Assembly: GCA_017615755.1 (NCBI GenBank)
Contig: JAFZZM010000054.1
Location: 1 to 64,000 of the forward strand
Source of the DNA: Clostridiales bacterium
GTDB taxonomy: Bacteria > Bacillota > Clostridia > Saccharofermentanales > Saccharofermentanaceae
Reading direction: 5' to 3'
DNA: 64,000 bases
A program made the translations under genes and the position numbers. Below the pieces are notes generated by a model that saw only the letters and a program-made list of their open reading frames with translations, was not told the DNA's origin and did not search any database. Below, piece by piece: positions 1 through 64,000 of this stretch; the stretch's first letter is position 1, and the number at the start of each line of letters is the position of its first letter.

Positions 1-2
1 CA

Positions 3-170
3 GAAGGCTTAAGGCTTACGGTTATGATCGCAAAAGACATTATTCCGGAGGACGAGATATATTTGCGGGTCAATAAAGATAATATTGCGTCCCAAAAGGT
101 CATGATAAAAAACGGAGCTCGAATCGCAGGAGAAGATGAAATCCATCTGTTTATGCGAATAGCAAAATAA
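3..170 (+). CDS. GNAT family N-acetyltransferase, C-terminal end (partial)
   Basis: The reading frame is open from the window edge and ends at TAA 168-170, giving the last 55 residues of a protein that starts upstream. The stretch NIASQKVMIKNGA matches the end of the GNAT acetyl-CoA fold (N-x-x-S-x-x-V-x-x-x-x-G), where the Asn and Ser helix closes the acetyl-CoA site. GNAT proteins move an acetyl group from acetyl-CoA to an amine, but the substrate pocket is outside the window, so the substrate cannot be inferred. The following 400 bases are degraded sequence, so this may be the edge of a decaying accessory region. Confidence 0.75.
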   Translation, partial: EGLRLTVMIAKDIIPEDEIYLRVNKDNIASQKVMIKNGARIAGEDEIHLFMRIAK

Positions 171-569
171 TCCGGATTTGAAGCATCCTAAAGCGAATCA
201 GATTTAAATTCCGCGTAGATTATGACGCTGAAGCAGTTGGCAAGGTGTTGCTCAATGAAAACGACGTCGAAATGGTATGCTTATTGTCCAAAATAAACGA
301 AGGAGTTCCCATTATCTGATCATACCGAAGTAGTAGTTTCCTTGAGCAAGAATTTTTCAAGACCGAAGGAATACATTCAAATAGGCATAGATGCAGAAGA
401 TTACTACAGGATCAAGGATTTGCAGAAGAGAGCGGAAGAATAGGTATTATTTGGTTATAATCGTTCTTACTATATGATGCTGTCGGGGATCCTGATAGTA
501 TTCTTTTTGTAAAGGCGCTGATACAGAATTCTACACAATGACAAATGCAATTACGAAAGGATATTTATC
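171..569. other. Gene-poor stretch between GNAT tail and APH-like gene
   Basis: About 400 bases without an intact gene. It holds the frameshifted remnant at 188-443 and, after it, a TATAAT at 456-461 that could be the -10 element for the APH-like gene at 570. No clear -35 partner, hairpin or repeat was seen. Confidence 0.5.
188..443 (+). pseudogene. Frameshifted remnant of an unrecognised small gene
   Basis: Two overlapping frames look protein-like but neither is complete. Frame one runs from about 188 (CTA AAG, where a start codon would be expected) to TGA 317-319 and reads KRIRFKFRVDYDAEAVGKVL and on to KINEGVPII. Frame two carries on about there and ends at TAG 441-443, with EYIQIGIDAEDYYRIKDLQ near its end. 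One frameshift around 305-315 would join them into a protein of about 85 residues. There is no start codon or ribosome binding site. I do not recognise the family. The alternative is chance open frames. Confidence 0.35.
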
Positions 570-1280
570 ATGAACAGAGGTGTTTTTATAAGAAACCTGA
601 CAGCTGACAGAATAGAGATGAGTCCGAAAGGCAGATGTGCGAATGAACTGACGGTGGAAGAATTTGAAAAAGACTATGAGAACTTTTTTGATATGATCTT
701 TGAAATCGCCGCTACTGACATCTCAACTGTAACCGGATACGGTGAGTTCGATGAAGATAATAAAGCACCGTACGTTACATTAGAGGAGTTCATCCGGGAG
801 ACCTTTAATGAGAATCAGGAGGGCTACTGGCATAATTGGACAAAGATGTTTGAGACAACATTCTTAAAGAAGAATTATTTCGACAGGATATTTGCCAAGG
901 CTATACAGTATGCACCGTTCTGTGAAGGACAGAGATTTCTTGCAAACAACAATACTTTCTTTGTCAATATGATCGTTGATGATTCGGGCAAGACATACTG
1001 TGCAGACTGGGGAAGAGCCGGGATCATGGACTATATGATGGATTTTGCGATCATGGATCTTAACAAACCTTATCTGCTTGTCCCCGAAAAGTTATATGCA
1101 TACGCAAAGAAAAAGAACGTCGAGATAAAGAATCTTAAAGAGAGATTTCTCTGCATGGCATATTTCAAGGGGATCCACACACTTATGTGGCATGCTTCCA
1201 TTGACGATCTTGAATCCTGTGAATCCATCACAAGATCCTTAAACGAGCTGGAAGAGCGTATGAACAAACTGGTGGATTGA
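570..1280 (+). CDS. APH-like phosphotransferase C-lobe with substituted catalytic loop
   Basis: A 236-residue protein whose second half resembles the C-lobe of aminoglycoside phosphotransferases (APH/choline kinase fold). MIVDDSGKTYCADWGRA at about 134-150 matches the loop after the catalytic Asn plus the metal-binding Asp (D146). In the family the catalytic loop is HxDxxxxN. Here the aligned residues 126-133 are N-N-N-T-F-F-V-N, so both His126 and the base Asp128 are Asn while Asn133 is kept. The N-lobe is short or absent: APH proteins are usually near 300 residues. Family kinases phosphorylate hydroxyls of aminoglycosides or small metabolites, but this copy is probably not an ordinary active kinase. 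The start has an AAAGGA ribosome site 8 bases upstream. The stop lies just before the next gene, so the two are likely co-transcribed. It could be a decayed gene or a pseudoenzyme. Confidence 0.6.
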   Translation: MNRGVFIRNLTADRIEMSPKGRCANELTVEEFEKDYENFFDMIFEIAATDISTVTGYGEFDEDNKAPYVTLEEFIRETFNENQEGYWHNWTKMFETTFLKKNYFDRIFAKAIQYAPFCEGQRFLANNNTFFVNMIVDDSGKTYCADWGRAGIMDYMMDFAIMDLNKPYLLVPEKLYAYAKKKNVEIKNLKERFLCMAYFKGIHTLMWHASIDDLESCESITRSLNELEERMNKLVD

Positions 1281-1282
1281 AT

Positions 1283-1942
1283 ATGCAATATGAAAATGCC
1301 AAGGATATTCTCCCTGCGAGCCTTCTGGAAGAAGTGCAGAAGTATGCGGAAGGAAAGGCAATCTACATACCAAAGCGCGGAAAAACAAAAGGCTGGGGAG
1401 AAGCATCCGGTTATCGGAACAAACTGAATAAAAGAAACACTGCTATCTGCAGCAGATATTCGGCAGGAGCCTCGGTAATGGAGCTTTCGGAAGAATTCTT
1501 TCTTTCTCCCGAATCAATCAAAAAGATTGTATACGGAAAGAAGATAGATCTTCCGGAGTATTCTCCATCGCTCTTTTCAGCTGAGCAGTATTCAAATGCA
1601 GGTCTTGGAGAAGAGTGGGTCAGGATATACTTGAGTGATCATAATGTGGAGGTACCGAATAATACGGAGTTTTTCTTATCCGAACTGGTAAAGATCCCGC
1701 TTCGATTAATAGATGAGACCGATTCTGCCGCGGACAAAGAGTATGTGGGATCTTCACTTGATGTTCCATTGATCATTATGTTCGAACAACATCGGTTTAG
1801 AATGCTATTCGGTGGACAATACCTTAGTGACCTGGTTAAGGAAAAAAGGAATGCTCATCATGCTTATATTTTTGTTTCAAATGAAGAGTACGGTTTCTAT
1901 ATGAATAATTTTGGTAAGCAATTTCAAAGGCATTGCCGGTAG
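1283..1942 (+). CDS. CD3324-type HTH protein with extra C-terminal domain
   Basis: A 219-residue protein. Residues 1-85 fit the CD3324/Mor-like helix-turn-helix family: an N-terminal YENAKDILPASLLEEVQKYA, then basic residues and GWGEASGYR, then a helix-turn-helix ending in SPESIKKIVYGKK. This part probably binds DNA. The C-terminal half (about 100-219) resembles the domain that follows this HTH in some clostridial proteins, a ParB/sulfiredoxin-like fold usually carrying DGNHR; the equivalent stretch here reads MLFGGQYLSDL, so that motif is lost. I chose ATG 1283 over TTG 1277 because it fits the family N-terminus. It starts 2 bases after the previous stop, suggesting translational coupling. 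The last residues (GKQFQRHCR) may reflect a late frameshift. No target is known. Confidence 0.55.
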   Translation: MQYENAKDILPASLLEEVQKYAEGKAIYIPKRGKTKGWGEASGYRNKLNKRNTAICSRYSAGASVMELSEEFFLSPESIKKIVYGKKIDLPEYSPSLFSAEQYSNAGLGEEWVRIYLSDHNVEVPNNTEFFLSELVKIPLRLIDETDSAADKEYVGSSLDVPLIIMFEQHRFRMLFGGQYLSDLVKEKRNAHHAYIFVSNEEYGFYMNNFGKQFQRHCR

Positions 1943-2022
1943 AAAATGTGGATCCTCTAAATGGGAAGATGATTGATACACTACCTGGGGAAAAACCTTA
2001 GATAGTTTTTAGTTTGATTTAA

Positions 2023-2175
2023 AGTTCAAATAAAATCAAACTTGATTCGGCGTCGCAATATGATACAATTTGCAAAGAATTTCCGTGTGAACGGATACCG
2101 GCATTAATGCCATGGAATCCTAATATAATTGCCCATCTGACGTATCTTCGGGATGAATATGAAAGACAGAATTAA
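2023..2175 (+). pseudogene. Possible C-terminal gene fragment without start
   Basis: An open frame without any usable start codon runs from after TAA 2020-2022 to TAA 2173-2175. Its residues look coding (FPCERIPALMPWNPNII, then HLTYLRDEYERQN). No ribosome site, start or family match was found, so it is best read as the end of a broken gene. The remaining bases between 1943 and 2215 hold only the GGAGGTGAC ribosome site of the next gene. Confidence 0.25.
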
Positions 2176-2215
2176 CTTCTGACGTGGTTTATGAGAATTT
2201 GTTGGAGGTGACAGG

Positions 2216-2890
2216 ATGAGAGAGAATTTTGTAGCAGCGTTCAGTGGATTCCCGGAACATCATTTTTCGGAAGAAATCACGAAGCGGTTGCGCGAAGAAC
2301 TGAAAGAGAGAAAGAGTATCGTCTTTATCACCGCCTGCCCGCTTGACTATGAGCAAAATGACGATGACTGTGACGGCATGCATGAGATGTTCGTCGAGCA
2401 AGGATTGGCTTTTGAAAACCATTGCGTGATCGACAAGCGTACTGACCCTTCTGAGGCAAAAGAACTTGTTGAAAATGCGGACTGTATATTCCTTATGGGT
2501 GGGGGCGTATGTGAAGAACAGCTTGAACTCATTCGCGAAAAAGGATGCTATGATGCATTACTGAATTGCCACGCTGCAATCTTCGGCGTGAGTGCCGGTT
2601 CCATGAACCTGGCAAAGAACGTGGTGGATTTTTTCGAATCCATGGAGCCATTTGATGGACTTGGATTCACGAATACTATGGTGAGCTGCCATCATGATCC
2701 GGAGGATGCCTGGCGGTTCGAAAAGACACTTCGGATGTCTGAGGATCGCGTGGTATATGCCATGGAAGATATGAGTGCTTTCTTTCTTAAAGAAGGACGG
2801 ATCGAGGTTGTCGGAAACATATACCGCGTGGAGAACAGAGAGCTCCGTCTTCTGACAGAGGAAGACATTAAGGAGATAGAAAACGGGTAA
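2216..2890 (+). CDS. Peptidase S51 family protein (dipeptidase E / cyanophycinase-like)
   Basis: A 224-residue protein of the class I glutamine-amidotransferase-like fold, S51 branch. Members are serine hydrolases such as alpha-aspartyl dipeptidase (PepE) and cyanophycinase. The FLMGGG turn lies at about 86-91 and the nucleophile elbow GVSAGS at about 124-129, with Ser126 the likely nucleophile. SCHHD at about 159-163 supplies candidate catalytic His residues. There is no signal peptide, so it acts in the cytoplasm. ATG 2216 follows a strong GGAGGTGAC site. The gap to the APH gene downstream is 26 bases, so they may form an operon. The substrate is not evident; it could be an aspartyl or isoaspartyl peptide. 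Confidence 0.8.
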   Translation: MRENFVAAFSGFPEHHFSEEITKRLREELKERKSIVFITACPLDYEQNDDDCDGMHEMFVEQGLAFENHCVIDKRTDPSEAKELVENADCIFLMGGGVCEEQLELIREKGCYDALLNCHAAIFGVSAGSMNLAKNVVDFFESMEPFDGLGFTNTMVSCHHDPEDAWRFEKTLRMSEDRVVYAMEDMSAFFLKEGRIEVVGNIYRVENRELRLLTEEDIKEIENG

Positions 2891-2916
2891 TAGATGATTC
2901 AGCGGAGGACTTGAAT

Positions 2917-3861
2917 ATGCTAACAAAGAACAGACAGTCAGACAGTACTATAAATGAAATGATCAGGAAGGCATTCCCGAAGAAAACTGTAGCAGACATT
3001 AAAGAACTGACAGAGGGAATGTGTAATGTTACTTACAACATCACGTTCAGCGATGGAGAGGAATGTATCCTTAAGATCGCGGCAAAAGATACGACCGGCA
3101 ATACCTCGAACGAGATCTGTTTAATGGCGGCAGAAGTGAAAGCCATGCAACTGGTTAAAGAGCATTGTTCTTTTAAAGTTGCCGATGTCCTCGCCTATGA
3201 TTGCTCCAGGACCATATGTGACGGTGATTACTTTTTTATGGAAAAGCTTCCGGGGAGCAATTACACCTTCATCAAAGAGACGCTGCCGGAGGAGGTAAGG
3301 CGTGGAATAGCGAGGGAAATCGGAGAGATATCCAGACAGCTATGTTCCATTACTAACCCGCAGTTTGGTTTCCTGGGAGACGAAAAGAGATACGACCAAT
3401 TATCCGATTTTGTGCAGACCATGCTTCAAAATCTGATCACGGACGGGCAGAAGAAAAATGTGGACCTGGGATGTGATGCCAACGAGCTGCTAGAGAAGTT
3501 CGAGAGCGAAAAACACATATTTGACGAAGTCCATTCCGCTTCTTTGGTCCATTGGGACATGTGGGAAGGCAATGTGTTTGTAAAGGATAACCATGTATCC
3601 GGTATTATCGACTGGGAAAGAGCCATGTGGGGCGAACCTTTCATGGATGACCGCTTCCGGAAGCATAACCGGAATAAGGATTTTCTGGAAGGATTTGGAA
3701 AAAAAGATTTCACTGAGATTGAATTAATGCGGATTCGTTGGTACGATGTTATATTATATTTGACGATGATGGTAGAAGTCTTTTATAGGGAGTTTGAAGA
3801 CAAAGGACAGTACTATTGGTCGAAGGAACAGTTACTTGGTGTGTTGGCTGAAGCAAAGTAA
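2917..3861 (+). CDS. Aminoglycoside phosphotransferase (APH) family kinase
   Basis: A 314-residue protein with a complete APH fold. The N-lobe holds a beta hairpin with the ATP-binding Lys (ECILKIAA, about residues 50-57). The catalytic loop LVHWDMWEGN near residue 210 has the full HxDxxxxN pattern, and IIDWERA about 25 residues later supplies the metal-binding Asp. Family members phosphorylate antibiotics, choline, homoserine, fructosamine or similar small molecules with ATP (GTP in some). The sequence does not show which, so a resistance role should not be assumed. ATG 2917 is preferred over TTG 2911 because the upstream GGAGGAC spacing is better. In contrast to the APH-like protein at 570, all catalytic residues are present. 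The gene sits between an S51 hydrolase and a small membrane protein. Confidence 0.8.
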   Translation: MLTKNRQSDSTINEMIRKAFPKKTVADIKELTEGMCNVTYNITFSDGEECILKIAAKDTTGNTSNEICLMAAEVKAMQLVKEHCSFKVADVLAYDCSRTICDGDYFFMEKLPGSNYTFIKETLPEEVRRGIAREIGEISRQLCSITNPQFGFLGDEKRYDQLSDFVQTMLQNLITDGQKKNVDLGCDANELLEKFESEKHIFDEVHSASLVHWDMWEGNVFVKDNHVSGIIDWERAMWGEPFMDDRFRKHNRNKDFLEGFGKKDFTEIELMRIRWYDVILYLTMMVEVFYREFEDKGQYYWSKEQLLGVLAEAK

Positions 3862-3899
3862 CAATCAAGAAGGAAAGAGATAAGAAGGAGAAAAAGAGA

Positions 3900-4397
3900 A
3901 TGAGGCATTATAGCGGGCAGACTACAAAAGAAGAAAAAATCGTGCTGGTTTATTTCTTGCTGGTCGTTTTTCTCGGAGTGCTGGTTTTTATTGTGAAAGA
4001 CAACCACGAACCCGGATGTGAATACAGATGTGACGCTAAGATCTCGGCTACGATCACCAGACCGAACTTTGTGGATTTCGCAGATGTCAACGGGTGGAAG
4101 CCGGATATCTATACCGGGACCCAGGTCTATATCACCTATGCAAATAGTGAAACCTCGACCTGTACGGTCGTCTACGATGGCGGAGACAGAAGCCATACTT
4201 CGGTGGCTTCTAAAGTGCCCTTGCATGCCCTTTCCTATAATTCGATGCAGCTGGCTGACGTGCAAAAATCCCATAAATGTTACTATGGAATATATAAGAA
4301 AGCAGTAAGTTCCACTGTCGTGGATATCCTGATCGGCGCGATTTCCACATTCCTGATTGTCAGTGTTATCGTCTTCTTCGTCCGGAGATACCGGTGA
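3900..4397 (+). CDS. Hypothetical two-pass membrane protein
   Basis: A 165-residue protein I do not recognise. A membrane segment lies at about 14-33 (VLVYFLLVVFLGVLVFIV) and a second at about 140-161 (DILIGAISTFLIVSVIVFF), followed by the basic tail VRRYR. Between them lie about 105 polar residues with four cysteines (GCEYRC near 40-45, one near 84 and one near 127). The positive-inside rule would put both ends in the cytosol and the loop outside, although the N-terminal tail has few charges. Its AGAAGGAGA site precedes ATG 3900. It follows the APH gene by 38 bases and may be in the same transcript. Confidence 0.6.
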   Translation: MRHYSGQTTKEEKIVLVYFLLVVFLGVLVFIVKDNHEPGCEYRCDAKISATITRPNFVDFADVNGWKPDIYTGTQVYITYANSETSTCTVVYDGGDRSHTSVASKVPLHALSYNSMQLADVQKSHKCYYGIYKKAVSSTVVDILIGAISTFLIVSVIVFFVRRYR

Positions 4398-4407
4398 AAG
4401 TGATCTG

Positions 4408-5463
4408 TTATTTCAGGATCGCGGTCAGTTTCGGATCTTCAAGGATGAGTTTCTTAGCGAGTTCTCTGTATTTTTCTTCGTGCAGATACGTGTGTCTGTG
4501 CGGCTTCATCTGTGGCGCCATATCGACGGCATTACAGTAATCGGAAGCTTTCAGATCGAGAGTTGCACAGAAGTCCCAGAAACCGGTCTTCGTAAAGACG
4601 GTGTCGATCCTCTGATAACGGTGGTTACAGATCTTGCACATGATATACGTGGCAATGCCGACCTGTATGCCGTGAAGCTGTGGCTTCTCAAGGATCTGAT
4701 CCAGCGCATGGGAGATCAAGTGCTCACTTCCAGATGTCGGAGCAGAAGAACCTGCGATCTCGTTAGCAATACCACTCATGGCCAGTGAATCCAGAAGTTC
4801 TTTTAGAAACAGATCTTCGTTGATGGTTTCAAATGGTGTGCGGACAAAAGAGTTCACGGCTTTCTTCGCGATCATAAAGGCGAAGTCATTCACTTCCGTA
4901 TATCCCTGATCTTCTTCGTGCTGCCAGTCATAGGTCGAGGAGATCTTCGCAACCATGTCGCCGATGCCGGAGTAGAGGAAACGTACCGGAGCACTCTTGA
5001 TTACTTCTGTATCAACGAGAATGCCGAAAGCAAGTTTTGCCGGAAGAGATCGTCTGTGTCCGCCGATCGTAAGTGAAGCACTGGAACTGGAAAAACCATC
5101 CGATGAAGAGCTGGTCGGAACGCTGATGAACGGGATGTGAAGTATATAGCCGATATACTTGGCGGCATCGATCACCTTGCCTCCGCCCATGCCAATGATG
5201 GCTTTCGTCTTATTCGGGATCTGGAATGCCAGATTCGTGATGTCATTAAAATCGACCGTGTCCATCTCCTGGTGGTGCAGGATCGTCACGCCTGCGTCTT
5301 CACAGGACTTGAAGACTTTTTCACCGAACATGGCGATGAGCCCGTTTCCGAAAAGAATGGTGACTTCGGTAAGATCGGCATCCTTCAAATAGGTTCCGAT
5401 ACGGGATGTTACGCCTTGCTCGATCTTCAGGATAGAAGGAATAGAGATATGATCTTTGTTCAT
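4408..5463 (-). CDS. araM: sn-glycerol-1-phosphate dehydrogenase (AraM/EgsA type)
   Basis: A 351-residue protein of the iron-alcohol-dehydrogenase / G1PDH family. It reduces dihydroxyacetone phosphate with NAD(P)H to sn-glycerol 1-phosphate. MGGGKVIDAAKY at about 93-104 is the dinucleotide-binding turn; TSSSSDG follows. The metal ligands expected in the family are visible: Asp in SGIGDMVAK, His in SGSEHLISHALD and His in LHGIQVG. The length is usual. In Bacillus, AraM feeds PcrB, which makes a prenyl-glyceryl ether lipid; no pcrB is in this window. The start ATG overlaps the stop of the upstream HAD phosphatase gene by 4 bases (ATGA), so the two are translated together. It converges with the hypothetical membrane protein gene ten bases away. 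Confidence 0.88.
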   Translation of the reverse strand: MNKDHISIPSILKIEQGVTSRIGTYLKDADLTEVTILFGNGLIAMFGEKVFKSCEDAGVTILHHQEMDTVDFNDITNLAFQIPNKTKAIIGMGGGKVIDAAKYIGYILHIPFISVPTSSSSDGFSSSSASLTIGGHRRSLPAKLAFGILVDTEVIKSAPVRFLYSGIGDMVAKISSTYDWQHEEDQGYTEVNDFAFMIAKKAVNSFVRTPFETINEDLFLKELLDSLAMSGIANEIAGSSAPTSGSEHLISHALDQILEKPQLHGIQVGIATYIMCKICNHRYQRIDTVFTKTGFWDFCATLDLKASDYCNAVDMAPQMKPHRHTYLHEEKYRELAKKLILEDPKLTAILK

Positions 5464-6125
5464 TTGAGGACCTCCTTCACAACGACCGGAAGGTCGCTGA
5501 ACTTCTTGATTTCAGGTACGGGAACGTTGATCTTCCCGAAGCCGTATGCGGCATGGATAAACGGGAGTCCCGCCTTTGTCGTTGCATCGTAATCACTCTG
5601 GATATCGCCGACATAGCAGGCGGCGGTCAACTTGTTTCTTTCTGCAAGGAGCTTGATGTTCTCGTCTTTCTGGAGAAGATTGTTGCCGTAGCACTCGATG
5701 TCTTCGATCAGACAGGACGGGGCGCCCCAGTCGATCTTGAAATAACCGAGGAATGCTTCGATATATCCCGCCTGACAATTGCTGACGATATAGAGATGGT
5801 AGCCGGCTTTTTTGAGCTTTTCCCATGTCTCGATCACTTCCGGATAGAGGGCGCCGCCATGCTCACTCAGGTATTCATTCTCGTATGTTTCACAGGCCTT
5901 GCGGAGCGCATCTCTTTGCTTTCCCTTTTTCGTATAGGTGAAAAGCGTATCTGCGATCACGTCCATCGGTTTTCCCATGACGCTCTGAATATCCTCTTTG
6001 GTAACGATCTTGTCGAAGCCTGCTTCCTGCACCTTGATCGTCCAGGACTTGGCAACGTTCTCGGCACTGTCCCAGACGGTGCCGTCCATATCAAATATAA
6101 TGCCTTTTTTCTCTGCCTTTTTCAT
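5460..6125 (-). CDS. HAD-superfamily phosphatase (phosphoglycolate phosphatase-like)
   Basis: A 221-residue cytoplasmic hydrolase. Motif I is GIIFDMDGTVWDS (about 8-20), where the first Asp is the nucleophile. Motif II is the Ser of YIVSN (about 115), a Lys follows in KLLAERNK, and motif IV is GDIQSDYD (about 167-174) with metal-binding acids. The large alpha-helical insertion after motif I is the C1 cap of the phosphoglycolate phosphatase group. ATG 6125 is chosen rather than longer forms because GGAG lies 8 bases upstream and family proteins start close to motif I. It overlaps the araM start by 4 bases. That coupling suggests it acts on a metabolite of the same route, possibly glycerol 1-phosphate. 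This is inference. Confidence 0.82.
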   Translation of the reverse strand: MKKAEKKGIIFDMDGTVWDSAENVAKSWTIKVQEAGFDKIVTKEDIQSVMGKPMDVIADTLFTYTKKGKQRDALRKACETYENEYLSEHGGALYPEVIETWEKLKKAGYHLYIVSNCQAGYIEAFLGYFKIDWGAPSCLIEDIECYGNNLLQKDENIKLLAERNKLTAACYVGDIQSDYDATTKAGLPFIHAAYGFGKINVPVPEIKKFSDLPVVVKEVLK

Positions 6126-6214
6126 TCTCGCTTCTCCATCTGAAAGAACAACTACTAGAATCATACGACATTCACGGGCAGGCTTCAACCACAGGGTCTA
6201 TCCTGTTCCTTATG

Positions 6215-6223
6215 TGTTATACT
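6215..6223 (+). promoter_or_regulatory. Extended -10 promoter for clostripain-like gene
   Basis: TGT followed by TATACT (6218-6223) fits an extended -10 element about 75 bases before the start codon. No -35 is obvious. It belongs to a repeated pattern in this window. Confidence 0.45.
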
Positions 6224-6296
6224 GAGTCCTGGAAAATCATCACGGGACATGCGACGGTCCTTGTGGTAGACATAATCATTGAGGGATGGGGTACAT

Positions 6297-8453
6297 ATGA
6301 AAAAGAAAGCATTTCTGGCATTGCTGCTATCGGTAGCAATGTGTTTTTCGGCTTGTGATCTGGAATTGGAAGAATCGGACACTTCGGGTTCGACGACCCA
6401 GAGCACGACCATAACGGAGAAAGAGACGGACGAGACTACTTCTTCGGAGACGAAAACGGATAATTCCGATGCAAAGAAAGACGGAAAAAGCGACAGTAGC
6501 GATAGTGAGTCCGGTTTTACCATGTCCGTCGATGGTTCCAGCGGAACCTTGAATGTTACCCGTGCGAAAAAGAAATCTACTTCGATGGGCGAGGAGGCGA
6601 GCTGGACGATCTTCGTCTATCTTTGTGGTACGGATCTCGAAAGTGAAGACGAGAACGGTATGGCCACAGATGACCTCGACCAGATGATCCAGGCTAAAGG
6701 AAGCGACAAAGTCCGCTTCGTAGTACAGACCGGCGGAACTTCGGCGTGGATGAACAACGTTGTTTCCAACTCGGCATGTGAACGTTATCTGATCCAGAAA
6801 CAGGACATCAAACTGGTGGATTCGGTTCCTCTGAAGAGCATGGGAAAAGCATCGACTCTCTCCGATTTCCTCAGCTGGGGCGTAGAGAATTACCCGGCCG
6901 AAAAGATGGGAGTGGTGTTCTGGAATCACGGTGGCGGAAGCATTACCGGTGCCTGCTTCGATGAACTCTACAATGACGATTCGCTCTCTCTCCTCGAGAT
7001 CAACGAGGCGCTCTCCAAGACGTATGAAAACATGACGGACCGTTTCGAATTCATCGGATTTGACTGCTGTCTCATGGGCAGCGTGGAAAGCGCGAATATC
7101 CTTGCGACCTATGCCAGATACTTCTACGGCTCTGAGGAGCTCGAACCCGGATACGGCTGGAACTATACCAAGATCGGGGATTATCTTGCGGAAAATAACA
7201 ACGCCGATGGTGCGGCTCTCGGAAAGGTCGTGGCCGACAGCTTCTATGCCGAGTGCGAAGCGATCTGGCAGGAGAGTGAGTGCACGTTCACCATCGTGGA
7301 TCTGGACAAGTTCGATGAATTCGCCGTTGCTTTTAACGACTATGCAAAAGCACTCTATGAGGCGGCGTCAGGCGACCTGGCGGGTATCGTCAGAGGCGTG
7401 CAGAGTGCGGATAACTTCGGCGGAAACAACCGTTCCGAAGGTTACACCAACATGGTGGATGTCGGCGGTATCCTCAAGAACTGTTCTTCTTATGCGGATG
7501 GAACTGCCGCGCTGCAGGCACTGAAGAACTGCATCGTATACAACAAAAACGGCGAGACCCATGCCGGTGCGTCCGGACTTTCCATCTACTATCCTCTTGA
7601 AGTGCAGGGTTCTAACGAGATCAGCATCTTCTCCGGTGTCTGCATCAGCCCGTACTATCTTTCCCTGGTCGACATGGTCGCAAGAGGCCATTCGGATACC
7701 GGATACACGAACGACATGTTCTTCGATGACCATGGCGACTGGTTCAGTGACAACGGCTCCAACGATTATTTCGATGATTCGTATTTCGATTACGACTACG
7801 ATGAAGAAGGAGAGAGCAGCCTGATCACATTCTCCCAGAAACCTTCTTCTACACAGGATGGTTTCGGATTTGTGCTGAGTCATGATTCTCTCGAATATAC
7901 GGCATCCGTCATCGCGTATGTGTTCTATGAACTTGATGACGAAACACTGATCTGTCTTGGTGAGACCGATGACATCATCGGCGACTGGGACACGGGTGCT
8001 TTTCAGGATAATTTCCAGGGATACTGGCTCTGCCTGCCGAGTGGCGATCTTCTGACGACATACATTGCCGACTATGGTGACGACTATACCGTGTACACAT
8101 GCCCGATCCTTCTGAACGGAGAGGAGACCAACCTGCGTGTGCGCCAGTACCTCGACTATTCGGTAGTCGTGGAAGGTACATGGGACGGCATCGGTGAGGG
8201 TGGCTGCTCTGACCGTGAGATCCGTCCGCTACAGGCAGGAGATAAGATCGAACCGATCTACTATCTCGATGATGATTCGGATATGACCGGCGACAGCTAC
8301 AAGTGGAAAAAAGGCGACGAACTGGACTATGCTTACCTTCCGGAAGGCAATTACTATTACGGCTTCGAGATCGATGACGTCTACGGCGATTACTATATCA
8401 CGGATTGTGAGATCTTCACGATTGACAGAAACGGCGATATCTATTTCGGATAA
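6297..8453 (+). CDS. Clostripain-family (C11) cysteine peptidase lipoprotein
   Basis: A 718-residue secreted lipoprotein. The signal peptide ends in a lipobox (FSAC), so Cys is lipidated and the protein is anchored outside the membrane. A Ser/Thr/Asp/Lys-rich linker follows to about residue 75. The C11 catalytic domain (about 95-440) shows the His in FWNHGGG near 210 and the Cys in FDCCLMGS near 256, the dyad of clostripain-type enzymes, which usually cut after Arg or Lys. The C-terminal 250 residues are very acidic and rich in Asp and Tyr, possibly a beta domain or calcium-binding region. ATG 6297 starts the signal peptide directly; the in-frame TTG at 6279 would put a polar tail in front. 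It may mature surface proteins or digest proteins. It is probably a single-gene unit or leads into the NUDIX gene 33 bases on. Confidence 0.85.
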   Translation: MKKKAFLALLLSVAMCFSACDLELEESDTSGSTTQSTTITEKETDETTSSETKTDNSDAKKDGKSDSSDSESGFTMSVDGSSGTLNVTRAKKKSTSMGEEASWTIFVYLCGTDLESEDENGMATDDLDQMIQAKGSDKVRFVVQTGGTSAWMNNVVSNSACERYLIQKQDIKLVDSVPLKSMGKASTLSDFLSWGVENYPAEKMGVVFWNHGGGSITGACFDELYNDDSLSLLEINEALSKTYENMTDRFEFIGFDCCLMGSVESANILATYARYFYGSEELEPGYGWNYTKIGDYLAENNNADGAALGKVVADSFYAECEAIWQESECTFTIVDLDKFDEFAVAFNDYAKALYEAASGDLAGIVRGVQSADNFGGNNRSEGYTNMVDVGGILKNCSSYADGTAALQALKNCIVYNKNGETHAGASGLSIYYPLEVQGSNEISIFSGVCISPYYLSLVDMVARGHSDTGYTNDMFFDDHGDWFSDNGSNDYFDDSYFDYDYDEEGESSLITFSQKPSSTQDGFGFVLSHDSLEYTASVIAYVFYELDDETLICLGETDDIIGDWDTGAFQDNFQGYWLCLPSGDLLTTYIADYGDDYTVYTCPILLNGEETNLRVRQYLDYSVVVEGTWDGIGEGGCSDREIRPLQAGDKIEPIYYLDDDSDMTGDSYKWKKGDELDYAYLPEGNYYYGFEIDDVYGDYYITDCEIFTIDRNGDIYFG

Positions 8454-8486
8454 CAGATGATACATAGAAGGAAAAGGAGTAGAGAC

Positions 8487-8990
8487 GTGAAAGCGATTGA
8501 AATCATAGGTGATAACTATTTCGGAAACTGGACGAGTTCAAGATCGGCCTGCCGGGCGATCATCATCAAAGATGGAAAGATGCTCCTTTCCTACGAGACG
8601 GAAACAGACCAATGGATGCTTCCGGGCGGCGGACTCGAAGAAGGGGAAACGCAGGAAGAGTGTGTCATTCGAGAAATCGCGGAAGAGACAGGTTTCGTGA
8701 TCCGTCCGGTATCGGAATGCCTTCTGGAGATCGACGAATACTACGAAGACTGCAAATGGCCGAGCTTCTATTTCCTTTGTGAGATCATCGGGACGACAGA
8801 ATCCCATCTCACCGAGAGAGAGATGGAAGTCGGCATGGAGCCGAGATGGCTTCCGGTAAAAGAAATCATCGGGGTCTTCTCGAAGCATCAGGACTATGCC
8901 GATACCGACGAGATGCGCCGTGGCATGTACCTGCGTGAGTACACGGCCTTAACGACGATCCTGGACGGATATGAAGAAACAGCTGAGTAA
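8487..8990 (+). CDS. NUDIX hydrolase
   Basis: A 167-residue protein with a full Nudix box, GGGLEEGETQEECVIREI continuing AEETGF, at about 51-74 (GX5EX7REUXEEXGU). These enzymes cleave a nucleoside diphosphate linked to another group, using Mg bound by the REUXEE glutamates. The substrate cannot be told: the protein lacks an added domain. GTG 8487 is chosen because AAGGAG lies 7-10 bases upstream and the N-terminus (MKAIEIIGDNYFGNW) leads directly into the domain; ATG 8457 would add ten basic residues. It follows the C11 peptidase by 33 bases. Confidence 0.85.
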   Translation: MKAIEIIGDNYFGNWTSSRSACRAIIIKDGKMLLSYETETDQWMLPGGGLEEGETQEECVIREIAEETGFVIRPVSECLLEIDEYYEDCKWPSFYFLCEIIGTTESHLTEREMEVGMEPRWLPVKEIIGVFSKHQDYADTDEMRRGMYLREYTALTTILDGYEETAE

Positions 8991-9045
8991 GTGCTTCGTG
9001 ACGAGCTCGAAAGACAGAAGAAAAGAAAGCAATATGCCTTAGGTA

Positions 9046-9054
9046 TGTTATAAT
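9046..9054 (+). promoter_or_regulatory. Extended -10 promoter for deacetylase gene
   Basis: TGT then TATAAT (9049-9054), 71 bases before the start codon at 9125. No clear -35 element, as is usual for extended -10 promoters. Confidence 0.55.
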
Positions 9055-9124
9055 GTGTTTGCATCGGAACCCAGGCAGTTAGTTCCGAATAATCAGGATT
9101 CCGATCCACTTGGAGAATATACAT

Positions 9125-10153
9125 ATGAAAAGACGCAGAATTGCTTTGTTGATGACTTCCGTTTTCCTTCTGGGAAACCTATCTATAGCATGTAGCAGTA
9201 AGAGTGAGAGTACCTCTACAGCAGGAAATACTTCAGTGATCGTGGCTTCGGGAAGTGAAGCGACCACGACAGAAGGAAGCTCGGAAGAGACGACCACGAC
9301 GCTGGCGACCGAGATGTCCACAAGAAATGCCGATGATGGAACAGGCCATAAGAATGCATCCATCCTCTATGAGAACGTGAACAACCCGATCGACCGGGTG
9401 GAGTGCATCCGTGACTATATGCTTGCCGATGTGGCTTACTATAACTCCCTGAATAATGTGGCCGAGGATACCTGGTGCTACATACTCAAGGATAATCACG
9501 AACAGTCCGGCTCCTACGAGTATTTCAACATCTCGGAATACAATGCTTTTTATATCGATAAGAATGTCACCGATGACGATAAGGTCGTATATCTGACCTT
9601 TGACTGCGGCTATCCGTCTAACAGAACGGCACACATCCTCGATATTCTGAAGGCGCATAATGTTAAGGCTAACTTCTTCGTGACCAAGATGTACCTCGAG
9701 GAATGTTCTGATTACTGCGTACGCATGAAGCAGGAAGGACATATGGTATGCAATCACACCGTTTCCCATACGGACTTGACCGTGAGAACTGTCGAAGACA
9801 TCATCGCTGAGATCCTCGATGTAGAAGAGTATTTCTACGAGAAGACCGGTTATGAGATCGATCATTTCTTCCGTCCGCCGACGGGTTCCTATACGAAGCG
9901 TCTCCTGTCTATCGTCCGCGATGCAGGTTATACCACGGTATTCTGGAGCTTTGCTCTTTACGATTACGACCAGAACAACCAGCCGAAGCCGGGCGAAGTT
10001 CTGGCCAGCTTCGAGAGAAGACACCATAACGGTGCCGTGATCCTGATGCATAACGACTCTTCTTCCAATGAGAACGAACTGGATTCAGTGCTGACTTATA
10101 TGGAAAGTCAGGGATACCGCTTCGCACTTCTGGACGAAGTCAAAGTAGGATAA
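9125..10153 (+). CDS. PdaA-like polysaccharide (peptidoglycan) deacetylase lipoprotein
   Basis: A 342-residue lipoprotein: signal peptide with lipobox SIAC near residue 24, then a Ser/Thr/Glu linker. The NodB domain covers about 155-340. Motifs in order are TFDCGY (catalytic base Asp; the second Asp of TFDDG is replaced by Cys), NHTVSHTD (two metal-binding His), FFRPPTGSYT, FWSFALYDYD and ILMHNDSS. The TFD-x-GY form and overall sequence are closest to PdaA, which removes acetyl from N-acetylmuramic acid in Bacillus spores and has Asn at the variable position. So peptidoglycan MurNAc is the likely substrate, but a spore role is not shown. ATG 9125 starts the signal peptide. It has its own extended -10 promoter. 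Confidence 0.82.
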   Translation: MKRRRIALLMTSVFLLGNLSIACSSKSESTSTAGNTSVIVASGSEATTTEGSSEETTTTLATEMSTRNADDGTGHKNASILYENVNNPIDRVECIRDYMLADVAYYNSLNNVAEDTWCYILKDNHEQSGSYEYFNISEYNAFYIDKNVTDDDKVVYLTFDCGYPSNRTAHILDILKAHNVKANFFVTKMYLEECSDYCVRMKQEGHMVCNHTVSHTDLTVRTVEDIIAEILDVEEYFYEKTGYEIDHFFRPPTGSYTKRLLSIVRDAGYTTVFWSFALYDYDQNNQPKPGEVLASFERRHHNGAVILMHNDSSSNENELDSVLTYMESQGYRFALLDEVKVG

Positions 10154-10202
10154 GTGTTTCTGAAAAACTCTGAAGTTGCAGAGTAGAAAGCGAGGATTGA
10201 GT

Positions 10203-10766
10203 ATGACATACAAAATGACGATTGCAGGATTGGAAAGAGAACTTCCTCTTTGTCCGATCGCAGATGACCTTTATATCGCGGCTTTTATCTGCTTTGGCGA
10301 TGCGGAGATCTCCACGGCATGTGCGCAAGAACTCCTGAAACTGGTGCCTCGCGAGAACTATGATTATATCTTTACGGCGGAGGCCAAGGGCATCCCGCTG
10401 GCACATGAGATGGCACGCCAATCCGGTGCCGAGAAGTATTTCGTTGCACGTAAAGGGCCGAAGAACTATATGCCGGACCCGATCTCCGTTGAAGATAAGT
10501 CTATTACGACAAAGGGTACGCAGAAACTGTATCTCGGACGTGACGATGCGGACATGATCCGTGGCAAGCGGATCCTTCTGGTGGACGATGTGATCTCGAC
10601 CGGTGGTTCGCTCCATGCTATGGAAGAGATGGTCAAGCTTTGCGGCGGCGAAGTTACCGGGCGTGTATGTGTGCTCGCTGAGGGCGACGCGGCCAAGAGA
10701 GAAGATATCAAGTTCATCGGCACGATCCCGTTGTTTAACGGAAAAGGAGAGCCGATCCTGGAGTAA
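10203..10766 (+). CDS. Purine phosphoribosyltransferase-like protein
   Basis: A 187-residue type I phosphoribosyltransferase. The PRPP-binding signature ILLVDDVISTGGSL lies at about 124-137, and the flexible loop region around ARKGPKNYMPDP precedes it. The overall form (YDYIFTAEAKGIPLAHEMAR) is close to adenine phosphoribosyltransferases, which make AMP from adenine and PRPP for purine salvage. True Apt proteins are similar in length, yet the N-terminal 30 residues differ, so the base could also be another purine. ATG 10203 follows the GCGAGGAT site. The next gene begins 57 bases downstream, and this gene may share its transcript with the AmmeMemoRadiSam pair. Confidence 0.78.
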   Translation: MTYKMTIAGLERELPLCPIADDLYIAAFICFGDAEISTACAQELLKLVPRENYDYIFTAEAKGIPLAHEMARQSGAEKYFVARKGPKNYMPDPISVEDKSITTKGTQKLYLGRDDADMIRGKRILLVDDVISTGGSLHAMEEMVKLCGGEVTGRVCVLAEGDAAKREDIKFIGTIPLFNGKGEPILE

Positions 10767-10823
10767 AGTGAACGAACCGCGCTGAAACTGCTGCTGGTGC
10801 AGACAGGAAAGGAAGGTATGCAT

Positions 10824-12251
10824 ATGTCGGTCATTGCATCTTTTATGGTTCCCCATCCCCCTATGATCGTCCCTTCAGTAGGACGTGGAAGCGAGAAACA
10901 GGTGTTGGAAACGACCCGCGCCTATGAGCAGGTTGCCGATGAGATCGCATCGCTTTCCCCGGAAACGATTATTTTCACGAGTCCGCATGCGACATTGTAT
11001 GCGGACTATTTTCATATTTCACCCGGCACGAAGGCCAAGGGCTCCTTCTCGTATTTCCGTGCTCCGGACGTGAAGTTTTCCGAAACCTATGACGAGGAAC
11101 TGGTGGACAAGATCAGCGAGATCGCCTATCACGAGGGCTTCCCGGCCGGCACTATGGGCGAGCAGGAGAAGGATCTGGACCATGGTACTATGGTACCCCT
11201 GTGGTTCATCCGCAACAAGTACAAAGAAGGAAAAATCGTGCGGATCGGGCTTTCCGGACATCCGCTGACGGATCACTACAAATTTGGCACCATGATCGCC
11301 CGCGCCGTCAATGCACTGGACCGTAAGGTCGTGCTTGTGGCCAGCGGAGACCTGTCCCACAAGCTTCAGGATTACGGCCCGTACGGCTTTGCCCCGGAGG
11401 GACCGAAATACGACGAACGGATCATGGACGTCATGGGGCGAGGTGCTTTTGGAGAACTATTCGACTTCGATGAGGCGTTCTGCGATAAGGCCGCGGAGTG
11501 CGGTCACCGTTCTTTCGTCATCATGGCGGGAGCCTGGGACGGTAAAAACGTGGAGGCAAAAGCACTGTCCCATCAGGATGTGACAGGCGTGGGATACGGA
11601 ATCTGTACTTTCTATCCGAAAGCAGACGAGGCGGTCATTCCGGAAAGACAGTTTCTGAAACTCTATCTTTCCGAGAAGGAGCGGGTACTTGCCGAGAAGC
11701 GCGCTTCTTCTGATGCATATGTACGCCTCGCGCGCCTTTCTCTGGAAAGTTATATCCGAAATGGAAAGAAACTGCATGTAGAAGACGCGTTGGAAGAACT
11801 TAGAAAAGACGGAACAGAAGTGCCGGAAGCGCTGGAAAACACCAGAGCAGGCGCCTTTGTATCGATACATAAACAAGGCATGCTCCGTGGCTGCATCGGT
11901 ACGATCGCGCCGACCGCGTCGAGCCTGGCACAGGAGATCATCAACAACGCGATCAGCGCCAGCACCCGTGATCCGCGTTTTGATCCGATCCTCGAGCCGG
12001 AGCTTTCCTGGCTCGAGATCAATGTGGATGTGCTGGGTGAGGCGGAACCGATCGATTCGAAAGAACAGCTGGATGTGAAGCGCTACGGTGTCATTGTGTC
12101 TACGCGTGACGGAAGAAGAGGACTGCTGCTGCCGGATCTCGATGGTGTGGATACGGTCGATGAGCAGGTGTCGATCGCGATGAGAAAGGGCGGCATCCAG
12201 GCGCATGAGAAGTATTCACTTCAGCGCTTCGAAGTGGTGCGCCACGTCTGA
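10824..12251 (+). CDS. AmmeMemoRadiSam proteins B and A fused (MEMO-like plus AMMECR1)
   Basis: A 475-residue cytoplasmic fusion. Residues 1-270 are the MEMO / class III extradiol dioxygenase-like domain: HPPMIVPSVG near the N-terminus, FTSPHATLY, LDHGTMVPL and ASGDLSHKL carry the conserved His and Asp residues of that fold. Residues about 290-475 are the AMMECR1 domain, with the diagnostic MLRGCIGTI at about 352-360 and STRDPRF. These two protein types and a radical SAM enzyme form the AmmeMemoRadiSam system, named from co-occurrence; I know of no settled biochemical function. The two are often separate genes, here joined. ATG 10824 is selected because GGAAGG lies 7 bases upstream; ATG 10818 is too close. 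The radical SAM gene starts 17 bases after the stop. Confidence 0.88.
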   Translation: MSVIASFMVPHPPMIVPSVGRGSEKQVLETTRAYEQVADEIASLSPETIIFTSPHATLYADYFHISPGTKAKGSFSYFRAPDVKFSETYDEELVDKISEIAYHEGFPAGTMGEQEKDLDHGTMVPLWFIRNKYKEGKIVRIGLSGHPLTDHYKFGTMIARAVNALDRKVVLVASGDLSHKLQDYGPYGFAPEGPKYDERIMDVMGRGAFGELFDFDEAFCDKAAECGHRSFVIMAGAWDGKNVEAKALSHQDVTGVGYGICTFYPKADEAVIPERQFLKLYLSEKERVLAEKRASSDAYVRLARLSLESYIRNGKKLHVEDALEELRKDGTEVPEALENTRAGAFVSIHKQGMLRGCIGTIAPTASSLAQEIINNAISASTRDPRFDPILEPELSWLEINVDVLGEAEPIDSKEQLDVKRYGVIVSTRDGRRGLLLPDLDGVDTVDEQVSIAMRKGGIQAHEKYSLQRFEVVRHV

Positions 12252-12268
12252 TCGGCCGGAGGGAAAAG

Positions 12269-13129
12269 ATGACGAAGTGTCAGGTGTGTTTCCGACATTG
12301 TGATCTAAAAGAAGGGCAGACCGGTTTTTGCGGAGCAAGGATCGGTCTTGGGGATCGTGTTGTGGCTTCCAACTACGGAAGCGTCACGTCGATCGCGCTC
12401 GACCCGATTGAGAAGAAACCTTTGCATCGGTTCTTTCCGGGATCGAAGATCCTCTCGGTGGGAAGCTACGGCTGTAATCTCCGATGCCCGTTCTGTCAGA
12501 ACAGCGAGATCTCATGGGGAGAAGAAGTGAAGACCTTTGCGGACACGGCAGAAACCGTTGAACCGGAGCAGCTTGTCCGGATCGCGCAGAAGTACGTCAG
12601 CGAGCGGAATATCGGTATCGCCTATACCTATAACGAACCTCTTGTGGGATATGAGTTCGTCCGTGACACGGCAAAGCTTGCTCACGAACAGGGATTGAAG
12701 AATGTGCTTGTGACCAACGGTACGGCTTCGCTTTCTGTTCTCGAAGAGATAGGACCGTATATCGATGCGATGAATATCGATGTAAAGTGTTTCTCGGAAA
12801 AGACATACGATGAGGTCTTAGGAGGAAGTCTTCCCATGACAAAAGCATTTGTCGCGGAAGCGGTGAAGATCGCGCACGTTGAACTTACATGCCTGGCTGT
12901 TCCCGGGATCAGTGATGACGAAGAGATGATGCGGGAGATGACGGGATGGATCGCTTCACTTCAGGATAAGGACGGGAGGATCATCGGAAATGAGATCCCG
13001 CTTCATGTATCCCGTTTCTTCCCGAGATTTCACATGACTGACCGCGCAGCGACTCCGGTAGCCGATGTGTATAAGCTCGCGGAGATTGCACGTGAGAAAC
13101 TGAAATACGTATATACAGGGAATTGTTAA
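12269..13129 (+). CDS. AmmeMemoRadiSam system radical SAM enzyme
   Basis: A 286-residue protein of the PflA-like radical SAM group. The cluster motif GCNLRCPFC at about 68-76 (CxxxCxxC) binds the 4Fe-4S cluster that cleaves S-adenosylmethionine. An N-terminal CQVCFRHCDLKEGQTGFCGA (about 4-23) carries four more cysteines, typical of this family. KKPLHRFFPG and AYTYNEPLVGYEF are also family signatures. It is the third member of the AmmeMemoRadiSam set and directly follows the fused A/B gene, so they very likely act together, perhaps with the AMMECR1 Cys. GGAGG lies 9 bases before ATG. Its stop TAA shares the bases TTAA (13126-13129) with the stop of the convergent MFS gene. Confidence 0.9.
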   Translation: MTKCQVCFRHCDLKEGQTGFCGARIGLGDRVVASNYGSVTSIALDPIEKKPLHRFFPGSKILSVGSYGCNLRCPFCQNSEISWGEEVKTFADTAETVEPEQLVRIAQKYVSERNIGIAYTYNEPLVGYEFVRDTAKLAHEQGLKNVLVTNGTASLSVLEEIGPYIDAMNIDVKCFSEKTYDEVLGGSLPMTKAFVAEAVKIAHVELTCLAVPGISDDEEMMREMTGWIASLQDKDGRIIGNEIPLHVSRFFPRFHMTDRAATPVADVYKLAEIAREKLKYVYTGNC

Positions 13130-14373
13130 CTCTCTTTTCTTTTTGCCGGCAGCTTCAAAAGTGCGAAGAACCCGATGGCAACGCCGAGGGCACAGACGAT
13201 CGTGCCTGTGACCAGCATGGGGCGGATGCCGAAATTGTCGAGGATCACTCCGCTGATGAGGTTCGAGAAAACGCCACCGATGGTGATACAGCTTGTGACG
13301 AAGGCCTGACCTTTGACCTGGTCATGGTCGGCCATGGTTTTACTTACATAGTAGGCGGCAGCCGGAATGAAGACCGCATAGGCGAGAAGCTGGCAGCACT
13401 GACTTAGGTACATGTGTCCCATATTCGATGCAAAGATCAATATCGCAATCTTGACCAGAAAAGCAACGCCCGAAAGAAGCAGCAGGTTTCCTGCGGTGAT
13501 CTTCTTGAGAATCAGGCCGATCAAGGCCATGACCGGCAGTTCCAGGATCGCCTGAAGGAAGTTGGCATAGCCCAGTTCTTTTTCGCCACCACCGAGATTA
13601 CGGATGATCTGGATCATGAAATCGTTGATCATGTTGTGTGCAAAGAAAAAGCAGATGACACCGATGAGAAACAGAGAAAATGCCGGGTAGGAGCGGATGA
13701 AAGTACGAAGAGAACTACTCGGGGCAGTGCTTTTGCCTTCGGAGGAGACATCGTCAGCAACCATGTTTTTCGGTTTCCGGAAGGTAAAGATCAGGATCGC
13801 GGAAAGCACCATGACTACGATGTTGATGTAAAGAAGGATGCGGATCCCGTTGCTCTCGATGAGTCCGCCGATGAAAGCGGAAGTGATGGCAAAACTTGCC
13901 GATCCCAGTCCTCTGGCAAGACCGTAGAAGATCGGTGCGCCGGCTTTCTGGTATTCGAAGCACAGCGCCGTCATGACAGGCTGGTAGGCAAACTGGATCA
14001 TGTAGATCAGGGCGAAGACCGGGAAGATAACGAGTTTGTTATTGGTCGAGAAGAGAAGAACGACAGACCCCGCAAGAATGACCAGGACCGAGATCAGGAT
14101 GAAACGGCGGTTGGTCAATGCCCCTTGTTTGTCGATGATGCCGGCGATGACCGGCTGCACGATCGCAGAGAGGATGTTGGCGATAGCCAGGAGAACGCCG
14201 ACTTCTGTATTGGAAAAACCGTTTCCCAGAAGGAAGACCGCCGCACATGCATGGATCGTGCAGAATGCGGAAAAGTATGTGGCATTGATCAGGGTATATC
14301 TGAGCGTCCAGAGAAATGAACGGCCTTTGGTGGTCTTCGGAGTTGATTCGGGTGACGGTGTTTCGGAAGGCAT
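13126..14373 (-). CDS. Major facilitator superfamily transporter
   Basis: A 415-residue integral membrane protein with about twelve hydrophobic segments in two halves. The loop after the second segment has a charged pattern (GIIDKQGALTNRRFI, about 74-88) like the MFS motif A loop between helices 2 and 3. The general look is that of the MFS_1 / nucleoside-symporter-like group (sugar or nucleoside proton symporters), but the substrate is not evident. The first 20 residues are Pro/Ser/Thr-rich and cytoplasmic. A GAGGACA site precedes the ATG at 14373, and an extended -10 lies 34-42 bases upstream. It converges with the radical SAM gene and overlaps it by 4 bases. Confidence 0.8.
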   Translation of the reverse strand: MPSETPSPESTPKTTKGRSFLWTLRYTLINATYFSAFCTIHACAAVFLLGNGFSNTEVGVLLAIANILSAIVQPVIAGIIDKQGALTNRRFILISVLVILAGSVVLLFSTNNKLVIFPVFALIYMIQFAYQPVMTALCFEYQKAGAPIFYGLARGLGSASFAITSAFIGGLIESNGIRILLYINIVVMVLSAILIFTFRKPKNMVADDVSSEGKSTAPSSSLRTFIRSYPAFSLFLIGVICFFFAHNMINDFMIQIIRNLGGGEKELGYANFLQAILELPVMALIGLILKKITAGNLLLLSGVAFLVKIAILIFASNMGHMYLSQCCQLLAYAVFIPAAAYYVSKTMADHDQVKGQAFVTSCITIGGVFSNLISGVILDNFGIRPMLVTGTIVCALGVAIGFFALLKLPAKRKES

Positions 14374-14406
14374 ATCGTGTCCTCGTGTCTTCGTAGATTT
14401 GACCTG

Positions 14407-14415
14407 ATTATATCA
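14407..14415 (-). promoter_or_regulatory. Extended -10 promoter for MFS gene
   Basis: On the minus strand TGA then TATAAT (plus 14407-14412), 34 bases before the MFS start. Just beyond it a short hairpin GGAGGA-aaa-TCCTCC (14432-14446) followed by GTTTT lies between the divergent MFS and amino-acid transporter genes; I cannot assign it. Confidence 0.5.
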
Positions 14416-14597
14416 TGGGCGGCGGCTCGAAGGAGGAAAATCCTCCGTTTTGTACGGAAAGAGCCCCTCTTTTTGTCCTAAATGCCGAAAACCCAGTGCT
14501 TTTGATTGAGAAATTCGTAGAATATCGGAGTGGCATTTGTGGGAGCAGAGGCATTATACTTATAGCGTAGACATTTTATTGTCATAGGAGGATATAT

Positions 14598-15476
14598 ATG
14601 AAGAAGTTATTATCAAAGATCGTATCTGTTGGTTTGATCTTCTGCATGACGGGAGCTATGGCCGGCTGTTCCAAATCGGAAGAGACAACAAAGGCAACTA
14701 CTGCTGCTGACACAACTGCAGCGGACACAACCGCGGGGGATTCTTCGGCCGCAGATACAACTGCAGCTGCTGAGAAGTTCACTGTACAGGAAGGCAAGCT
14801 GATCATGGCTACCAATGCTTTCTTCCAGCCGTACGAGTATTATCAGGGTGATAAGATCGTCGGTATCGATGCGGAGATCGCTGAAGCACTTGCGAAGAAG
14901 CTGGGTCTTGAACTGCAGATCATGGACGTAGAGTTCGATTCCATCATCGCCGGTGTACAGAACAATAAGTATGACTTCGGTATGGCCGGTATGACTGTTA
15001 CCGATACACGTAAGAAGGCAGTAAACTTTACTACTACTTATGCTACAGGTATCCAGGCGATCATCGTGAAGGAAGGTTCCGAGATCGTTGATATTGATAC
15101 ACTTCTGGGCGGCAACTACAAGGTTGGTGTACAGCAGGGTACAACAGGTGATATCTACATGTCCGCTGAGCCGGATGACGGTGGCGTAGGTGAATCCAGA
15201 ATCGTACGTTACTCCAAGGGTCCGGATGCTGTTCTCGCTCTTTCTACAGGTAAGGTTGATGCAGTAGTTATCGATAACGAACCGGCTAAGTCTTTTGTTG
15301 CTGCAAACGAAGGATTGAAGATCCTGGAAACACCTTTCACGGTTGAAGATTATGCTATGTGCGTAAACAAGGACAACACCGTTCTTCTTGATAAGCTCAA
15401 TGCTGCACTGAAGGAACTGACAGATGATGGTACGATCGCATCTATCATCGAGAAGTACATTCCTTCCAACGGCTGA
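14598..15476 (+). CDS. Polar amino-acid ABC transporter substrate-binding lipoprotein
   Basis: A 292-residue extracellular solute-binding protein of family 3. The signal peptide ends in AMAGC (lipobox), followed by a Thr/Ala/Asp linker of repeated ADTTA units to about residue 58. The domain shows FFQPYEYYQGDKIVGIDAEI and FDFGMAGMT-like stretches (YDFGMAGMTVTDTRKK, about 131-146), where Thr and Arg normally hold the amino-acid carboxylate. It captures a polar amino acid such as Gln, His or cystine and hands it to the permease encoded next. GGAGG lies 8 bases before ATG. Codon use is that of a well-expressed gene. A strong terminator follows, then the permease and ATPase genes. Confidence 0.9.
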   Translation: MKKLLSKIVSVGLIFCMTGAMAGCSKSEETTKATTAADTTAADTTAGDSSAADTTAAAEKFTVQEGKLIMATNAFFQPYEYYQGDKIVGIDAEIAEALAKKLGLELQIMDVEFDSIIAGVQNNKYDFGMAGMTVTDTRKKAVNFTTTYATGIQAIIVKEGSEIVDIDTLLGGNYKVGVQQGTTGDIYMSAEPDDGGVGESRIVRYSKGPDAVLALSTGKVDAVVIDNEPAKSFVAANEGLKILETPFTVEDYAMCVNKDNTVLLDKLNAALKELTDDGTIASIIEKYIPSNG

Positions 15477-15536
15477 TATTATGACTTGTTCAGAAAGCAT
15501 ATATTGCTTTCCAGACGAAACGGAAAAGAAATGAAA

Positions 15537-15573
15537 AAGAAGGCGTGAAATACTTTATTTCCGCCTTCTTTTC
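15537..15573 (+). terminator. Rho-independent terminator between binding-protein and permease genes
   Basis: Stem AAGAAGGCG (15537-15545) pairs with CGCCTTCTT (15562-15570), followed by TTC-TTAT. A second smaller hairpin (GAAAGCA / TGCTTTC, 15493-15511) lies before it. It probably makes the binding protein more abundant than the permease and ATPase by stopping most transcripts. Confidence 0.75.
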
Positions 15574-15620
15574 TTATAAAATAGTAGTCTCGAATAGAAG
15601 ATGATCTGGAGGGTGTTATC

Positions 15621-16388
15621 ATGTTATATTCGCAACAGGGATACCGGGTTCTCCTGTCCTTGGCGACCTGGTGGGATAAGTGGAAGGACCGCTTATATAC
15701 CAATTTGATTGAAGAAGAACGATATAAGTACCTGTTAAAGGGACTGTGGATGACGATGAAGATCACGTTCTTCGCGTTGCTTCTTGGCGTAGCGCTGGGT
15801 GTGGTTGCGGCTATTGTACGTGCTACACATGACAAGACGATCAAGGAGATGCGTCCGGGTATTAAGAGATTCCTGCTTAAGTTTTTCAATACGATCGTGA
15901 ATCTCTATCTGACCGTGATCCGTGGAACGCCTGTGGTCGTTCAGCTCATGATCATGTACTATATCATCTTCGCTTCCTCAACAAATACCTTGCTTGTTGC
16001 CTCTTTGGCCTTTGGTATCAACTCCGGTGCATATGTCGCGGAGATCATCCGTTCCGGTATCATGAGTATCGATAACGGACAATTTGAAGCCGGTCGTTCT
16101 CTGGGATTTAATTATGTGCAGACCATGATCTACATCATTATTCCGCAGGCTTTTAAGAACGTTCTGCCTGCGCTGGCCAATGAGTTTATCGTATTGATCA
16201 AAGAAACATCTGTCTCCGGTTACGTTGGCATCATGGACCTTGCCCGTGGTGGTGACGTTATCCGAAGCCGTACATATGACGCGCTTCCCGGTCTTCTTGC
16301 TGTAGCAATTATTTACCTGGTCGTCGTTATCTTCTTTACCAAGTTAGTATCGATACTTGAAAGGAGGCTGAGAAACAGTGAGCGCTGA
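15621..16388 (+). CDS. Polar amino-acid ABC transporter permease
   Basis: A 255-residue inner-membrane permease of the HisM/GlnP family. A cytoplasmic N-terminal part of about 38 residues is followed by about five membrane helices. [17 protein letters not shown] (about 96-112) is the family signature, and the [14 protein letters not shown]...PQAF region (about 156-175) is the EAA loop that contacts the ATPase. It forms the translocation channel, probably as a homodimer. GGAGGGTG precedes ATG 15621. The 3' end overlaps the ATPase gene by 11 bases, so the pair is co-translated. Confidence 0.9.
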
Positions 16389-17169
16389 GAATTCCAATAA
16401 CGAAACAACGAAGACGATTGAAAACGGTGAAGTCCTTATCTCAGTAGATGGACTGGCCAAGCACTACAAGAGCAAGCGAGGTGAGATCCATGCTCTGGAC
16501 GGGATCACCACGGACATCAAGAAGGGAGAGGTACTGGTCATCATCGGACCTTCCGGCTCCGGTAAATCCACATTCCTCCGTTCGCTGAATCTCCTTGAGA
16601 TGCCGACAGAAGGTACGATCACTTTTGAAGGAGTGGACATCACTTCTCCGAAAAACGATATCAACAAACTCCGTCAGAAGATGGGTATGGTGTTCCAGCA
16701 CTTCAATCTTTTCCCGCATCTGACGATCCTGGATAATATGACGCTGGCGCCGAGAAAGCTTCTGAAGATGAGTAGAGACGATGCGGAGGCAAAGGCGAGA
16801 GAACTGCTCAAGAAGGTTGCTCTGGAAGACCGTGAACTTGCGTATCCCAGCCAGCTTTCCGGTGGACAGAAACAGCGTATCGCTATTGTCCGTGCACTTT
16901 GTATGTCTCCGGATGTGCTTCTGTTCGACGAACCGACTTCGGCACTGGATCCGGAAATGGTCGGTGAAGTTCTCGATGTTATGAAGGATCTCGCAAAGTC
17001 CGGAATGACGATGGCAGTCGTTACGCATGAGATGGGTTTTGCAAGAGAAGTCGGTTCCCGTGTGATCTTCATGGACGAAGGAAAGATCGTCGAGGAGGGT
17101 ACTCCGGACGAGATCTTCAATCATCCGAAGAACGAGAGACTCCAGTCTTTCCTGGCTAAGGTCCTTTAA
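16378..17169 (+). CDS. Polar amino-acid ABC transporter ATPase (GlnQ-like)
   Basis: A 263-residue ABC ATPase. Walker A is GPSGSGKST (about 59-67), the Q-loop is [11 protein letters not shown], the signature is LSGGQKQR (about 160-167), Walker B is VLLFDEPTS (about 179-187), and the His switch is VTHEMGFA. This is the polar amino-acid importer class. It drives uptake with the permease just upstream. The first 22 residues are a polar extension rarely found in GlnQ. The GTG start at 16378 has AAGGAGG ten bases upstream, inside the permease gene. A terminator follows about 30 bases after the stop. Confidence 0.92.
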
Positions 17170-17200
17170 TCTCCAGGTTAAAATCGATAGTGCTTTTACA

Positions 17201-17233
17201 AAAGAGGAATGCAGATCGCATTCCTCTTTTTTG
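17201..17233 (+). terminator. Rho-independent terminator after the amino-acid ABC operon
   Basis: AAAGAGGAATGC (17201-17212) pairs perfectly with GCATTCCTCTTT (17218-17229), then a T run. Confidence 0.85.
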
Positions 17234-17333
17234 TGTACATAAAGATTACACATCGGAGAACTATACTGACCTTAAAGAAAGGGAAATGGCTCGGCGGAAG
17301 TTCGGTCCGGGACATCAGGAAAGGAGTCCGATG

Positions 17334-18473
17334 ATGAAAAAGAAGTTGTGCGTGCTGATGACGGTGTTAGTCATGGCTAATCTTAATGTGGCCTGCAGGA
17401 AGGAAAATGTGGAAATCATGAGTGCTCCTGCATATCAGGTGCCTTCTTTGTATACGAGAGCTACCGTGTCGGAGGATGAACCGGACCCGCCGAGAAAAAA
17501 AGAAGAACTTCGTTATCTTGCTTCGGAGACGGATGCCGTGGGAAAGACCATCAGTAAATGGCCATCGATCTCACTAAGCGGTGATCCGGATGAGGTGATC
17601 GAGATCAAGGAGGATTGTTTTTACGAAGATGAGAGATTCTTCCTTTTCTTCCAGAAAGGTGTGAAGATCCATGGCGATCTGGCCGGGCATATTGACCGCA
17701 TCATGAGTGAACTGGAAGAGCTTTTGCATATGTCGTATGAACGCGATCCGGTAAACAGCGATATCAACTGGAGGTTTTTGTACTTCGACAATGCCTTTTC
17801 CGATGTGAACCGGGACCTGGGAAAACTGAATATCCTGATCCTTAAAAATCCGCATGACGGCCGTGTCGAGTGGGCCGGAGAAAATGTCGCCGTTCTGTAT
17901 GAAGAGGATGTATTCTCACCGGAATACGATCTTCAGGCAGCGTACCACGAAATGGCACACGCACTGCAGCTTCGTCAGTCGGGTCCTTTTGGAAGAGTAC
18001 TGGCAGAAGGTATTGCGACCTATGCCGAATATAAACTGGCGGTCCTGGAAAACCGCCCGGCATGGGATACGGCATTCTTCATCCGCGATGAAAGAAATCC
18101 ATATCCGTACGATGAGACGAGGATCTATGCCGATCCGGTCGGAACATATATCTACGATACGGAAGTGGAAAGCGGACATGCGAACAGTGAGTACCAGTAC
18201 GGGATCCGTTTTGTGACGTTCCTGGTGGAAACTTACGGCGAGGATGTCATCGACAGGATGTGCCGTATCTCGCTTCAGTTTGACTACGAAGAATCCCGTA
18301 CCGACATGATCATGCGTGTGATCAAAGATGCTACATCGGACGATGTGTTTGAGAGATTTGCGAAGTGGCTTCCCGAAGGATGGAAGAAATTCGGAGAAGA
18401 ATATGTGGAATACATGAGACAGTTCGATCCGACATTACAATACAAAACCGATTCTAAACAGGCGCCTGTCTGA
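17334..18473 (+). CDS. Putative gluzincin-type zinc metallopeptidase lipoprotein
   Basis: A 379-residue protein with a lipoprotein signal peptide ending LNVAC near residue 22. In the middle (about 205) is HEMAHAL, an HExxH zinc-binding motif, followed about 20 residues later by EGIATYAEY, where Glu could be the third zinc ligand. This is the gluzincin arrangement. So it is probably a surface-anchored peptidase; the family is not more closely recognisable. GAP: the region before the motif has Asp/Glu-rich strands. ATG 17334 has AAGGAG 7 bases upstream (ATG 17331 is also possible). It is 30 bases before the LRR-PASTA-DUF4214 gene, so the two exported proteins are likely co-expressed. Confidence 0.72.
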   Translation: MKKKLCVLMTVLVMANLNVACRKENVEIMSAPAYQVPSLYTRATVSEDEPDPPRKKEELRYLASETDAVGKTISKWPSISLSGDPDEVIEIKEDCFYEDERFFLFFQKGVKIHGDLAGHIDRIMSELEELLHMSYERDPVNSDINWRFLYFDNAFSDVNRDLGKLNILILKNPHDGRVEWAGENVAVLYEEDVFSPEYDLQAAYHEMAHALQLRQSGPFGRVLAEGIATYAEYKLAVLENRPAWDTAFFIRDERNPYPYDETRIYADPVGTYIYDTEVESGHANSEYQYGIRFVTFLVETYGEDVIDRMCRISLQFDYEESRTDMIMRVIKDATSDDVFERFAKWLPEGWKKFGEEYVEYMRQFDPTLQYKTDSKQAPV

Positions 18474-18503
18474 AGAATAATAACATGCAAGGAGGAAAAA
18501 AGA

Positions 18504-20618
18504 ATGAGAAAAATGAAAGCGATGTATGCAGGCCTTCTGGCAGCCGGAATCCTGTCTGCACCATTACTGACGGCGGGGCAGATGCAGGTCCGGGCTGATC
18601 TGAAAGATCCGTCACAAGAAAAAGAGGTGATGGCAGGTCAGGACATCAAGATCGACAAGAAGCTGTTCCCGGATGAAGATTTTCTGGCATATGTTAAGCA
18701 TGAACTGGATCCGGATCCGGACGGAGTACTTACGCAGGAGGAGATCCTGTCGATCAACTCGATCGATGTTGATGGTATTCCGATCCGGTCTCTGGCAGGT
18801 ATCGAGATCTTTACGGAACTCGAAGTGTTAGACTGCAATTTTTGTGAGATATCGGAACTGGATCTGTCCGGAAATCCCAAACTGAAAGAATTGTATTGCT
18901 TCAATGGCAAACTGGAAAAACTGAATGTTTCCGGGAATACTGATCTGGAAACACTCATGTGTAATGCGAATCAGATAGAGACACTGGATGTGACGAAGAA
19001 TACCAAACTGAAGCAGCTTGATTGTTTCGAGAATAACCTGGACAGATTGGACATTAGTAAATGCCCGGAACTTTTCCATGTGGATTGCTACGGTAACCAT
19101 ATCCGTGAACTGGATACAAGTAAGAATTCCAAACTTGAGTACATCAGCTGCGGTTACAATCCGATCGAAAAAATTGACGTGAGTGCCAATAAAAAACTGA
19201 AGGAATTCTGGTGCTATGGCGCCAATCTTTCGAGGGTGGATCTGAGCGGACATAAGGACTTGTATTATCTGAGTCTTGCCGAGAATCCGATGGATGCTTT
19301 CTACATCTGCGATTGCCCGATCCTGTTTGAACTGATGGAGAAATACCCGCTTCAGAAAGCGGACGATACACATGGCGGCACGGAGATCCTCTATAGTCAG
19401 GGACAACTGGATATTAACGGAACGATGACGGACTGTGCCATTTTCTTTAATGCCTCGGCTACTATGATTACGGACAGGAATGCAACTCCGGCGCCCAAGA
19501 AGCCGACGGTTGCGCCGACCACGACTCCGGTTCCACCGTCTGTGAAAATGCCGGATGTGATCGGAATGCAGCCTGAAGAGGCAAAAACTCTGGTTGAAAA
19601 AGAACTGATGGCCGGCGGTTTTGAAGAGGTCATTGTCCGTTTCGGCTGGGTAGATATGTCCGGAAGAAATGCAGGACTGGTCGTTGATCAGACTCCTGAA
19701 GCTGACGAGATCGTCTACATCACGGAGCCTTCTATTACAGTGTACCTGACGGTGTCTGAGGACTACCCGACACCGGCTCCTGTTTCACCAACTCCCGGCG
19801 ACCCGACGCCTAAGCCGGACGATCCGACACCTGTTCCCGGCGACCCGACACCGGATCCGGAAAAAGAGCAGACATTTGAAGCTTTTGTGGAGCGTCTGTA
19901 TGAGGTGGCACTGAACCGTGCTTCTGAACCGGAAGGAAAAGCTTTCTGGGTCGAAAAGGTTAAGAACGGTGAGTATAACGGAGCGGATTGTGCGAGATTC
20001 TTCCTCATCGAAGCGCCTGAATTCATGAACCGTAATCTGGACAACAGTGACTTCCTGGAAGTGCTTTATAAGACTTTCTATGACCGCAAATCCGACGCAA
20101 ATGGTAAGGCGTACTGGATGGGCCGTCTTGAAAATGGAACCGAAAGAGTGACTGTAGTAAATGACTTCATCGAATCAACCGAGTGGTGTAATGTCTGTGC
20201 GACATACGGCGTACGTTCCGGTGCCCTCTACCATAAAGCCGAGTATGCATCGAAGAATGCGATCGAGTTTGCCACACGTCTTTATACATGCTGTCTCGGA
20301 AGAGCGGCAGAAGAGAAGGGTTTACGATACTGGAGCCTCGCGCTGACAAATCTGGAACAGACCGGTTACAGCGCTGCAAAGCAGTTCTTCACGGGTGGAG
20401 AATTCGTGAACCTGAAAACCTCTGATGAAGAGTATGTGAAACGCCTTTACACGACCTTTATGGGAAGAGATCCGGAGGCAAGTGAAGTTTCCTACTGGGC
20501 CGGAGAGATCAAGGCAAACCGTCAGAACAGGACTAGCGTTCTGGAGTTCTTCGGCGGAAGTGAAGAGTTCACCAAGATCTGTAACCAATACGGAATCGAA
20601 AGAGGAGAAGTCAACTGA
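18504..20618 (+). CDS. Secreted LRR - PASTA - DUF4214 surface protein
   Basis: A 704-residue exported protein. Residues 1-31 are a signal peptide (LTAGQMQVRA end). Residues 45-280 hold bacterial leucine-rich repeats of about 21 residues with the pattern LxxLDCxxNxLxxLDVSxN. Residues about 350-417 form a PASTA domain (MPDVIGMQPEEAKTLV ... VVDQTPEA), a fold known to bind cell-wall fragments. A Pro/Thr linker of PTPxPxDPTP repeats follows (418-452). The rest has four DUF4214-type units (ERLYEVALNRASEPEGKAFW and similar). No sortase motif or C-terminal membrane segment is present, so cell attachment might be through PASTA. It is a paralogue in the DUF4214 part of the protein at 57795-59264. GGAGGAAAA lies before ATG. 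Confidence 0.82.
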   Translation: MRKMKAMYAGLLAAGILSAPLLTAGQMQVRADLKDPSQEKEVMAGQDIKIDKKLFPDEDFLAYVKHELDPDPDGVLTQEEILSINSIDVDGIPIRSLAGIEIFTELEVLDCNFCEISELDLSGNPKLKELYCFNGKLEKLNVSGNTDLETLMCNANQIETLDVTKNTKLKQLDCFENNLDRLDISKCPELFHVDCYGNHIRELDTSKNSKLEYISCGYNPIEKIDVSANKKLKEFWCYGANLSRVDLSGHKDLYYLSLAENPMDAFYICDCPILFELMEKYPLQKADDTHGGTEILYSQGQLDINGTMTDCAIFFNASATMITDRNATPAPKKPTVAPTTTPVPPSVKMPDVIGMQPEEAKTLVEKELMAGGFEEVIVRFGWVDMSGRNAGLVVDQTPEADEIVYITEPSITVYLTVSEDYPTPAPVSPTPGDPTPKPDDPTPVPGDPTPDPEKEQTFEAFVERLYEVALNRASEPEGKAFWVEKVKNGEYNGADCARFFLIEAPEFMNRNLDNSDFLEVLYKTFYDRKSDANGKAYWMGRLENGTERVTVVNDFIESTEWCNVCATYGVRSGALYHKAEYASKNAIEFATRLYTCCLGRAAEEKGLRYWSLALTNLEQTGYSAAKQFFTGGEFVNLKTSDEEYVKRLYTTFMGRDPEASEVSYWAGEIKANRQNRTSVLEFFGGSEEFTKICNQYGIERGEVN

Positions 20619-20729
20619 CGCACAAATCTTACTACGTTTTTTCGGTGCTGTCTCAGAACCATTCTGCCGAATTATAACGATCAGTTAGGTTGAACCTGGA
20701 GTACTACATACTTTTTTAAAAAAACGTGT

Positions 20730-20883
20730 AAAAGTATGCATTTTTCCTATACCCCCTCCCCCATATCGGCACATATCGGAAAGTGAAAAGACCGATATAG
20801 CTTTCATCCCGTACGAAAAGCACTTGGATCTGTTACTTCAGGCCATCAATTTAACAGCAGAGCGGAGAAAAATGCATACTTTT
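20730..20883. repeat. 17-base perfect inverted repeat, arms 120 bases apart
   Basis: AAAAGTATGCATTTTTC at 20730-20746 is the exact reverse complement of GAAAAATGCATACTTTT at 20867-20883. A partial third copy (CATACTTTTTT) lies at 20707-20717. No open frame lies between the arms. It could be a small mobile-element remnant or the base stem of an RNA. Confidence 0.7.
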
Positions 20884-21056
20884 TCTGAAAAAAACTGAAT
20901 TTGGTATGAATTCACATCTTCAAAATCGTCTGTATACCCCCCGGGGGTATGCAGAAAAAACGGATCAGGTATTCCAGCGGGAAAAGGCCTCGTGATCAAA
21001 AAGTGAAACACCATCATCTGTCCGGCAAACCCATACCACCCGGGTTTCGCCCACAA

Positions 21057-21098
21057 GAAAAGGGACAATCTCGTTAGTTTTGAGATAGTCCCTTTTTT
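21057..21098 (+). terminator. Rho-independent terminator upstream of GH3 gene
   Basis: AAAAGGGAC-ATCTC pairs with GAGAT-GTCCCTTTT, with one mismatch, followed by more T. It ends whatever transcript reads through 20619-21056. Confidence 0.75.
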
Positions 21099-21172
21099 CG
21101 TTTCTTGCCGGATGTGGACAAAAAATAAGTCATACCAAAACAGAAAGTGACAAGAAAAAAAAGAAGCCGCTC

Positions 21173-21181
21173 TGTTATAAT
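21173..21181 (+). promoter_or_regulatory. Extended -10 promoter for GH3 gene
   Basis: TGT then TATAAT (21176-21181), 47 bases before the start codon. GTGACA at 21147-21152 is too far for a standard -35. Confidence 0.6.
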
Positions 21182-21228
21182 GGAAGCACCATATAACTTT
21201 ACGACCATCGATTATGGAGGGCGAGCCT

Positions 21229-23367
21229 ATGAAGAGAGAACTGGCAAAAGAGAAGGCAAGAGAACTTCTTTCCAAGATGACTACAGAAGAAAAAGTGGCG
21301 CAGATGATCCAGGTTACTTATACGGATGGTGGCAGGGAGGGAGCACTGAAGTGGGCAAAACTCGGTGCGGGTTCTTTTCTCCATGTATTAGGTGACGATG
21401 CCAGAGAACTCCAGCAGGAGGCTATGAAGACAAGACTTGGTATTCCGGTGATCTTCGGTATCGATGCTATCCATGGACATGGTTTGAATAATAAGGCGAC
21501 GATCTTCCCGTCCCAGCTTGCATGCGCATGCAGCTGGAATCCGGAAGTGGCAAGAAAGATGGGCGAAGTGACAGCCCGTGAAGTTGCTACCGATGGTCTG
21601 CACTGGACATTCTCTCCGGTCCTCTGTATCGGTCGTGATACCCGTTGGGGACGTGTGAATGAGACGTTCGGTGAAGATCCGTATCTGATCGGAGAACTCG
21701 GCGCGGCAATCATCAAGGGTTACCAGGGCGAAGATCTTTCCGACGATGAACATATCCTCGCTTGTGCGAAACATTATCTCGGCTATGGTGAAGCAACCGG
21801 CGGCCGTGATGCGTACGATACGGAAGTTACGGAAAGAAAAGTCAGAGAGGTATTTCTGCCTCCGTTTAAGAAAGCGGTCGATGCAGGTTGTGCCACGATC
21901 ATGACTGCATATGGTTTCCTGGATGGAACTCCGCTTACAGCAAACCGCAGGATCCTGCACGATGTCCTTCGTGATGAACTGGATTTCGATGGTTTCGTAA
22001 TTACTGACTGGGATAATACGAGAAGCCTTGTATGGCTGCAGCATATTGCTTCTGACATGTCCGAAGCATCGATCATGGCGGCATCTGCCGGTAATGACAT
22101 GATCATGACGACCAAGGAATTCTATCAGGGCATGCTCGATGCACTCCGTGACGGCAAGGTCGATATATCCGTTGTCGATGAAGCGGTACTGCATATTCTG
22201 ACGATCAAATATGAGATGGAACTTTTTGAGAAGCCGGAGAAGAAAGGTGAGCCCGGCTGCTTCGGTAAGCAGGAACATCTGGATGCGTCTCTTGATGCTG
22301 CTAGAAAGAGCGTAACACTTCTTAGAAATAACGGCATGCTGCCTCTTGGGGGCAATGTGAAGAAGGTGGCGGTCATTGGCGAGAATGCGGACAATGTACG
22401 TGCACAGTATGGTGACTGGACCTATTTCACACATCCTGTTCCGGACCCGGAAAACACTCGTCCGGCGATCCGTCCATATGTGACACTTTGGGAAGGCGTT
22501 AAGGAGATCTGCGATCAGTCCGGTATCGAAGCCGTTTATGCGAAAGGCTGTAAAGTCAGACCGATTGAGGGGCAGAACGAAGATGCGGATCTGGAAGAAG
22601 CAGTTCGTGCCGCTTCCGATGCCGATGTGATCATCTATGCTGTCGGTGATGTGATCCCACAGTTCGGTGAATTCTCTGACCGTGCGGATCTGAACCTTTC
22701 CGGAAGACAGTTTGAACTGTTCAATAAGCTGAAAGAAACAGGAAAGCCGATCTGTACCGTATTGATTTCTTCCAAGCCGCTCTGCATGGGCGATACGGCA
22801 GAGAAGGCCGATGCCGTGATCTGCGGATTCAATGGTGGTATGTTTGCCGGTACTGCTCTGGCCGAGGCGATCTTCGGAAAACTGAATCCGAGCGGACGTC
22901 TTCCGATCTCCTTCCCGAGACATACAGGACAAATCCCGGTCTACTACAACCAGATGCCAGGATGGCATGGCGGAAAATACAACGACCTGCCGATCGAGCC
23001 ACTCTTTGCGTTCGGCGAAGGAATGGGCTACAGTGCTTTTGCCTATGAAGATCTGGCCGTAGATGCCAACCTGAAGCTTACCGTAACAGTAAAGAACACC
23101 GGTGATCAGGACGGCGTGGAGACTGTGCAGATCTACCAGAACGACAGCGTATCCAGCGTATTGACGCCTGTGAAGCGCCTGATTGCATTTACACAGGTTG
23201 CGTTGGCTTCAGGTGAATCAAAGGTCGTGGAGATCCAGTTGAGCAATGACGATTTTGCGCTGATCAACAGCAAGTGCGAGAAGGTCGTCGAGCCGGGTGA
23301 GTTTACTGTTTTTGCAGGACACAGCAGCAAGGACGAAGATCTGATCTCTATCAAGATCAACCTGTAA
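21229..23367 (+). CDS. Glycoside hydrolase family 3 (beta-glucosidase, BglX-like)
   Basis: A 712-residue GH3 enzyme with the usual three parts: a barrel (about 1-310), an alpha/beta sandwich (about 340-550) and a C-terminal fibronectin-III-like domain (about 600-712). The catalytic nucleophile is the Asp in GFVITDWDN near residue 260. HYLGYGEATGGRD and RVNETFGEDPYL are family signatures. It removes beta-linked glucose (or xylose) from the non-reducing end of short sugars. There is no signal peptide, so it works in the cytoplasm on imported oligosaccharides. ATG 21229 is chosen because GGAGGG lies 7 bases upstream; ATG 21214 would precede that site. The DUF3737 gene starts 27 bases after the stop. 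Confidence 0.92.
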   Translation: MKRELAKEKARELLSKMTTEEKVAQMIQVTYTDGGREGALKWAKLGAGSFLHVLGDDARELQQEAMKTRLGIPVIFGIDAIHGHGLNNKATIFPSQLACACSWNPEVARKMGEVTAREVATDGLHWTFSPVLCIGRDTRWGRVNETFGEDPYLIGELGAAIIKGYQGEDLSDDEHILACAKHYLGYGEATGGRDAYDTEVTERKVREVFLPPFKKAVDAGCATIMTAYGFLDGTPLTANRRILHDVLRDELDFDGFVITDWDNTRSLVWLQHIASDMSEASIMAASAGNDMIMTTKEFYQGMLDALRDGKVDISVVDEAVLHILTIKYEMELFEKPEKKGEPGCFGKQEHLDASLDAARKSVTLLRNNGMLPLGGNVKKVAVIGENADNVRAQYGDWTYFTHPVPDPENTRPAIRPYVTLWEGVKEICDQSGIEAVYAKGCKVRPIEGQNEDADLEEAVRAASDADVIIYAVGDVIPQFGEFSDRADLNLSGRQFELFNKLKETGKPICTVLISSKPLCMGDTAEKADAVICGFNGGMFAGTALAEAIFGKLNPSGRLPISFPRHTGQIPVYYNQMPGWHGGKYNDLPIEPLFAFGEGMGYSAFAYEDLAVDANLKLTVTVKNTGDQDGVETVQIYQNDSVSSVLTPVKRLIAFTQVALASGESKVVEIQLSNDDFALINSKCEKVVEPGEFTVFAGHSSKDEDLISIKINL

Positions 23368-23394
23368 AATATTTAACGAAGGATTTTTGACAGC

Positions 23395-24255
23395 ATGAGT
23401 AACGAGACACAAAAGAGGACTAACATTAAGGGACAAACATTTGACGAAGAACGGGCACTTTATAACGCGATGCATGTAAATGTTTCGGAGTGCAATTTTG
23501 AAGGCCCGGCTGACGGAGAATCGGCATTAAAAGAAGCCAGGGATATCAAGGTGAAAGATTGCCGGTTCGCCCTTCGTTATCCGCTTTGGCACGTCGTAGA
23601 TTTTTCGGTAGAGAATGTCACAATGGAAGAGACATGCCGTGCACCGATCTGGTATGCGAAACACGGTGTGCTGAAGAACGCTGAGCTCCGCGGTGTGAAA
23701 GCGGTGCGAGAGTGCGAGGATATCAGGATCAAGGATTGCACGATCAACTCCGTGGAATTCGGATGGAAGTGCGACGGGATCGCACTGAAAGACGTGACCA
23801 TTTCATCGGAGTATGTCTTCTTTGACAGCAAGAACGTGTCTCTTTCCGATGTGACTATGACGGGCAAGTATTCTTTCCAATATGTTGACGGACTTGAAAT
23901 CAAGAACTCGAATCTCGATACGAAAGATGCGTTCTGGCACAGCAAGAATGTGACAGTGAAGGATAGTGTGGTCAAGGGAGAATACCTGGCATGGTTTTCA
24001 GAGAATCTGACCTTGATCAACTGCAAGATCATCGGCACACAGCCGTTCTGTTACTGTAAGAATCTGAAACTTGTAAACTGCACCATGGTGGGGTGTGATC
24101 TTGCTTTTGAATATTCGGAAGTCGAGGCGGATGTCAAGGGCAGGATCGACTCGGTGAAGAATCCGAAATCCGGCACGATCACCTGCGATGAAGTGGGTGA
24201 GATCATCTCCGGAAATACTGTTATGGAGTGTTCTGGTAAAGTCATCATAAGGTGA
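23395..24255 (+). CDS. DUF3737 family protein (right-handed beta-helix)
   Basis: A 286-residue protein matching DUF3737. It opens with the family pattern GQTFDEERALYNAMHVNVS and continues as short repeats of about 20 residues alternating polar and hydrophobic positions with Cys and Asn ladders (CRFALRYPLWHVVDF, LTLINCKIIG), typical of a right-handed beta-helix. It is cytoplasmic, with no signal peptide. The function of the family is not known to me; beta-helix proteins often bind or alter carbohydrates. Its place 27 bases after a GH3 glucosidase suggests co-transcription. A palindrome GTGACCATGGTCAC (24252-24265) followed by T-rich sequence overlaps the stop codon and might end the transcript. 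Confidence 0.85.
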   Translation: MSNETQKRTNIKGQTFDEERALYNAMHVNVSECNFEGPADGESALKEARDIKVKDCRFALRYPLWHVVDFSVENVTMEETCRAPIWYAKHGVLKNAELRGVKAVRECEDIRIKDCTINSVEFGWKCDGIALKDVTISSEYVFFDSKNVSLSDVTMTGKYSFQYVDGLEIKNSNLDTKDAFWHSKNVTVKDSVVKGEYLAWFSENLTLINCKIIGTQPFCYCKNLKLVNCTMVGCDLAFEYSEVEADVKGRIDSVKNPKSGTITCDEVGEIISGNTVMECSGKVIIR

Positions 24256-24285
24256 CCATGGTCACTGTTTCTCGTTTTTGGCCTA

Positions 24286-24294
24286 TGCTACAAT
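24286..24294 (+). promoter_or_regulatory. Extended -10 promoter for TraX-like gene
   Basis: TGC then TACAAT (24289-24294), 41 bases before ATG 24335. Confidence 0.45.
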
Positions 24295-24334
24295 TCTTCT
24301 GTCGAGAAGGAAAAGGAGACCCTTCTTACGATAA

Positions 24335-25108
24335 ATGACGGAAAAGAGAAACGAAGACATGGAAGAATTCACACCTGATAAAAGAATGTCCGGCAGGCTG
24401 AAACTGAATCGGAATCAGTTGAAGTATCTGTTGATCATTGCGATGGTCATCGATCATCTGGCCTGGCGGTATTTCCCGACAAGGACCCTGAGCGGACAGA
24501 TCCTGCATTTCATCGGAAGACTGACCGGACCCGGCATGGCCGTTCTTCTTGCAGAAGGGTATCAATATACGAGAAACAAGACGAAGTATGCTCTCCGTCT
24601 GTTCCTGTTTGCGCTGGTTTCCTGGGCTCCCTATTCGCTCAATAATTTCAATCGATTCCCATATTTTGGTATGGATATGTTTGGTGTGATCTGGACACTG
24701 TTTATTGCTTTCCTGACAGTGTGGATGTGGGATAGCATCAAAGGAAAGAAGCCGCTGAAGATCCTTCTGGTCGTACTTGGATGCGGATTGTCACTTCTGG
24801 GTGACTGGAGTATCTTTGCAGTGCTTTGGGCGCTGTTCTGTTATATCTATCGTGACAACGAGAAGAAGAAATGGATCTCTTTCGGCATCATTGCCGCAGT
24901 CGAAGTGACGCTGACAATCGTGATGTCTGCAGTCATGGATCATAACGGATGGCTTTCCGCGTTCCAGACCGGTGTCGTACTGGTACCGATCGTCTTCATC
25001 TTTTTCTACAACAGAAAACCGGGCAGCAAGAACCCGTTCCACAAATGGTTCTTCTACGTATTCTATCCGCTTCACATATTGGTGTTGTATTTACTTCGTA
25101 TTCTCTGA
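24335..25108 (+). CDS. TraX family membrane protein (putative acyltransferase)
   Basis: A 257-residue membrane protein with about seven to eight hydrophobic segments after a charged 25-residue N-terminus. The opening LKYLLIIAMVIDHLAW and GRLTGPGMAVLLAEGYQYTRNK are the TraX signature; in F plasmid TraX acetylates the pilin N-terminus. Chromosomal relatives in Clostridia are common and of unknown substrate. The conserved His in MVIDHLAW is a likely catalytic or acyl-binding residue. The pilus operons here are about 28 kb away, so a link is only speculative. The ribosome site GGAG is 17 bases from ATG 24335, so ATG 24359 is an alternative start. Confidence 0.82.
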   Translation: MTEKRNEDMEEFTPDKRMSGRLKLNRNQLKYLLIIAMVIDHLAWRYFPTRTLSGQILHFIGRLTGPGMAVLLAEGYQYTRNKTKYALRLFLFALVSWAPYSLNNFNRFPYFGMDMFGVIWTLFIAFLTVWMWDSIKGKKPLKILLVVLGCGLSLLGDWSIFAVLWALFCYIYRDNEKKKWISFGIIAAVEVTLTIVMSAVMDHNGWLSAFQTGVVLVPIVFIFFYNRKPGSKNPFHKWFFYVFYPLHILVLYLLRIL

Positions 25109-25112
25109 AGAA

Positions 25113-25742
25113 TCAGTATCCGAGGTTGTCATTGACGAGGATCACGGAGATGCGTCCTGCGTGGCGGGAATAACGTGTGATAAGGAACTGGCAGCAGATC
25201 GTATCCGGAGATTTGCAATCGAAACAGGTGCCCTTCTTGGAGCAGGGGGTATCCAGTCCGAAGCGCTGTGCGTTGATTGGTGCAGCGACATTTCTGGCAC
25301 GCTTCATGGCACTGTCTAAATCATTACATACTTTATTCATGCCGACGATGAAGAGAACATGTTTCGGACCTTGTGCGATTGCGGAAACACGGTTGGAATT
25401 ACCGTCGATATTGACCAGGATGCCGTCCTGTGTGATGGCGTTACAACTAGAGAGGAAGAAGTCGGCATCGTAGGCAAGGAGCATGGCTTTTCTCTTATCT
25501 TCATACGCATCACGATCGATGAAATCGTAGTCGCCTTCTTTCAAAGCCTGGGAAAGACCGATCTCGTGGACACTCATGGCACCGCCCATGGAAATGGAGC
25601 TGCCCTTCGGGATCAGATCCAGCGCGATCTTGAGCGCCTCTTCTTTGGTGTTGGCATAGTAGCCTTCCATATTACGGGATTTCAAACCCGCGATCACGGT
25701 AGCAGAAAGAAGTTCATTGCGCTTAGAAATGTTGGTGTCCAT
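25113..25742 (-). CDS. LUD-domain protein (LutC/YkgG-like)
   Basis: A 209-residue cytoplasmic protein of the LUD family. The nucleotide-binding pattern ISMGGAMSVHEIGL (about 50-63) and the strand GILVNIDGNSNRVSAI (about 107-122) are typical. LutC takes part in lactate oxidation with LutA and LutB, but neither is nearby, and single-gene LUD proteins like this one are frequent in Clostridia with unknown role. Near the C-terminus CSKKGTCFDCKSPDTICC carries five cysteines, perhaps for a metal cluster. ATG 25742 has GGGAGGA upstream. It converges with traX. Confidence 0.82.
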   Translation of the reverse strand: MDTNISKRNELLSATVIAGLKSRNMEGYYANTKEEALKIALDLIPKGSSISMGGAMSVHEIGLSQALKEGDYDFIDRDAYEDKRKAMLLAYDADFFLSSCNAITQDGILVNIDGNSNRVSAIAQGPKHVLFIVGMNKVCNDLDSAMKRARNVAAPINAQRFGLDTPCSKKGTCFDCKSPDTICCQFLITRYSRHAGRISVILVNDNLGY

Positions 25743-25775
25743 AGTTGATCCTCCCACGAAAAAGTCGTTGATGCC

Positions 25776-25784
25776 ATTATATCA
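25776..25784 (-). promoter_or_regulatory. Extended -10 promoter for LUD gene
   Basis: Minus strand TGA then TATAAT (plus 25776-25781), 34 bases before the start codon. Confidence 0.55.
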
Positions 25785-25820
25785 TTTGCGGCATGTTTTT
25801 AGCATGGTGGTATAACGATA

Positions 25821-25849
25821 TTGCCAAGTGTTGTATCCCGTGTTAGTAT
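25821..25849 (+). promoter_or_regulatory. Promoter of the ABC-F gene
   Basis: TTGCCA (25821-25826), 17-base spacer ending TGT, then TAGTAT (25844-25849). It implies a leader of about 280 bases before ATG 26134. Confidence 0.55.
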
Positions 25850-25854
25850 CAAAG

Positions 25855-26133
25855 AAGAGGCAGTCCTTCAGGATAAAAACTTGAGGACATGGGCTTCGGA
25901 AATATAAAGAAAGAGCGCGGAAACGCGTCCGGGTAGACCAATGAGAAAGTGATGATTTCGGAAGAATACACGTTTTAAGGAAAAGACCTGAAAAGGGGTC
26001 TTCCTGTGTGCGCTTTCATGGAATCATCGCGAAGCTTTACCGGCTTTCTTTTCGGAGATAGTGTGGATCGTGTGAGTCTGTTTTTGCGTGTGCGGGAACG
26101 GACTTTTTGTTTCAGGCAGAAAGAGGCATATAT
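25855..26133 (+). promoter_or_regulatory. Long 5' leader of ABC-F gene with short upstream ORF
   Basis: The leader holds a possible 15-codon reading frame (ATG 25889 to TAG 25934-25936) with GAGG just upstream. Its end overlaps a hairpin CGCG-GAAA-CGCG (25916-25927). A second hairpin AAGACC-tgaaaa-GG-GGTCTT follows at about 25983-26002. No clear T-tailed terminator was found, so an attenuator is suggested but not shown. Leaders with translated short frames are known to control ABC-F genes of this class. Another open frame from ATG 26020 overlaps the ABC-F start and is probably not used. Otherwise the region between 25782 and 26133 holds nothing I recognise. Confidence 0.4.
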
Positions 26134-27657
26134 ATGGCACAAATTAAAGTTAACGATCTTACTTTCTCCTACGAAAGCAGCTTCGATCCGATCTTCGAAC
26201 ATGTATCTTTTACTGTCGACACGGATTGGAAGCTGGGCTTTATCGGACGTAACGGAAAAGGAAAGACAACATTTTTAAATCTGCTTCTTGGAAAATACGA
26301 ATACAGCGGAAGCATCAGCGCGGATGTGCGATGCGATTATTTCCCGTATAAGATCTCGGCGGAGGATGAAGAAAAAACAGCGGACGAGCTGATGGATTCC
26401 TGGAAACCGGATGTGGAGAACTGGCGTGTGATGTGCGAACTCTCGGAACTCCAGGTGGATCCGGAACTGCTCTACCGGCCGATCCGTACTCTCAGTTTCG
26501 GAGAAAGAACGAAAGTCATGCTGGCAGTGCTTTTTGCCGGGGAAAATGATTTCCTTTTGATCGATGAACCGACCAATCATCTGGATAAGGATGCGAGAGA
26601 TATCGTAAAGGAATATCTGGCGGGAAAGAAGGGTTTCATTCTGGTTTCGCATGACAGAGATCTTCTGGATGCATGTGTGGATCATGTGTTGGTCCTGCAG
26701 CGTTCGAGCATCGATGTTCAAAGCGGAAACTTCAGTTCCTGGTGGGACAATAAAGAGCGCGCGGATGCTTTTGCCAAGGCCGAGAATGAGAAGCACATGA
26801 AGGAGATCGGACGCCTGAAAGGCGCGATGGATCAGAGCCAGCGATGGGCAACGAAAGGCGAGAATACGAAGATCGGATATGATCCGCTGAAAGAACATGA
26901 CCGCACGAAAAATGCGCGTACATATATCAGTTCGAAGACGAAGAAGATGGAGTCGCGTGTGAAAGTTTTCGAGCAGCGAATGGAAAAACAGATCGCGGAA
27001 AAAGAAGGACTTCTCAACGATATCGAGCAGGTCAGAGATCTACGCTTGTCGCCTATGGAACACTTCAGGGACAGGGTGGTCGAGACGCGGGAACTTTCGC
27101 TTCGGTATACTGATTCAGACATGCCGGTCTTCTCGGGATTGACGTTTGAGATACGAAACGGGGAGAGAGTTTTTCTCCAGGGAAAAAACGGATGTGGCAA
27201 GACGAGTCTGATCAAGGCGATCATGCAATCTGCGGGTCTGGCAGAAGCCGAAAACATCGTGCTTGAGGGAACACTTCTGACAGCGCCGCACCTGAAGATC
27301 TCCTACATCAACCAGGACACATCCCATCTTCACGGCGACCTTCGGATGCATGCCTTTGAACATGGTATCGACTACAGTATGTTTCTGGCGGCACTTCGTC
27401 AGCTGGCGCTGGAACAGGCGCAGTTCGATAAGAAGATCGAGGAGTTCTCGGAAGGACAGAAAAAGAAAGTCCTGATCGCGACCAGTCTTCTGACGCCCGC
27501 ACATCTTTACATCTGGGATGAACCGCTGAACTATGTTGATGTGTTTTCAAGAATGCAGCTCGAGAAATTGATTTCGACTTACCGGCCGACCATGCTGATC
27601 GTGGAACATGATGTACGGTTTACGGAGAAAATGGCAACAAAGATCGTCAGATTATGA
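26134..27657 (+). CDS. ABC-F ribosomal protection protein, Lsa family
   Basis: A 507-residue soluble protein with two ATPase domains and no membrane segments. First half: Walker A GRNGKGKTT (about 40-48), signature LSFGERTK, Walker B FLLIDEPTNHLD. The linker carries charged helices (about 210-310). Second half: Walker A GKNGCGKTS (about 350-358), signature FSEGQKKK, Walker B LYIWDEPLNYVD. The start (IKVNDLTFSYESSFDP) and FSSWWDNKERAD match the Lsa group, which binds the ribosomal E site and displaces lincosamides, streptogramin A and pleuromutilins. That activity in this host is inferred. ATG 26134 with AAGAGG upstream is used; TTG 26107 is possible but unlikely. The stop lies inside a hairpin shared with the convergent gene. 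Confidence 0.88.
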   Translation: MAQIKVNDLTFSYESSFDPIFEHVSFTVDTDWKLGFIGRNGKGKTTFLNLLLGKYEYSGSISADVRCDYFPYKISAEDEEKTADELMDSWKPDVENWRVMCELSELQVDPELLYRPIRTLSFGERTKVMLAVLFAGENDFLLIDEPTNHLDKDARDIVKEYLAGKKGFILVSHDRDLLDACVDHVLVLQRSSIDVQSGNFSSWWDNKERADAFAKAENEKHMKEIGRLKGAMDQSQRWATKGENTKIGYDPLKEHDRTKNARTYISSKTKKMESRVKVFEQRMEKQIAEKEGLLNDIEQVRDLRLSPMEHFRDRVVETRELSLRYTDSDMPVFSGLTFEIRNGERVFLQGKNGCGKTSLIKAIMQSAGLAEAENIVLEGTLLTAPHLKISYINQDTSHLHGDLRMHAFEHGIDYSMFLAALRQLALEQAQFDKKIEEFSEGQKKKVLIATSLLTPAHLYIWDEPLNYVDVFSRMQLEKLISTYRPTMLIVEHDVRFTEKMATKIVRL

Positions 27658-27666
27658 TGATCTTTG
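27638..27666. terminator. Hairpin spanning ABC-F stop between convergent genes
   Basis: CAAAGATCGTCA (27638-27649) pairs with TGATGATCTTTG (27655-27666), one G-T pair, loop GATTA. No T run follows on either strand, so it may only be a weak terminator. Confidence 0.35.
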
Positions 27667-27678
27667 CTGCCAATCTTT

Positions 27679-29598
27679 TCACACGTTTCTGGAACTCTTG
27701 TGTCGTCTCTTTTCGACATACATGGCGGCATCAGCTATCCTCTGGTAGTCTTCGAGAGCCTGAACAGCATCCGAATCCTCTTTGTGAGGATGACCGATAT
27801 GGGCACCGAAACTGATGGAAACACGGTATGGTTTCTTATCTTCTTCGACTCTGCTTGTAATGTATTCGCGGACGCGGTTGACATATGCCGTCATTTTATC
27901 TTCATTGTAGTTCTTGGCCAACACGACAAATTCATCGCCGCCGGATCTGGTACAGATCTCTTCTTCTCCGGAAGCGGCAGTAAGTGCATCGGCGATGGTC
28001 TTGATGCTGTAATCTCCTTCGTTGTGTCCGTAACTGTCATTGATCGTCTTCAAGTCATCCATATCGAAAACCATCAGGGCAAGACCGGTTTTTTTCGCAA
28101 AGCACTCCTCATGGAAATCACCGAAGAACTGTTCAATTCCGCGACGATTGTAAATACCGGTCAGCATATCCCTGTTATACAGGAATTCCAGTCTTGAGAC
28201 GGACAGCTCAAGATCTTTTCGAATACGGCGGGATTCCAGGATCATGCTCAGATCAACGAGCCAGGACTGAAGCGATTCCTGTTCGCGGTTATCGATGTCA
28301 GGCGAAACGATCAGGTAGCCCATGTAATACTGGAGGTGGTGGAGCGTGTAAATGTAATACGGATACGGATCTTCCAGAAGTTCCTTCGGGAGGATATCCT
28401 TCTTGCGGAAGACCATGGGTTCGACATCTTTGTCCCCGCGGAATCCGCCGACGATGCTCATCTCTTCATCGATCGTAGAGTATTCTTCGCCAACGATCCT
28501 CTGCCTGTCCCAGCCGGGAGCCATGCAGATGAGCATCTCCTTAAATCCGGTATTACTTTTGGCATTTTCGGAAATAGCCTTGAAACACTCTTCATTGGTA
28601 TTTGCATCGTAGACCTTCATGAGAAGATTCGTTGTAGACTGTGCTGTATTCGTTGTATTGCGAAGACGCGTCAGGTAAAAGTCACGGATATCGGCTACGT
28701 TATCGGCATGCATCTCTTTACATCCGCATGACTGATTACACATCATCTCTCCTAAGATCCGGATCGTCTGCGGCTGTTCTTTCCCTTCCAGCTCTTCAAG
28801 GATCGAGATGACTGCCCGATAACCGGACTTATAGAAAGGCTGGCTTGATGTCGTGATAGAAGGATAACCGTTTACCGCATCATCCACACCATCGTATCCT
28901 GAGACCTTGATATCCTCGGGGACCCGGATGCCGCGCTTTCTGCAGGCAACTACCAGTCCGAGTGCAGAGTAGTCGTTAGCACATACTATTGCATCCGGAT
29001 ATTTCGTACCGTTCTTCTTACAGTGATCCAGAATATACTCGAGAGCTGGTTCACCACAGTCTCTCCAAAGCGTACCATAGTACACTTTTCCTTCGTCGAA
29101 CGGAATATTATTGCGTTCTAACGCATCCTTATATGCTTCGACTCTTTCGTGTGTGAAACTCTTATAGTCTATTCCGGCAAGATGGTAGATGTTTCTGCAA
29201 CCGTGAGCGGTGATCAAGTGCTCGACGACTTCCCCGAAGGATTTTGTCTCGTCACAGCAGACGTTCCTTATATCCGGATCCATACCTCCGATATTGACGA
29301 CAGGAACTTTCACTTTCGAAAGAAGATGTTTCAGATGAAGCTTCGCCGGTTCGCTGAAGTAGGTGCTGATCTTGATCACACCGTCAAACTGATTTAAGTC
29401 GGGAATATCAAAGGAGACATTATCACCTTCATCGTATCTGGTGTATTCTCCGAAACTGCGGTTGCTATAAGAGTCGCTGAAACTTGCGAAGTATATGACC
29501 TTCACGCCGTACTCGAGCGCAGCCGCATTGATGCCTTTCTGCATTAATCCGGACATCTGTTCATATACATGAGAAGTGAGTACTGCGATTCTCTTCAT
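27679..29598 (-). CDS. LacI-type sensor domain - GGDEF diguanylate cyclase
   Basis: A 639-residue protein without signal peptide or membrane segment. Residues 1-300 are a periplasmic-binding-protein-like domain of the LacI/GalR class (start KRIAVLTSHVYEQMSGLMQK; VCANDYSALGLVVACRKRGI; KVSGYDGVDD) but with no HTH. A central part (about 310-480), possibly GAF-like, leads through a short coiled stretch to a GGDEF domain whose SGGDEFV lies near residue 556; DMDDLKTINDSYGH supplies the metal-binding Asp. It should make cyclic di-GMP in the cytosol under control of an internal ligand such as a sugar. The RxxD feedback site is not visible before GGDEF. ATG 29598 with GATGAGG upstream is preferred. 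It is divergent from metF. Confidence 0.85.
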   Translation of the reverse strand: MKRIAVLTSHVYEQMSGLMQKGINAAALEYGVKVIYFASFSDSYSNRSFGEYTRYDEGDNVSFDIPDLNQFDGVIKISTYFSEPAKLHLKHLLSKVKVPVVNIGGMDPDIRNVCCDETKSFGEVVEHLITAHGCRNIYHLAGIDYKSFTHERVEAYKDALERNNIPFDEGKVYYGTLWRDCGEPALEYILDHCKKNGTKYPDAIVCANDYSALGLVVACRKRGIRVPEDIKVSGYDGVDDAVNGYPSITTSSQPFYKSGYRAVISILEELEGKEQPQTIRILGEMMCNQSCGCKEMHADNVADIRDFYLTRLRNTTNTAQSTTNLLMKVYDANTNEECFKAISENAKSNTGFKEMLICMAPGWDRQRIVGEEYSTIDEEMSIVGGFRGDKDVEPMVFRKKDILPKELLEDPYPYYIYTLHHLQYYMGYLIVSPDIDNREQESLQSWLVDLSMILESRRIRKDLELSVSRLEFLYNRDMLTGIYNRRGIEQFFGDFHEECFAKKTGLALMVFDMDDLKTINDSYGHNEGDYSIKTIADALTAASGEEEICTRSGGDEFVVLAKNYNEDKMTAYVNRVREYITSRVEEDKKPYRVSISFGAHIGHPHKEDSDAVQALEDYQRIADAAMYVEKRRHKSSRNV

Positions 29599-29760
29599 CT
29601 TAACCTCATCATGTGGCACGACCAACCCCAAAACACAACTCTTACACTCATAGATTATATACGAGGACTTCGTGTTATGGAAATGCCGGAAAAGCTCGAA
29701 AAGCCCTTGTTTACTAAATATTCACTGTTTTGTCGGGAAACGTTTTATTTCTTTCCCATG

Positions 29761-29769
29761 TGCTATAAT
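29761..29769 (+). promoter_or_regulatory. Extended -10 promoter for metF
   Basis: TGC then TATAAT (29764-29769), 40 bases before GTG 29809. The short leader leaves no room for an S-box or B12 riboswitch. Confidence 0.6.
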
Positions 29770-29808
29770 ATAGCCACATGTGTCGTGAAAAGAGAGGAGT
29801 TCCCTGCT

Positions 29809-30702
29809 GTGAAAATCATCGATATTTTGAATAAGAAAAGTATGTCCTTGTCTTTCGAGGTGTTTCCGCCGAAGAAAGAAGCAAGTTTCGATAGCGTAAA
29901 AGAAACGACTGAGAAAATCGCAGAAAGCAAGCCTGCGTTCATGAGCGTAACATATGGTGCAGGCGGTGGAACGAGCCGTTTTACACTGGATATTGCGAAA
30001 ACGATCGAGGAGAAACATGGTGTGCCGACTATGGCCCATCTGACGTGTGTTTCCAGTTCCAAGAAAACGATCCATGACAAGATCGAAGAGATCCATAACT
30101 TAGGAATCCAGAATATTATGGCGCTTCGTGGAGACCTGACGCCGGAGCTGGAGAACACGGACCGTTCCCAGTGGGATTACCGTCATGCGGTGGAACTGAT
30201 CCGCGAGATCAAGGAGAGCGGATACGATTTCTGTATCGGTGGTGCCTGCTATCCGGAAGTACACCCGGAAAGTGCGAACCAGCACGAAGATATCAAGCAT
30301 CTGAAGGAGAAGGTCGAGGCCGGCGCGGATTTTCTGGTCAGCCAGATGGTCTTTGACAACAACCTTTTCTATAACTTCCTCTACAAGATCCGTGAAGCCG
30401 GTATCACATGCCCGGTCGTGCCGGGCATTATGCCTATCACGAATGCGATCCAGGTAGAGAAGGCAATCAAACTCAGTGGTTCTTTCATGCCACAACGCTT
30501 CAAGGCGATCGTGGATTATTTCGGACAGGATCTGGAATCCATGAAACAGGCCGGAATTGCGTATGCTACGGATCAAATCATTGACCTGTATGCAAACGGT
30601 GTGACGAACGTACACGTGTACTCCATGAATAAACCGGATGTAGCGGAAGCGATCATGCACAACCTTTCCAATATTCTCTGGAAAGATTACGGCATAGAAT
30701 AA
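29809..30702 (+). CDS. metF: Methylenetetrahydrofolate reductase (MetF)
   Basis: A 297-residue TIM-barrel flavoprotein that reduces 5,10-methylene-THF to 5-methyl-THF for methionine synthesis. It shows LSFEVFPPK (about 14-22) with the catalytic Glu, SVTYGAGGGTS (about 48-58), MAHLTCVS and ALRGDLTP (about 105-112) that contact folate and FAD, then IGGACYPEVHPE. The length is typical. GTG 29809 is chosen because GGAG lies 9 bases upstream and family proteins begin here. Ten bases separate it from the MetH activation-domain gene, and metH itself is 3 kb downstream, so the segment serves methyl transfer to homocysteine. Confidence 0.92.
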   Translation: MKIIDILNKKSMSLSFEVFPPKKEASFDSVKETTEKIAESKPAFMSVTYGAGGGTSRFTLDIAKTIEEKHGVPTMAHLTCVSSSKKTIHDKIEEIHNLGIQNIMALRGDLTPELENTDRSQWDYRHAVELIREIKESGYDFCIGGACYPEVHPESANQHEDIKHLKEKVEAGADFLVSQMVFDNNLFYNFLYKIREAGITCPVVPGIMPITNAIQVEKAIKLSGSFMPQRFKAIVDYFGQDLESMKQAGIAYATDQIIDLYANGVTNVHVYSMNKPDVAEAIMHNLSNILWKDYGIE

Positions 30703-30711
30703 GGTGCTTCC

Positions 30712-31380
30712 ATGGACCGGGAAACCATAATTGAAGAGGCACTGACCTCAGAAAAAAAGACGATTCCGCAGTATCTGGATTACGAGACACCTTCCATCAA
30801 TGTGACGGAGTGGCTTCGTTATTCCTGTATTCCAATCTACGAGCAGGAGAATGCGGCAAAAGATCCTGAGCTGGCGGCATCTATGGAACGGGCGCTTTCC
30901 CTGATCGCGGGTCAGGTTTCTTTCCGCGTGGGATTCCTTGTCGTTCCAATCGAATGGGGTGAGGATGGCTATCCGATCCTGCCGTTTGAACAGAAATCGG
31001 AAAAACTCAAAATGAATCTTCAGGGCTGCACAAAGGTGGTGCTTTTTGCGGCGACGATCGGATCCGGAATAGACCGGCTGATCCGAAGATATGAAAAGGC
31101 TGACCCGAAGCTTGGGCTTCTGCTTCAGGGCTTGGGCGCGGAACGTGTGGAATCACTGTGCAATGCTTTTGATGCGGAAGTGAAGACATGTGCGGAAAAA
31201 CTCGGTGGAAAGACCAACTGGCGTTATTCCCCGGGATATGGCGATCTTCCTATTGAAGTGCAGCGTGTATTTCTTCCGCTTCTGGATGCAGAAAGAAGAC
31301 TCGGGATCACGCTTTCCGAGTCGTGCCTGATGGCGCCGAGCAAGAGCGTCACGGCAATCATCGGCGTACTTCCAAAATGA
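30712..31380 (+). CDS. Methionine synthase activation domain, separate subunit
   Basis: A 222-residue protein equal to the C-terminal activation domain of cobalamin-dependent MetH. RYSPGYGDLPIEVQ (about 176-189) and LMAPSKSVTAIIG (about 206-218) are its hallmarks, binding S-adenosylmethionine for reductive methylation of cob(II)alamin. In E. coli it is fused to MetH; in many Clostridia it is its own gene, and the MetH at 33980 lacks it. ATG 30712 starts 9 bases after the metF stop, without a strong ribosome site, so coupling is likely. It restores the cobalamin of MetH after oxidation. Confidence 0.9.
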   Translation: MDRETIIEEALTSEKKTIPQYLDYETPSINVTEWLRYSCIPIYEQENAAKDPELAASMERALSLIAGQVSFRVGFLVVPIEWGEDGYPILPFEQKSEKLKMNLQGCTKVVLFAATIGSGIDRLIRRYEKADPKLGLLLQGLGAERVESLCNAFDAEVKTCAEKLGGKTNWRYSPGYGDLPIEVQRVFLPLLDAERRLGITLSESCLMAPSKSVTAIIGVLPK

Positions 31381-31419
31381 CATTTCAGACCGCGATTTGA
31401 ATAATTGGGAAAGAATAAA

Positions 31420-31447
31420 TTGTCAGCAACATAGAAAATGATATGCT
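31420..31447 (+). promoter_or_regulatory. Promoter of solute-binding lipoprotein gene
   Basis: TTGTCA (31420-31425), 16-base spacer ending TGA, then TATGCT (31442-31447); 57 bases before ATG 31504. Confidence 0.45.
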
Positions 31448-31503
31448 GAAACTATAGAGGAACAAAGTGGAAGATAAGGCTTGAGAAGCTTTTGGAGGGT
31501 TGT

Positions 31504-33921
31504 ATGAAAAAGTGTGTGAGAAACCTTCTGACGTTGGCTATCAGCATGGCAGTAGTTATTTCATCGGTTGCCTGTAAGAAGGGCGGAAAGATCAATGATG
31601 ACGGAAAAACGGCGGCAAGAGAGATCGTGCGTTCTGCCCCGGCGAGCGGACAGATCATCCAGGAAAGTGATCCCTTTTATGATCTGGAAGAATTTGAACT
31701 TGATCTTCCCTCGGAAGATGATCGTGTGCTTTACAACCGATGGATCGACGAAGTAAAAGTCTTTTCGGATTGTGTCCTTGCATTTTTCGATGACGAATAT
31801 GGTATCGATAAAGAGACACAGGAAAAGTGGAAGCAGCATGTTCTGGGAAAAGAAAAACTGAGCAAAGAAGAAGCGGAGAGGATCGAAAAAATCATCTATG
31901 ACAAACAGGTCGAAACTCTGGCCTGGTTTGATCTGGACGGAACGTTGAAGAATACTCTCCGATGCGGAAGCATAATCGGATTCCAGTACTTTTTTGAAGG
32001 AAAAAACGGAGAAAAACTCCTGCTGTATAATCAGGATGGTGTGGCGAAGATCTCCGAACTGACGCCATCTATGGATCTGATCAACACGGTCGTTCTTCCG
32101 GAAGAAATCGAATATGTGAAGATGTGTCTCGTGCTTCCGAATGGTAATTTCCTTGTGACTAAGGGGTGGGAGACGATGGTTTTCGATCCGCAGGGAAATC
32201 CGGTAGCCAGTGCATCCGGTCAGGACGGAAAAGGGCTTTTCCATGTTGACGGAAAGTTTTATCAGCTTGTCCCGAGCTATAAAGAAGTCTGGAGTGCTTA
32301 TGAACTGGTAGAATACGATACCGATACTTGTAAGATGTTGTCGGACAGGTATGCTCTTCCTGTATCCTCTGAGGAAGGGGAAACCTTGATATATGGACCG
32401 GACGCAGTGTATCTGAATACGGGTAACGGTCTTTGTGCGCTGAACAAAGATACGAAGGAGATGGTCGAAGTGATCCCCTGGAATCAGACGGACTGTTACC
32501 ATGGAGAGATCTACTCGGATTCCTTGCGTGTTGTATCCAACGAGGAGTACTATTACGCGATCCGGAGCTTTAACGAGGAAGATCAGGTTGCGGAAGCGGA
32601 AGCAACGCAGGAGATCTATCGTGCCACGATACAGCATCTGAAAAAAGCACAGAAGAATCCACACGCAGGAAAACGCTACCTTTCAGCCATGGGCGTCGGT
32701 AACGATAATGCGGTCCTTTACGATGCAATCGTGGATTACAATCGCGATATGACGAAGAAGTCCCGTATCTATATGACCGAATATTCCCCGTCCTGGATGA
32801 TGTCCATGGCAGTGAGTACCGGAGCAGGAAGTGCGCAGATAGAAAACCAGGTCTATATGGATCTTCTGAATGGGCAAGGCCCGGATATTCTGATCAATTT
32901 CGGAAGCGAAATGAGATTCGAAAGAGATAATGTTTTGCTGGATATGAATACTTTGATCGATGGTCCGAATGGTCTGGACCGTTCAACGATATTCGATAAT
33001 ATCCTCGAAGCGTCCGAGAGAAACGGAAAACTATACCGGATCCCGCTTATGTACACAGTGACGGGCTTCGTCGGCAATGCAAAATATACACGCGGGAAAA
33101 CGAATATTGACTGGTCGGATATAGATACGATCTCGACATCGCTCTCGCTGAATACCCAGCTTCTGGATAGAACTTATCGAGGAACGCTCCTTCAGGCTCT
33201 GCTGGAAAACGATATGGAACGCTTTGTGAATTACGATGAGCAGAAAGTGGATTTCAATAACGATGAGTTCCGTAAGATACTGGAGTTTTGCAGAAAATAT
33301 GCATTGAGCTGGGAACAGTACATCCCTTCGGATGATAACGTTATAGACAGCTCGGCTGTTGCAGGCATGCTCCGGGGAGATGACTCGATAGCGTTTTTCT
33401 GGTCGACGGTGTCAGACGGAACGGGTTATTCATACAATAAAGACAGATTCGCTGAGACGGATTTCTGTGGATTCCCGACCAGTTCGAAAGGCGGTATGTC
33501 GGTGCGCCCGATCTTTACTGTTTCGATTGCGAAGCAAAGCAAATATCACGAGGAAGCATGGGACTTTGTAAAGAGTCTCCTTAGTGAAAAAGCGCAGACC
33601 GCGATGCCGGATGCGAGCTTGACCTTTACGGGTCTGCCGATCAACCGGGTTGCTTTTGACAAGGTAAACGAGAAGGACATAAAGTGGGAAGAATTCGGTC
33701 GGAGTGTTGGCGCTGTGGGTACATCAACTTTTGATTATGAGGACATGGAAGGATATACCCGCTACGTGGAAAGCATTCATAACGGACTTCGGATCGATTC
33801 GGAGATCGAAAGCATTATTCTGGAAGAAGCCGAGCCGTACTTTGTCGGTCAGAAGAGTCTGGACGATGTGATCGGGATCATCGAGAAGCGCGTGAAACTT
33901 GTTGTGCAGGAGTGGGCCTGA
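31504..33921 (+). CDS. Large solute-binding lipoprotein with extra N-terminal domain
   Basis: An 805-residue lipoprotein: signal peptide with lipobox SVAC near residue 23. Residues about 30-110 are acidic and helical. Residues about 130-390 are beta-rich with repeats that look like propeller blades (LVLPNGNFLVTKGWETMVF and similar). The rest (about 410-805) is a family 1 extracellular solute-binding domain: DILINFGSEMRFERD, NGKLYRIPLMY, and SKYHEEAWDFVKSLLS near the end. Family 1 proteins catch sugars or oligosaccharides, but are half this size. No permease or ATPase gene is adjacent; neighbours are methionine genes. It may serve sensing or share a permease encoded elsewhere. ATG 31504 has GGAGGG 6 bases upstream and its own promoter. 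Confidence 0.75.
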   Translation: MKKCVRNLLTLAISMAVVISSVACKKGGKINDDGKTAAREIVRSAPASGQIIQESDPFYDLEEFELDLPSEDDRVLYNRWIDEVKVFSDCVLAFFDDEYGIDKETQEKWKQHVLGKEKLSKEEAERIEKIIYDKQVETLAWFDLDGTLKNTLRCGSIIGFQYFFEGKNGEKLLLYNQDGVAKISELTPSMDLINTVVLPEEIEYVKMCLVLPNGNFLVTKGWETMVFDPQGNPVASASGQDGKGLFHVDGKFYQLVPSYKEVWSAYELVEYDTDTCKMLSDRYALPVSSEEGETLIYGPDAVYLNTGNGLCALNKDTKEMVEVIPWNQTDCYHGEIYSDSLRVVSNEEYYYAIRSFNEEDQVAEAEATQEIYRATIQHLKKAQKNPHAGKRYLSAMGVGNDNAVLYDAIVDYNRDMTKKSRIYMTEYSPSWMMSMAVSTGAGSAQIENQVYMDLLNGQGPDILINFGSEMRFERDNVLLDMNTLIDGPNGLDRSTIFDNILEASERNGKLYRIPLMYTVTGFVGNAKYTRGKTNIDWSDIDTISTSLSLNTQLLDRTYRGTLLQALLENDMERFVNYDEQKVDFNNDEFRKILEFCRKYALSWEQYIPSDDNVIDSSAVAGMLRGDDSIAFFWSTVSDGTGYSYNKDRFAETDFCGFPTSSKGGMSVRPIFTVSIAKQSKYHEEAWDFVKSLLSEKAQTAMPDASLTFTGLPINRVAFDKVNEKDIKWEEFGRSVGAVGTSTFDYEDMEGYTRYVESIHNGLRIDSEIESIILEEAEPYFVGQKSLDDVIGIIEKRVKLVVQEWA

Positions 33922-33979
33922 TAGTATGTAGAGTGGTTTTGTGGTAAACTTTTCCCAGAATATGGATAGGGGTGCCAAT

Positions 33980-36421
33980 ATGAATATACTCGACTACATG
34001 AAAGACCATTTCCTGTTTCTCGATGGAGGTATGGGAACACTTTTGCAGGAGGCAGGCCTTCAGCCGGGAGAACTTCCGGAACGATGGAATGTGTCCTGTC
34101 CGGAGGAGATCATCCGTATCCAGAAGTCATACTATGACGCGGGTTCCAATGTTGTTTTGAGTAATACGTTTGGTGCGAATGGTTTGAAATTCGATGACGA
34201 AGAACTGGAGACCTTGATCAAGGCTGCGGTGGAGAATGCCCGTGAAGCGGCACGTCAGAGCACCGGCACACAGGAAAAGTTTGTGGCGCTGGACATCGGC
34301 TCTCTTGGTAAACTTTTAAAACCATATGGTGATTATGAATTTGAAGACGCGGTAGCGATGTACAGCAAGACCGTGCGTTTCGGCGTGAAGGCCGGCGTCG
34401 ATCTGATCTTCATCGAGACCATGAACGACAGTTATGATACGAAAGCTGCACTTCTTGCGGCGAAGGAGAATTCGGACCTTCCGGTATTTGTTTCCAATGC
34501 ATACGGTGCGGACGGAAAACTGATGACCGGTGCCTGCCCGGCGGCGATGGTCGCCATGCTCGAAGGCATGCATGCAGATGCCATCGGTGCGAACTGCTCG
34601 CTTGGCCCGGACCAGCTTGTAGGCGTAATGGAGGAGTATCTCGAATATGCTTCCGTTCCGGTCCTTTTGAAACCGAATGCGGGCCTGCCGAGAAGTGAAA
34701 ACGGAAAGACCGTCTATGATGTATTCCCACCGGAGTTTGCCGAATCGGTCGGAAAACTTCTGGAGAAGGGCATCCGTATTGCGGGTGGCTGCTGCGGTAC
34801 GACGCCGGACTATATCCGCGCAGTCGTAGAAAGATCCAAGTCGATCACACCTGTCCCGGTAACCGAGAAGAACCGTTCCTTGGTTTCCTCCTATACACAG
34901 GCAGTGGAGTTCGGTAGAAGTCCGATCCTGATCGGTGAGCGTATCAATCCGACCGGCAAGAAGCGTTTCCAGCAGGCACTCCGTGAAAACGATATCGACT
35001 ATATTCTGGGCGAAGCTCTGAAGCAACAGGATGCAGGCGTCCAGCTTCTGGACGTAAACGTAGGTCTGCCGGAGATCGACGAGCCGGCATTCCTTCTTCG
35101 TGCGGTAAAAGAACTGCAGGCCGTGACCGACCTTCCGCTTCAGCTGGATACGACCGACCCGGTTGCGATGGAGGCAGGACTTCGTGCATATAACGGAAAG
35201 GCCATGGTCAATTCCGTCAACGGAAAAGAAGAAGTCATGAGCGTCATTTTTCCGCTCGTTGCCAAGTACGGCGGATTTGTTGTCGCTCTGACACTCGATG
35301 AAGGCGGTATTCCGGATACAGCAGAAGAACGTGTGGCCATTGCCGCGAAGATCATCAAGCGCGCGGCTGACTATGGAATCTCTAAGAAAGACCTGATCTT
35401 CGACCCGCTGGCTATGACGATCTCCGCCGATACGACCGCGGCGCTTGCCACGATGCAGGCAGTGCATAAGATCCGCCACGATCTTGGGGTTAATACTTCT
35501 TTGGGTATTTCCAATGTTTCATTCGGACTTCCGAGCAGAAACATCATCACATCGACATTCTTTGCTTTGTGCTTGCAGGACGGATTGTCTGCGGCGATCA
35601 TGAACCCGTATTCGCAGGAAATGATGAATGTCTACTATGCATTCCGTGCTCTCCATAATATGGATGAAAACTGCATGGATTATATCAACTATGCCCAGAA
35701 TCTTCCGGCACCGTCAATGACGGCTCCTGCTGCAGGTGCTGCACCGGCAGGCGCTCCGGCAGCGGATGCGTCCTCTTCGGGCGGACCGGCAACGGAACTG
35801 CAGAAAGCCATCGTCCGTGGCTTGAAAGAGAAGACGGGTTCTCTCACAAAAGCATTACTTGCCGAGAAGAAACCACTGGAGATCATTCAGGAAGAAGTTA
35901 TCCCGGCACTCAATATCGTGGGTGAAGATTTCGAAAAGAAAAAAGTATATCTGCCACAGCTCCTGATGGCGGCAGAAGCGGCAAAGGCTGCTTTTGAAGA
36001 GGTGAAGAAACTGATGGCGGAAGACGGCGGTGACGGACCGAAGAGATGTGCTTTTGTCATCGCAACGGTCCATGGTGACATCCATGACATCGGAAAGAAT
36101 ATCGTGAAACTGATCTTGGAGAACTACGGATTTGCCGTCAGCGATCTGGGCAAAGATGTGCCCGAGCAGACCGTAGTCGACGAAGTGATCCGTCTCCATG
36201 CACCGATCGTGGGTCTTTCGGCCCTGATGACCACTACCGTTCCGGCGATGGAAGAAACGATCAAGCTTCTTCGCGAGCAGGCACCATGGGCGAAAGTCTG
36301 TGTAGGCGGTGCGGTGCTGACGCAGGAGTATGCGGATGCCATTGGTGCGGACCGCTATTGCCGGGATGCAATGGAAACTGTACGTTATGCAGAAGAAATC
36401 GACCAGGCTCTGCAGGGTTGA
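33980..36421 (+). CDS. metH: Cobalamin-dependent methionine synthase (MetH, no activation domain)
   Basis: An 813-residue enzyme that moves methyl from 5-methyl-THF to homocysteine via cobalamin. Residues 1-300: homocysteine domain, with zinc-binding cysteines in GANCSLGP and AGGCCGTTP. Residues about 310-570: folate (pterin) domain with IGERINPTGKKRFQQA. An Ala/Pro linker (about 573-605) leads to the cobalamin cap (about 605-690) and B12 domain, whose VHGDIHDIGKN near 697-707 holds the cobalt-binding His. The activation domain is absent and is encoded at 30712. ATG 33980 has AGGGGTG upstream. The response regulator gene begins 21 bases after the stop. No B12 riboswitch is visible. Confidence 0.93.
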   Translation: MNILDYMKDHFLFLDGGMGTLLQEAGLQPGELPERWNVSCPEEIIRIQKSYYDAGSNVVLSNTFGANGLKFDDEELETLIKAAVENAREAARQSTGTQEKFVALDIGSLGKLLKPYGDYEFEDAVAMYSKTVRFGVKAGVDLIFIETMNDSYDTKAALLAAKENSDLPVFVSNAYGADGKLMTGACPAAMVAMLEGMHADAIGANCSLGPDQLVGVMEEYLEYASVPVLLKPNAGLPRSENGKTVYDVFPPEFAESVGKLLEKGIRIAGGCCGTTPDYIRAVVERSKSITPVPVTEKNRSLVSSYTQAVEFGRSPILIGERINPTGKKRFQQALRENDIDYILGEALKQQDAGVQLLDVNVGLPEIDEPAFLLRAVKELQAVTDLPLQLDTTDPVAMEAGLRAYNGKAMVNSVNGKEEVMSVIFPLVAKYGGFVVALTLDEGGIPDTAEERVAIAAKIIKRAADYGISKKDLIFDPLAMTISADTTAALATMQAVHKIRHDLGVNTSLGISNVSFGLPSRNIITSTFFALCLQDGLSAAIMNPYSQEMMNVYYAFRALHNMDENCMDYINYAQNLPAPSMTAPAAGAAPAGAPAADASSSGGPATELQKAIVRGLKEKTGSLTKALLAEKKPLEIIQEEVIPALNIVGEDFEKKKVYLPQLLMAAEAAKAAFEEVKKLMAEDGGDGPKRCAFVIATVHGDIHDIGKNIVKLILENYGFAVSDLGKDVPEQTVVDEVIRLHAPIVGLSALMTTTVPAMEETIKLLREQAPWAKVCVGGAVLTQEYADAIGADRYCRDAMETVRYAEEIDQALQG

Positions 36422-36442
36422 TTCTGATTTGGGGGAAGGAAT

Positions 36443-37144
36443 ATGCATTACAGCGTTCTGATCGTGGACGACGAACAAGAGCTTTCGGAGTATACCTGTA
36501 AGTATTTCAATATGTCAGGGGTATCGGCCGCATATGCGCTTGACCAGAAATCGGCGCTGGATTTCTTCGAGGAAAATACGTGTTCACTGATCCTTCTGGA
36601 TATTAATCTCGGAGAGGATTCCGGCTTTGAACTGTGCCAGATGATCCGTGCAAAAATGAATGTCCCGATCTTTTTCATTAGCGCAAGACAGGCGGAGGAC
36701 GATATGCTCCTGGCGCTGTCCATCGGCGGGGATGATTATATCTGTAAGCCGTATTCACTCGGTGTTCTTCTGGCAAAAGTGAAAGCGGTTCTTAAGCGTT
36801 ACGAAGAATCAAAGAGCAATGTGGAAAGCGAAGAACCGAAGAATCTTGTAAAACTCGGAAAAGTCACGATCGATCTTTCAAAGGCTGTCGTGATCCGTGA
36901 CGAAGAGAAGCTGCCCCTTAAGTCGATGGAATTCCGACTTCTGGTCTACATGCTCAATAACAGAAACCGCATCATTAAGAAAGAAGAATTCTTCGAGAAG
37001 ATCTGGGGGTCGGAGTTCGTGGGTGACGTCACGCTCAACGTCCATATTCGTCATCTCCGTGAAAAAATCGAAGAAGATCCGAGTAACCCGATCCACATTA
37101 AGACGGTATGGGGAAGCGGCTTCATCCTGGAGGATGCACCGTGA
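36443..37144 (+). CDS. OmpR-family response regulator
   Basis: A 233-residue regulator. Receiver domain 1-120: acidic pocket VDDE, phospho-acceptor Asp near 52 in LLDINLG, Lys in CKPYSLG. The OmpR winged helix covers about 135-233 (MEFRLLVYMLNNRNR; VTLNVHIRHLREKIEEDP; IKTVWGSGFIL). It is co-translated with the kinase (4-base GTGA overlap). The likely target is the following ABC transporter: three CGATTAAA repeats lie between kinase and transporter genes. Such four-gene sets typically respond to cell-envelope peptides. GGGGAAGGAAT precedes ATG. Confidence 0.9.
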   Translation: MHYSVLIVDDEQELSEYTCKYFNMSGVSAAYALDQKSALDFFEENTCSLILLDINLGEDSGFELCQMIRAKMNVPIFFISARQAEDDMLLALSIGGDDYICKPYSLGVLLAKVKAVLKRYEESKSNVESEEPKNLVKLGKVTIDLSKAVVIRDEEKLPLKSMEFRLLVYMLNNRNRIIKKEEFFEKIWGSEFVGDVTLNVHIRHLREKIEEDPSNPIHIKTVWGSGFILEDAP

Positions 37145-38433
37145 AGATCCGATCCTTTCTTCTTTATATCGCATTCTTTCTCGTTCTGATCATTCTGGCC
37201 GGTGTGTACATCGGCAATCTCGGTGTGCGTGAGATCGATTCCTATCCGACAGAGATCAACCGTCTGGTGATTTCGCTCGGCAAGGACTGGGACAAGACGA
37301 AACTCCGCAAAAAGGAAAAGATCGAGAGCGACCAGCCTTTCGACTATGCGGTCATCGATGGTGAAGGAAATCTTCTTGTTTACTCGAAAGAGAAAATGTC
37401 TACTTCCGTTTCTGCGGCCACGACCCATTATGACGCAGTCCGCGATATCACGACAGAAGACGGAACGATCGTAGGAAAACTCATCGTCCATAACAACTAC
37501 CAGGAGCAGCAGGTCCAGAGAAACCGCACGATAGCGATGCTGGTGGGCGGCTTTCTCCTCCTGATGCTGGTTATATCGGTTATCTATTTCCTATATCTGA
37601 AAAGACGCGTTGTGGATCCTTTTGACAAGATGAAAGACTTCGCGGCGGAGGTCGCGGCCGGCAATCTCGATGCCCCGATGAAGATGGATAAAGGAAACGT
37701 CTTCGGTGCGTTTACGGGTGCTTTTGACATCATGAGAGACGAGCTTCGGGCAAGTAAACTTCGTGAAGCGGAAGCGGTGCAGGCGCGAAAAGAACTCGTT
37801 GCGCAGCTTTCACATGATATTAAGACGCCGGTGACGTCCATCAAGGCGATGGCCGACGTAATGGAACTTTCGGCAAAGAGCGAAGAAGAGAAGACGACGA
37901 TCCGAAGCATCAATGCGAAAGCAGACCAGATCGACAGTCTGGTGTCGAATCTTTTCCATGCGACACTCGAGGAACTGGAGCACCTGGAAGTGAAGCTCGG
38001 CGAAGTAACTTCGGGAGATATCACGCACTTTATTTCTGAAGCTGACCATAAACATAAGGTGGCCGGGTTCAAGATCGAGGATGCCGTAGTGCAGGCCGAT
38101 CCGCTTCGCTTGAACCAGGTCATCAACAACATCTTTTCCAATTCCTATAAGTATGCGGACACGGAGATGACGGTGACCAGCCGGTGCGAGAAAGGCATCG
38201 ACGGAGTGCGTTTTCTCGTGATTGAGATTGGGGATAAGGGCGGCGGTGTGCCGGAGGAAGAAATCGAGAAGATCTTCGGCAAATTCAAGCGTGGTTCAAA
38301 TGCGGAAGGGAAAGACGGAACGGGCCTGGGTCTTTATATTTCCCGTTATTTCATGGAGAAAATGGGCGGCGAGATCACCTGCCTGAACCGCGATGGCGGA
38401 ATGGTTGTCGTGCTGCGATTAAAACTTTTGTAA
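37141..38433 (+). CDS. Sensor histidine kinase
   Basis: A 430-residue membrane kinase. Membrane segment one is about 5-23; an extracellular loop of about 95 residues follows; segment two is about 128-150. Then HAMP (about 150-205, VVDPFDKMKDFAAEVAAGNL), the phospho-acceptor His in LSHDIKTPVTS near 224, and the ATPase domain with N-box NNIFSNSYKYAD, G1 IGDKGGGVP, F-box KFKRG and G2 GTGLGLYIS. GTG 37141 overlaps the stop of the regulator gene. The extracellular loop is moderate in size, unlike BceS-type kinases, so it could sense a ligand directly. Confidence 0.9.
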   Translation: MKIRSFLLYIAFFLVLIILAGVYIGNLGVREIDSYPTEINRLVISLGKDWDKTKLRKKEKIESDQPFDYAVIDGEGNLLVYSKEKMSTSVSAATTHYDAVRDITTEDGTIVGKLIVHNNYQEQQVQRNRTIAMLVGGFLLLMLVISVIYFLYLKRRVVDPFDKMKDFAAEVAAGNLDAPMKMDKGNVFGAFTGAFDIMRDELRASKLREAEAVQARKELVAQLSHDIKTPVTSIKAMADVMELSAKSEEEKTTIRSINAKADQIDSLVSNLFHATLEELEHLEVKLGEVTSGDITHFISEADHKHKVAGFKIEDAVVQADPLRLNQVINNIFSNSYKYADTEMTVTSRCEKGIDGVRFLVIEIGDKGGGVPEEEIEKIFGKFKRGSNAEGKDGTGLGLYISRYFMEKMGGEITCLNRDGGMVVVLRLKLL

Positions 38434-38456
38434 GACACGATTAAAGAACGATTAAA
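38416..38456 (+). promoter_or_regulatory. Three CGATTAAA direct repeats (candidate regulator operator)
   Basis: CGATTAAA occurs at 38416-38423, 38438-38445 and 38449-38456, start spacing 22 and 11 bases, i.e. on one face of the helix. A weaker AGATTTAAA lies at 38467-38475 and a TATACT (-10 like) at 38489-38494. OmpR-type regulators bind direct repeats of this spacing. Confidence 0.5.
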
Positions 38457-38496
38457 AATCAGACAAAGATTTAAAAAATCACCTGAACTATACTAA

Positions 38497-38526
38497 GACC
38501 GTACAGAGAAAACTGTGCGGTCATTT
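38497..38526 (+). terminator. Hairpin between kinase and ABC transporter genes
   Basis: GACCGTACAG (38497-38506) pairs with CTGTGCGGTC (38513-38522) with one G-T pair, then ATTTT. It may end the two-component transcript or weaken readthrough; it also lies just after the -10-like TATACT. Confidence 0.55.
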
Positions 38527-38557
38527 TCGTGTAGGAGAAGACGGAAGGAGACATCAA

Positions 38558-39319
38558 GTGGAGAAAAAAGTCATCATTAAAACGGATAAACTAAGCAAGA
38601 GTTTCTCGGTTTCCGGGAAGCAGTACCATATCATCAAGAACCTCGATCTCGAGATCTACGACGGCGATTTTACCGTCATCATGGGTTCGTCCGGTGCCGG
38701 AAAATCAACCCTCCTTTATGCGCTTTCCGGCATGGACAAGCCTTCCCTCGGACACATCGATTACGCAGGATCCGAGATCACTGAAATGAACGACGACCAG
38801 CTCGCGGTCTTTAGAAGAAAACACTGCGGCTTCGTCTTCCAGCAGGTACACCTCGTGGACAGCATGAGCATCATGGATAACGCTATCTCCACAGGTATGC
38901 TGGTCGGACAGAAACAGAAAGATCTGAAGAAAAAAGCGGCAGCGCTTTTCGAGCGGGTCGGTATCAATGAAGAAATGACAGACAAATTCCCGGCCCAACT
39001 CAGCGGTGGTGAAGCACAGCGTGCGGCGATGGTCCGTGCAGTCATCAACGATCCGGATGTCGTCTTCGCAGACGAGCCGACCGGTGCACTGAACTCAGCG
39101 GGTGTCGAAGCAGTGCTCAATGTTCTGACAGACATCAACAACGAAGGTCAGTCGGTCGTCATGGTTACTCACGATATTAAATCTGCAAGACGCGCGAACC
39201 GTATCCTCTATCTCGAGGACGGCGGTATCAAAGGGGAGTGCAACCCCGGAAAATACGTGAGTGGCGACAAGAAGAGACATGAGATGATCCGTGGATTTCT
39301 GGAGGAGATGGGATGGTAA
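38558..39319 (+). CDS. ABC transporter ATPase (MacB/BceA/LolD-like)
   Basis: A 253-residue ATPase. Walker A GSSGAGKST (about 44-52), Q-loop FVFQQVHLVDSMSIMDN, signature LSGGEAQR (about 148-155), Walker B VVFADEPTGALN and His switch VTHD. Sequence is of the type partnered with FtsX-domain permeases, which pump or remove peptides or lipoproteins rather than import. GTG 38558 has AAGGAG 7-10 bases upstream. Its stop overlaps the permease start by 7 bases. Confidence 0.9.
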   Translation: MEKKVIIKTDKLSKSFSVSGKQYHIIKNLDLEIYDGDFTVIMGSSGAGKSTLLYALSGMDKPSLGHIDYAGSEITEMNDDQLAVFRRKHCGFVFQQVHLVDSMSIMDNAISTGMLVGQKQKDLKKKAAALFERVGINEEMTDKFPAQLSGGEAQRAAMVRAVINDPDVVFADEPTGALNSAGVEAVLNVLTDINNEGQSVVMVTHDIKSARRANRILYLEDGGIKGECNPGKYVSGDKKRHEMIRGFLEEMGW

Positions 39320-41670
39320 AACTGATTCGTGCCAATATGAGAAAAGACCGAAATGTCCTGGTGGCGTTTCTGGCAATCCTGATCCTGTCTTCGTTGCTTC
39401 TTCATACCGGTTTCTTTATCGGGCAGTACAGCTCAATCTACGATGAAAAAGCGGAGAAGACACACGAAGCTGACGTGCTGGGTTATGTATTCGGTACGGA
39501 TGAAGAAATAGCAGACGCGCTGAGTGGTGTAAAAGAAATCGCGGATTTTTCTTCCCAGGATATGATCATGGCAGGTACCGTGAAGCTCACCGTAAATGAC
39601 TCGGATGAAGAGTTGGACCTGGAAGGTGGAACTTACACCCGGATCGGTGAATACGGTGCCGCGGATGAGTATGCTTTCCTCGAGCGGGATGAATCTTTTT
39701 TCGGTCCGAAAATGTATCTGAATTCGTATTATGCGGCAATAAATAACATCAAGACAGGCGACATAGTCCACATGAAATCCCCGGTTATTGGAGATATCGA
39801 TTTCACGGTTGCGGGTGTTTTTGAAGCACTCATCGGTGGTAACAGCTACGGCTGGATGGAGGTCATGGTCGACGCCGATTCTTTTTCCAAGATGGCTGAG
39901 ACCGGTGAAAAAGCACTTGCCGAGATGAATTACTATGCCAACCGGAAGATGGTCAAAGTCTATCGTGCAGAAGGTGTTGATAGTGCGACTCTGCTTCAGG
40001 TAGTAAGAAATCAGTTCAATGAAGCCGACATCGCCTACTACGCATATGAGAGAGATCTCGCAAAAGAAGGCTATGTAGCAGTAGCGGACATTATCTCCGG
40101 TCTGGTAACGGCGTTTTCCGTAGTCGTTCTGGCGGTCTGCCTGATCATGATCGTTTTCACGATCAACAATAACATCGACCGAGACGTAAAGAATATCGGT
40201 GCACTTCGTGCTGTCGGACATACGATTGGGCAGCTTCGTGCAGCGATGACGCTCGAATATATTATCGTCGGTATGCTCGGCGGTGTGATCGGGTGCGCGA
40301 TCTCCTATTTCACGATGCCGATCCTGGATAAAGTTATATTTCAGAAAATCACCGGCGTCCTCTGGGTCCTCCGTTTCTGCCCGGGTACGACAGCCATGGT
40401 ACTGGGCGGTATTGCGCTGGCCATGATCGTTGTAGTGTTCTTGTCCACGATCAAGCTCAAGAATCTGCATCCGGCAACGGCACTGCGCTTCGGCCTGAAG
40501 TCCAACAGTTTTAAGAAGAACTACCTTCCGCTCAAAAATACCAATGGCGGATTAAATATCCTTCTTGCACTGAAGAGCATGCTGCAGAGCCAGGGACAGA
40601 ACATCATCCTCCTGGGTGTAATGAGTGTAGTGGCTTTCATGATCATGTTCTCAGGGATCCTTTTCTATAACAGCAAGATCAATCCGACCGAGTTCATGAA
40701 TCTGATCCACGGCGACAATCCGGATGGTTACATCAACGTCAACACGGATACTGAAGAGACGCACCGGATCATGGAAGAAATGAGTAAAGTCCAAGGTGTT
40801 TCCCAGGTGTACGGCTATAACTTTGCCAATATCAGTATTGACGGAAATGAGACATTTGCTTTCTATACCGATAAGCCGGAATACCTGCAGTGCGGCGTAT
40901 ACGAAGGTGCGAACTTTCAGGAAGCCAATGAATGTGTAATCGGAAAGATCATCGCAAACCGTCTCGGCGTTTCCATCGGAGATGAAATCGAAGTGAGCAG
41001 TGGAAACGAATCGGCGAGATTTATTATCACCGGTTTTCAGCAGGCGGTCATGAATCTCGGTGAACGAATCTTCATCAGTGAAGAAGGGGCCAAGCGCCTC
41101 GGTATTGATCCGAACTACGATATCGTCCGCTTCCGTATGGAAGATCCGAGTGTAGAAAGTGTTGACCAGGCTCTTGCCGATATGAAAGCACTGCTCGGAG
41201 ATAAGAGTGTGGCATCGGAAAACTGGTACGATGTGGTACACAGTGGAGAAGGCAACGAGATCTCGGCTGTCGCTCTGATCGTCATGATCATGGTCGCACT
41301 GAATCTGGCGATCATTCTTCTGGTCATCAAGATCCTTCTGAAGACTATCTTCATCAAGAAGGAAAAAGAGTTCGGCATCAAGAAAGCCGTCGGCTTTACC
41401 AGCAAGCAGTTGAAACTGCAGCTTGCCCTGTCACTTATGCCGGTAACGGTCCTTGCCTCTGTAATTGGTGCATTCATCGGATTTTTCGTGGTCAATCCGC
41501 TCCTGACGGTTATCCTTTCCGGTTTCGGAATGGAGAAGGTGGACTTCATGGTCTTCCCGATGCTGATCCTTCTGACGATTGCGGCGATCGGAGTGCTGGT
41601 TTTTGCCATGACCTATGTTATGTCCCGCGGAATCAAGCGTGTCTCCGCATACGAACTGATTTCAGAATAA
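39313..41670 (+). CDS. FtsX-domain ABC transporter permease
   Basis: A 785-residue membrane protein with eight hydrophobic segments: one at about 12-35, three at about 257-385, one at about 435-460 and three at about 650-780. Two FtsX repeats and two large extracellular loops (about 35-255 and 460-645) make it a long MacB-like permease. With the ATPase it likely uses mechanotransmission to extract a substrate from the membrane. The two-component genes just upstream suggest sensing of antimicrobial peptide or envelope stress. The terminal ISRGI-like segment RGIKRVSAYELISE is typical of FtsX C-termini. Confidence 0.87.
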   Translation: MVKLIRANMRKDRNVLVAFLAILILSSLLLHTGFFIGQYSSIYDEKAEKTHEADVLGYVFGTDEEIADALSGVKEIADFSSQDMIMAGTVKLTVNDSDEELDLEGGTYTRIGEYGAADEYAFLERDESFFGPKMYLNSYYAAINNIKTGDIVHMKSPVIGDIDFTVAGVFEALIGGNSYGWMEVMVDADSFSKMAETGEKALAEMNYYANRKMVKVYRAEGVDSATLLQVVRNQFNEADIAYYAYERDLAKEGYVAVADIISGLVTAFSVVVLAVCLIMIVFTINNNIDRDVKNIGALRAVGHTIGQLRAAMTLEYIIVGMLGGVIGCAISYFTMPILDKVIFQKITGVLWVLRFCPGTTAMVLGGIALAMIVVVFLSTIKLKNLHPATALRFGLKSNSFKKNYLPLKNTNGGLNILLALKSMLQSQGQNIILLGVMSVVAFMIMFSGILFYNSKINPTEFMNLIHGDNPDGYINVNTDTEETHRIMEEMSKVQGVSQVYGYNFANISIDGNETFAFYTDKPEYLQCGVYEGANFQEANECVIGKIIANRLGVSIGDEIEVSSGNESARFIITGFQQAVMNLGERIFISEEGAKRLGIDPNYDIVRFRMEDPSVESVDQALADMKALLGDKSVASENWYDVVHSGEGNEISAVALIVMIMVALNLAIILLVIKILLKTIFIKKEKEFGIKKAVGFTSKQLKLQLALSLMPVTVLASVIGAFIGFFVVNPLLTVILSGFGMEKVDFMVFPMLILLTIAAIGVLVFAMTYVMSRGIKRVSAYELISE

Positions 41671-41679
41671 GACGCTTTC

Positions 41680-41688
41680 TGCTATAAT
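41680..41688 (+). promoter_or_regulatory. Extended -10 promoter for GH5 gene
   Basis: TGC then TATAAT (41683-41688), directly after the permease stop and 36 bases before ATG 41724. Confidence 0.6.
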
Positions 41689-41723
41689 ATCCATATCATG
41701 TTCAAGTGAGGAGAAGATGACAC

Positions 41724-42752
41724 ATGAAAACTTGGAATGGATACCAGAAAGGTATTAATTTAGGCGGCTGGCTGTCACAGTGCGATGACACCGAAGAAAC
41801 CTACAGCAATTTTGTTAAAGAAGAAGATATCAGAACGATAAAAGAATGGGGCATGGACCATGTCCGTGTTCCGTTCGATTATGAGCTGATCGAAGATAAG
41901 GAAGGAACCCCGGTTGAGAGCGGTTACGGCCATATTCAGGACGTGATCGACTGGTGCGGAAAGTACGGGCTCAACATGATCCTGGATCTCCATAAGACCA
42001 TGGGTTATTCTTTCGATCCGGCATTCGGAGAAGAAGGATTCTTCGACAGTGAGCGCCTGCAGGAACGTTTTTATCTTCTCTGGGAAAGAGTCGCAGAACG
42101 CTATGGAAAATACGAGGAGCGTCTGGCTTTCGAACTTCTGAATGAGGTAACGGATAAGGCATACGGAGAGCTCTGGAATCAGATCGCCGAGAACTGCATC
42201 AAGCGCATCCGTAAGATCGCACCGACGATCAAGATCCTGGTCGGAGGTTACTGGAACAATAGTGTTGATTCGGTAAAAGATCTTGCGATGCCTTATGACG
42301 AGAACATCATCTACAATTTCCATTGCTATGAGCCGCTGATCTTTACGCATCAGGGCGCGCCGTGGATCCCGTCTATGGATACTTCCTTCCGTATATCCAT
42401 CGATGCATCGTACGGTGAGATGGATCAGGCAGGAGACAAGATGCTCTCACAGATGACGACCGGCTTTAAGGGATTCTCTCCGGATGACAAACTTACCAGT
42501 GCATATTTCGAAAAGATCTTTGCCGAAGCGCTGGCAGTTGCCGAGAAACGTAATGTTGCTCTGTACTGCGGTGAATATGGCGTGATCGACCGAGTAGCTC
42601 CGAAGGATGCAGTGAAGTGGTATTCCATGATCAACGAGATCTTCGTAAAGTACGGTATCGGCCGTGCTGCCTGGAACTATAAGGTGATGGACTTCGGTAT
42701 CTCGGATGCCCGCATGGACGAAGTCCGCGATGAACTTCTGAAGTATCTGTGA
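41724..42752 (+). CDS. Glycoside hydrolase family 5 (endoglucanase/exo-glucanase-like)
   Basis: A 342-residue TIM-barrel glycosidase. It starts KGINLGGWLSQCDD, then VRVPFDYELI; the acid/base Glu is in FELLNEV near 139 and the nucleophile Glu in YCGEYGVI near 283; FHCYEP has the conserved His and Tyr. These are hallmarks of GH5 cellulases and beta-glucanases. Without a signal peptide it is cytoplasmic, so it probably acts on imported beta-glucan oligosaccharides or glucosides. GAGGAGAAG precedes ATG. It stands alone with its own promoter. Confidence 0.9.
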   Translation: MKTWNGYQKGINLGGWLSQCDDTEETYSNFVKEEDIRTIKEWGMDHVRVPFDYELIEDKEGTPVESGYGHIQDVIDWCGKYGLNMILDLHKTMGYSFDPAFGEEGFFDSERLQERFYLLWERVAERYGKYEERLAFELLNEVTDKAYGELWNQIAENCIKRIRKIAPTIKILVGGYWNNSVDSVKDLAMPYDENIIYNFHCYEPLIFTHQGAPWIPSMDTSFRISIDASYGEMDQAGDKMLSQMTTGFKGFSPDDKLTSAYFEKIFAEALAVAEKRNVALYCGEYGVIDRVAPKDAVKWYSMINEIFVKYGIGRAAWNYKVMDFGISDARMDEVRDELLKYL

Positions 42753-42787
42753 TACAAGAAAACGATGAGGCGCAAGTGCTTTGACAT

Positions 42788-42815
42788 TTGACAAAAAACG
42801 TCATCGTGATACACT
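42788..42815 (+). promoter_or_regulatory. Strong promoter of the 40-residue protein gene
   Basis: TTGACA (42788-42793), 16-base spacer ending TGA, then TACACT (42810-42815). A second TTGACA at 42781-42786 overlaps in tandem. The gene starts 30 bases later. Confidence 0.7.
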
Positions 42816-42844
42816 AACACTAGTCTGATTCTGGAGGAATAGTT

Positions 42845-42967
42845 ATGAGAGGAAATAATCCGCAAAAATCGAAATACAGTTCCGGTATGAGATTCCTGGC
42901 AATCTTGTTATCGATCATGATGCTTTCTTCCATCATCATTTTCATTGCGGTCGCGCTCCGCGGCTGA
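42845..42967 (+). CDS. 40-residue single-pass membrane protein
   Basis: A short gene with a full set of signals: near-consensus promoter, GGAGG 7 bases before ATG, 40 codons, TGA, then a terminator. The protein has a basic N-terminus (MRGNNPQKSKYSSGMR), one hydrophobic helix (FLAILLSIMMLSSIIIFIAV) and the tail ALRG. It should insert in the membrane with the basic end inside. I do not recognise a family. It could be a small regulator of a membrane complex or a toxin-like peptide; no antisense RNA or antitoxin is visible. Its single-gene transcription unit indicates a real product. Confidence 0.7.
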   Translation: MRGNNPQKSKYSSGMRFLAILLSIMMLSSIIIFIAVALRG

Positions 42968-43005
42968 TCGGAAGTCCGATCCACGGATAATTACACAGAA
43001 TAAAT

Positions 43006-43040
43006 AAGGGATCTGCTTTTCGGGCGGATCCCTTTTGTTT
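43006..43040. terminator. Bidirectional terminator
   Basis: AAGGGATC (43006-43013) pairs with GATCCCTT (43027-43034), followed on plus by TTGTTTT and on minus by ATTTATTC. It serves the 40-residue gene (plus) and the foldase-like gene (minus). Confidence 0.75.
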
Positions 43041-43064
43041 TCATTCTGTTCTTCAAAAGCACTG

Positions 43065-44861
43065 TCAGGACGGGATATCCTTTACGTAATCCAGTCCATC
43101 CTGATGGAAGGTATAGGCGTAGTCCTTGAGCTTCTCACTAATGAACTTCTGGTAGTTGTCCATACGGATGAAGCTGTTGACACGGTCGTACCATTCCGGA
43201 TTCGGAGAAGCTTCCACGTAGAAGAGGATGAGTACATCTGTCTCTCTCTGCAGCATGGTCTTATCTCCGGACTTTCTTTCCGGATCGAAGATCCAGTCAT
43301 CGATCTCGGCGTTGTAACTACCCGGATAAAGCGATGCCTGCTGTACGGAACGCATGGAGCCCTGCAGAAGTTCATCTGCATATGTGGTATCCAGTGTGAT
43401 CATGCTGGCTTCATCGGTAATGCTGTCGAAGATCGTCTGGGACAACGGGAGAATATCAGCGGCCGGGATACCGGGCTGATCTGTCTCTTCGTTTGCCAGA
43501 TTGATATAGAAGAAACGGACATTGCGGAGTGGCTCTTCCTGACGGACACGCTCTACGAAACAGAGGATGATCGGGAAGCCGTACTCGTCTTTGAAAATCT
43601 CGCAGTCACCGGACTTTCTGGACGTATCGAAAAGCCACGCACGCCATTCATTTTCTTCGACCTCGCTGTAGCGGACGTGCTTCTGCAAAGTGGAATCCGG
43701 AATCAGGAGCTTCTGCTGAGCTTCACCGGAAAAATGCGTGGCGGCGACCGACTGGAACTTGGATTCATCGTGATCGATAGCATCAATGATCTTCTGGGCA
43801 CGGATGTTAGCGGTAGTTACGTAGCTTTCCTCACGTGCCTCGAAAGTGATGCGCAGGAAGCGGTAGGAGACGAGGTCGTAAGAGTTTCTGGCATCCTCAT
43901 ATGCCTGTTCGGCCTGCTCCTGTGTTGCCTTCAGTTCATCGAGTTTCTGATGAGCGGAATAGTCTTCCGTAAAGTAAACCTTCGGCAGAACATCCATGAT
44001 GAGGTCTTTGTCGACCAGAGGTCCGAAAGTACCCTTGATGTAGGTGTCAAGATCGACATGAATGGCGCCGGCCTTGCCTTTCAGCCATTCAATATATGCC
44101 TGGGCACGATCCTTGTGATCCTGATTGATGGAGTAGCCATGGGCGACTGCATCATCATAAAGCATATACACGGTCTGGATCTCCTTGGCGGTAGCATCCA
44201 GGAAATAATCACGATATGTGGCGAATCCGTTCTCGCCAGGTGCGGAAAGCATTTCAGCCGTCTTTTCTTTAAAGATATCTACACCGTTTTCGAGAAGAAC
44301 ATAGTGGTACATGAAACTGAATTCGGCATTCGAAACGTCCTGCTTTCCTACGGTAAGCGGGCTGGCCAGACGTTCGTTAAGATTTCCGAGTGAGAATACA
44401 GACCAGGCCAGGATGATCAGGGAGATCACGGCCATAACGATCAGGAACATTCTCGGCTTCAGATTCATCTTCTTGCCACGGGTCGTAACGGTGGCATCGG
44501 ATCTTCTGGTGGAAGTTTCCTGGAATAACGGTGTATCCGGATCATCGTCATCGATGATGGTATTGATGTCATGGGTAGCCATCTCCATCGGGATCGGCTC
44601 CATGTCCTCATAGGAATCGATCCTTTCTTCCTCGATGACTTCCTGTTCCTCGGAAATGTCTAAAGAAGGCAGATCTGCATCATCCGACGGCTCCGCATCA
44701 GATTCCGTTTCCTTGCCGGAATCAACATCCGGATCTTGTCCGTCCGTTGTTGTCTCATCGGCAGAAGATACTTCCTCATCCTGCGTCTCTTCCGGAACAT
44801 CCGGCTCGAGCACATTCTTTTCTTTCGGATCTTCATTTTTGTTGTGTTTATTCTTCTTCAT
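43065..44861 (-). CDS. Membrane-anchored foldase-like protein (PrsA/SurA-like)
   Basis: A 598-residue protein. Residues 1-132 form a very acidic, disordered tail rich in Asp, Glu, Ser and Thr. One membrane helix lies at about 138-158. The extracellular part begins SPLTVGKQDVSNAEFSFMY, like the N-terminal domain of SurA/PrsA chaperones, and continues with helices. Two units resembling degenerate parvulin domains contain WLFDTSRKSGDCEIF and DWIFDPERKSGDKTML. It probably helps exported proteins fold; peptidyl-prolyl isomerase activity is uncertain. The long acidic cytosolic tail is unusual. It lies 46 bases after the lipid kinase gene and shares its direction. Confidence 0.75.
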   Translation of the reverse strand: MKKNKHNKNEDPKEKNVLEPDVPEETQDEEVSSADETTTDGQDPDVDSGKETESDAEPSDDADLPSLDISEEQEVIEEERIDSYEDMEPIPMEMATHDINTIIDDDDPDTPLFQETSTRRSDATVTTRGKKMNLKPRMFLIVMAVISLIILAWSVFSLGNLNERLASPLTVGKQDVSNAEFSFMYHYVLLENGVDIFKEKTAEMLSAPGENGFATYRDYFLDATAKEIQTVYMLYDDAVAHGYSINQDHKDRAQAYIEWLKGKAGAIHVDLDTYIKGTFGPLVDKDLIMDVLPKVYFTEDYSAHQKLDELKATQEQAEQAYEDARNSYDLVSYRFLRITFEAREESYVTTANIRAQKIIDAIDHDESKFQSVAATHFSGEAQQKLLIPDSTLQKHVRYSEVEENEWRAWLFDTSRKSGDCEIFKDEYGFPIILCFVERVRQEEPLRNVRFFYINLANEETDQPGIPAADILPLSQTIFDSITDEASMITLDTTYADELLQGSMRSVQQASLYPGSYNAEIDDWIFDPERKSGDKTMLQRETDVLILFYVEASPNPEWYDRVNSFIRMDNYQKFISEKLKDYAYTFHQDGLDYVKDIPS

Positions 44862-44907
44862 TTCATTTGCCTTTCAATATATCGCTTGTTACCTCCGATT
44901 CAGGTCC

Positions 44908-45828
44908 TTATGCACCATCCTCATGTGGAACGATCAAAGTTAATGCCTGTGGGAGACACCTGACAGTGATAGGAAGAAGCGGACCTTCTTCGCCGTCAAG
45001 ATCAAGGCGCACTTCCTGATCACCAATGGGAGCAATATCCAGGTGATCTGTCTGAAAATATAGCACGCTGTCGTCGGACATGTGATCGCCGACGATGTAT
45101 TTTCCGATAAGAGGCAGGAATTTCCCCGGCTCCAGTTTGCTGAGGATCAGGACATCCAGAAGACCGTCCGAAAGCTGGGCCTTCGGGAAAAGTTTCCGGA
45201 TACCGGCCACGCTCCTGCTGTTGGAGATCAAAAAGACAAGTACATCCTTGCGGTATTCGCTGCTTGAAGTAGCAAAATACAAAGGTATGCTTTTGAAAAG
45301 ATTTCCCGGAGCTTCCTTGGCTCCCTCGATCACATAGGCCAAAGAACCGAGCGACGTCTTGGCTGCAGAAGGTACCTTATAGGCCACATCCGTCATCAGA
45401 CCGCCGGCAAGAACATTCAGAAAATAGTGGTCTCCGGCCTGGCCGACATCGACTTGCATCTTGTGGCCTTCCATCAGCATTCTGGCAAATGCAGAGGGAT
45501 TCGTCGGGAGATTGAGTGCGGTGGCAAAGTCATTGACCGTACCGCCGGAAAGGATGGCAAGAGGAGTCTTGGAACCACCCTTCATGAGGCCGCTCACGAC
45601 TTCGTTGATCGTGCCGTCTCCGCCTACGGCGATGACCATATCAAATTCGCCGGGCTTCAAAGCGGCCGCACAGTTTTTCGCATCATCCTTGGTCGCGGTA
45701 TAGAAAATGTCTGCCCGCTCGATAGCATCGGCTTCGGAAAGATAGTGCAGAATATCCCCGACCACAAGCCCGTTTGCCTGTCGTCCGGAAGAAGGATTAA
45801 ATATGATTTTGATCTTCAATCTGCTCAA
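44908..45828 (-). CDS. Diacylglycerol/lipid kinase (YegS/DgkB family)
   Basis: A 306-residue cytosolic kinase of the DAGK catalytic family. It opens KIIFNPSSGRQANG, has the nucleotide-binding AVGGDGTINEV near 65-75, and SGGTVNDFA soon after. DgkB-type enzymes phosphorylate diacylglycerol to phosphatidate, recycling the lipid left from lipoteichoic acid synthesis. The next genes in the divergent direction are YfhO proteins, linked in Bacillus and Listeria to teichoic acid glycosylation, which fits. TTG 45828 with GAGG 5 bases upstream gives the family N-terminus; ATG 45876 would add 16 residues. Confidence 0.85.
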   Translation of the reverse strand: MSRLKIKIIFNPSSGRQANGLVVGDILHYLSEADAIERADIFYTATKDDAKNCAAALKPGEFDMVIAVGGDGTINEVVSGLMKGGSKTPLAILSGGTVNDFATALNLPTNPSAFARMLMEGHKMQVDVGQAGDHYFLNVLAGGLMTDVAYKVPSAAKTSLGSLAYVIEGAKEAPGNLFKSIPLYFATSSSEYRKDVLVFLISNSRSVAGIRKLFPKAQLSDGLLDVLILSKLEPGKFLPLIGKYIVGDHMSDDSVLYFQTDHLDIAPIGDQEVRLDLDGEEGPLLPITVRCLPQALTLIVPHEDGA

Positions 45829-45953
45829 TTTGACCTCGCAAGAATGATTATAAATATTCAATTTATACTCTAACATAAATGATTTGATTATTCCATTTCT
45901 GTAAGGTTACAAGATTTTCTGCATGGTGTGAAAGTGCGTAATCGGGGACTATG

Positions 45954-45962
45954 TGATACAAT
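45954..45962 (+). promoter_or_regulatory. Extended -10 promoter for the YfhO operon
   Basis: TGA then TACAAT (45957-45962), 40 bases before ATG 46003. Another TATAAT at 45985-45990 is too close to the start to be likely. Confidence 0.4.
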
Positions 45963-46002
45963 AAGCAAGCGATTAATATATTTATATAATGAACTGGGGA
46001 AA

Positions 46003-48825
46003 ATGATGATGCGTTCAAGAAACCGATTGCTTCGTAAATACTGTGAAAGACAGTTTTATATCTATTCGTTTTTTATTCCTGCGTTCATCATGACGATAAT
46101 ATTTCTGATCTTGCAGGTCCACCCGCTTGGCGCCGGAACGAATATGGTACTGACTGTTGACTGTTACCATCAGTATGCTCCGTTCTTGGTGGAACTTCGA
46201 AACAAGATCCTGTCAGGGGAGAGTCTGTTCTTCTCCTGGAATGTCGGATTGGGAACGAACTTCTGGGCAGTATTTGCCAACTATTCCGCAAGCCCGCTGA
46301 ATATTCTGGTTGTGTTCTTCCCACCGAAATATGTAGGTGACTGCGTTGCCCTTCTGGCCGTACTCCGCGTCGGCTTCACCGGTCTTTTCATGTCGATGCT
46401 TCTGAAAGAATTCGACAAGAAGCGTAAAGACCTGCTCCTGGTTGCTTTTGCCACGGCATACGCACTCTGTGGCTGGGTAGCTTCCTACTTCTGGAATATC
46501 ATGTGGCACGATGCCGTCATGCTTCTGCCGCTTATCGTATATGGACTGATCCGCATGATGCGGGACAAGAAGCCGCTTCTGTACTGCCTCTCGCTTGCGG
46601 TATGCCTGATCAGTAATTTCTACTCCGGCTATTTTGTCTGCCTCTTCCTGGTGATCTATGCGCCGATCCTTTATGTTCACATTACGGAACGCGTCACCAT
46701 CAAAAATCTCTGGTCGGCTGTCTGGAGATTTGCGGTATACTCCGGTATTGCAGGTGGTATCTCAGCGTTCCTGACACTTTCGACATACTTTACGCTCCAG
46801 CGTTCTTCCGCGACCGGTGGCACATTCCCGAAGGAATTCCAGGTCACGAACGATTTCTTCGATTTCCTCAGCCGTTTCTTCGTGGGCTCAAACCCGAATA
46901 TCCGAGACGGTATGGCAAATGTATACTGCGGTATCCTCATTGTGATGATGGTTCCACTGTATTTCCTCTGCAAGAAGATCCGCCTGAGAGAGAAGGTCGC
47001 ATACGGAATCGGACTTGCGGCTATGTATATCAGTTTAAGCAGCCGCATGATGACCTACATCTGGCACGGCTTCCATTTCCCGAACCAGATCCCTTACAGA
47101 CAGGCCTTCCTGATCTCTTTCCTGGTGGTCATCATGGGATATAAGGTGCTTCGTAACCTCAAGAGTTTCACAAAAGGTGAACTGCTTGTTCCGTGCTTGA
47201 GCATGATCGCCTTCCTGATCCTTTACGAAAAGATCGGTGAAGGACAGGAGGGATACATTGCCATGGGTATCTCCATCGTGTTCATCATTATCTATACGGC
47301 GATGCTCCGTATGATCGCCAATGCGAAGAAGAGCGCGATGTTCCAGCAGATAGCTCTTTTCTTTGTTCTCATTGCCGAACTGTTTGCGTCCACAGCCGTG
47401 ACGGTCAGCCTGGTGGCTGCACACGAAGGCTTTACGGGCTGGGACTTTTATGGTTCCCGTTACGACGAGATCCAGTCGATGCTCATCGAATCCGAAGAGA
47501 AGAACCCATACGGTTTTGAAAGATCGGAGATCTATCCGGCATATATCTGCAACCAGCCGGCGCTTTACAACATGAAGGGTATCTCGATCTTTACCTCAAC
47601 GGCAAGAGAGAGTTTCGTTAAATTTATCAATAATCTCGGTTTCCACAACAATGGTATCAACAGCATGCGTAACTTCGGTATGACCGAGATCACGGGCACA
47701 CTTTTTGGCGTCCGCAACATGTTCGACCTGTATACCACCTCACCGATCCCGGCTTGTTTTGAACAGGTCGAGTCAGACTCGACGATCCGTCACTTTGTAA
47801 ACCCGGATTCCCTGGCGTTGGGCTATATGGTTGATGATGCCGTTCTGGAATACCACATGAACCAGACTTCTGTTCCGTTCTTGTCCAACAACTCTTTCGT
47901 TAAGAGCCTTGGTATCGAAAACGATGTGTTCGAGCCTGTTGAATTAAGCTTCAATTCCACAACAGGAGTGAAGGCAGATGGTGGAAATGAAAGAACGGGA
48001 TACAAGTACAATTTCGAAGAAAACAAGGCAGAGATCATCCTGACGATCAAGAATGCCAATCCCGGTGACCATCTGTATCTCTATGCGGTTTCGAGCAAAG
48101 CTCCGCAGGTCATCATCAATGATCAGGTCAAGCGTTCCACAGATGCAACGGAGACAAAATATACGGCAAGAACATACCAGTTTATGGATCTCGGTTATTG
48201 TGAGAAGAACACCAACAAGCTGGTAACTCTGAAGTTCAGTGACAGCAAGCTTACCGGTAATCTCTGGCTCCAGTGCGCAAAGGTCAATGAAGACGGCTAT
48301 AAGGAAATGGTCGAGAAATTGAGCGATGAGCAGATGAAAGTACTCAGCTACGATTCGACCCATGTTGAAGGATCGATCACCGCAAAAGAAGACGGAGTGC
48401 TTTTCCTGACTATTCCTTATGACGAGAGCTGGGTAGCTTCCGTTGACGGACAGCCGGCAACACTCGAACCGATCGATGATGCTTTGATGGGCATCCGCCT
48501 CAAGGCCGGAACGCATAACATTTCACTTTCATACAAACCTTCCCGCTTCAGACTTTGCTGCTACATCACGTACGCGTCGATCGGAGCGCTGATCTTCTTT
48601 ACGATCTGTCGAAAAGTACTGGAGTATGTGGATCTGAAGGAAAAATACGCGAAGAAGGAAACAGATCCGGAGGAAGAGAAGACTGATGCTGATCCGAAGA
48701 CGGAAAATCTGTCGGAGAATCAGCCGGAAAGCCAGCCGGAGATGATTGAAAATACGAATTCTGAACCGAATCCTGTGCCGGATACTGAATCGGATTCTGC
48801 AGCGGAGGCTTCAGAAGAGGAATGA
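46003..48825 (+). CDS. YfhO family membrane protein (first of two)
   Basis: A 940-residue polytopic protein. About twelve membrane helices occupy the first 500 residues. After helix one, DCYHQYAPFLVELRNKIL and FFSWNVGLGTNFWAVF are the YfhO signature, in a GT-C glycosyltransferase-like fold whose Asp is likely catalytic. An extracellular beta domain follows (about 510-840; SVDGQPATLEPIDDALM near its end), then one last helix and an acidic Glu/Pro/Asn tail. YfhO proteins are implicated in adding sugars to lipoteichoic acid from a lipid-linked donor. ATG 46003 is used; 46006 and 46009 are alternatives. Its stop overlaps the next gene by 4 bases. Confidence 0.87.
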   Translation: MMMRSRNRLLRKYCERQFYIYSFFIPAFIMTIIFLILQVHPLGAGTNMVLTVDCYHQYAPFLVELRNKILSGESLFFSWNVGLGTNFWAVFANYSASPLNILVVFFPPKYVGDCVALLAVLRVGFTGLFMSMLLKEFDKKRKDLLLVAFATAYALCGWVASYFWNIMWHDAVMLLPLIVYGLIRMMRDKKPLLYCLSLAVCLISNFYSGYFVCLFLVIYAPILYVHITERVTIKNLWSAVWRFAVYSGIAGGISAFLTLSTYFTLQRSSATGGTFPKEFQVTNDFFDFLSRFFVGSNPNIRDGMANVYCGILIVMMVPLYFLCKKIRLREKVAYGIGLAAMYISLSSRMMTYIWHGFHFPNQIPYRQAFLISFLVVIMGYKVLRNLKSFTKGELLVPCLSMIAFLILYEKIGEGQEGYIAMGISIVFIIIYTAMLRMIANAKKSAMFQQIALFFVLIAELFASTAVTVSLVAAHEGFTGWDFYGSRYDEIQSMLIESEEKNPYGFERSEIYPAYICNQPALYNMKGISIFTSTARESFVKFINNLGFHNNGINSMRNFGMTEITGTLFGVRNMFDLYTTSPIPACFEQVESDSTIRHFVNPDSLALGYMVDDAVLEYHMNQTSVPFLSNNSFVKSLGIENDVFEPVELSFNSTTGVKADGGNERTGYKYNFEENKAEIILTIKNANPGDHLYLYAVSSKAPQVIINDQVKRSTDATETKYTARTYQFMDLGYCEKNTNKLVTLKFSDSKLTGNLWLQCAKVNEDGYKEMVEKLSDEQMKVLSYDSTHVEGSITAKEDGVLFLTIPYDESWVASVDGQPATLEPIDDALMGIRLKAGTHNISLSYKPSRFRLCCYITYASIGALIFFTICRKVLEYVDLKEKYAKKETDPEEEKTDADPKTENLSENQPESQPEMIENTNSEPNPVPDTESDSAAEASEEE

Positions 48826-51557
48826 GGTCACTTTATAAGGATAAACGGATAACGATATCTTCACCGGAAGCAAAGGTATGCCTGATCGCGGCCTTTTTCC
48901 TCCCGGTGCTGTTGCTGCTCATTGCGGCATGGCGCCTGAGACTGGCTCCTTTCACGGATACCTGCTATATGCCGAACTCCATGCAGGAGACGTATCTGCC
49001 GGTCATTTCCGAACTTTGCCATAAGGTGAAGAACGGAGAATCCATTTTCTACACATGGAACAACGGCGGAGGAACAAGCTTCTGGAATCTTCTGGCCTGC
49101 TATGCGGCAAGTCCTTTCACATTGATCTATCTTTGCTTCTCGGAAGCCGATATTCCGAAAGTTACACAGGCCATTTTCGCTCTGCGGAGTGCTTTTGCAT
49201 CACTAGCGTTCTGCGTTCTTGTCTGGAAAAAAGAGAAGATCATCTCTCCTTTGACCGTAGCGATTTCCGTATCTTACGGACTTTCCGCATACATGCTGGC
49301 TTACTATGAAGAACCCTGGTTTCTGGACACATTGATCTGGCTGCCGCTTCTGATCCTTGGCGCGCATTACCTGCTTTCGGGTAAACACAACTGGCTCTTC
49401 ATCGTTTCGATGGCAATGATCATCATCAGCAACTGGCAATCCGGTCTTTATGTACTGGTTTTCATCGTTGCCATGTATCCGCTTCTGATGATGGAGCAAA
49501 GAAAAGAAAAATTCGAGTTCCGGAAAAGACTCGTCAATGTGAAGGATTTCGCCATTGCACTCATTATTGCACTTGGCCTTTCCGCCATCGTGTGGTTCCC
49601 GGTACTGAAGGGGATCCTCAATTCCTCGCTGACGGATCTGCAATTCCGTTTCCCGGATGACCTTAACACCAACATGAAAGCCTGGGACCTGCTCGACCGG
49701 TTTACTTTCGACTCCCAGATTTATACGGTAAGCGACGCATCCCAGTTCCCGGGCGTATACTGTGGTATCTTTGCCGTGATGCTGACGATCTACTATGCAC
49801 TGGCATCCCGGATCCCGTTCAAGGAGAAACTATACTCCCTGAGCGCGCTTCTCTTTTTCTACATCATCATGGCGAACCGCTTCCTTTCATTCATTTTCAG
49901 CGGTATTCATTACCCGATCACCGGCACCTACCCTCAGGCCTTCCTTCTGGTATTCATGGTGATGTGCATGGCTTCCAAAGCACTTGCTTCTGATGCTTTT
50001 ATTGAGAATCATCGGAATCTGCGTATTACCGTGGGGATCATTCTGGCTTTCATGGTCATCAACTGCGCGATCGCAACGAATCTCGACTATTCCGACCACA
50101 AGATATACTATGCGCTTTCTTTCATCGCTGTATATTTTGTTATTATTGCGCTGATGGAGAAGAAGAACACTCCGGACCAGAATCGTTTTCTGGCTCTCAT
50201 CTTTGCCGGAATTCTTCTGGTGGAAACCACCATGTCACTCTATCATCCCTTGAAAGACCGCTATTTTGTTCGAGTTACGAAGGGGTCAAACACCGAATCT
50301 GTTGTAAAGCCGATGAGCGAGGACCTTCGAAAGACTCTTCTTCCGAATAAGAAAGATGAGTGGGAGTATCGCCTTAGCTCGGCAGTAACATACAACAAGC
50401 CTGACGAAGAGATCCAGCGTCAGGTTACGGAAAAAACTCAGGCATTTGGTCCAGGCGATCGTCTGGCATTCCTTAACACCGGTTCGGAAAATGCAGGACT
50501 TTTATATCACGTTCCTTCACTGAACTCTTCCTGCTACATTCAGTCGGATGCATATTCTTCCGCTTTAAAAGCACTTGGCCTGAGCCGTTCGTCTAAAACG
50601 ATCGTGGAGACGGAATGTGTTCCGTGGATCGAGCAGTTTTTCTCGGTTTCGGGAAAGATCAGCCTTCCTTCATCCGATAAAGAGATGGGAAGGGGAAATC
50701 TTGGTTATTTTTCTTCTTCTGAGATGATCTACGAATCGTTGTCCGACAAGATCTCTGTTTTTGGAACACAGAATATGTTCACTGCACTTTTCTCGGAAGG
50801 TACGGTCCTTGACGAAATACCTTATACAGTGGACTCTTTGCAGAACACCAAAGATCTGAAAGACGGCCGTTTTACCATCGTTTCCTCACGCAATATGAAC
50901 GAAGTGGATATAACGATAAAAGTTGACTATATAAAACCTATATATATATTATGCTCTGCTGAGCAGCAGGTAGTCCTGGAAGTGACACAGTACGATGATC
51001 AGGATAGACCACTGGACTCCCATAGTGTTTCCGAAACACAGTCGAGAGTATACTGCATTGAGCAGCCCGAGGAAAATGTTGATCATATCGCGGTCCACAT
51101 GGATTTCCCGTCCAACAAATCCGAGACAGTCAAGTTTGCTGTGGCTTCCTTAAATCAGGAGAATTACGAAAAACTTGAATCAACACTTGCGGATAACGGT
51201 TTCCGGGTATCTTCCATTTCAGCTTCTGAAGTTGAAGGAGACATTACCGCTCCGACTTCCGGAAACCTTCTTTTCACAATTCCATATGATAGTGGCTGGA
51301 GCGTGAGTGTCGACGGACAGAAAACGAAAACATTTGCAGGCTGCAACGCTTTCCTTTCGATTCACTTGACCGAAGGGGAACACCACGTTACTATGAAATA
51401 CGAACCACCGCAATTTGATGTGGCGGTGGCGTCGCTTGTCATCTTCGCTTTGCTTACGGTCTGTGTTTCTTTGTCATCTGTTTTTACAGGCAAGAAGAAA
51501 AAGAAAACACCGGTAGTTACGGAAATGAATGAAGCCGACGAAGGAAAGGACATTTGA
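48822..51557 (+). CDS. YfhO family membrane protein (second of two)
   Basis: A 911-residue paralogue of the upstream protein with the same layout: about twelve helices, then an extracellular beta domain and a final helix. The signature reads SIFYTWNNGGGTSFWNLLACY; the Asp near helix one appears as FTDTCYMPN, i.e. the DCYHQY of the first copy is altered, so the two may have different substrates or one may be a partner subunit. ATG 48822 overlaps the previous stop (ATGA). SVDGQKTKTFAGCNAFL near the end mirrors the first copy. It is followed in coupled fashion by the exonuclease gene. Confidence 0.87.
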   Translation: MRSLYKDKRITISSPEAKVCLIAAFFLPVLLLLIAAWRLRLAPFTDTCYMPNSMQETYLPVISELCHKVKNGESIFYTWNNGGGTSFWNLLACYAASPFTLIYLCFSEADIPKVTQAIFALRSAFASLAFCVLVWKKEKIISPLTVAISVSYGLSAYMLAYYEEPWFLDTLIWLPLLILGAHYLLSGKHNWLFIVSMAMIIISNWQSGLYVLVFIVAMYPLLMMEQRKEKFEFRKRLVNVKDFAIALIIALGLSAIVWFPVLKGILNSSLTDLQFRFPDDLNTNMKAWDLLDRFTFDSQIYTVSDASQFPGVYCGIFAVMLTIYYALASRIPFKEKLYSLSALLFFYIIMANRFLSFIFSGIHYPITGTYPQAFLLVFMVMCMASKALASDAFIENHRNLRITVGIILAFMVINCAIATNLDYSDHKIYYALSFIAVYFVIIALMEKKNTPDQNRFLALIFAGILLVETTMSLYHPLKDRYFVRVTKGSNTESVVKPMSEDLRKTLLPNKKDEWEYRLSSAVTYNKPDEEIQRQVTEKTQAFGPGDRLAFLNTGSENAGLLYHVPSLNSSCYIQSDAYSSALKALGLSRSSKTIVETECVPWIEQFFSVSGKISLPSSDKEMGRGNLGYFSSSEMIYESLSDKISVFGTQNMFTALFSEGTVLDEIPYTVDSLQNTKDLKDGRFTIVSSRNMNEVDITIKVDYIKPIYILCSAEQQVVLEVTQYDDQDRPLDSHSVSETQSRVYCIEQPEENVDHIAVHMDFPSNKSETVKFAVASLNQENYEKLESTLADNGFRVSSISASEVEGDITAPTSGNLLFTIPYDSGWSVSVDGQKTKTFAGCNAFLSIHLTEGEHHVTMKYEPPQFDVAVASLVIFALLTVCVSLSSVFTGKKKKKTPVVTEMNEADEGKDI

Positions 51558-52591
51558 TGAGTAAGGACGAAATACAGTTTCCAATCACATTCGTTGTTTT
51601 TGACATGGAGTGGAACCAGCCCATCTCTTATATGCCTTCTCCGGTGAATCCCAAGGATCTTCCCGGAGAGATCATCGAGATCGGCGCAGTAAAGCTTACC
51701 ATGGAATCCGAAACTTGTTTTTCCATGTCCAGACCTTTTTCCATCATCGTCAAACCACAGTTTTATAAGATCATGAACAGACAGGTCTCCCGTGTGATCA
51801 ACAAAAACACGGATGACCTGAAGCGCGGCGTTACTTTTCCGGAAGCATATGACTATTTCCTGAAATGGTGCGGAGATGATTATGTACTTTGTGCCTGGGG
51901 TGATTCCGATATTTCCATTTTGAAATCCAATCTCAAGATCCATGGTATGCCGGCGGAAGTGAACGAGAGGTTCCTGGATATCCAGCCGTTGTTCGGGCGG
52001 ATCGCAGAGAACACAGCTCAGCAGAGAAGTGTCGCCTATGCTGTGGATTTTTATCGGATCCCGCAGACAGATGATTTCCATAGTGCAGATAAAGATGCAT
52101 ACTATGAGGCAAGGATCCTGAAAGAAACGCTGACCGACTATTTTGTAATGTGCCGGAAAGAAAATGCAAACGAAGATATCGAGATCCCACGTCTCAAGCA
52201 TTATATTTCCAACCCGAATCTGAATACGCAGTACAGATGGAAGACCGGCGTGTTTCCAAATGAAAAGGAAGCGGTGGCCAGAGCTTTAAAGGAAGAACTC
52301 CATTGCCCGGTTTGTTCGGAATTGATAAAGGCAACGCTGGAGTGGTTTTCTTCGGGACATACATGGATGTCGCTCTGGCAGTGTGCCGAGCATGGACCGC
52401 TTACCGCAAAGATACGTGCAAAGAAAACTCCTCAGCAAGAATTTTACGGATCCGGACAGTTAAGATTTGTAAATGGAAACGCTGCACGATATGTGCAGGA
52501 AAAATGGGAAGAAAAACAGAAGAAGGGAAGTGAAACGGAAGAATTGCCAGAAAAATGCTCTGAAAATGTACAAAATTGTGAACAATTGTGA
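51557..52591 (+). CDS. DEDDh-type 3'-5' exonuclease with C-terminal zinc-finger-like region
   Basis: A 344-residue protein. Residues 10-205 form an RNase T / DnaQ-like nuclease: VVFDMEWNQ (Asp and Glu), CAWGDSDISIL (Asp) and HSADKDAYYEARIL (His and Asp) are the four metal-binding acids plus the general-base His. Residues about 250-290 contain CPVC and, later, WQCAEHG, which together could form a zinc site. It degrades nucleic acid 3' ends; the substrate is unknown. ATG 51557 overlaps the YfhO stop (TGATG), so it is co-translated although its function seems unrelated. The tail is Lys/Glu-rich. Confidence 0.8.
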   Translation: MSKDEIQFPITFVVFDMEWNQPISYMPSPVNPKDLPGEIIEIGAVKLTMESETCFSMSRPFSIIVKPQFYKIMNRQVSRVINKNTDDLKRGVTFPEAYDYFLKWCGDDYVLCAWGDSDISILKSNLKIHGMPAEVNERFLDIQPLFGRIAENTAQQRSVAYAVDFYRIPQTDDFHSADKDAYYEARILKETLTDYFVMCRKENANEDIEIPRLKHYISNPNLNTQYRWKTGVFPNEKEAVARALKEELHCPVCSELIKATLEWFSSGHTWMSLWQCAEHGPLTAKIRAKKTPQQEFYGSGQLRFVNGNAARYVQEKWEEKQKKGSETEELPEKCSENVQNCEQL

Positions 52592-52593
52592 AC
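52574..52593 (+). repeat. Tandem 10-mer AATTGTGAAC x2
   Basis: Two exact copies of AATTGTGAAC (52574-52583 and 52584-52593), at the end of the exonuclease gene and about 40 bases upstream of the PilX-like promoter. A related pair lies at 57531-57550. Confidence 0.75.
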
Positions 52594-52631
52594 ATTCCTT
52601 ATGAGAGGGTTTATTTTTGGAGTCATCTAAA

Positions 52632-52637
52632 TATAAT
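52632..52637 (+). promoter_or_regulatory. -10 element for the PilX-like gene
   Basis: TATAAT, 72 bases before the start codon at 52709, in an AT-rich stretch. No good -35, which fits an activated promoter. Confidence 0.45.
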
Positions 52638-52708
52638 GATAATTAAGTATAACCAATAATAACATTTAACCGAACTGACACAAAAGATTTATTATGGAGG
52701 CAATTAAG

Positions 52709-54583
52709 ATGAAATTCTTACGAACAAGTAAGAGACATCAGGCGAACAAGAAGGGTGGTATGTTGCTGCTCGTTCTCGTTATCTTCGGTATGTCCCTTAT
52801 TCTTATTTCATCCGCATTGACGATTACCATTGCAAGTAGATCTCGTTACTATGTTGACGCTGAGTTGAGCCAGGAAAGATTAACACTCGTCAGTGCAGCA
52901 GAAGCCGTGATCGACGCAATTGAGAATCAGGAGTTAACAGATAAGATGTTGGTTGGTGCCATCAATTCGTCTTTGACGATCCGCGGTGCGAATACAACAT
53001 CCCCGAGTGCATCTGCCGGCGCTACAGACGGTACGAATATTGCACCTGGTCTTGCCGGAGCATCCGGAAGTACTACAACTTGTGATGTTACGAAAGATGA
53101 GAGCAGCGATGATATTTTCCTGGATTTCCATACAATTATCGATGTAACAAGCATTGATGGACATTCTGAGAATCTGCGCGTTCGTCTTAAGTACACACCA
53201 CCGCCGCCGTCTCCGGACATCTGCACAAACATGGTTACAACAGGTGAGGATGGCGTTACGAACGACTCTCCGAAGCTCTTCGTAAATGACCCTCGTTCCT
53301 TTACAGTATTCCATGGTACAGCGCTTGTTTCTAACTCTTCTGCATCATCCTTCCAGAACCGTGTAGTTTACACAGGTATCGTAAAGGGTGGTCAGGGCGC
53401 TCTGTACTACAACGACATTATCTTCTATGGACCGAATGCAGGTTATGACATCCAGTCCGGTGGTAATGGTCTCGAGATCCGTGGTGAGCATTCCTTCTAC
53501 TTCCTGGGCGTTGACTATGATGGCGCAACAGGCAGACAGCATGTTCTCCGTCATTCTGATGGATCCAATGCCACAGATGAAGGCGGTCTTAACATGAAGG
53601 CACATTCTGCATACTTCTACAATGCAGATATCACAATTAACCAGTACACAATGGGTAACGGTTATTGCCCGTACCTCGTAGCAGACACAGGCAGTAACAT
53701 TAAGATCAACCGTAACTGGGGCGGAAACATTATCATCAACGATGGTGGTACGGTAAGCGCCAACGGTAACACTGTAATTCAGAAGAGCGCTCTCGTTAGC
53801 GGTTCTGTTGAAGAGCAGGAATATCAGAACCTTAAGTACACAGGTGCTGACTACATGGCTAACAATGGTGAGATCATGAGGGCAGCTGGTAGACAGATCC
53901 CTACATCTGACGAGATGGAAGTTTACAAAGTCAGCGGCGGTGAGTCCATTCACAGCGGCGGTTACGGCGGCGGAACAGTCTCCAAGGATGGTGGTAAGAA
54001 CTACAAGATGTCCGGCACATACAGCCAGGGCGTTCTGGAGATCGACCTCTCCAAGGGTAGTACCACAATCACAATGACCAACGACACAACCTTCACAGAT
54101 TTCTACATCAAGGTTACAAATGAGACAGACAACACATTGAACATCGTGTTGAACAAGGGCGTTAAGTTCATTATGTCTGACCAGTGCGGATACTGCTACA
54201 TGGGCAGAACATGCGGTGTCGTTTCTACACAGCATGTAAGTGAGGACTGGACACAGGCTGAAACACAGCGTAAGGTTAAGGCCATTTCCGGTACTAAGCC
54301 GGCTGCTTACATCCTTGGTCTTGGTCAGAACTTCGTATCTGCAGCACGTGCTTGCGTAGTAGATGCTTACATTTGCCTCGGTGGTCGTGGCGCAGACGCC
54401 AGCACACTCGAGCTCAAGGATAACGTAAACTTCTACGGACGTTTCGAGGCTGTTAAGGTTCTGCAGGGTAACTCCGATAACCTCAACATGGCATATTGCC
54501 CGGGTCCGGCGGATGGCGACTCCTCCCCGAAGCCGTTGACAACTTGCTATAAGGCTGAAGACTATCAGTTCTACTACAACTGA
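52709..54583 (+). CDS. PilX-like minor pilin with large beta-rich extracellular domain
   Basis: A 624-residue protein. A basic leader (MKFLRTSKRHQANKKGG) precedes a hydrophobic helix MLLLVLVIFGMSLILISSA, a class III signal with Gly before the cut. The Glu at mature position 5 is absent, as in PilX/PilK-type minor pilins. The helix is followed by Thr/Ser-rich sequence (about 90-145) and a beta-helix-like body with Asn/Gly ladders (INRNWGGNIIINDGGTVSAN). Near residue 490 CGYCYMGRTC has a CxxC. It is probably a tip or adhesin-like minor pilin of the type IV pilus encoded on the opposite strand. ATG 52709 has GGAGG 8 bases upstream. Codon use suggests high expression. A very strong terminator follows. 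Confidence 0.72.
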   Translation: MKFLRTSKRHQANKKGGMLLLVLVIFGMSLILISSALTITIASRSRYYVDAELSQERLTLVSAAEAVIDAIENQELTDKMLVGAINSSLTIRGANTTSPSASAGATDGTNIAPGLAGASGSTTTCDVTKDESSDDIFLDFHTIIDVTSIDGHSENLRVRLKYTPPPPSPDICTNMVTTGEDGVTNDSPKLFVNDPRSFTVFHGTALVSNSSASSFQNRVVYTGIVKGGQGALYYNDIIFYGPNAGYDIQSGGNGLEIRGEHSFYFLGVDYDGATGRQHVLRHSDGSNATDEGGLNMKAHSAYFYNADITINQYTMGNGYCPYLVADTGSNIKINRNWGGNIIINDGGTVSANGNTVIQKSALVSGSVEEQEYQNLKYTGADYMANNGEIMRAAGRQIPTSDEMEVYKVSGGESIHSGGYGGGTVSKDGGKNYKMSGTYSQGVLEIDLSKGSTTITMTNDTTFTDFYIKVTNETDNTLNIVLNKGVKFIMSDQCGYCYMGRTCGVVSTQHVSEDWTQAETQRKVKAISGTKPAAYILGLGQNFVSAARACVVDAYICLGGRGADASTLELKDNVNFYGRFEAVKVLQGNSDNLNMAYCPGPADGDSSPKPLTTCYKAEDYQFYYN

Positions 54584-54614
54584 TCTAAAGCGAAACAACA
54601 ATTAGCATATTGCG

Positions 54615-54646
54615 AGGGGGGCTCGAAAGAGCCCCCCTTAATATTT
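54615..54646 (+). terminator. Strong terminator after the PilX-like gene
   Basis: GGGGGGCTC (54616-54624) pairs with GAGCCCCCC (54629-54637), loop GAAA, then TTAATATTT. Confidence 0.85.
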
Positions 54647-54840
54647 CCGGAGATTAATCCAGAGGTATTCCCCCACGATCTCGTCATACAAATGAGTGGA
54701 AGTGGGAAGAGAAGAAAGCAGCATGTGATTAAACCGCCCTATATAGGTCTTGTAAGCGATCAGGATCCTCAAATATAGAAGAATATATTGGCGTATGAGG
54801 ATTGAATGAATATGAGCTCTTCTAGGCGGAATTAGAAATA

Positions 54841-55030
54841 TGCGAACCAGGTTGATCCTGTACGTTCATAATCGTCCAAATATGGCATATGCCATATTTC
54901 GCAATTAATGGCTTCAATTCGCGTTTGAGTGTCGAAAACGATATTGGTATCGTTTTATGGAAGTGGACGCGAAATCTGGGCAAATGGGAGGGAAAGAGCA
55001 CGGTAATCCGAAAAGGACCGTGCTCTTTTT
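54841..55030 (+). ncRNA. Candidate small structured RNA ending in a terminator
   Basis: Three successive stem structures and then AAAGAGCACGGT pairing with ACCGTGCTCTTT plus T run. The 5' end and promoter are not defined. It could instead be a relic of a mobile element. Confidence 0.25.
54993..55030 (+). terminator. Orphan plus-strand terminator
   Basis: Perfect 12-base stem (54993-55004 with 55017-55028) followed by TTC-TAT. The nearest plus gene already has its own terminator. Confidence 0.75.
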
Positions 55031-55050
55031 CTATCTTTATGTAAAACAAG

Positions 55051-55095
55051 GCACAAAAATAGAGAAGGCACCCATCCTCCTAGTGCCTTCTCTAT
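55051..55095 (-). terminator. Terminator of mini-pilin gene (minus)
   Basis: ATAGAGAAGGCAC (55059-55071) pairs perfectly with GTGCCTTCTCTAT (55083-55095); on the minus strand TTTTTG follows. Confidence 0.85.
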
Positions 55096-55149
55096 GAAAA
55101 ACGTGATGAAAATATTAAAAGAAGTGTCGTAAAATGTGGGATCAAATTT

Positions 55150-55350
55150 TTACATACAAGCTGAAGCTGCTTCTGCTGCATTCTCGATAATGGAGATATG
55201 ATCGTTTAACTTTTCTGTAGCTGATCTACTGGCTGTAAGATAGTCACTTACGCTGAAGTAAATAACGATTGAGATGATTACAATAATTGCGATTACGATA
55301 ACCATTTCCAACAAAGTAAAGCCGCGCTTGCCGTTCTTTAACTTAATCAT
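55150..55350 (-). CDS. Mini type IV pilin (66 residues)
   Basis: A prepilin with leader MIKLKNGKRG, cut before FTLLEMVIVIAIIV; Glu5 is present. Mature length is only 56 residues, so it is nearly all helix with no globular head. SVSDYLTASRSATEKL (about 34-49) is shared with the pilins at 56649 and 57039. It ends SACM. AGGAGGTG precedes ATG. It forms its own unit with promoter (55396-55424) and terminator. It might be a structural or accessory pilin; whether it polymerises is unknown. Confidence 0.85.
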   Translation of the reverse strand: MIKLKNGKRGFTLLEMVIVIAIIVIISIVIYFSVSDYLTASRSATEKLNDHISIIENAAEAASACM

Positions 55351-55395
55351 AAAACACCTCCTGGATTTTCACAGTTCATTCACATTTATGACATA

Positions 55396-55424
55396 ATTAT
55401 AATCTCGCAATTTTCAGAAATCAA
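55396..55424 (-). promoter_or_regulatory. Promoter of mini-pilin gene at 55150
   Basis: Minus strand TTGATT (plus 55419-55424), 17-base spacer, TATAAT (plus 55396-55401), 45 bases before the start. Two TGTGAA copies lie between promoter and gene. Confidence 0.65.
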
Positions 55425-55505
55425 TACCAAACTACTGAAAATTCTAAACTTTTTTATGGCAATTAGAATTATGAAGATTATATGTTGGAAATTCCCGGAA
55501 GAGGA

Positions 55506-55535
55506 CAAAAAAAGACCGCTCAGAGAGCGGTCTTT
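55506..55535 (-). terminator. Terminator of three-pilin operon
   Basis: AAAGACCGCTC (55511-55521) pairs with GAGCGGTCTTT (55525-55535), loop of 3; on minus a run of T follows. It sits 24 bases after the stop of the pilin at 55559. Confidence 0.85.
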
Positions 55536-55558
55536 CAATACTTAGCGACTATTATGTA

Positions 55559-56095
55559 TTAACCATCGTACGGTTCTGTAGAGAATGTTATTGTCGGAGA
55601 ATTTGTCAGATCAACCATTTCCTTGCAGGCCGGGCAATAAACTGACATATTGTCGGTGTATGCAAGAGAGTTGCCATCCTTAGAGTCGTAGAGATAGATC
55701 GTAACATCTACGATCTTTGTGTCGGAATGAGTGGTGAAACCGAGCTTAACCATCCAACGTGCACCATTCGCGTTACCCGGATACTGACGATAAGAGGGCA
55801 ACAGAGAATTGGAATCTACTACAACATGATTTGTATCGGCAACAGCGATCGTTCTTCCGCTGGATCCTACAGTTGTTGAGTTACAAAGGTTATTTGCAAT
55901 CGCTTTCAGATTCATCGAAGCATAGTCATGGAGATCGTTGATCATTGCAACGCCTGTGTGACCTTTCTCGACTACCTGGAATGTTGCCACCAGATAGGTG
56001 AACATCATAAGCATAATCGCCAAAACGATTACCATCTCGAGGAGGGTGAAACCAATACGACGAGATTTAGAATTTTTCTTGCTTAGTCTAATCAT
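55559..56095 (-). CDS. Minor pilin / pseudopilin with CPAC motif
   Basis: A 178-residue prepilin. Leader MIRLSKKNSKSRRIG, then FTLLEMVIVLAIMLMMFTYL with Glu5. A helical spine leads to a beta-rich head. YCPACKEMVDL near 153-163 has a CxxC. Length is that of PilE/PilV-like minor pilins that prime assembly. It is last in a three-gene unit (56864 to 55559), 15 bases after its neighbour. GGAGGTGGAAT precedes ATG. Confidence 0.82.
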   Translation of the reverse strand: MIRLSKKNSKSRRIGFTLLEMVIVLAIMLMMFTYLVATFQVVEKGHTGVAMINDLHDYASMNLKAIANNLCNSTTVGSSGRTIAVADTNHVVVDSNSLLPSYRQYPGNANGARWMVKLGFTTHSDTKIVDVTIYLYDSKDGNSLAYTDNMSVYCPACKEMVDLTNSPTITFSTEPYDG

Positions 56096-56110
56096 AATTC
56101 CACCTCCTAC

Positions 56111-56635
56111 TTATTTAATTACGATAGAGTAGGAGCACTGTACACCTGCATCCTTGTGCGGGCATTTGCCAACTACGTGCTTTCCGCCGCTTCCATCATC
56201 CTCTTCAAAGTACTGGAGAGGTTCATTGTGAGAAGGGCAACCACGGCAAACATAGTAGAAACCATGTCTTCTGGTTGTAGCAACGAAAGTGCCATCCTGC
56301 ATCAAAGAAGTACCTGTAAGGTGAGAAGTACCGGCATTACCAACCAATGGCTTAACCATGTATACATTGTTGATACCGCCACCATCAATGTAAATAGCAG
56401 CACCGGAATCGCTTGCAGCGACCTTAGCTCCGTTAGTTACTGTACTTACCTGGGAATACATCTCTTTCTGGTTGTCGTTACTCATACGATCAGCAAGAGC
56501 TGTGTCAGCAGCATAGCTTAAAATCGTAAGAAAACCTTCATATACAACAAGGGAAACGATCAACAAAAGAGCAACTGATAACATAGTCTCAAGCAAGGTG
56601 AAACCCCGCTTAGAGGCCTTATTTTTGCGAAACAT
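56111..56635 (-). CDS. Minor pilin / pseudopilin with cysteine motifs
   Basis: A 174-residue prepilin. Leader MFRKNKASKRG, then FTLLETMLSVALLLIVSLVV with Glu5. The head has GGGINNVYMVKPLVG and, near the C-terminus, YVCRGCPSHN and GKCPHKDAGVQCSY: five cysteines with two His nearby, fit to bind zinc. ATG 56635 with GGAGGAAG upstream is used; the longer form would put nine acidic residues before the leader. Middle gene of the three-pilin unit, 13 bases after the mini-pilin. Confidence 0.82.
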   Translation of the reverse strand: MFRKNKASKRGFTLLETMLSVALLLIVSLVVYEGFLTILSYAADTALADRMSNDNQKEMYSQVSTVTNGAKVAASDSGAAIYIDGGGINNVYMVKPLVGNAGTSHLTGTSLMQDGTFVATTRRHGFYYVCRGCPSHNEPLQYFEEDDGSGGKHVVGKCPHKDAGVQCSYSIVIK

Positions 56636-56648
56636 TTCGACTTCCTCC

Positions 56649-56864
56649 TTAATAACCGACATTAACGAAACTATTGTTGATGGACACGTTATTAGCGATA
56701 GAAGCCGCCCGGCTATTGCTCAATTGTTCCGAAGCGGAACGAGCGTCACGAAGATACTCGGAAACGGACAGTCCAGTAACAGCGGCCAACAAAACAATAA
56801 TTGCAACAACAATTACAATTTCTACAAGCGTAAAAGCGCGTCTGTTTTTATAAATTTTATTCAT
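56649..56864 (-). CDS. Mini type IV pilin (71 residues) with Ala at the cleavage site
   Basis: A prepilin with leader MNKIYKNRRA, then FTLVEIVIVVAIIVLLAAV. The residue before the cut is Ala where Gly is usual, still accepted by some prepilin peptidases. The mature chain is 61 residues and lacks a head domain; SVSEYLRDARSASEQLS matches the other mini-pilins. It ends in FVNVGY, with a C-terminal aromatic. First gene of the three-pilin unit. ATG 56864 with GGAGG 6-7 bases upstream is chosen. Confidence 0.83.
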   Translation of the reverse strand: MNKIYKNRRAFTLVEIVIVVAIIVLLAAVTGLSVSEYLRDARSASEQLSNSRAASIANNVSINNSFVNVGY

Positions 56865-56890
56865 AATTGCCTCCAAGTATAACCAAGCTA

Positions 56891-56918
56891 ATTATAACAC
56901 CACTGAACTGAGAATCAA
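56891..56918 (-). promoter_or_regulatory. Promoter of three-pilin operon
   Basis: Minus strand TTGATT (plus 56913-56918), 16-base spacer ending TGT, TATAAT (plus 56891-56896). Same -35 as the promoter at 55396. Confidence 0.65.
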
Positions 56919-56987
56919 TAACTAAATTGTAAACAAATTGAATCCAAGGAATAACCGAATACTCACATACACTAAAGATCAAATGAT

Positions 56988-57018
56988 TAAAAAAAGGGGG
57001 GCCTGTTCAGCCCCCCCC
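56988..57018 (-). terminator. Terminator of major mini-pilin gene
   Basis: On minus GGGGGGC-tgaacag-GCCCCCC and a run of seven T. It closes the unit starting at 57239. Confidence 0.88.
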
Positions 57019-57038
57019 ATAAAGTTACAAGATTGAAA

Positions 57039-57239
57039 TTAGATGTTAGCAGAAATGTCAGCTGTACCATCAGCGATTGCCTGGTTGTGCTCAGACAGCT
57101 TGGATGTAGCGCCCTTAGCAGCGTTGAGGTAATCAGCTACTGTAAAGAATACTACTGCAGCCAGGATAACGATAATCGCGATAACGAGTACCATTTCAAC
57201 CAATGTAAAACCTTTTCTGTTCTTCTGAATCTTCTTCAT
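57039..57239 (-). CDS. Mini type IV pilin (66 residues), likely major pilin
   Basis: A prepilin: leader MKKIQKNRKG, then FTLVEMVLVIAIIVILAAVV with Glu5 and a Gly at -1. The mature chain is 56 residues with no globular head. TVADYLNAAKGATSKLSEHN (about 34-53) is shared with the other two. Single-gene unit with the best promoter, AGGAGGAAC ribosome site, a strong terminator and highly biased codons (AAC, GTA, GCT, AAC), which suggests abundance. So it is the best candidate for the main fibre subunit. Compared with short Geobacter pilins it lacks aromatic residues in the second half. Confidence 0.85.
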   Translation of the reverse strand: MKKIQKNRKGFTLVEMVLVIAIIVILAAVVFFTVADYLNAAKGATSKLSEHNQAIADGTADISANI

Positions 57240-57279
57240 AATAAGTTCCTCCTAAATGTTTTATTGAGTTTGTAATTAC

Positions 57280-57307
57280 ATTATAGCATGTGAATTTGAA
57301 AATGCAA
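57280..57307 (-). promoter_or_regulatory. Promoter of major mini-pilin gene
   Basis: Minus strand TTGCAT (plus 57302-57307), 16-base spacer ending TGC, TATAAT (plus 57280-57285), 41 bases before ATG. Confidence 0.7.
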
Positions 57308-57512
57308 TACCAATTTTGAATTTTTTTCACATTTTTGTGAAAAAACTTTTTTTGGCTTCACAATTGAAGACAATAATTAATAAATCATGAACTGGATCAG
57401 TTGTCAATACCGGATTCATAACATGGCTCAAATGCCTGATATATCAGTGTTTGCGACAATCATAATGAGAAGGGGTACTGCTTCCTGCAAAATCAAAACT
57501 TCAAGATCCTGG

Positions 57513-57550
57513 TCACAATTTCCGATTTTGAATTGTGACAAATTGTGTCC
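57513..57550. repeat. AATTGTGA repeat cluster
   Basis: AATTGTGACA (57531-57540) is followed directly by AATTGTGTCC (57541-57550), and TCACAATT (57513-57520) is an inverted copy. Another inverted copy TTCACAATTG is at 57357-57366. The same 10-base phasing is seen at 52574-52593. Confidence 0.65.
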
Positions 57551-57742
57551 ACGTTCGTTCTTTCATACCATATATAGTTATAAATATGTATATATAGGCT
57601 CAATAAGAAATAATCAACTGAAAAAACAGCAAAGAATTAGTTCTTAGTTTTGTGTATTAGCTTTGTTTTCTCAGGAAAAGAAAAACATTGGCAAGGTGAT
57701 CCGCCAACTATTATCCAGATTATGTTCTTTATTATATTGGAG

Positions 57743-57779
57743 AAGAGACAGGAGCGAACAAATCTGCTCGTGTCTCTTT
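57743..57779 (-). terminator. Hairpin after DUF4214 gene
   Basis: AAGAGACAGGAGC pairs with GCTCGTGTCTCTT with one mismatch, 16 bases after the stop of the minus gene. The T run is weak. Confidence 0.5.
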
Positions 57780-57794
57780 AAATCAGACAAGTGA

Positions 57795-59264
57795 TTATAT
57801 ACTTGCCGGTTCAGCCCCTATATAGATGTAGTACGTAACGTTTGGTGTCCAGCCACACCAGTTCATAAAATACGGATCCCAGATTACCGCAACACCATAA
57901 CCGAACTCGGTAACATTTGCGTTTTCACTTAGATCGGAACAGTGAACTGTTAGGCAATACACGGCGGAATTATAGACAGCGGTATATAGATCTGTTTCAA
58001 ATTGCGCTCCATATCCTGACCATTGATATCTATGGAATTTTCCTGTTCTGTTATAGTCTTCGGTCCAGATAGCTTTCATTGAATAGCAGCCTTCAAATCC
58101 GCATCCACCTTCCGCATCATGGTTGATAAATGTGTGATCGTAGAGATAGTAGTCATGAGCCTCATCTGCGCAATGCTGTTCTTCTTTCATAAATTTTGAA
58201 TTGAAGTTAAATCCGGATTTCCAGGAACAGTAATCCTTAATTGCCTGCTCGACTGCTTTTGAAATGATTGCTTTGTCGTTAGCAATAGAAGCAGCAACGG
58301 TTGGTGCTGGTGAGTTTGGTACGTTCAGTCTGGTTGTTACTGTTTCTTCGTATGGCAGTTTTGTGCCGAAGCCGTGCTTGTAACAAAATGATTTGAACTC
58401 ATCAGATGTGGCAATAGTACACGCAACTTGGTAGTCTTGATTGTTGAACAATACACTGATCCAGTAGCTAACTTCTTTTTCAGAAGGTGTGCGATTTAAT
58501 ACACACTCATATAAACATTTAATAAATTCGTGGTTAGATTTATACCAGATTACACCATCATCAAGACTTTCGGTAGTGAAAAACATAACAGCTTCGGCTG
58601 CTCCACCAGAATAATTGGTTACTTCCATAGCGTAATAATGTTTAATCTCGTCAGTGATAACTCTCTTAGGATAGCCACGATCATATTTCTCAGTTACCTG
58701 ATACAGATGTTCTACAAAATCGATGGCAGCTTGAGAAGGATACTCGGATTGAACCCACGGAACAGCACCGGATCTGACTTCGTACTTTGCACAGAGATTG
58801 CACCACTCGGTAGAGTTGATAAAACCGTTTACTACATCTTCCATCGGATGAGTCTTCATGTAGTCGATCCAGAAATCTCTTCCTGCTTTTTCACCTGCGC
58901 GATCAAAGAAGGTTTTATACATGGTATCTACGATCTGGGCGTTGGAAAGTTTTCTGTTACCAAACTCTGGGCAATAGATCAGAAAGTTTCTGGCACAGTC
59001 CGCACCGGTAAAACCATCCTTAGTTACCTTTTCAATCCAAAAATCCTTACCGGCTTTTTCGGAAGGCCGGTTAAGGGCAACATTGTAAAGACGCTCGATA
59101 AAGTCGGCAAAGTTATAACCGCTCTCTGCCTGTACATAAGTGTCTTCAGAAAAAGAGACTGCATCTGCTTTGACTGCCTTTGGCATCATGGAAAATACCA
59201 TTCCAGCCATGAGGATACAGCAGATCGCTTGGTATAATCTTGTATGTTTGAACGTATTTTTCAT
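57795..59264 (-). CDS. Secreted DUF4214 protein with cysteine-rich, possibly CAP-like end
   Basis: A 489-residue exported protein: signal peptide (about 1-32, ending KAVKADA). Residues 45-300 hold DUF4214 units (ERLYNVALNRPSEKAGKDFW; YKTFFDRAGEKAGRDFW; YECVLNRTPSEKEVSYW) very like those of the protein at 18504. Residues about 335-489 form a separate domain with HCADEAHDYYLYDHTFINHD, GGCGFEGCYS and FGYGVAVIWDP, weakly like the CAP/SCP fold; this is tentative. No anchor is seen. It lies between the pilO and pilin genes, with its own -10 and after a terminator, so it may be a pilus-associated secreted protein. ATG 59264 (AAGGAG 9 bases upstream) is preferred. Confidence 0.75.
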   Translation of the reverse strand: MKNTFKHTRLYQAICCILMAGMVFSMMPKAVKADAVSFSEDTYVQAESGYNFADFIERLYNVALNRPSEKAGKDFWIEKVTKDGFTGADCARNFLIYCPEFGNRKLSNAQIVDTMYKTFFDRAGEKAGRDFWIDYMKTHPMEDVVNGFINSTEWCNLCAKYEVRSGAVPWVQSEYPSQAAIDFVEHLYQVTEKYDRGYPKRVITDEIKHYYAMEVTNYSGGAAEAVMFFTTESLDDGVIWYKSNHEFIKCLYECVLNRTPSEKEVSYWISVLFNNQDYQVACTIATSDEFKSFCYKHGFGTKLPYEETVTTRLNVPNSPAPTVAASIANDKAIISKAVEQAIKDYCSWKSGFNFNSKFMKEEQHCADEAHDYYLYDHTFINHDAEGGCGFEGCYSMKAIWTEDYNRTGKFHRYQWSGYGAQFETDLYTAVYNSAVYCLTVHCSDLSENANVTEFGYGVAVIWDPYFMNWCGWTPNVTYYIYIGAEPASI

Positions 59265-59292
59265 TATATTCATCTCCTTTCCTTGTAATCGC

Positions 59293-59298
59293 ATTATA
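59293..59298 (-). promoter_or_regulatory. -10 element for DUF4214 gene
   Basis: Minus strand TATAAT, 28 bases before ATG 59264, downstream of the pil terminator. Confidence 0.5.
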
Positions 59299-59340
59299 CA
59301 CGAAAAAAAATTAATCTCACAGCAGGGAAGAGAAGAGCAT

Positions 59341-59372
59341 AAAAAAGGAGCTGTCATTTCTGACAGCTCCTT
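59341..59372 (-). terminator. Terminator of the pilCMNO operon
   Basis: AAGGAGCTGTCA (59345-59356) pairs perfectly with TGACAGCTCCTT (59361-59372); on minus it is followed by TTTTTTATG. It lies 24 bases after the pilO stop. Confidence 0.9.
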
Positions 59373-59395
59373 GAGAATCTAAGATGATATTAATC

Positions 59396-60574
59396 TTATG
59401 TTGCCGGTGTTGTTGCAGTATTGTCTGTTGTGCCTTCCTGCATTGTGACTCCGGAACCAACGATTGTAGCAGATTCCTTAGTGTACTCTTCCATTGTGAT
59501 CATACCGAGTCTCAACTTAAGTTCGAGTTCGAGAAGATCCGGATTTACAGATTCCTTGGATTCGAGTGCACTCTTCAATGTAATCCACTCATAACCCCAC
59601 ATGTTCCAGGAAGCGAACGGACGGTTTACATTGAACTTGTAATCTACCAGAGATACATAGTGACCGTAGAGAGGAGAATCCTCAGCTACGCTGTAGCTCG
59701 GAGAAGAGAGTGTGAAGTAGCTCGGCATACCTACCAAACCGCCTGTAGCAATCTTATCTGCGCCAACCCATACCATGTAATTCATGTTGTTGTTTACAGC
59801 AGACTGACGGTTAACAAGATCAAATGCATAAACATTTACTGTAGCTGTGAAATAACCGAAGCCCTGGCCCTGATCTTCAAATCCAACATCAACGATCTTA
59901 ACGTAATCCGGGCACTCATCCTGGATCTTCTTGATTGCTGCCATGAATTCCTTGTAACCAACAAGTTCTTCACTTCTGATAGCCTTAACATCAGTAATAC
60001 CAGCTTCTGTTGCGGACTTGTTAACTGTTGTGTTCGGTGTTGTAGTTGAAACGACGCCACCTGTTGTCTCATCGATGAGGGACTGCTCATAGAATACTTC
60101 GAAAGGAATCTTATCGCCTTCGTCATGAGTCAGCAACCAACCATCTGTACCGGATACTTTGAGAGTGTAGCTGGAGTAAGCAACTCTATCCGGGCTAGCC
60201 GTTCCATCCGGAAGTGTAACGGTCTCAAACTTCTTCGCATCATTGCTGAGTTCTACATAGTAAGGAATTCCGGCATCCTCAAAGTGCTTGTAGAGCTTTC
60301 TCTGAATGGCCTGTGTATAAAGGTCAGGGAGAAGTTTCTTTTCGATATCCTCGAGGGATTTCTTCAGGGTCTCACGGATCTGATCCAGTTCTTCAGCCTG
60401 AGCGATAATCTTATCTTTCTCAGCCTTTTCCTGTTCTACGATAGCCAGATCCTGTGATGCCTGGTTGAGTTTATTTAATGATCTCTTGATGACGAACATG
60501 TAGCAAACTGCACCGATCACCAAGATGAGAACAACAAACAATAAGAATGTGTCTCTACCACCTGTGGTCTTCAT
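59396..60574 (-). CDS. pilO: Type IV pilus assembly protein PilO-like
   Basis: A 392-residue protein: one membrane helix near the N-terminus (FLLFVVLILVIGAVCYMFVI), a coiled coil (about 30-85; LAIVEQEKAEKDKIIAQAEE), then extracellular domains. This is the PilO layout, and gene order after PilM and PilN supports it. It is nearly twice the length of proteobacterial PilO (about 205), so it may include PilP-like parts. With PilN it forms a frame linking the cytosolic motor to the pilus. Its start overlaps the pilN stop by one base (TGATG). The C-terminus is Thr-rich. Confidence 0.75.
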   Translation of the reverse strand: MKTTGGRDTFLLFVVLILVIGAVCYMFVIKRSLNKLNQASQDLAIVEQEKAEKDKIIAQAEELDQIRETLKKSLEDIEKKLLPDLYTQAIQRKLYKHFEDAGIPYYVELSNDAKKFETVTLPDGTASPDRVAYSSYTLKVSGTDGWLLTHDEGDKIPFEVFYEQSLIDETTGGVVSTTTPNTTVNKSATEAGITDVKAIRSEELVGYKEFMAAIKKIQDECPDYVKIVDVGFEDQGQGFGYFTATVNVYAFDLVNRQSAVNNNMNYMVWVGADKIATGGLVGMPSYFTLSSPSYSVAEDSPLYGHYVSLVDYKFNVNRPFASWNMWGYEWITLKSALESKESVNPDLLELELKLRLGMITMEEYTKESATIVGSGVTMQEGTTDNTATTPAT

Positions 60575-61488
60575 CAGGAAGCACCTCCTTCACTTGTCTT
60601 CGGAGCTGTATAGATGAATTCGATATTCATCGTTGTAGCAACCTTGCCGTTAAGTTTGTTTGAACTTTTTGCTTCAGCCAATACCGATGCAGATACCGGA
60701 ACACCATTGATCTTAATGTTTGTCAGATCGTAAGTAATGCCGCTCTCTGTGTAAGAAGCGATATTCTCAATATTGTATTCCTGACCAGCATTGAAGGACT
60801 GAGAAGCCAACTGTCCAAGAGGAGTAAGTGACGGACCATCGATAAACTTAGCCCAAGTTACTGCGTAGTGACCCTTCAGTGTGCACTTGAAGATAAAATC
60901 ATAATGCATTTCACCGAAGATGAGAGTCTTATCATTCATACCACCCTCGATCGGATCGTAAGGAACGATAGATTCTTCAATAAAGCTGAAGATGTTCTTG
61001 TCAGACAGAGTCTTCAAGTAGTTCAACGGGGATTCTCTGTTGATAGAAGAACCGTGAATCTCAACTGTGCCATCCTGATCCAGGTAGAATGTGAGAACTG
61101 TATCGTTCGGAACAGCCTCAACAACAGCTGTGAAAGTGTCAGCAGAAGCTGTTGTTGTGGAGCTGATTCTGGAATCGAGAGAAGAAATAACGTAGTAGTA
61201 TTCTCTCAGTTCTTCAACCTCAGCCTGTGATTTGTCTTTGCGGCTCAATTTCTCGAGATATTCCGCAGAAGCCATCTCAGCCTTCAGATCGTTGATTCTG
61301 TTTGTCTTTTTCATTGTTGATACGCTACAAGCGATCCAAACGATCAATGTACCAATGATGATGGTGAGCGCGATCAGCAAGAAAACCGGGAATGCAGACG
61401 AAAAATTCTGAGATGCGCCAGAGCTGAACTCTGAGAAGAAGTTCATGTCTCTTTTAGAAAAGTCATTCTTTGATTTTGCTAAACTCAT
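60574..61488 (-). CDS. pilN: Type IV pilus assembly protein PilN-like
   Basis: A 304-residue protein: about 30 cytosolic residues, a helix at about 33-57 (FPVFLLIALTIIIGTLIVWI), a coiled segment (about 60-100) and an extracellular ferredoxin-like domain. Its place between pilM and pilO and this layout identify it. The N-terminal cytosolic tail normally binds PilM (through INL); that motif is not obvious here. ATG 61488 has AAAGGAGGCG upstream. It is longer than the usual 200 residues. Confidence 0.75.
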   Translation of the reverse strand: MSLAKSKNDFSKRDMNFFSEFSSGASQNFSSAFPVFLLIALTIIIGTLIVWIACSVSTMKKTNRINDLKAEMASAEYLEKLSRKDKSQAEVEELREYYYVISSLDSRISSTTTASADTFTAVVEAVPNDTVLTFYLDQDGTVEIHGSSINRESPLNYLKTLSDKNIFSFIEESIVPYDPIEGGMNDKTLIFGEMHYDFIFKCTLKGHYAVTWAKFIDGPSLTPLGQLASQSFNAGQEYNIENIASYTESGITYDLTNIKINGVPVSASVLAEAKSSNKLNGKVATTMNIEFIYTAPKTSEGGAS

Positions 61489-61502
61489 AATCTCGCCTCC
61501 TT

Positions 61503-62621
61503 TCAATTATCGCGAATGAGTGCGCCGCACGCATTCACATAGTCTGATAAGATAAAGTCTTTCGGACCCTGAACTGTGTTAAGGGAGCCGAGAATTTCAA
61601 CCTGAGTACCAAGCTGGCGGGAAAGTTCCTTATCCATCTTACGATACTTAGCGCCGCTGCCATAGAGGAAGCATGTGCTGATCGCATCAAGATGATACTT
61701 GGAGATGGAGAACTGAGCCGTTCTGGAGATGGCGTCTGTCAAGCTCTTGAAATATGCAGAAACTGCACTGTTGAGAGACGGCTCATCTTTAACTGTCTCG
61801 TGCCATACATCGATATCAGAAACGTCAACGTTCGAAATGCCTTCGCCCTTAACGACCTGAAGACGTCTTGTAAGGATGGAAGACTTGTTAGCGGAGTTGC
61901 CCTGAACCTTCTTAACGGTTTCAGCAACCTGGCGTACGTTGGAGTGACCGAACTGCAGACGACGTGTCAGAACCGGGAAACCCTTATCCAATACTGTGAT
62001 ATTTGTTGTCTTAGAGGACAACTCGATCAGCAACAGTGTATTGGAAGCAATGTTGGTTGTTCCGTTGATCGTGCCGCTCTTGAAGAGCTTACGGATAGCA
62101 TTCGGATTAACATCCAGAGCGATCGGGTTAAGAGCACTTGTCTTCATCAGTTCACGGAAGTCATTTGCTACATCCTTCGGAATAGCAGTAGCACGTACCT
62201 TGTACTTCTGTTGCTTTGTTTCTTCATCGAGTACCTTATCGTATACGATGTACTCAACGATCATATCACGGTTGTTCGTTCCCTGACCCAAGATCTCGTA
62301 ACGAACCATGTCGCGAAGCTGATCTGCTTTAACAGCCGGGAGTTCCAGATCTCTTGTGTGAAGATAACTTCCCTCTACTGTCAAGATTGCACGCTTGTCC
62401 TGAATGTTGGACTTAGCCAGTGCATTTTTCAGTGCCATAACTACACCAAACTGGTCAGAAATAACACCATCAGCAATAGTATCGGACTCGAGCGGGATAA
62501 TACCGAACTTGTCGATCTGTACCGTTCCAGTCTTGCGGTTGTAACCGCCGACTACCATTTTCATGTTTGAGCTAGAGACGTCAATTGAAATCTCTTTGCT
62601 GCTTCCACTTCCTAAAGCCAT
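61503..62621 (-). CDS. pilM: Type IV pilus assembly protein PilM
   Basis: A 372-residue actin-like ATPase-fold protein. ISIDVSSSNMKMVVGG (about 11-26) is the phosphate-1 loop; LLLIELSSKTTNITVL (about 196-211) is the phosphate-2 loop; FLYGSGAKY (about 316-324) is the adenosine motif. It sits on the cytosolic side and binds PilN, joining the motor ATPases to the membrane parts. Start MALGSGSSKE has AAAGGAG upstream. It lies 14 bases before pilN and 24 after pilC. Confidence 0.87.
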   Translation of the reverse strand: MALGSGSSKEISIDVSSSNMKMVVGGYNRKTGTVQIDKFGIIPLESDTIADGVISDQFGVVMALKNALAKSNIQDKRAILTVEGSYLHTRDLELPAVKADQLRDMVRYEILGQGTNNRDMIVEYIVYDKVLDEETKQQKYKVRATAIPKDVANDFRELMKTSALNPIALDVNPNAIRKLFKSGTINGTTNIASNTLLLIELSSKTTNITVLDKGFPVLTRRLQFGHSNVRQVAETVKKVQGNSANKSSILTRRLQVVKGEGISNVDVSDIDVWHETVKDEPSLNSAVSAYFKSLTDAISRTAQFSISKYHLDAISTCFLYGSGAKYRKMDKELSRQLGTQVEILGSLNTVQGPKDFILSDYVNACGALIRDN

Positions 62622-62645
62622 AATTTATCTCCTTTCGAGTTATCA

Positions 62646-63854
62646 TCACAAAATGTTGCTGGACATCGTGAGAACTGGTAGACCACAAGCGCCAACTACG
62701 AGAAGAACTACACCGGCCATGATGATGATCATGATAGGCTCGAGTGCCGCTGTCATCTTTGCCGTAGCTGCATCTGCCTCATCCTCGAAAAAGTCTGCTG
62801 CCTTGTCAAGGATGCTATCCAAAGTACCGGATTCTTCACCGATAGCCGTCATAGCGTAGATCATAGGAGGGAATTCCTTGATTCCACGAATGGAACGGGA
62901 AACGGAAGAACCTTTACGGATTTCATTTCTGGAATCATAAAGCTGTGTTTCCAGCCACTTGTTTCCAAGAGTGTGGCTTGTGATTTCCATAGAGTCCAGT
63001 ACGCTGATACCACTTCGAAGCAGTGTAGCCATTGTTCTGGTAAAACGAGCAGCAGCGGTTGCCTTCTGCGATTTACCGATGATCGGGACTCTGAGAAGGA
63101 ATCTGGACCAGGAAAGACTACCCTTTTCGGAATGCTTCCACATACGGAATGCAACGATAATACCGAGGATTACAGCAAGATAGATGTACCAGTAATCAAC
63201 CAAGCTGTCACTGAAACTCATAACTGCTTTGGTAAGACCCGGGAGTTCACCGCCGAGAGAATTAAGAGTCTCAGCGAACTTCGGAACAACGAGAGTCATC
63301 AAACCGATGGTGATACCGAAAGTAACAACAGCGAGAATAATAGGATATACCAAAGCGGCACCGACTTTATTCTTCAACTTTTGCTCTTTTTCGAAGTGAG
63401 CTGCCAGTCTTGCTGTAACTTCATCAAGACGACCGGATTCCTCACCGGCGGAAATCATAGAAATCATGATCGTAGGCAAAGCCTTGGATTGTTCACGGAA
63501 GGCTTCCGAAAGTGTTTTACCGGATTGAATCGATTCATAGATGGAACCGATAACTGCCTTTGCTTTCTTACTTTCCATTTGCTGGTACAACATATCCAGA
63601 GAACGGATAACGGTGATACCTGCACTCAGAAGAGAAGAAAGCTGTCTCGTGATAATCATGAGATCTTTTGTCTTCAGCTTTGGACTTCCGACGTTCATTG
63701 TCAAAAGACTTGAGCCACTGTCTTGTTCCAGTGAAGCAATGAAACGACCGTCAGCACGAAGCATCTTCGAAGCATCTGCCATTGTAGCGGCTTCGATAAC
63801 GCCTTTGCTTGAACGTCCAGCTGCATCGACTACTTCATATTTAAAATTTGGCAT
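62646..63854 (-). CDS. pilC: Type IV pilus inner-membrane platform protein PilC
   Basis: A 402-residue protein of the T2SF/PilC family. It has two T2SF repeats (about 65-185 and 270-390), each with a helical bundle; DLMIITRQLSSLLSAGI and FTRTMATLLRSGI start them, SAGEESGRLDEV and AIGEESGTLDSI end them. Three membrane segments lie at about 165-195, 210-235 and 372-395. It turns with the ATPase to add or remove pilins. GGAGGTTTG precedes ATG. The ATPase gene ends 31 bases upstream. Confidence 0.92.
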   Translation of the reverse strand: MPNFKYEVVDAAGRSSKGVIEAATMADASKMLRADGRFIASLEQDSGSSLLTMNVGSPKLKTKDLMIITRQLSSLLSAGITVIRSLDMLYQQMESKKAKAVIGSIYESIQSGKTLSEAFREQSKALPTIMISMISAGEESGRLDEVTARLAAHFEKEQKLKNKVGAALVYPIILAVVTFGITIGLMTLVVPKFAETLNSLGGELPGLTKAVMSFSDSLVDYWYIYLAVILGIIVAFRMWKHSEKGSLSWSRFLLRVPIIGKSQKATAAARFTRTMATLLRSGISVLDSMEITSHTLGNKWLETQLYDSRNEIRKGSSVSRSIRGIKEFPPMIYAMTAIGEESGTLDSILDKAADFFEDEADAATAKMTAALEPIMIIIMAGVVLLVVGACGLPVLTMSSNIL

Positions 63855-63885
63855 GAAGCAAACCTCCTTCTTTGTTTTCTATTTA

Positions 63886-64000
63886 TTAGTACTCCAACGA
63901 GTTAAATAGACCATTGGAAACAGAATTCGCAGTACCGGCAGAAGCGAGGTAACGGCGATATTCGTCCGGATCCTTACAACGGGAAATTGCAGTTTCACGT
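63886..64000 (-). CDS. Pilus ATPase C-terminus (PilT/PilB type, partial)
   Basis: The minus frame is open from the window edge to TAA at 63886-63888. The last 37 residues include ETAISRCKDPDEYRRYL, which is like the end of PilT retraction ATPases (ETAL...DPDEL). Position directly before pilC fits PilT or PilB; the catalytic parts are beyond the window, so which of the two is uncertain. Confidence 0.6.
   Translation of the reverse strand, partial: RETAISRCKDPDEYRRYLASAGTANSVSNGLFNSLEY

Follow-up and report, generated by a model that had tools for sequence, protein, structure and literature searches.

A Two-Gene AmmeMemoRadiSam Locus with a Fused B-A Protein and a Linked Radical SAM Enzyme in a Clostridiales Bacterium

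In the Clostridiales bacterium described here, a rumen-type inhabitant of the gut, a fusion protein consisting of a LigB-like B domain and an AMMECR1 domain is encoded next to a radical SAM enzyme, and this pair of genes is a conserved functional unit that is already known and catalogued by NCBI as AmmeMemoRadiSam. AMMECR1 is present in 190 of 249 phylum genomes, and 186 of these 190 also have a strong radical SAM match (E below 1e-43), as against none of the 59 genomes that lack AMMECR1 (raw counts, shared ancestry included); it is from this near-total co-occurrence of the two genes that we conclude that they form a unit. The reading that we favor, and consider reasonably probable, is that the locus is the standard Clostridia-type two-gene AmmeMemoRadiSam unit, in which the fused Fe-site/AMMECR1 protein would handle a substrate that radical SAM chemistry modifies without O2.

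Results

Gene organization and family assignment

The locus lies in a stretch of 64,000 nucleotides (the window), in whose coordinates all positions are given in Table 1. The coordinates of the three ORFs agree with those of the first-pass annotation, as does the 17-base gap (12252-12268) that separates the fusion ORF from the radical SAM ORF. The fusion ORF starts with ATG, is preceded by the ribosome-binding-like sequence AGGAAGG and has no internal stop codon in the fused frame; a similar ribosome-binding-like sequence, GGAGGG, is located upstream of the radical SAM ORF. An Rfam search of positions 6000-18000 gave no match, and promoter-like sites are no more frequent than expected by chance.

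Table 1. Features of the AmmeMemoRadiSam locus and its upstream neighbor (window coordinates)
Feature	Position	Strand	Basis and remarks
Phosphoribosyltransferase, PRK07322 subfamily	10203..10766	+	NF005592; genus-level neighbor, probably outside the system
Fused AmmeMemoRadiSam protein B-A	10824..12251	+	475 aa; ORF, Pfam, NCBIfam, homologue alignment, AlphaFold model
B domain (extradiol-dioxygenase/MEMO fold), residues 1-269	10824..11630	+	Pfam, 47-homologue alignment, structure comparison
Linker between B and AMMECR1 domains	residues about 270-295 of the fusion	+	
AMMECR1 domain, residues 295-475	11706..12248	+	Pfam, NCBIfam, alignment, structure comparison
AmmeMemoRadiSam radical SAM enzyme	12269..13129	+	286 aa; TIGR04337, Cys motifs, PFL-activating-enzyme fold

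When the fusion protein was searched against Pfam, residues 7-260 matched PF02900 (LigB, E 1.3e-45) and residues 300-472 matched PF01871 (AMMECR1, E 5.4e-42), and no match to the Pfam Memo profile PF01875 was detected anywhere in the host genome. The fusion scores 115.7 bits with TIGR04335 (AmmeMemoSam_A), above the cut-off of 99, and 25.6 bits with TIGR04336 (AmmeMemoSam_B), 0.4 bit under the cut-off of 26. TIGR04336 matches all 47 aligned homologues at E <= 0.001 (best 1.9e-12), and HpaD-like matches are present in 47/47 as well. In the AMMECR1 domain, the motif LRGCIGT (354-360) and residues D383/R385 are invariant.

The radical SAM protein scores 236.8 bits with TIGR04337 (AmmeMemoSam_rS), above the cut-off of 220, whereas with PFLA it stays far under the cut-off. 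Its cluster motif C69-x3-C73-x2-C76 (CxxxCxxC) is invariant in 138/138 sequences, and the N-terminal Cys set C4-x2-C7-x3-C11-x9-C21 is found in 137 of 138. The model predicts a barrel whose closest structural match is PFL-activating enzyme (Z 24; 228 residues aligned, starting past the N-terminal four-Cys segment), and the nearest PDB sequence is likewise PFL-activating enzyme. The domain and family matches and the ORF layout thus bear out the initial identification of an AmmeMemoRadiSam locus with a B-A fusion and a tightly linked radical SAM partner.

Structure model and predicted metal site of the B domain

The AlphaFold model of the fusion (pLDDT 94.8, pTM 0.90) suggests that the B and AMMECR1 domains are packed in a fixed arrangement. 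The earlier claim that the fusion shows A and B acting at 1:1 fits this two-domain model and is reasonable to infer, if worded as a suggestion rather than a demonstration. The structural neighbors of the B domain are TK2203 (Z 32.5), aminophenol dioxygenase (28), LigAB (25.5) and then MEMO1 (20.3), and those of the AMMECR1 domain are PH0010 (Z 19.3) and MM0484. Both its sequence family and its fold thus place the B domain nearer the extradiol dioxygenases of LigB type than Pfam Memo.

Residues H11, H55, D119, H120, D176, S178, H179 and C226 are invariant across the 47 homologues, and position 225, beside C226, is Glu in 41 of them and Gln in 6. In MEMO1 the iron is held by H49/H81/C244, which superpose on H12/H61/E242 of the dioxygenase LigB (eLife 86354). 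The third ligand of the predicted metal site in the B domain is likely to be C226, which would correspond to the invariant Cys of MEMO1, because of its invariance and the surrounding motif C226-G-x-R-S/P; the B domain would therefore look MEMO-like in its site and LigB-like in its scaffold. E225, which one pairwise alignment places on the dioxygenase Glu, could be the third ligand instead of C226. The term "MEMO-like" used in the first-pass annotation thus appears apt for the predicted metal site (H11, H55 and C226, plus H120, D176 and H179), but not for the Pfam family and the nearest structures, which are those of LigB-type extradiol dioxygenases.

A separate Memo (PF01875) family with a signal-like N-terminus occurs in some members of the phylum (loci L207-L219, e.g. 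L208:5818-6699), and from their sequences these proteins look exported. They carry an invariant Asp, part of an LDSP motif, at what might be the position of the MEMO1 Cys. Profile comparison with these exported-looking proteins yielded no third-ligand assignment for the B domain. Mutual exclusion of Memo and LigB-AMMECR1 was considered and rejected, as several genomes of the phylum carry both.

Distribution and linkage of the two genes

Of 59 relatives, 42 have a match to the fusion, mostly as a single full-length frame through genus, family and order (in a few of the 42 the domains are split over two ORFs), with identities of 71-85% inside the genus and about 35-48% over most of the order and phylum. 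In the phylum set, AMMECR1 is present in 190 of 249 genomes and LigB in 199 of 249, the LigB domain accompanying AMMECR1 in 189 of the 190 AMMECR1-positive genomes; among the matches listed, most AMMECR1 domains lie within open frames of about 420-550 codons. Thirty diverse loci of the phylum were read directly, and the B-A fusion was found in 29 of them with a radical SAM match nearby in all 30. The B-A fusion is the usual architecture in the phylum and nothing special to the host genome. A sequencing error, named at the outset as a possible cause of the fusion, is ruled out because the frame is uninterrupted by stop codons and its conservation extends through genus, order and phylum. In one locus (L037, G025:C12:15965-17353) the fusion gene contains two in-frame TAG codons, attributable to a pseudogene, an assembly error or recoding.

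The radical SAM gene is located directly downstream of the fusion in 103 of 120 further loci. When the genes of 156 loci were clustered by family, the fusion gene and its radical SAM partner were the sole ones to recur throughout, and there was no third, equally conserved neighbor gene among these loci. In four genomes (G284, G219, G079 and G240) AMMECR1 and LigB are matched but no radical SAM match is strong, and in G284 and G240 each of the two domains is present in two copies. In other members of the phylum (L167-L206) the locus is often near ribosomal protein L13/S9-like genes, together with genes that, from reading their sequences, we take to be cwlD-, cdaA- and glmM-like; these surroundings apparently reflect general chromosomal synteny.

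In a tree of 61 fusion proteins, the host genus, one further genus of its family, rumen Lachnospiraceae and Treponema form one fully supported group, and two other genera of the host family fall outside it. The fusion proteins of rumen Treponema/Spirochaetaceae MAGs (L134, L158, L165 and L156) are about 62-66% identical and group with those of rumen Clostridia. With Treponema sequences inside the rumen group and part of the host family outside it, the tree suggests that the fusion gene has moved horizontally among rumen bacteria.

The phosphoribosyltransferase neighbor

The gene upstream of the fusion encodes a protein that scores 204.5 bits with NF005592 (cut-off 143), with adenine phosphopsicosyltransferase (7f06) as the top PDB match followed by adenine phosphoribosyltransferases. 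Most members of the host genus carry it close upstream of the fusion, separated by a small gap; in a few the distance is about 1.1 kb greater, and in some about 1.7 kb lies between the two. Of 120 wider loci, 3 have it as a neighbor, each of them from the host genus, and the other 117 lack it there. In the sister genus and the order it is likewise missing beside the locus, and its homologues from the order sit on other contigs. The gene is probably a bystander, and on these grounds it was rejected as part of the system. The proposal that it hints at a nucleotide-related substrate did not hold up: because the adjacency is limited to the host genus, it offers no clue to the substrate, and a false lead is removed.

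Discussion

In the favored reading, the radical SAM enzyme would generate a 5'-deoxyadenosyl radical, which may take a hydrogen from a substrate bound or completed by the fused protein. In the B domain, two His and one Cys would probably bind Fe(II). As a redox or Lewis-acid center, this Fe(II) might either support a step other than oxygenation or capture the substrate. The AMMECR1 domain, with its invariant LRGCIGT, may bind or thiolate-activate the same substrate next to the B domain; candidate substrate classes are a metabolite, a nucleotide or base, a lipid and a protein. A non-oxygenase role of Fe(II) is preferred in view of the apparently anaerobic life of the host, as judged from its rumen-sampled relatives and from cytochrome bd, which was not found in the 84% complete genome. 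A more specific version, which we put forward tentatively and regard as rather doubtful, is that an extradiol-dioxygenase scaffold has been turned into a Cys-ligated Fe(II) site that would act without O2 on the radical SAM product, with AMMECR1 sharing one active-site chamber. If true, a phylum-wide anaerobic enzyme would be the first to give a defined reaction to the MEMO/AMMECR1 proteins, which humans also have.

The B domain might alternatively be an ordinary O2-dependent extradiol dioxygenase with a His-His-Glu iron (E225), the radical SAM enzyme acting elsewhere in an aromatic pathway. The PF02900 and HpaD-like matches, the dioxygenases among the structural neighbors and the pairwise alignment of E225 all speak for such an enzyme, but we consider it unlikely: bacteria of this phylum are mostly anaerobic and yet the system is near-universal among them, E225 is replaced by Gln in 6/47 homologues whereas C226 is invariant, no aromatic-degradation genes recur near the 156 clustered loci, and the radical SAM partner belongs to an oxygen-sensitive enzyme type.

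The resemblance of the radical SAM enzyme to PFL-activating enzyme, in both fold and sequence, would fit an activase of a glycyl radical enzyme with the fused protein as its chaperone. The one glycyl radical enzyme found in the host genome, a PFL at G000:C19, is followed about 2.7 kb downstream, in the same orientation, by a PFL-activating enzyme of its own, so that a redundant activase role is less likely; moreover, glycyl radical enzymes are not among the recurrent neighbors of the 156 clustered loci, and the profile scores place the protein with AmmeMemoSam_rS and not with PFLA, which makes this reading very improbable. Least probable of all is that the pair works in nucleotide or base metabolism with the adjacent phosphoribosyltransferase. 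The short-gap adjacency in most genomes of the genus is in its favor, and Burroughs et al. reportedly proposed a nucleotide-base link for Memo domains in 2019; against it stand the 3/120 wider loci, the distances between the genes in some genus members and the homologues on other contigs in the order.

The remark in the first-pass annotation that the chemistry of these proteins is unsettled is supported. AMMECR1 has been listed among the top-priority uncharacterized archaeal families (PMC6393860), and AMMECR1 and MEMO1 have human members whose function is unsettled. The two-gene Clostridia unit is a compact natural test system because its two genes co-occur near-perfectly and no third gene is conserved with them among the clustered loci.

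Compared with the catalogued AmmeMemoRadiSam system (TIGR04335 for A, TIGR04336 for B and TIGR04337 for rS), the locus is alike in that A and the radical SAM protein score above their cut-offs and the genes are adjacent, and unlike in that A and B are joined in a single polypeptide, with B resembling LigB more than Pfam Memo. CDD model cd07951, which we take to represent a LigB-AMMECR1 fusion, has the same domain order and was already catalogued; we know of no difference from it. MEMO1 (PF01875) shares the fold and, as far as can be judged from sequence, an apparent His-His-Cys site with Asp and His nearby, whereas the B domain has no PF01875 match, a structural identity of about 13% and an overall closer relation to dioxygenases. 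The LigB-type class III extradiol dioxygenases (PF02900; aminophenol 1,6-dioxygenase and LigAB) and archaeal TK2203 provide the best sequence family and the best structural matches, and the B domain differs from them in the invariant Cys at the apparent third-ligand position, the probable anaerobic context and the AMMECR1 fusion. The description of Memo-Ammecr1 systems that include a radical SAM domain is credited to Burroughs et al. 2019 (cited in PMC7159879).
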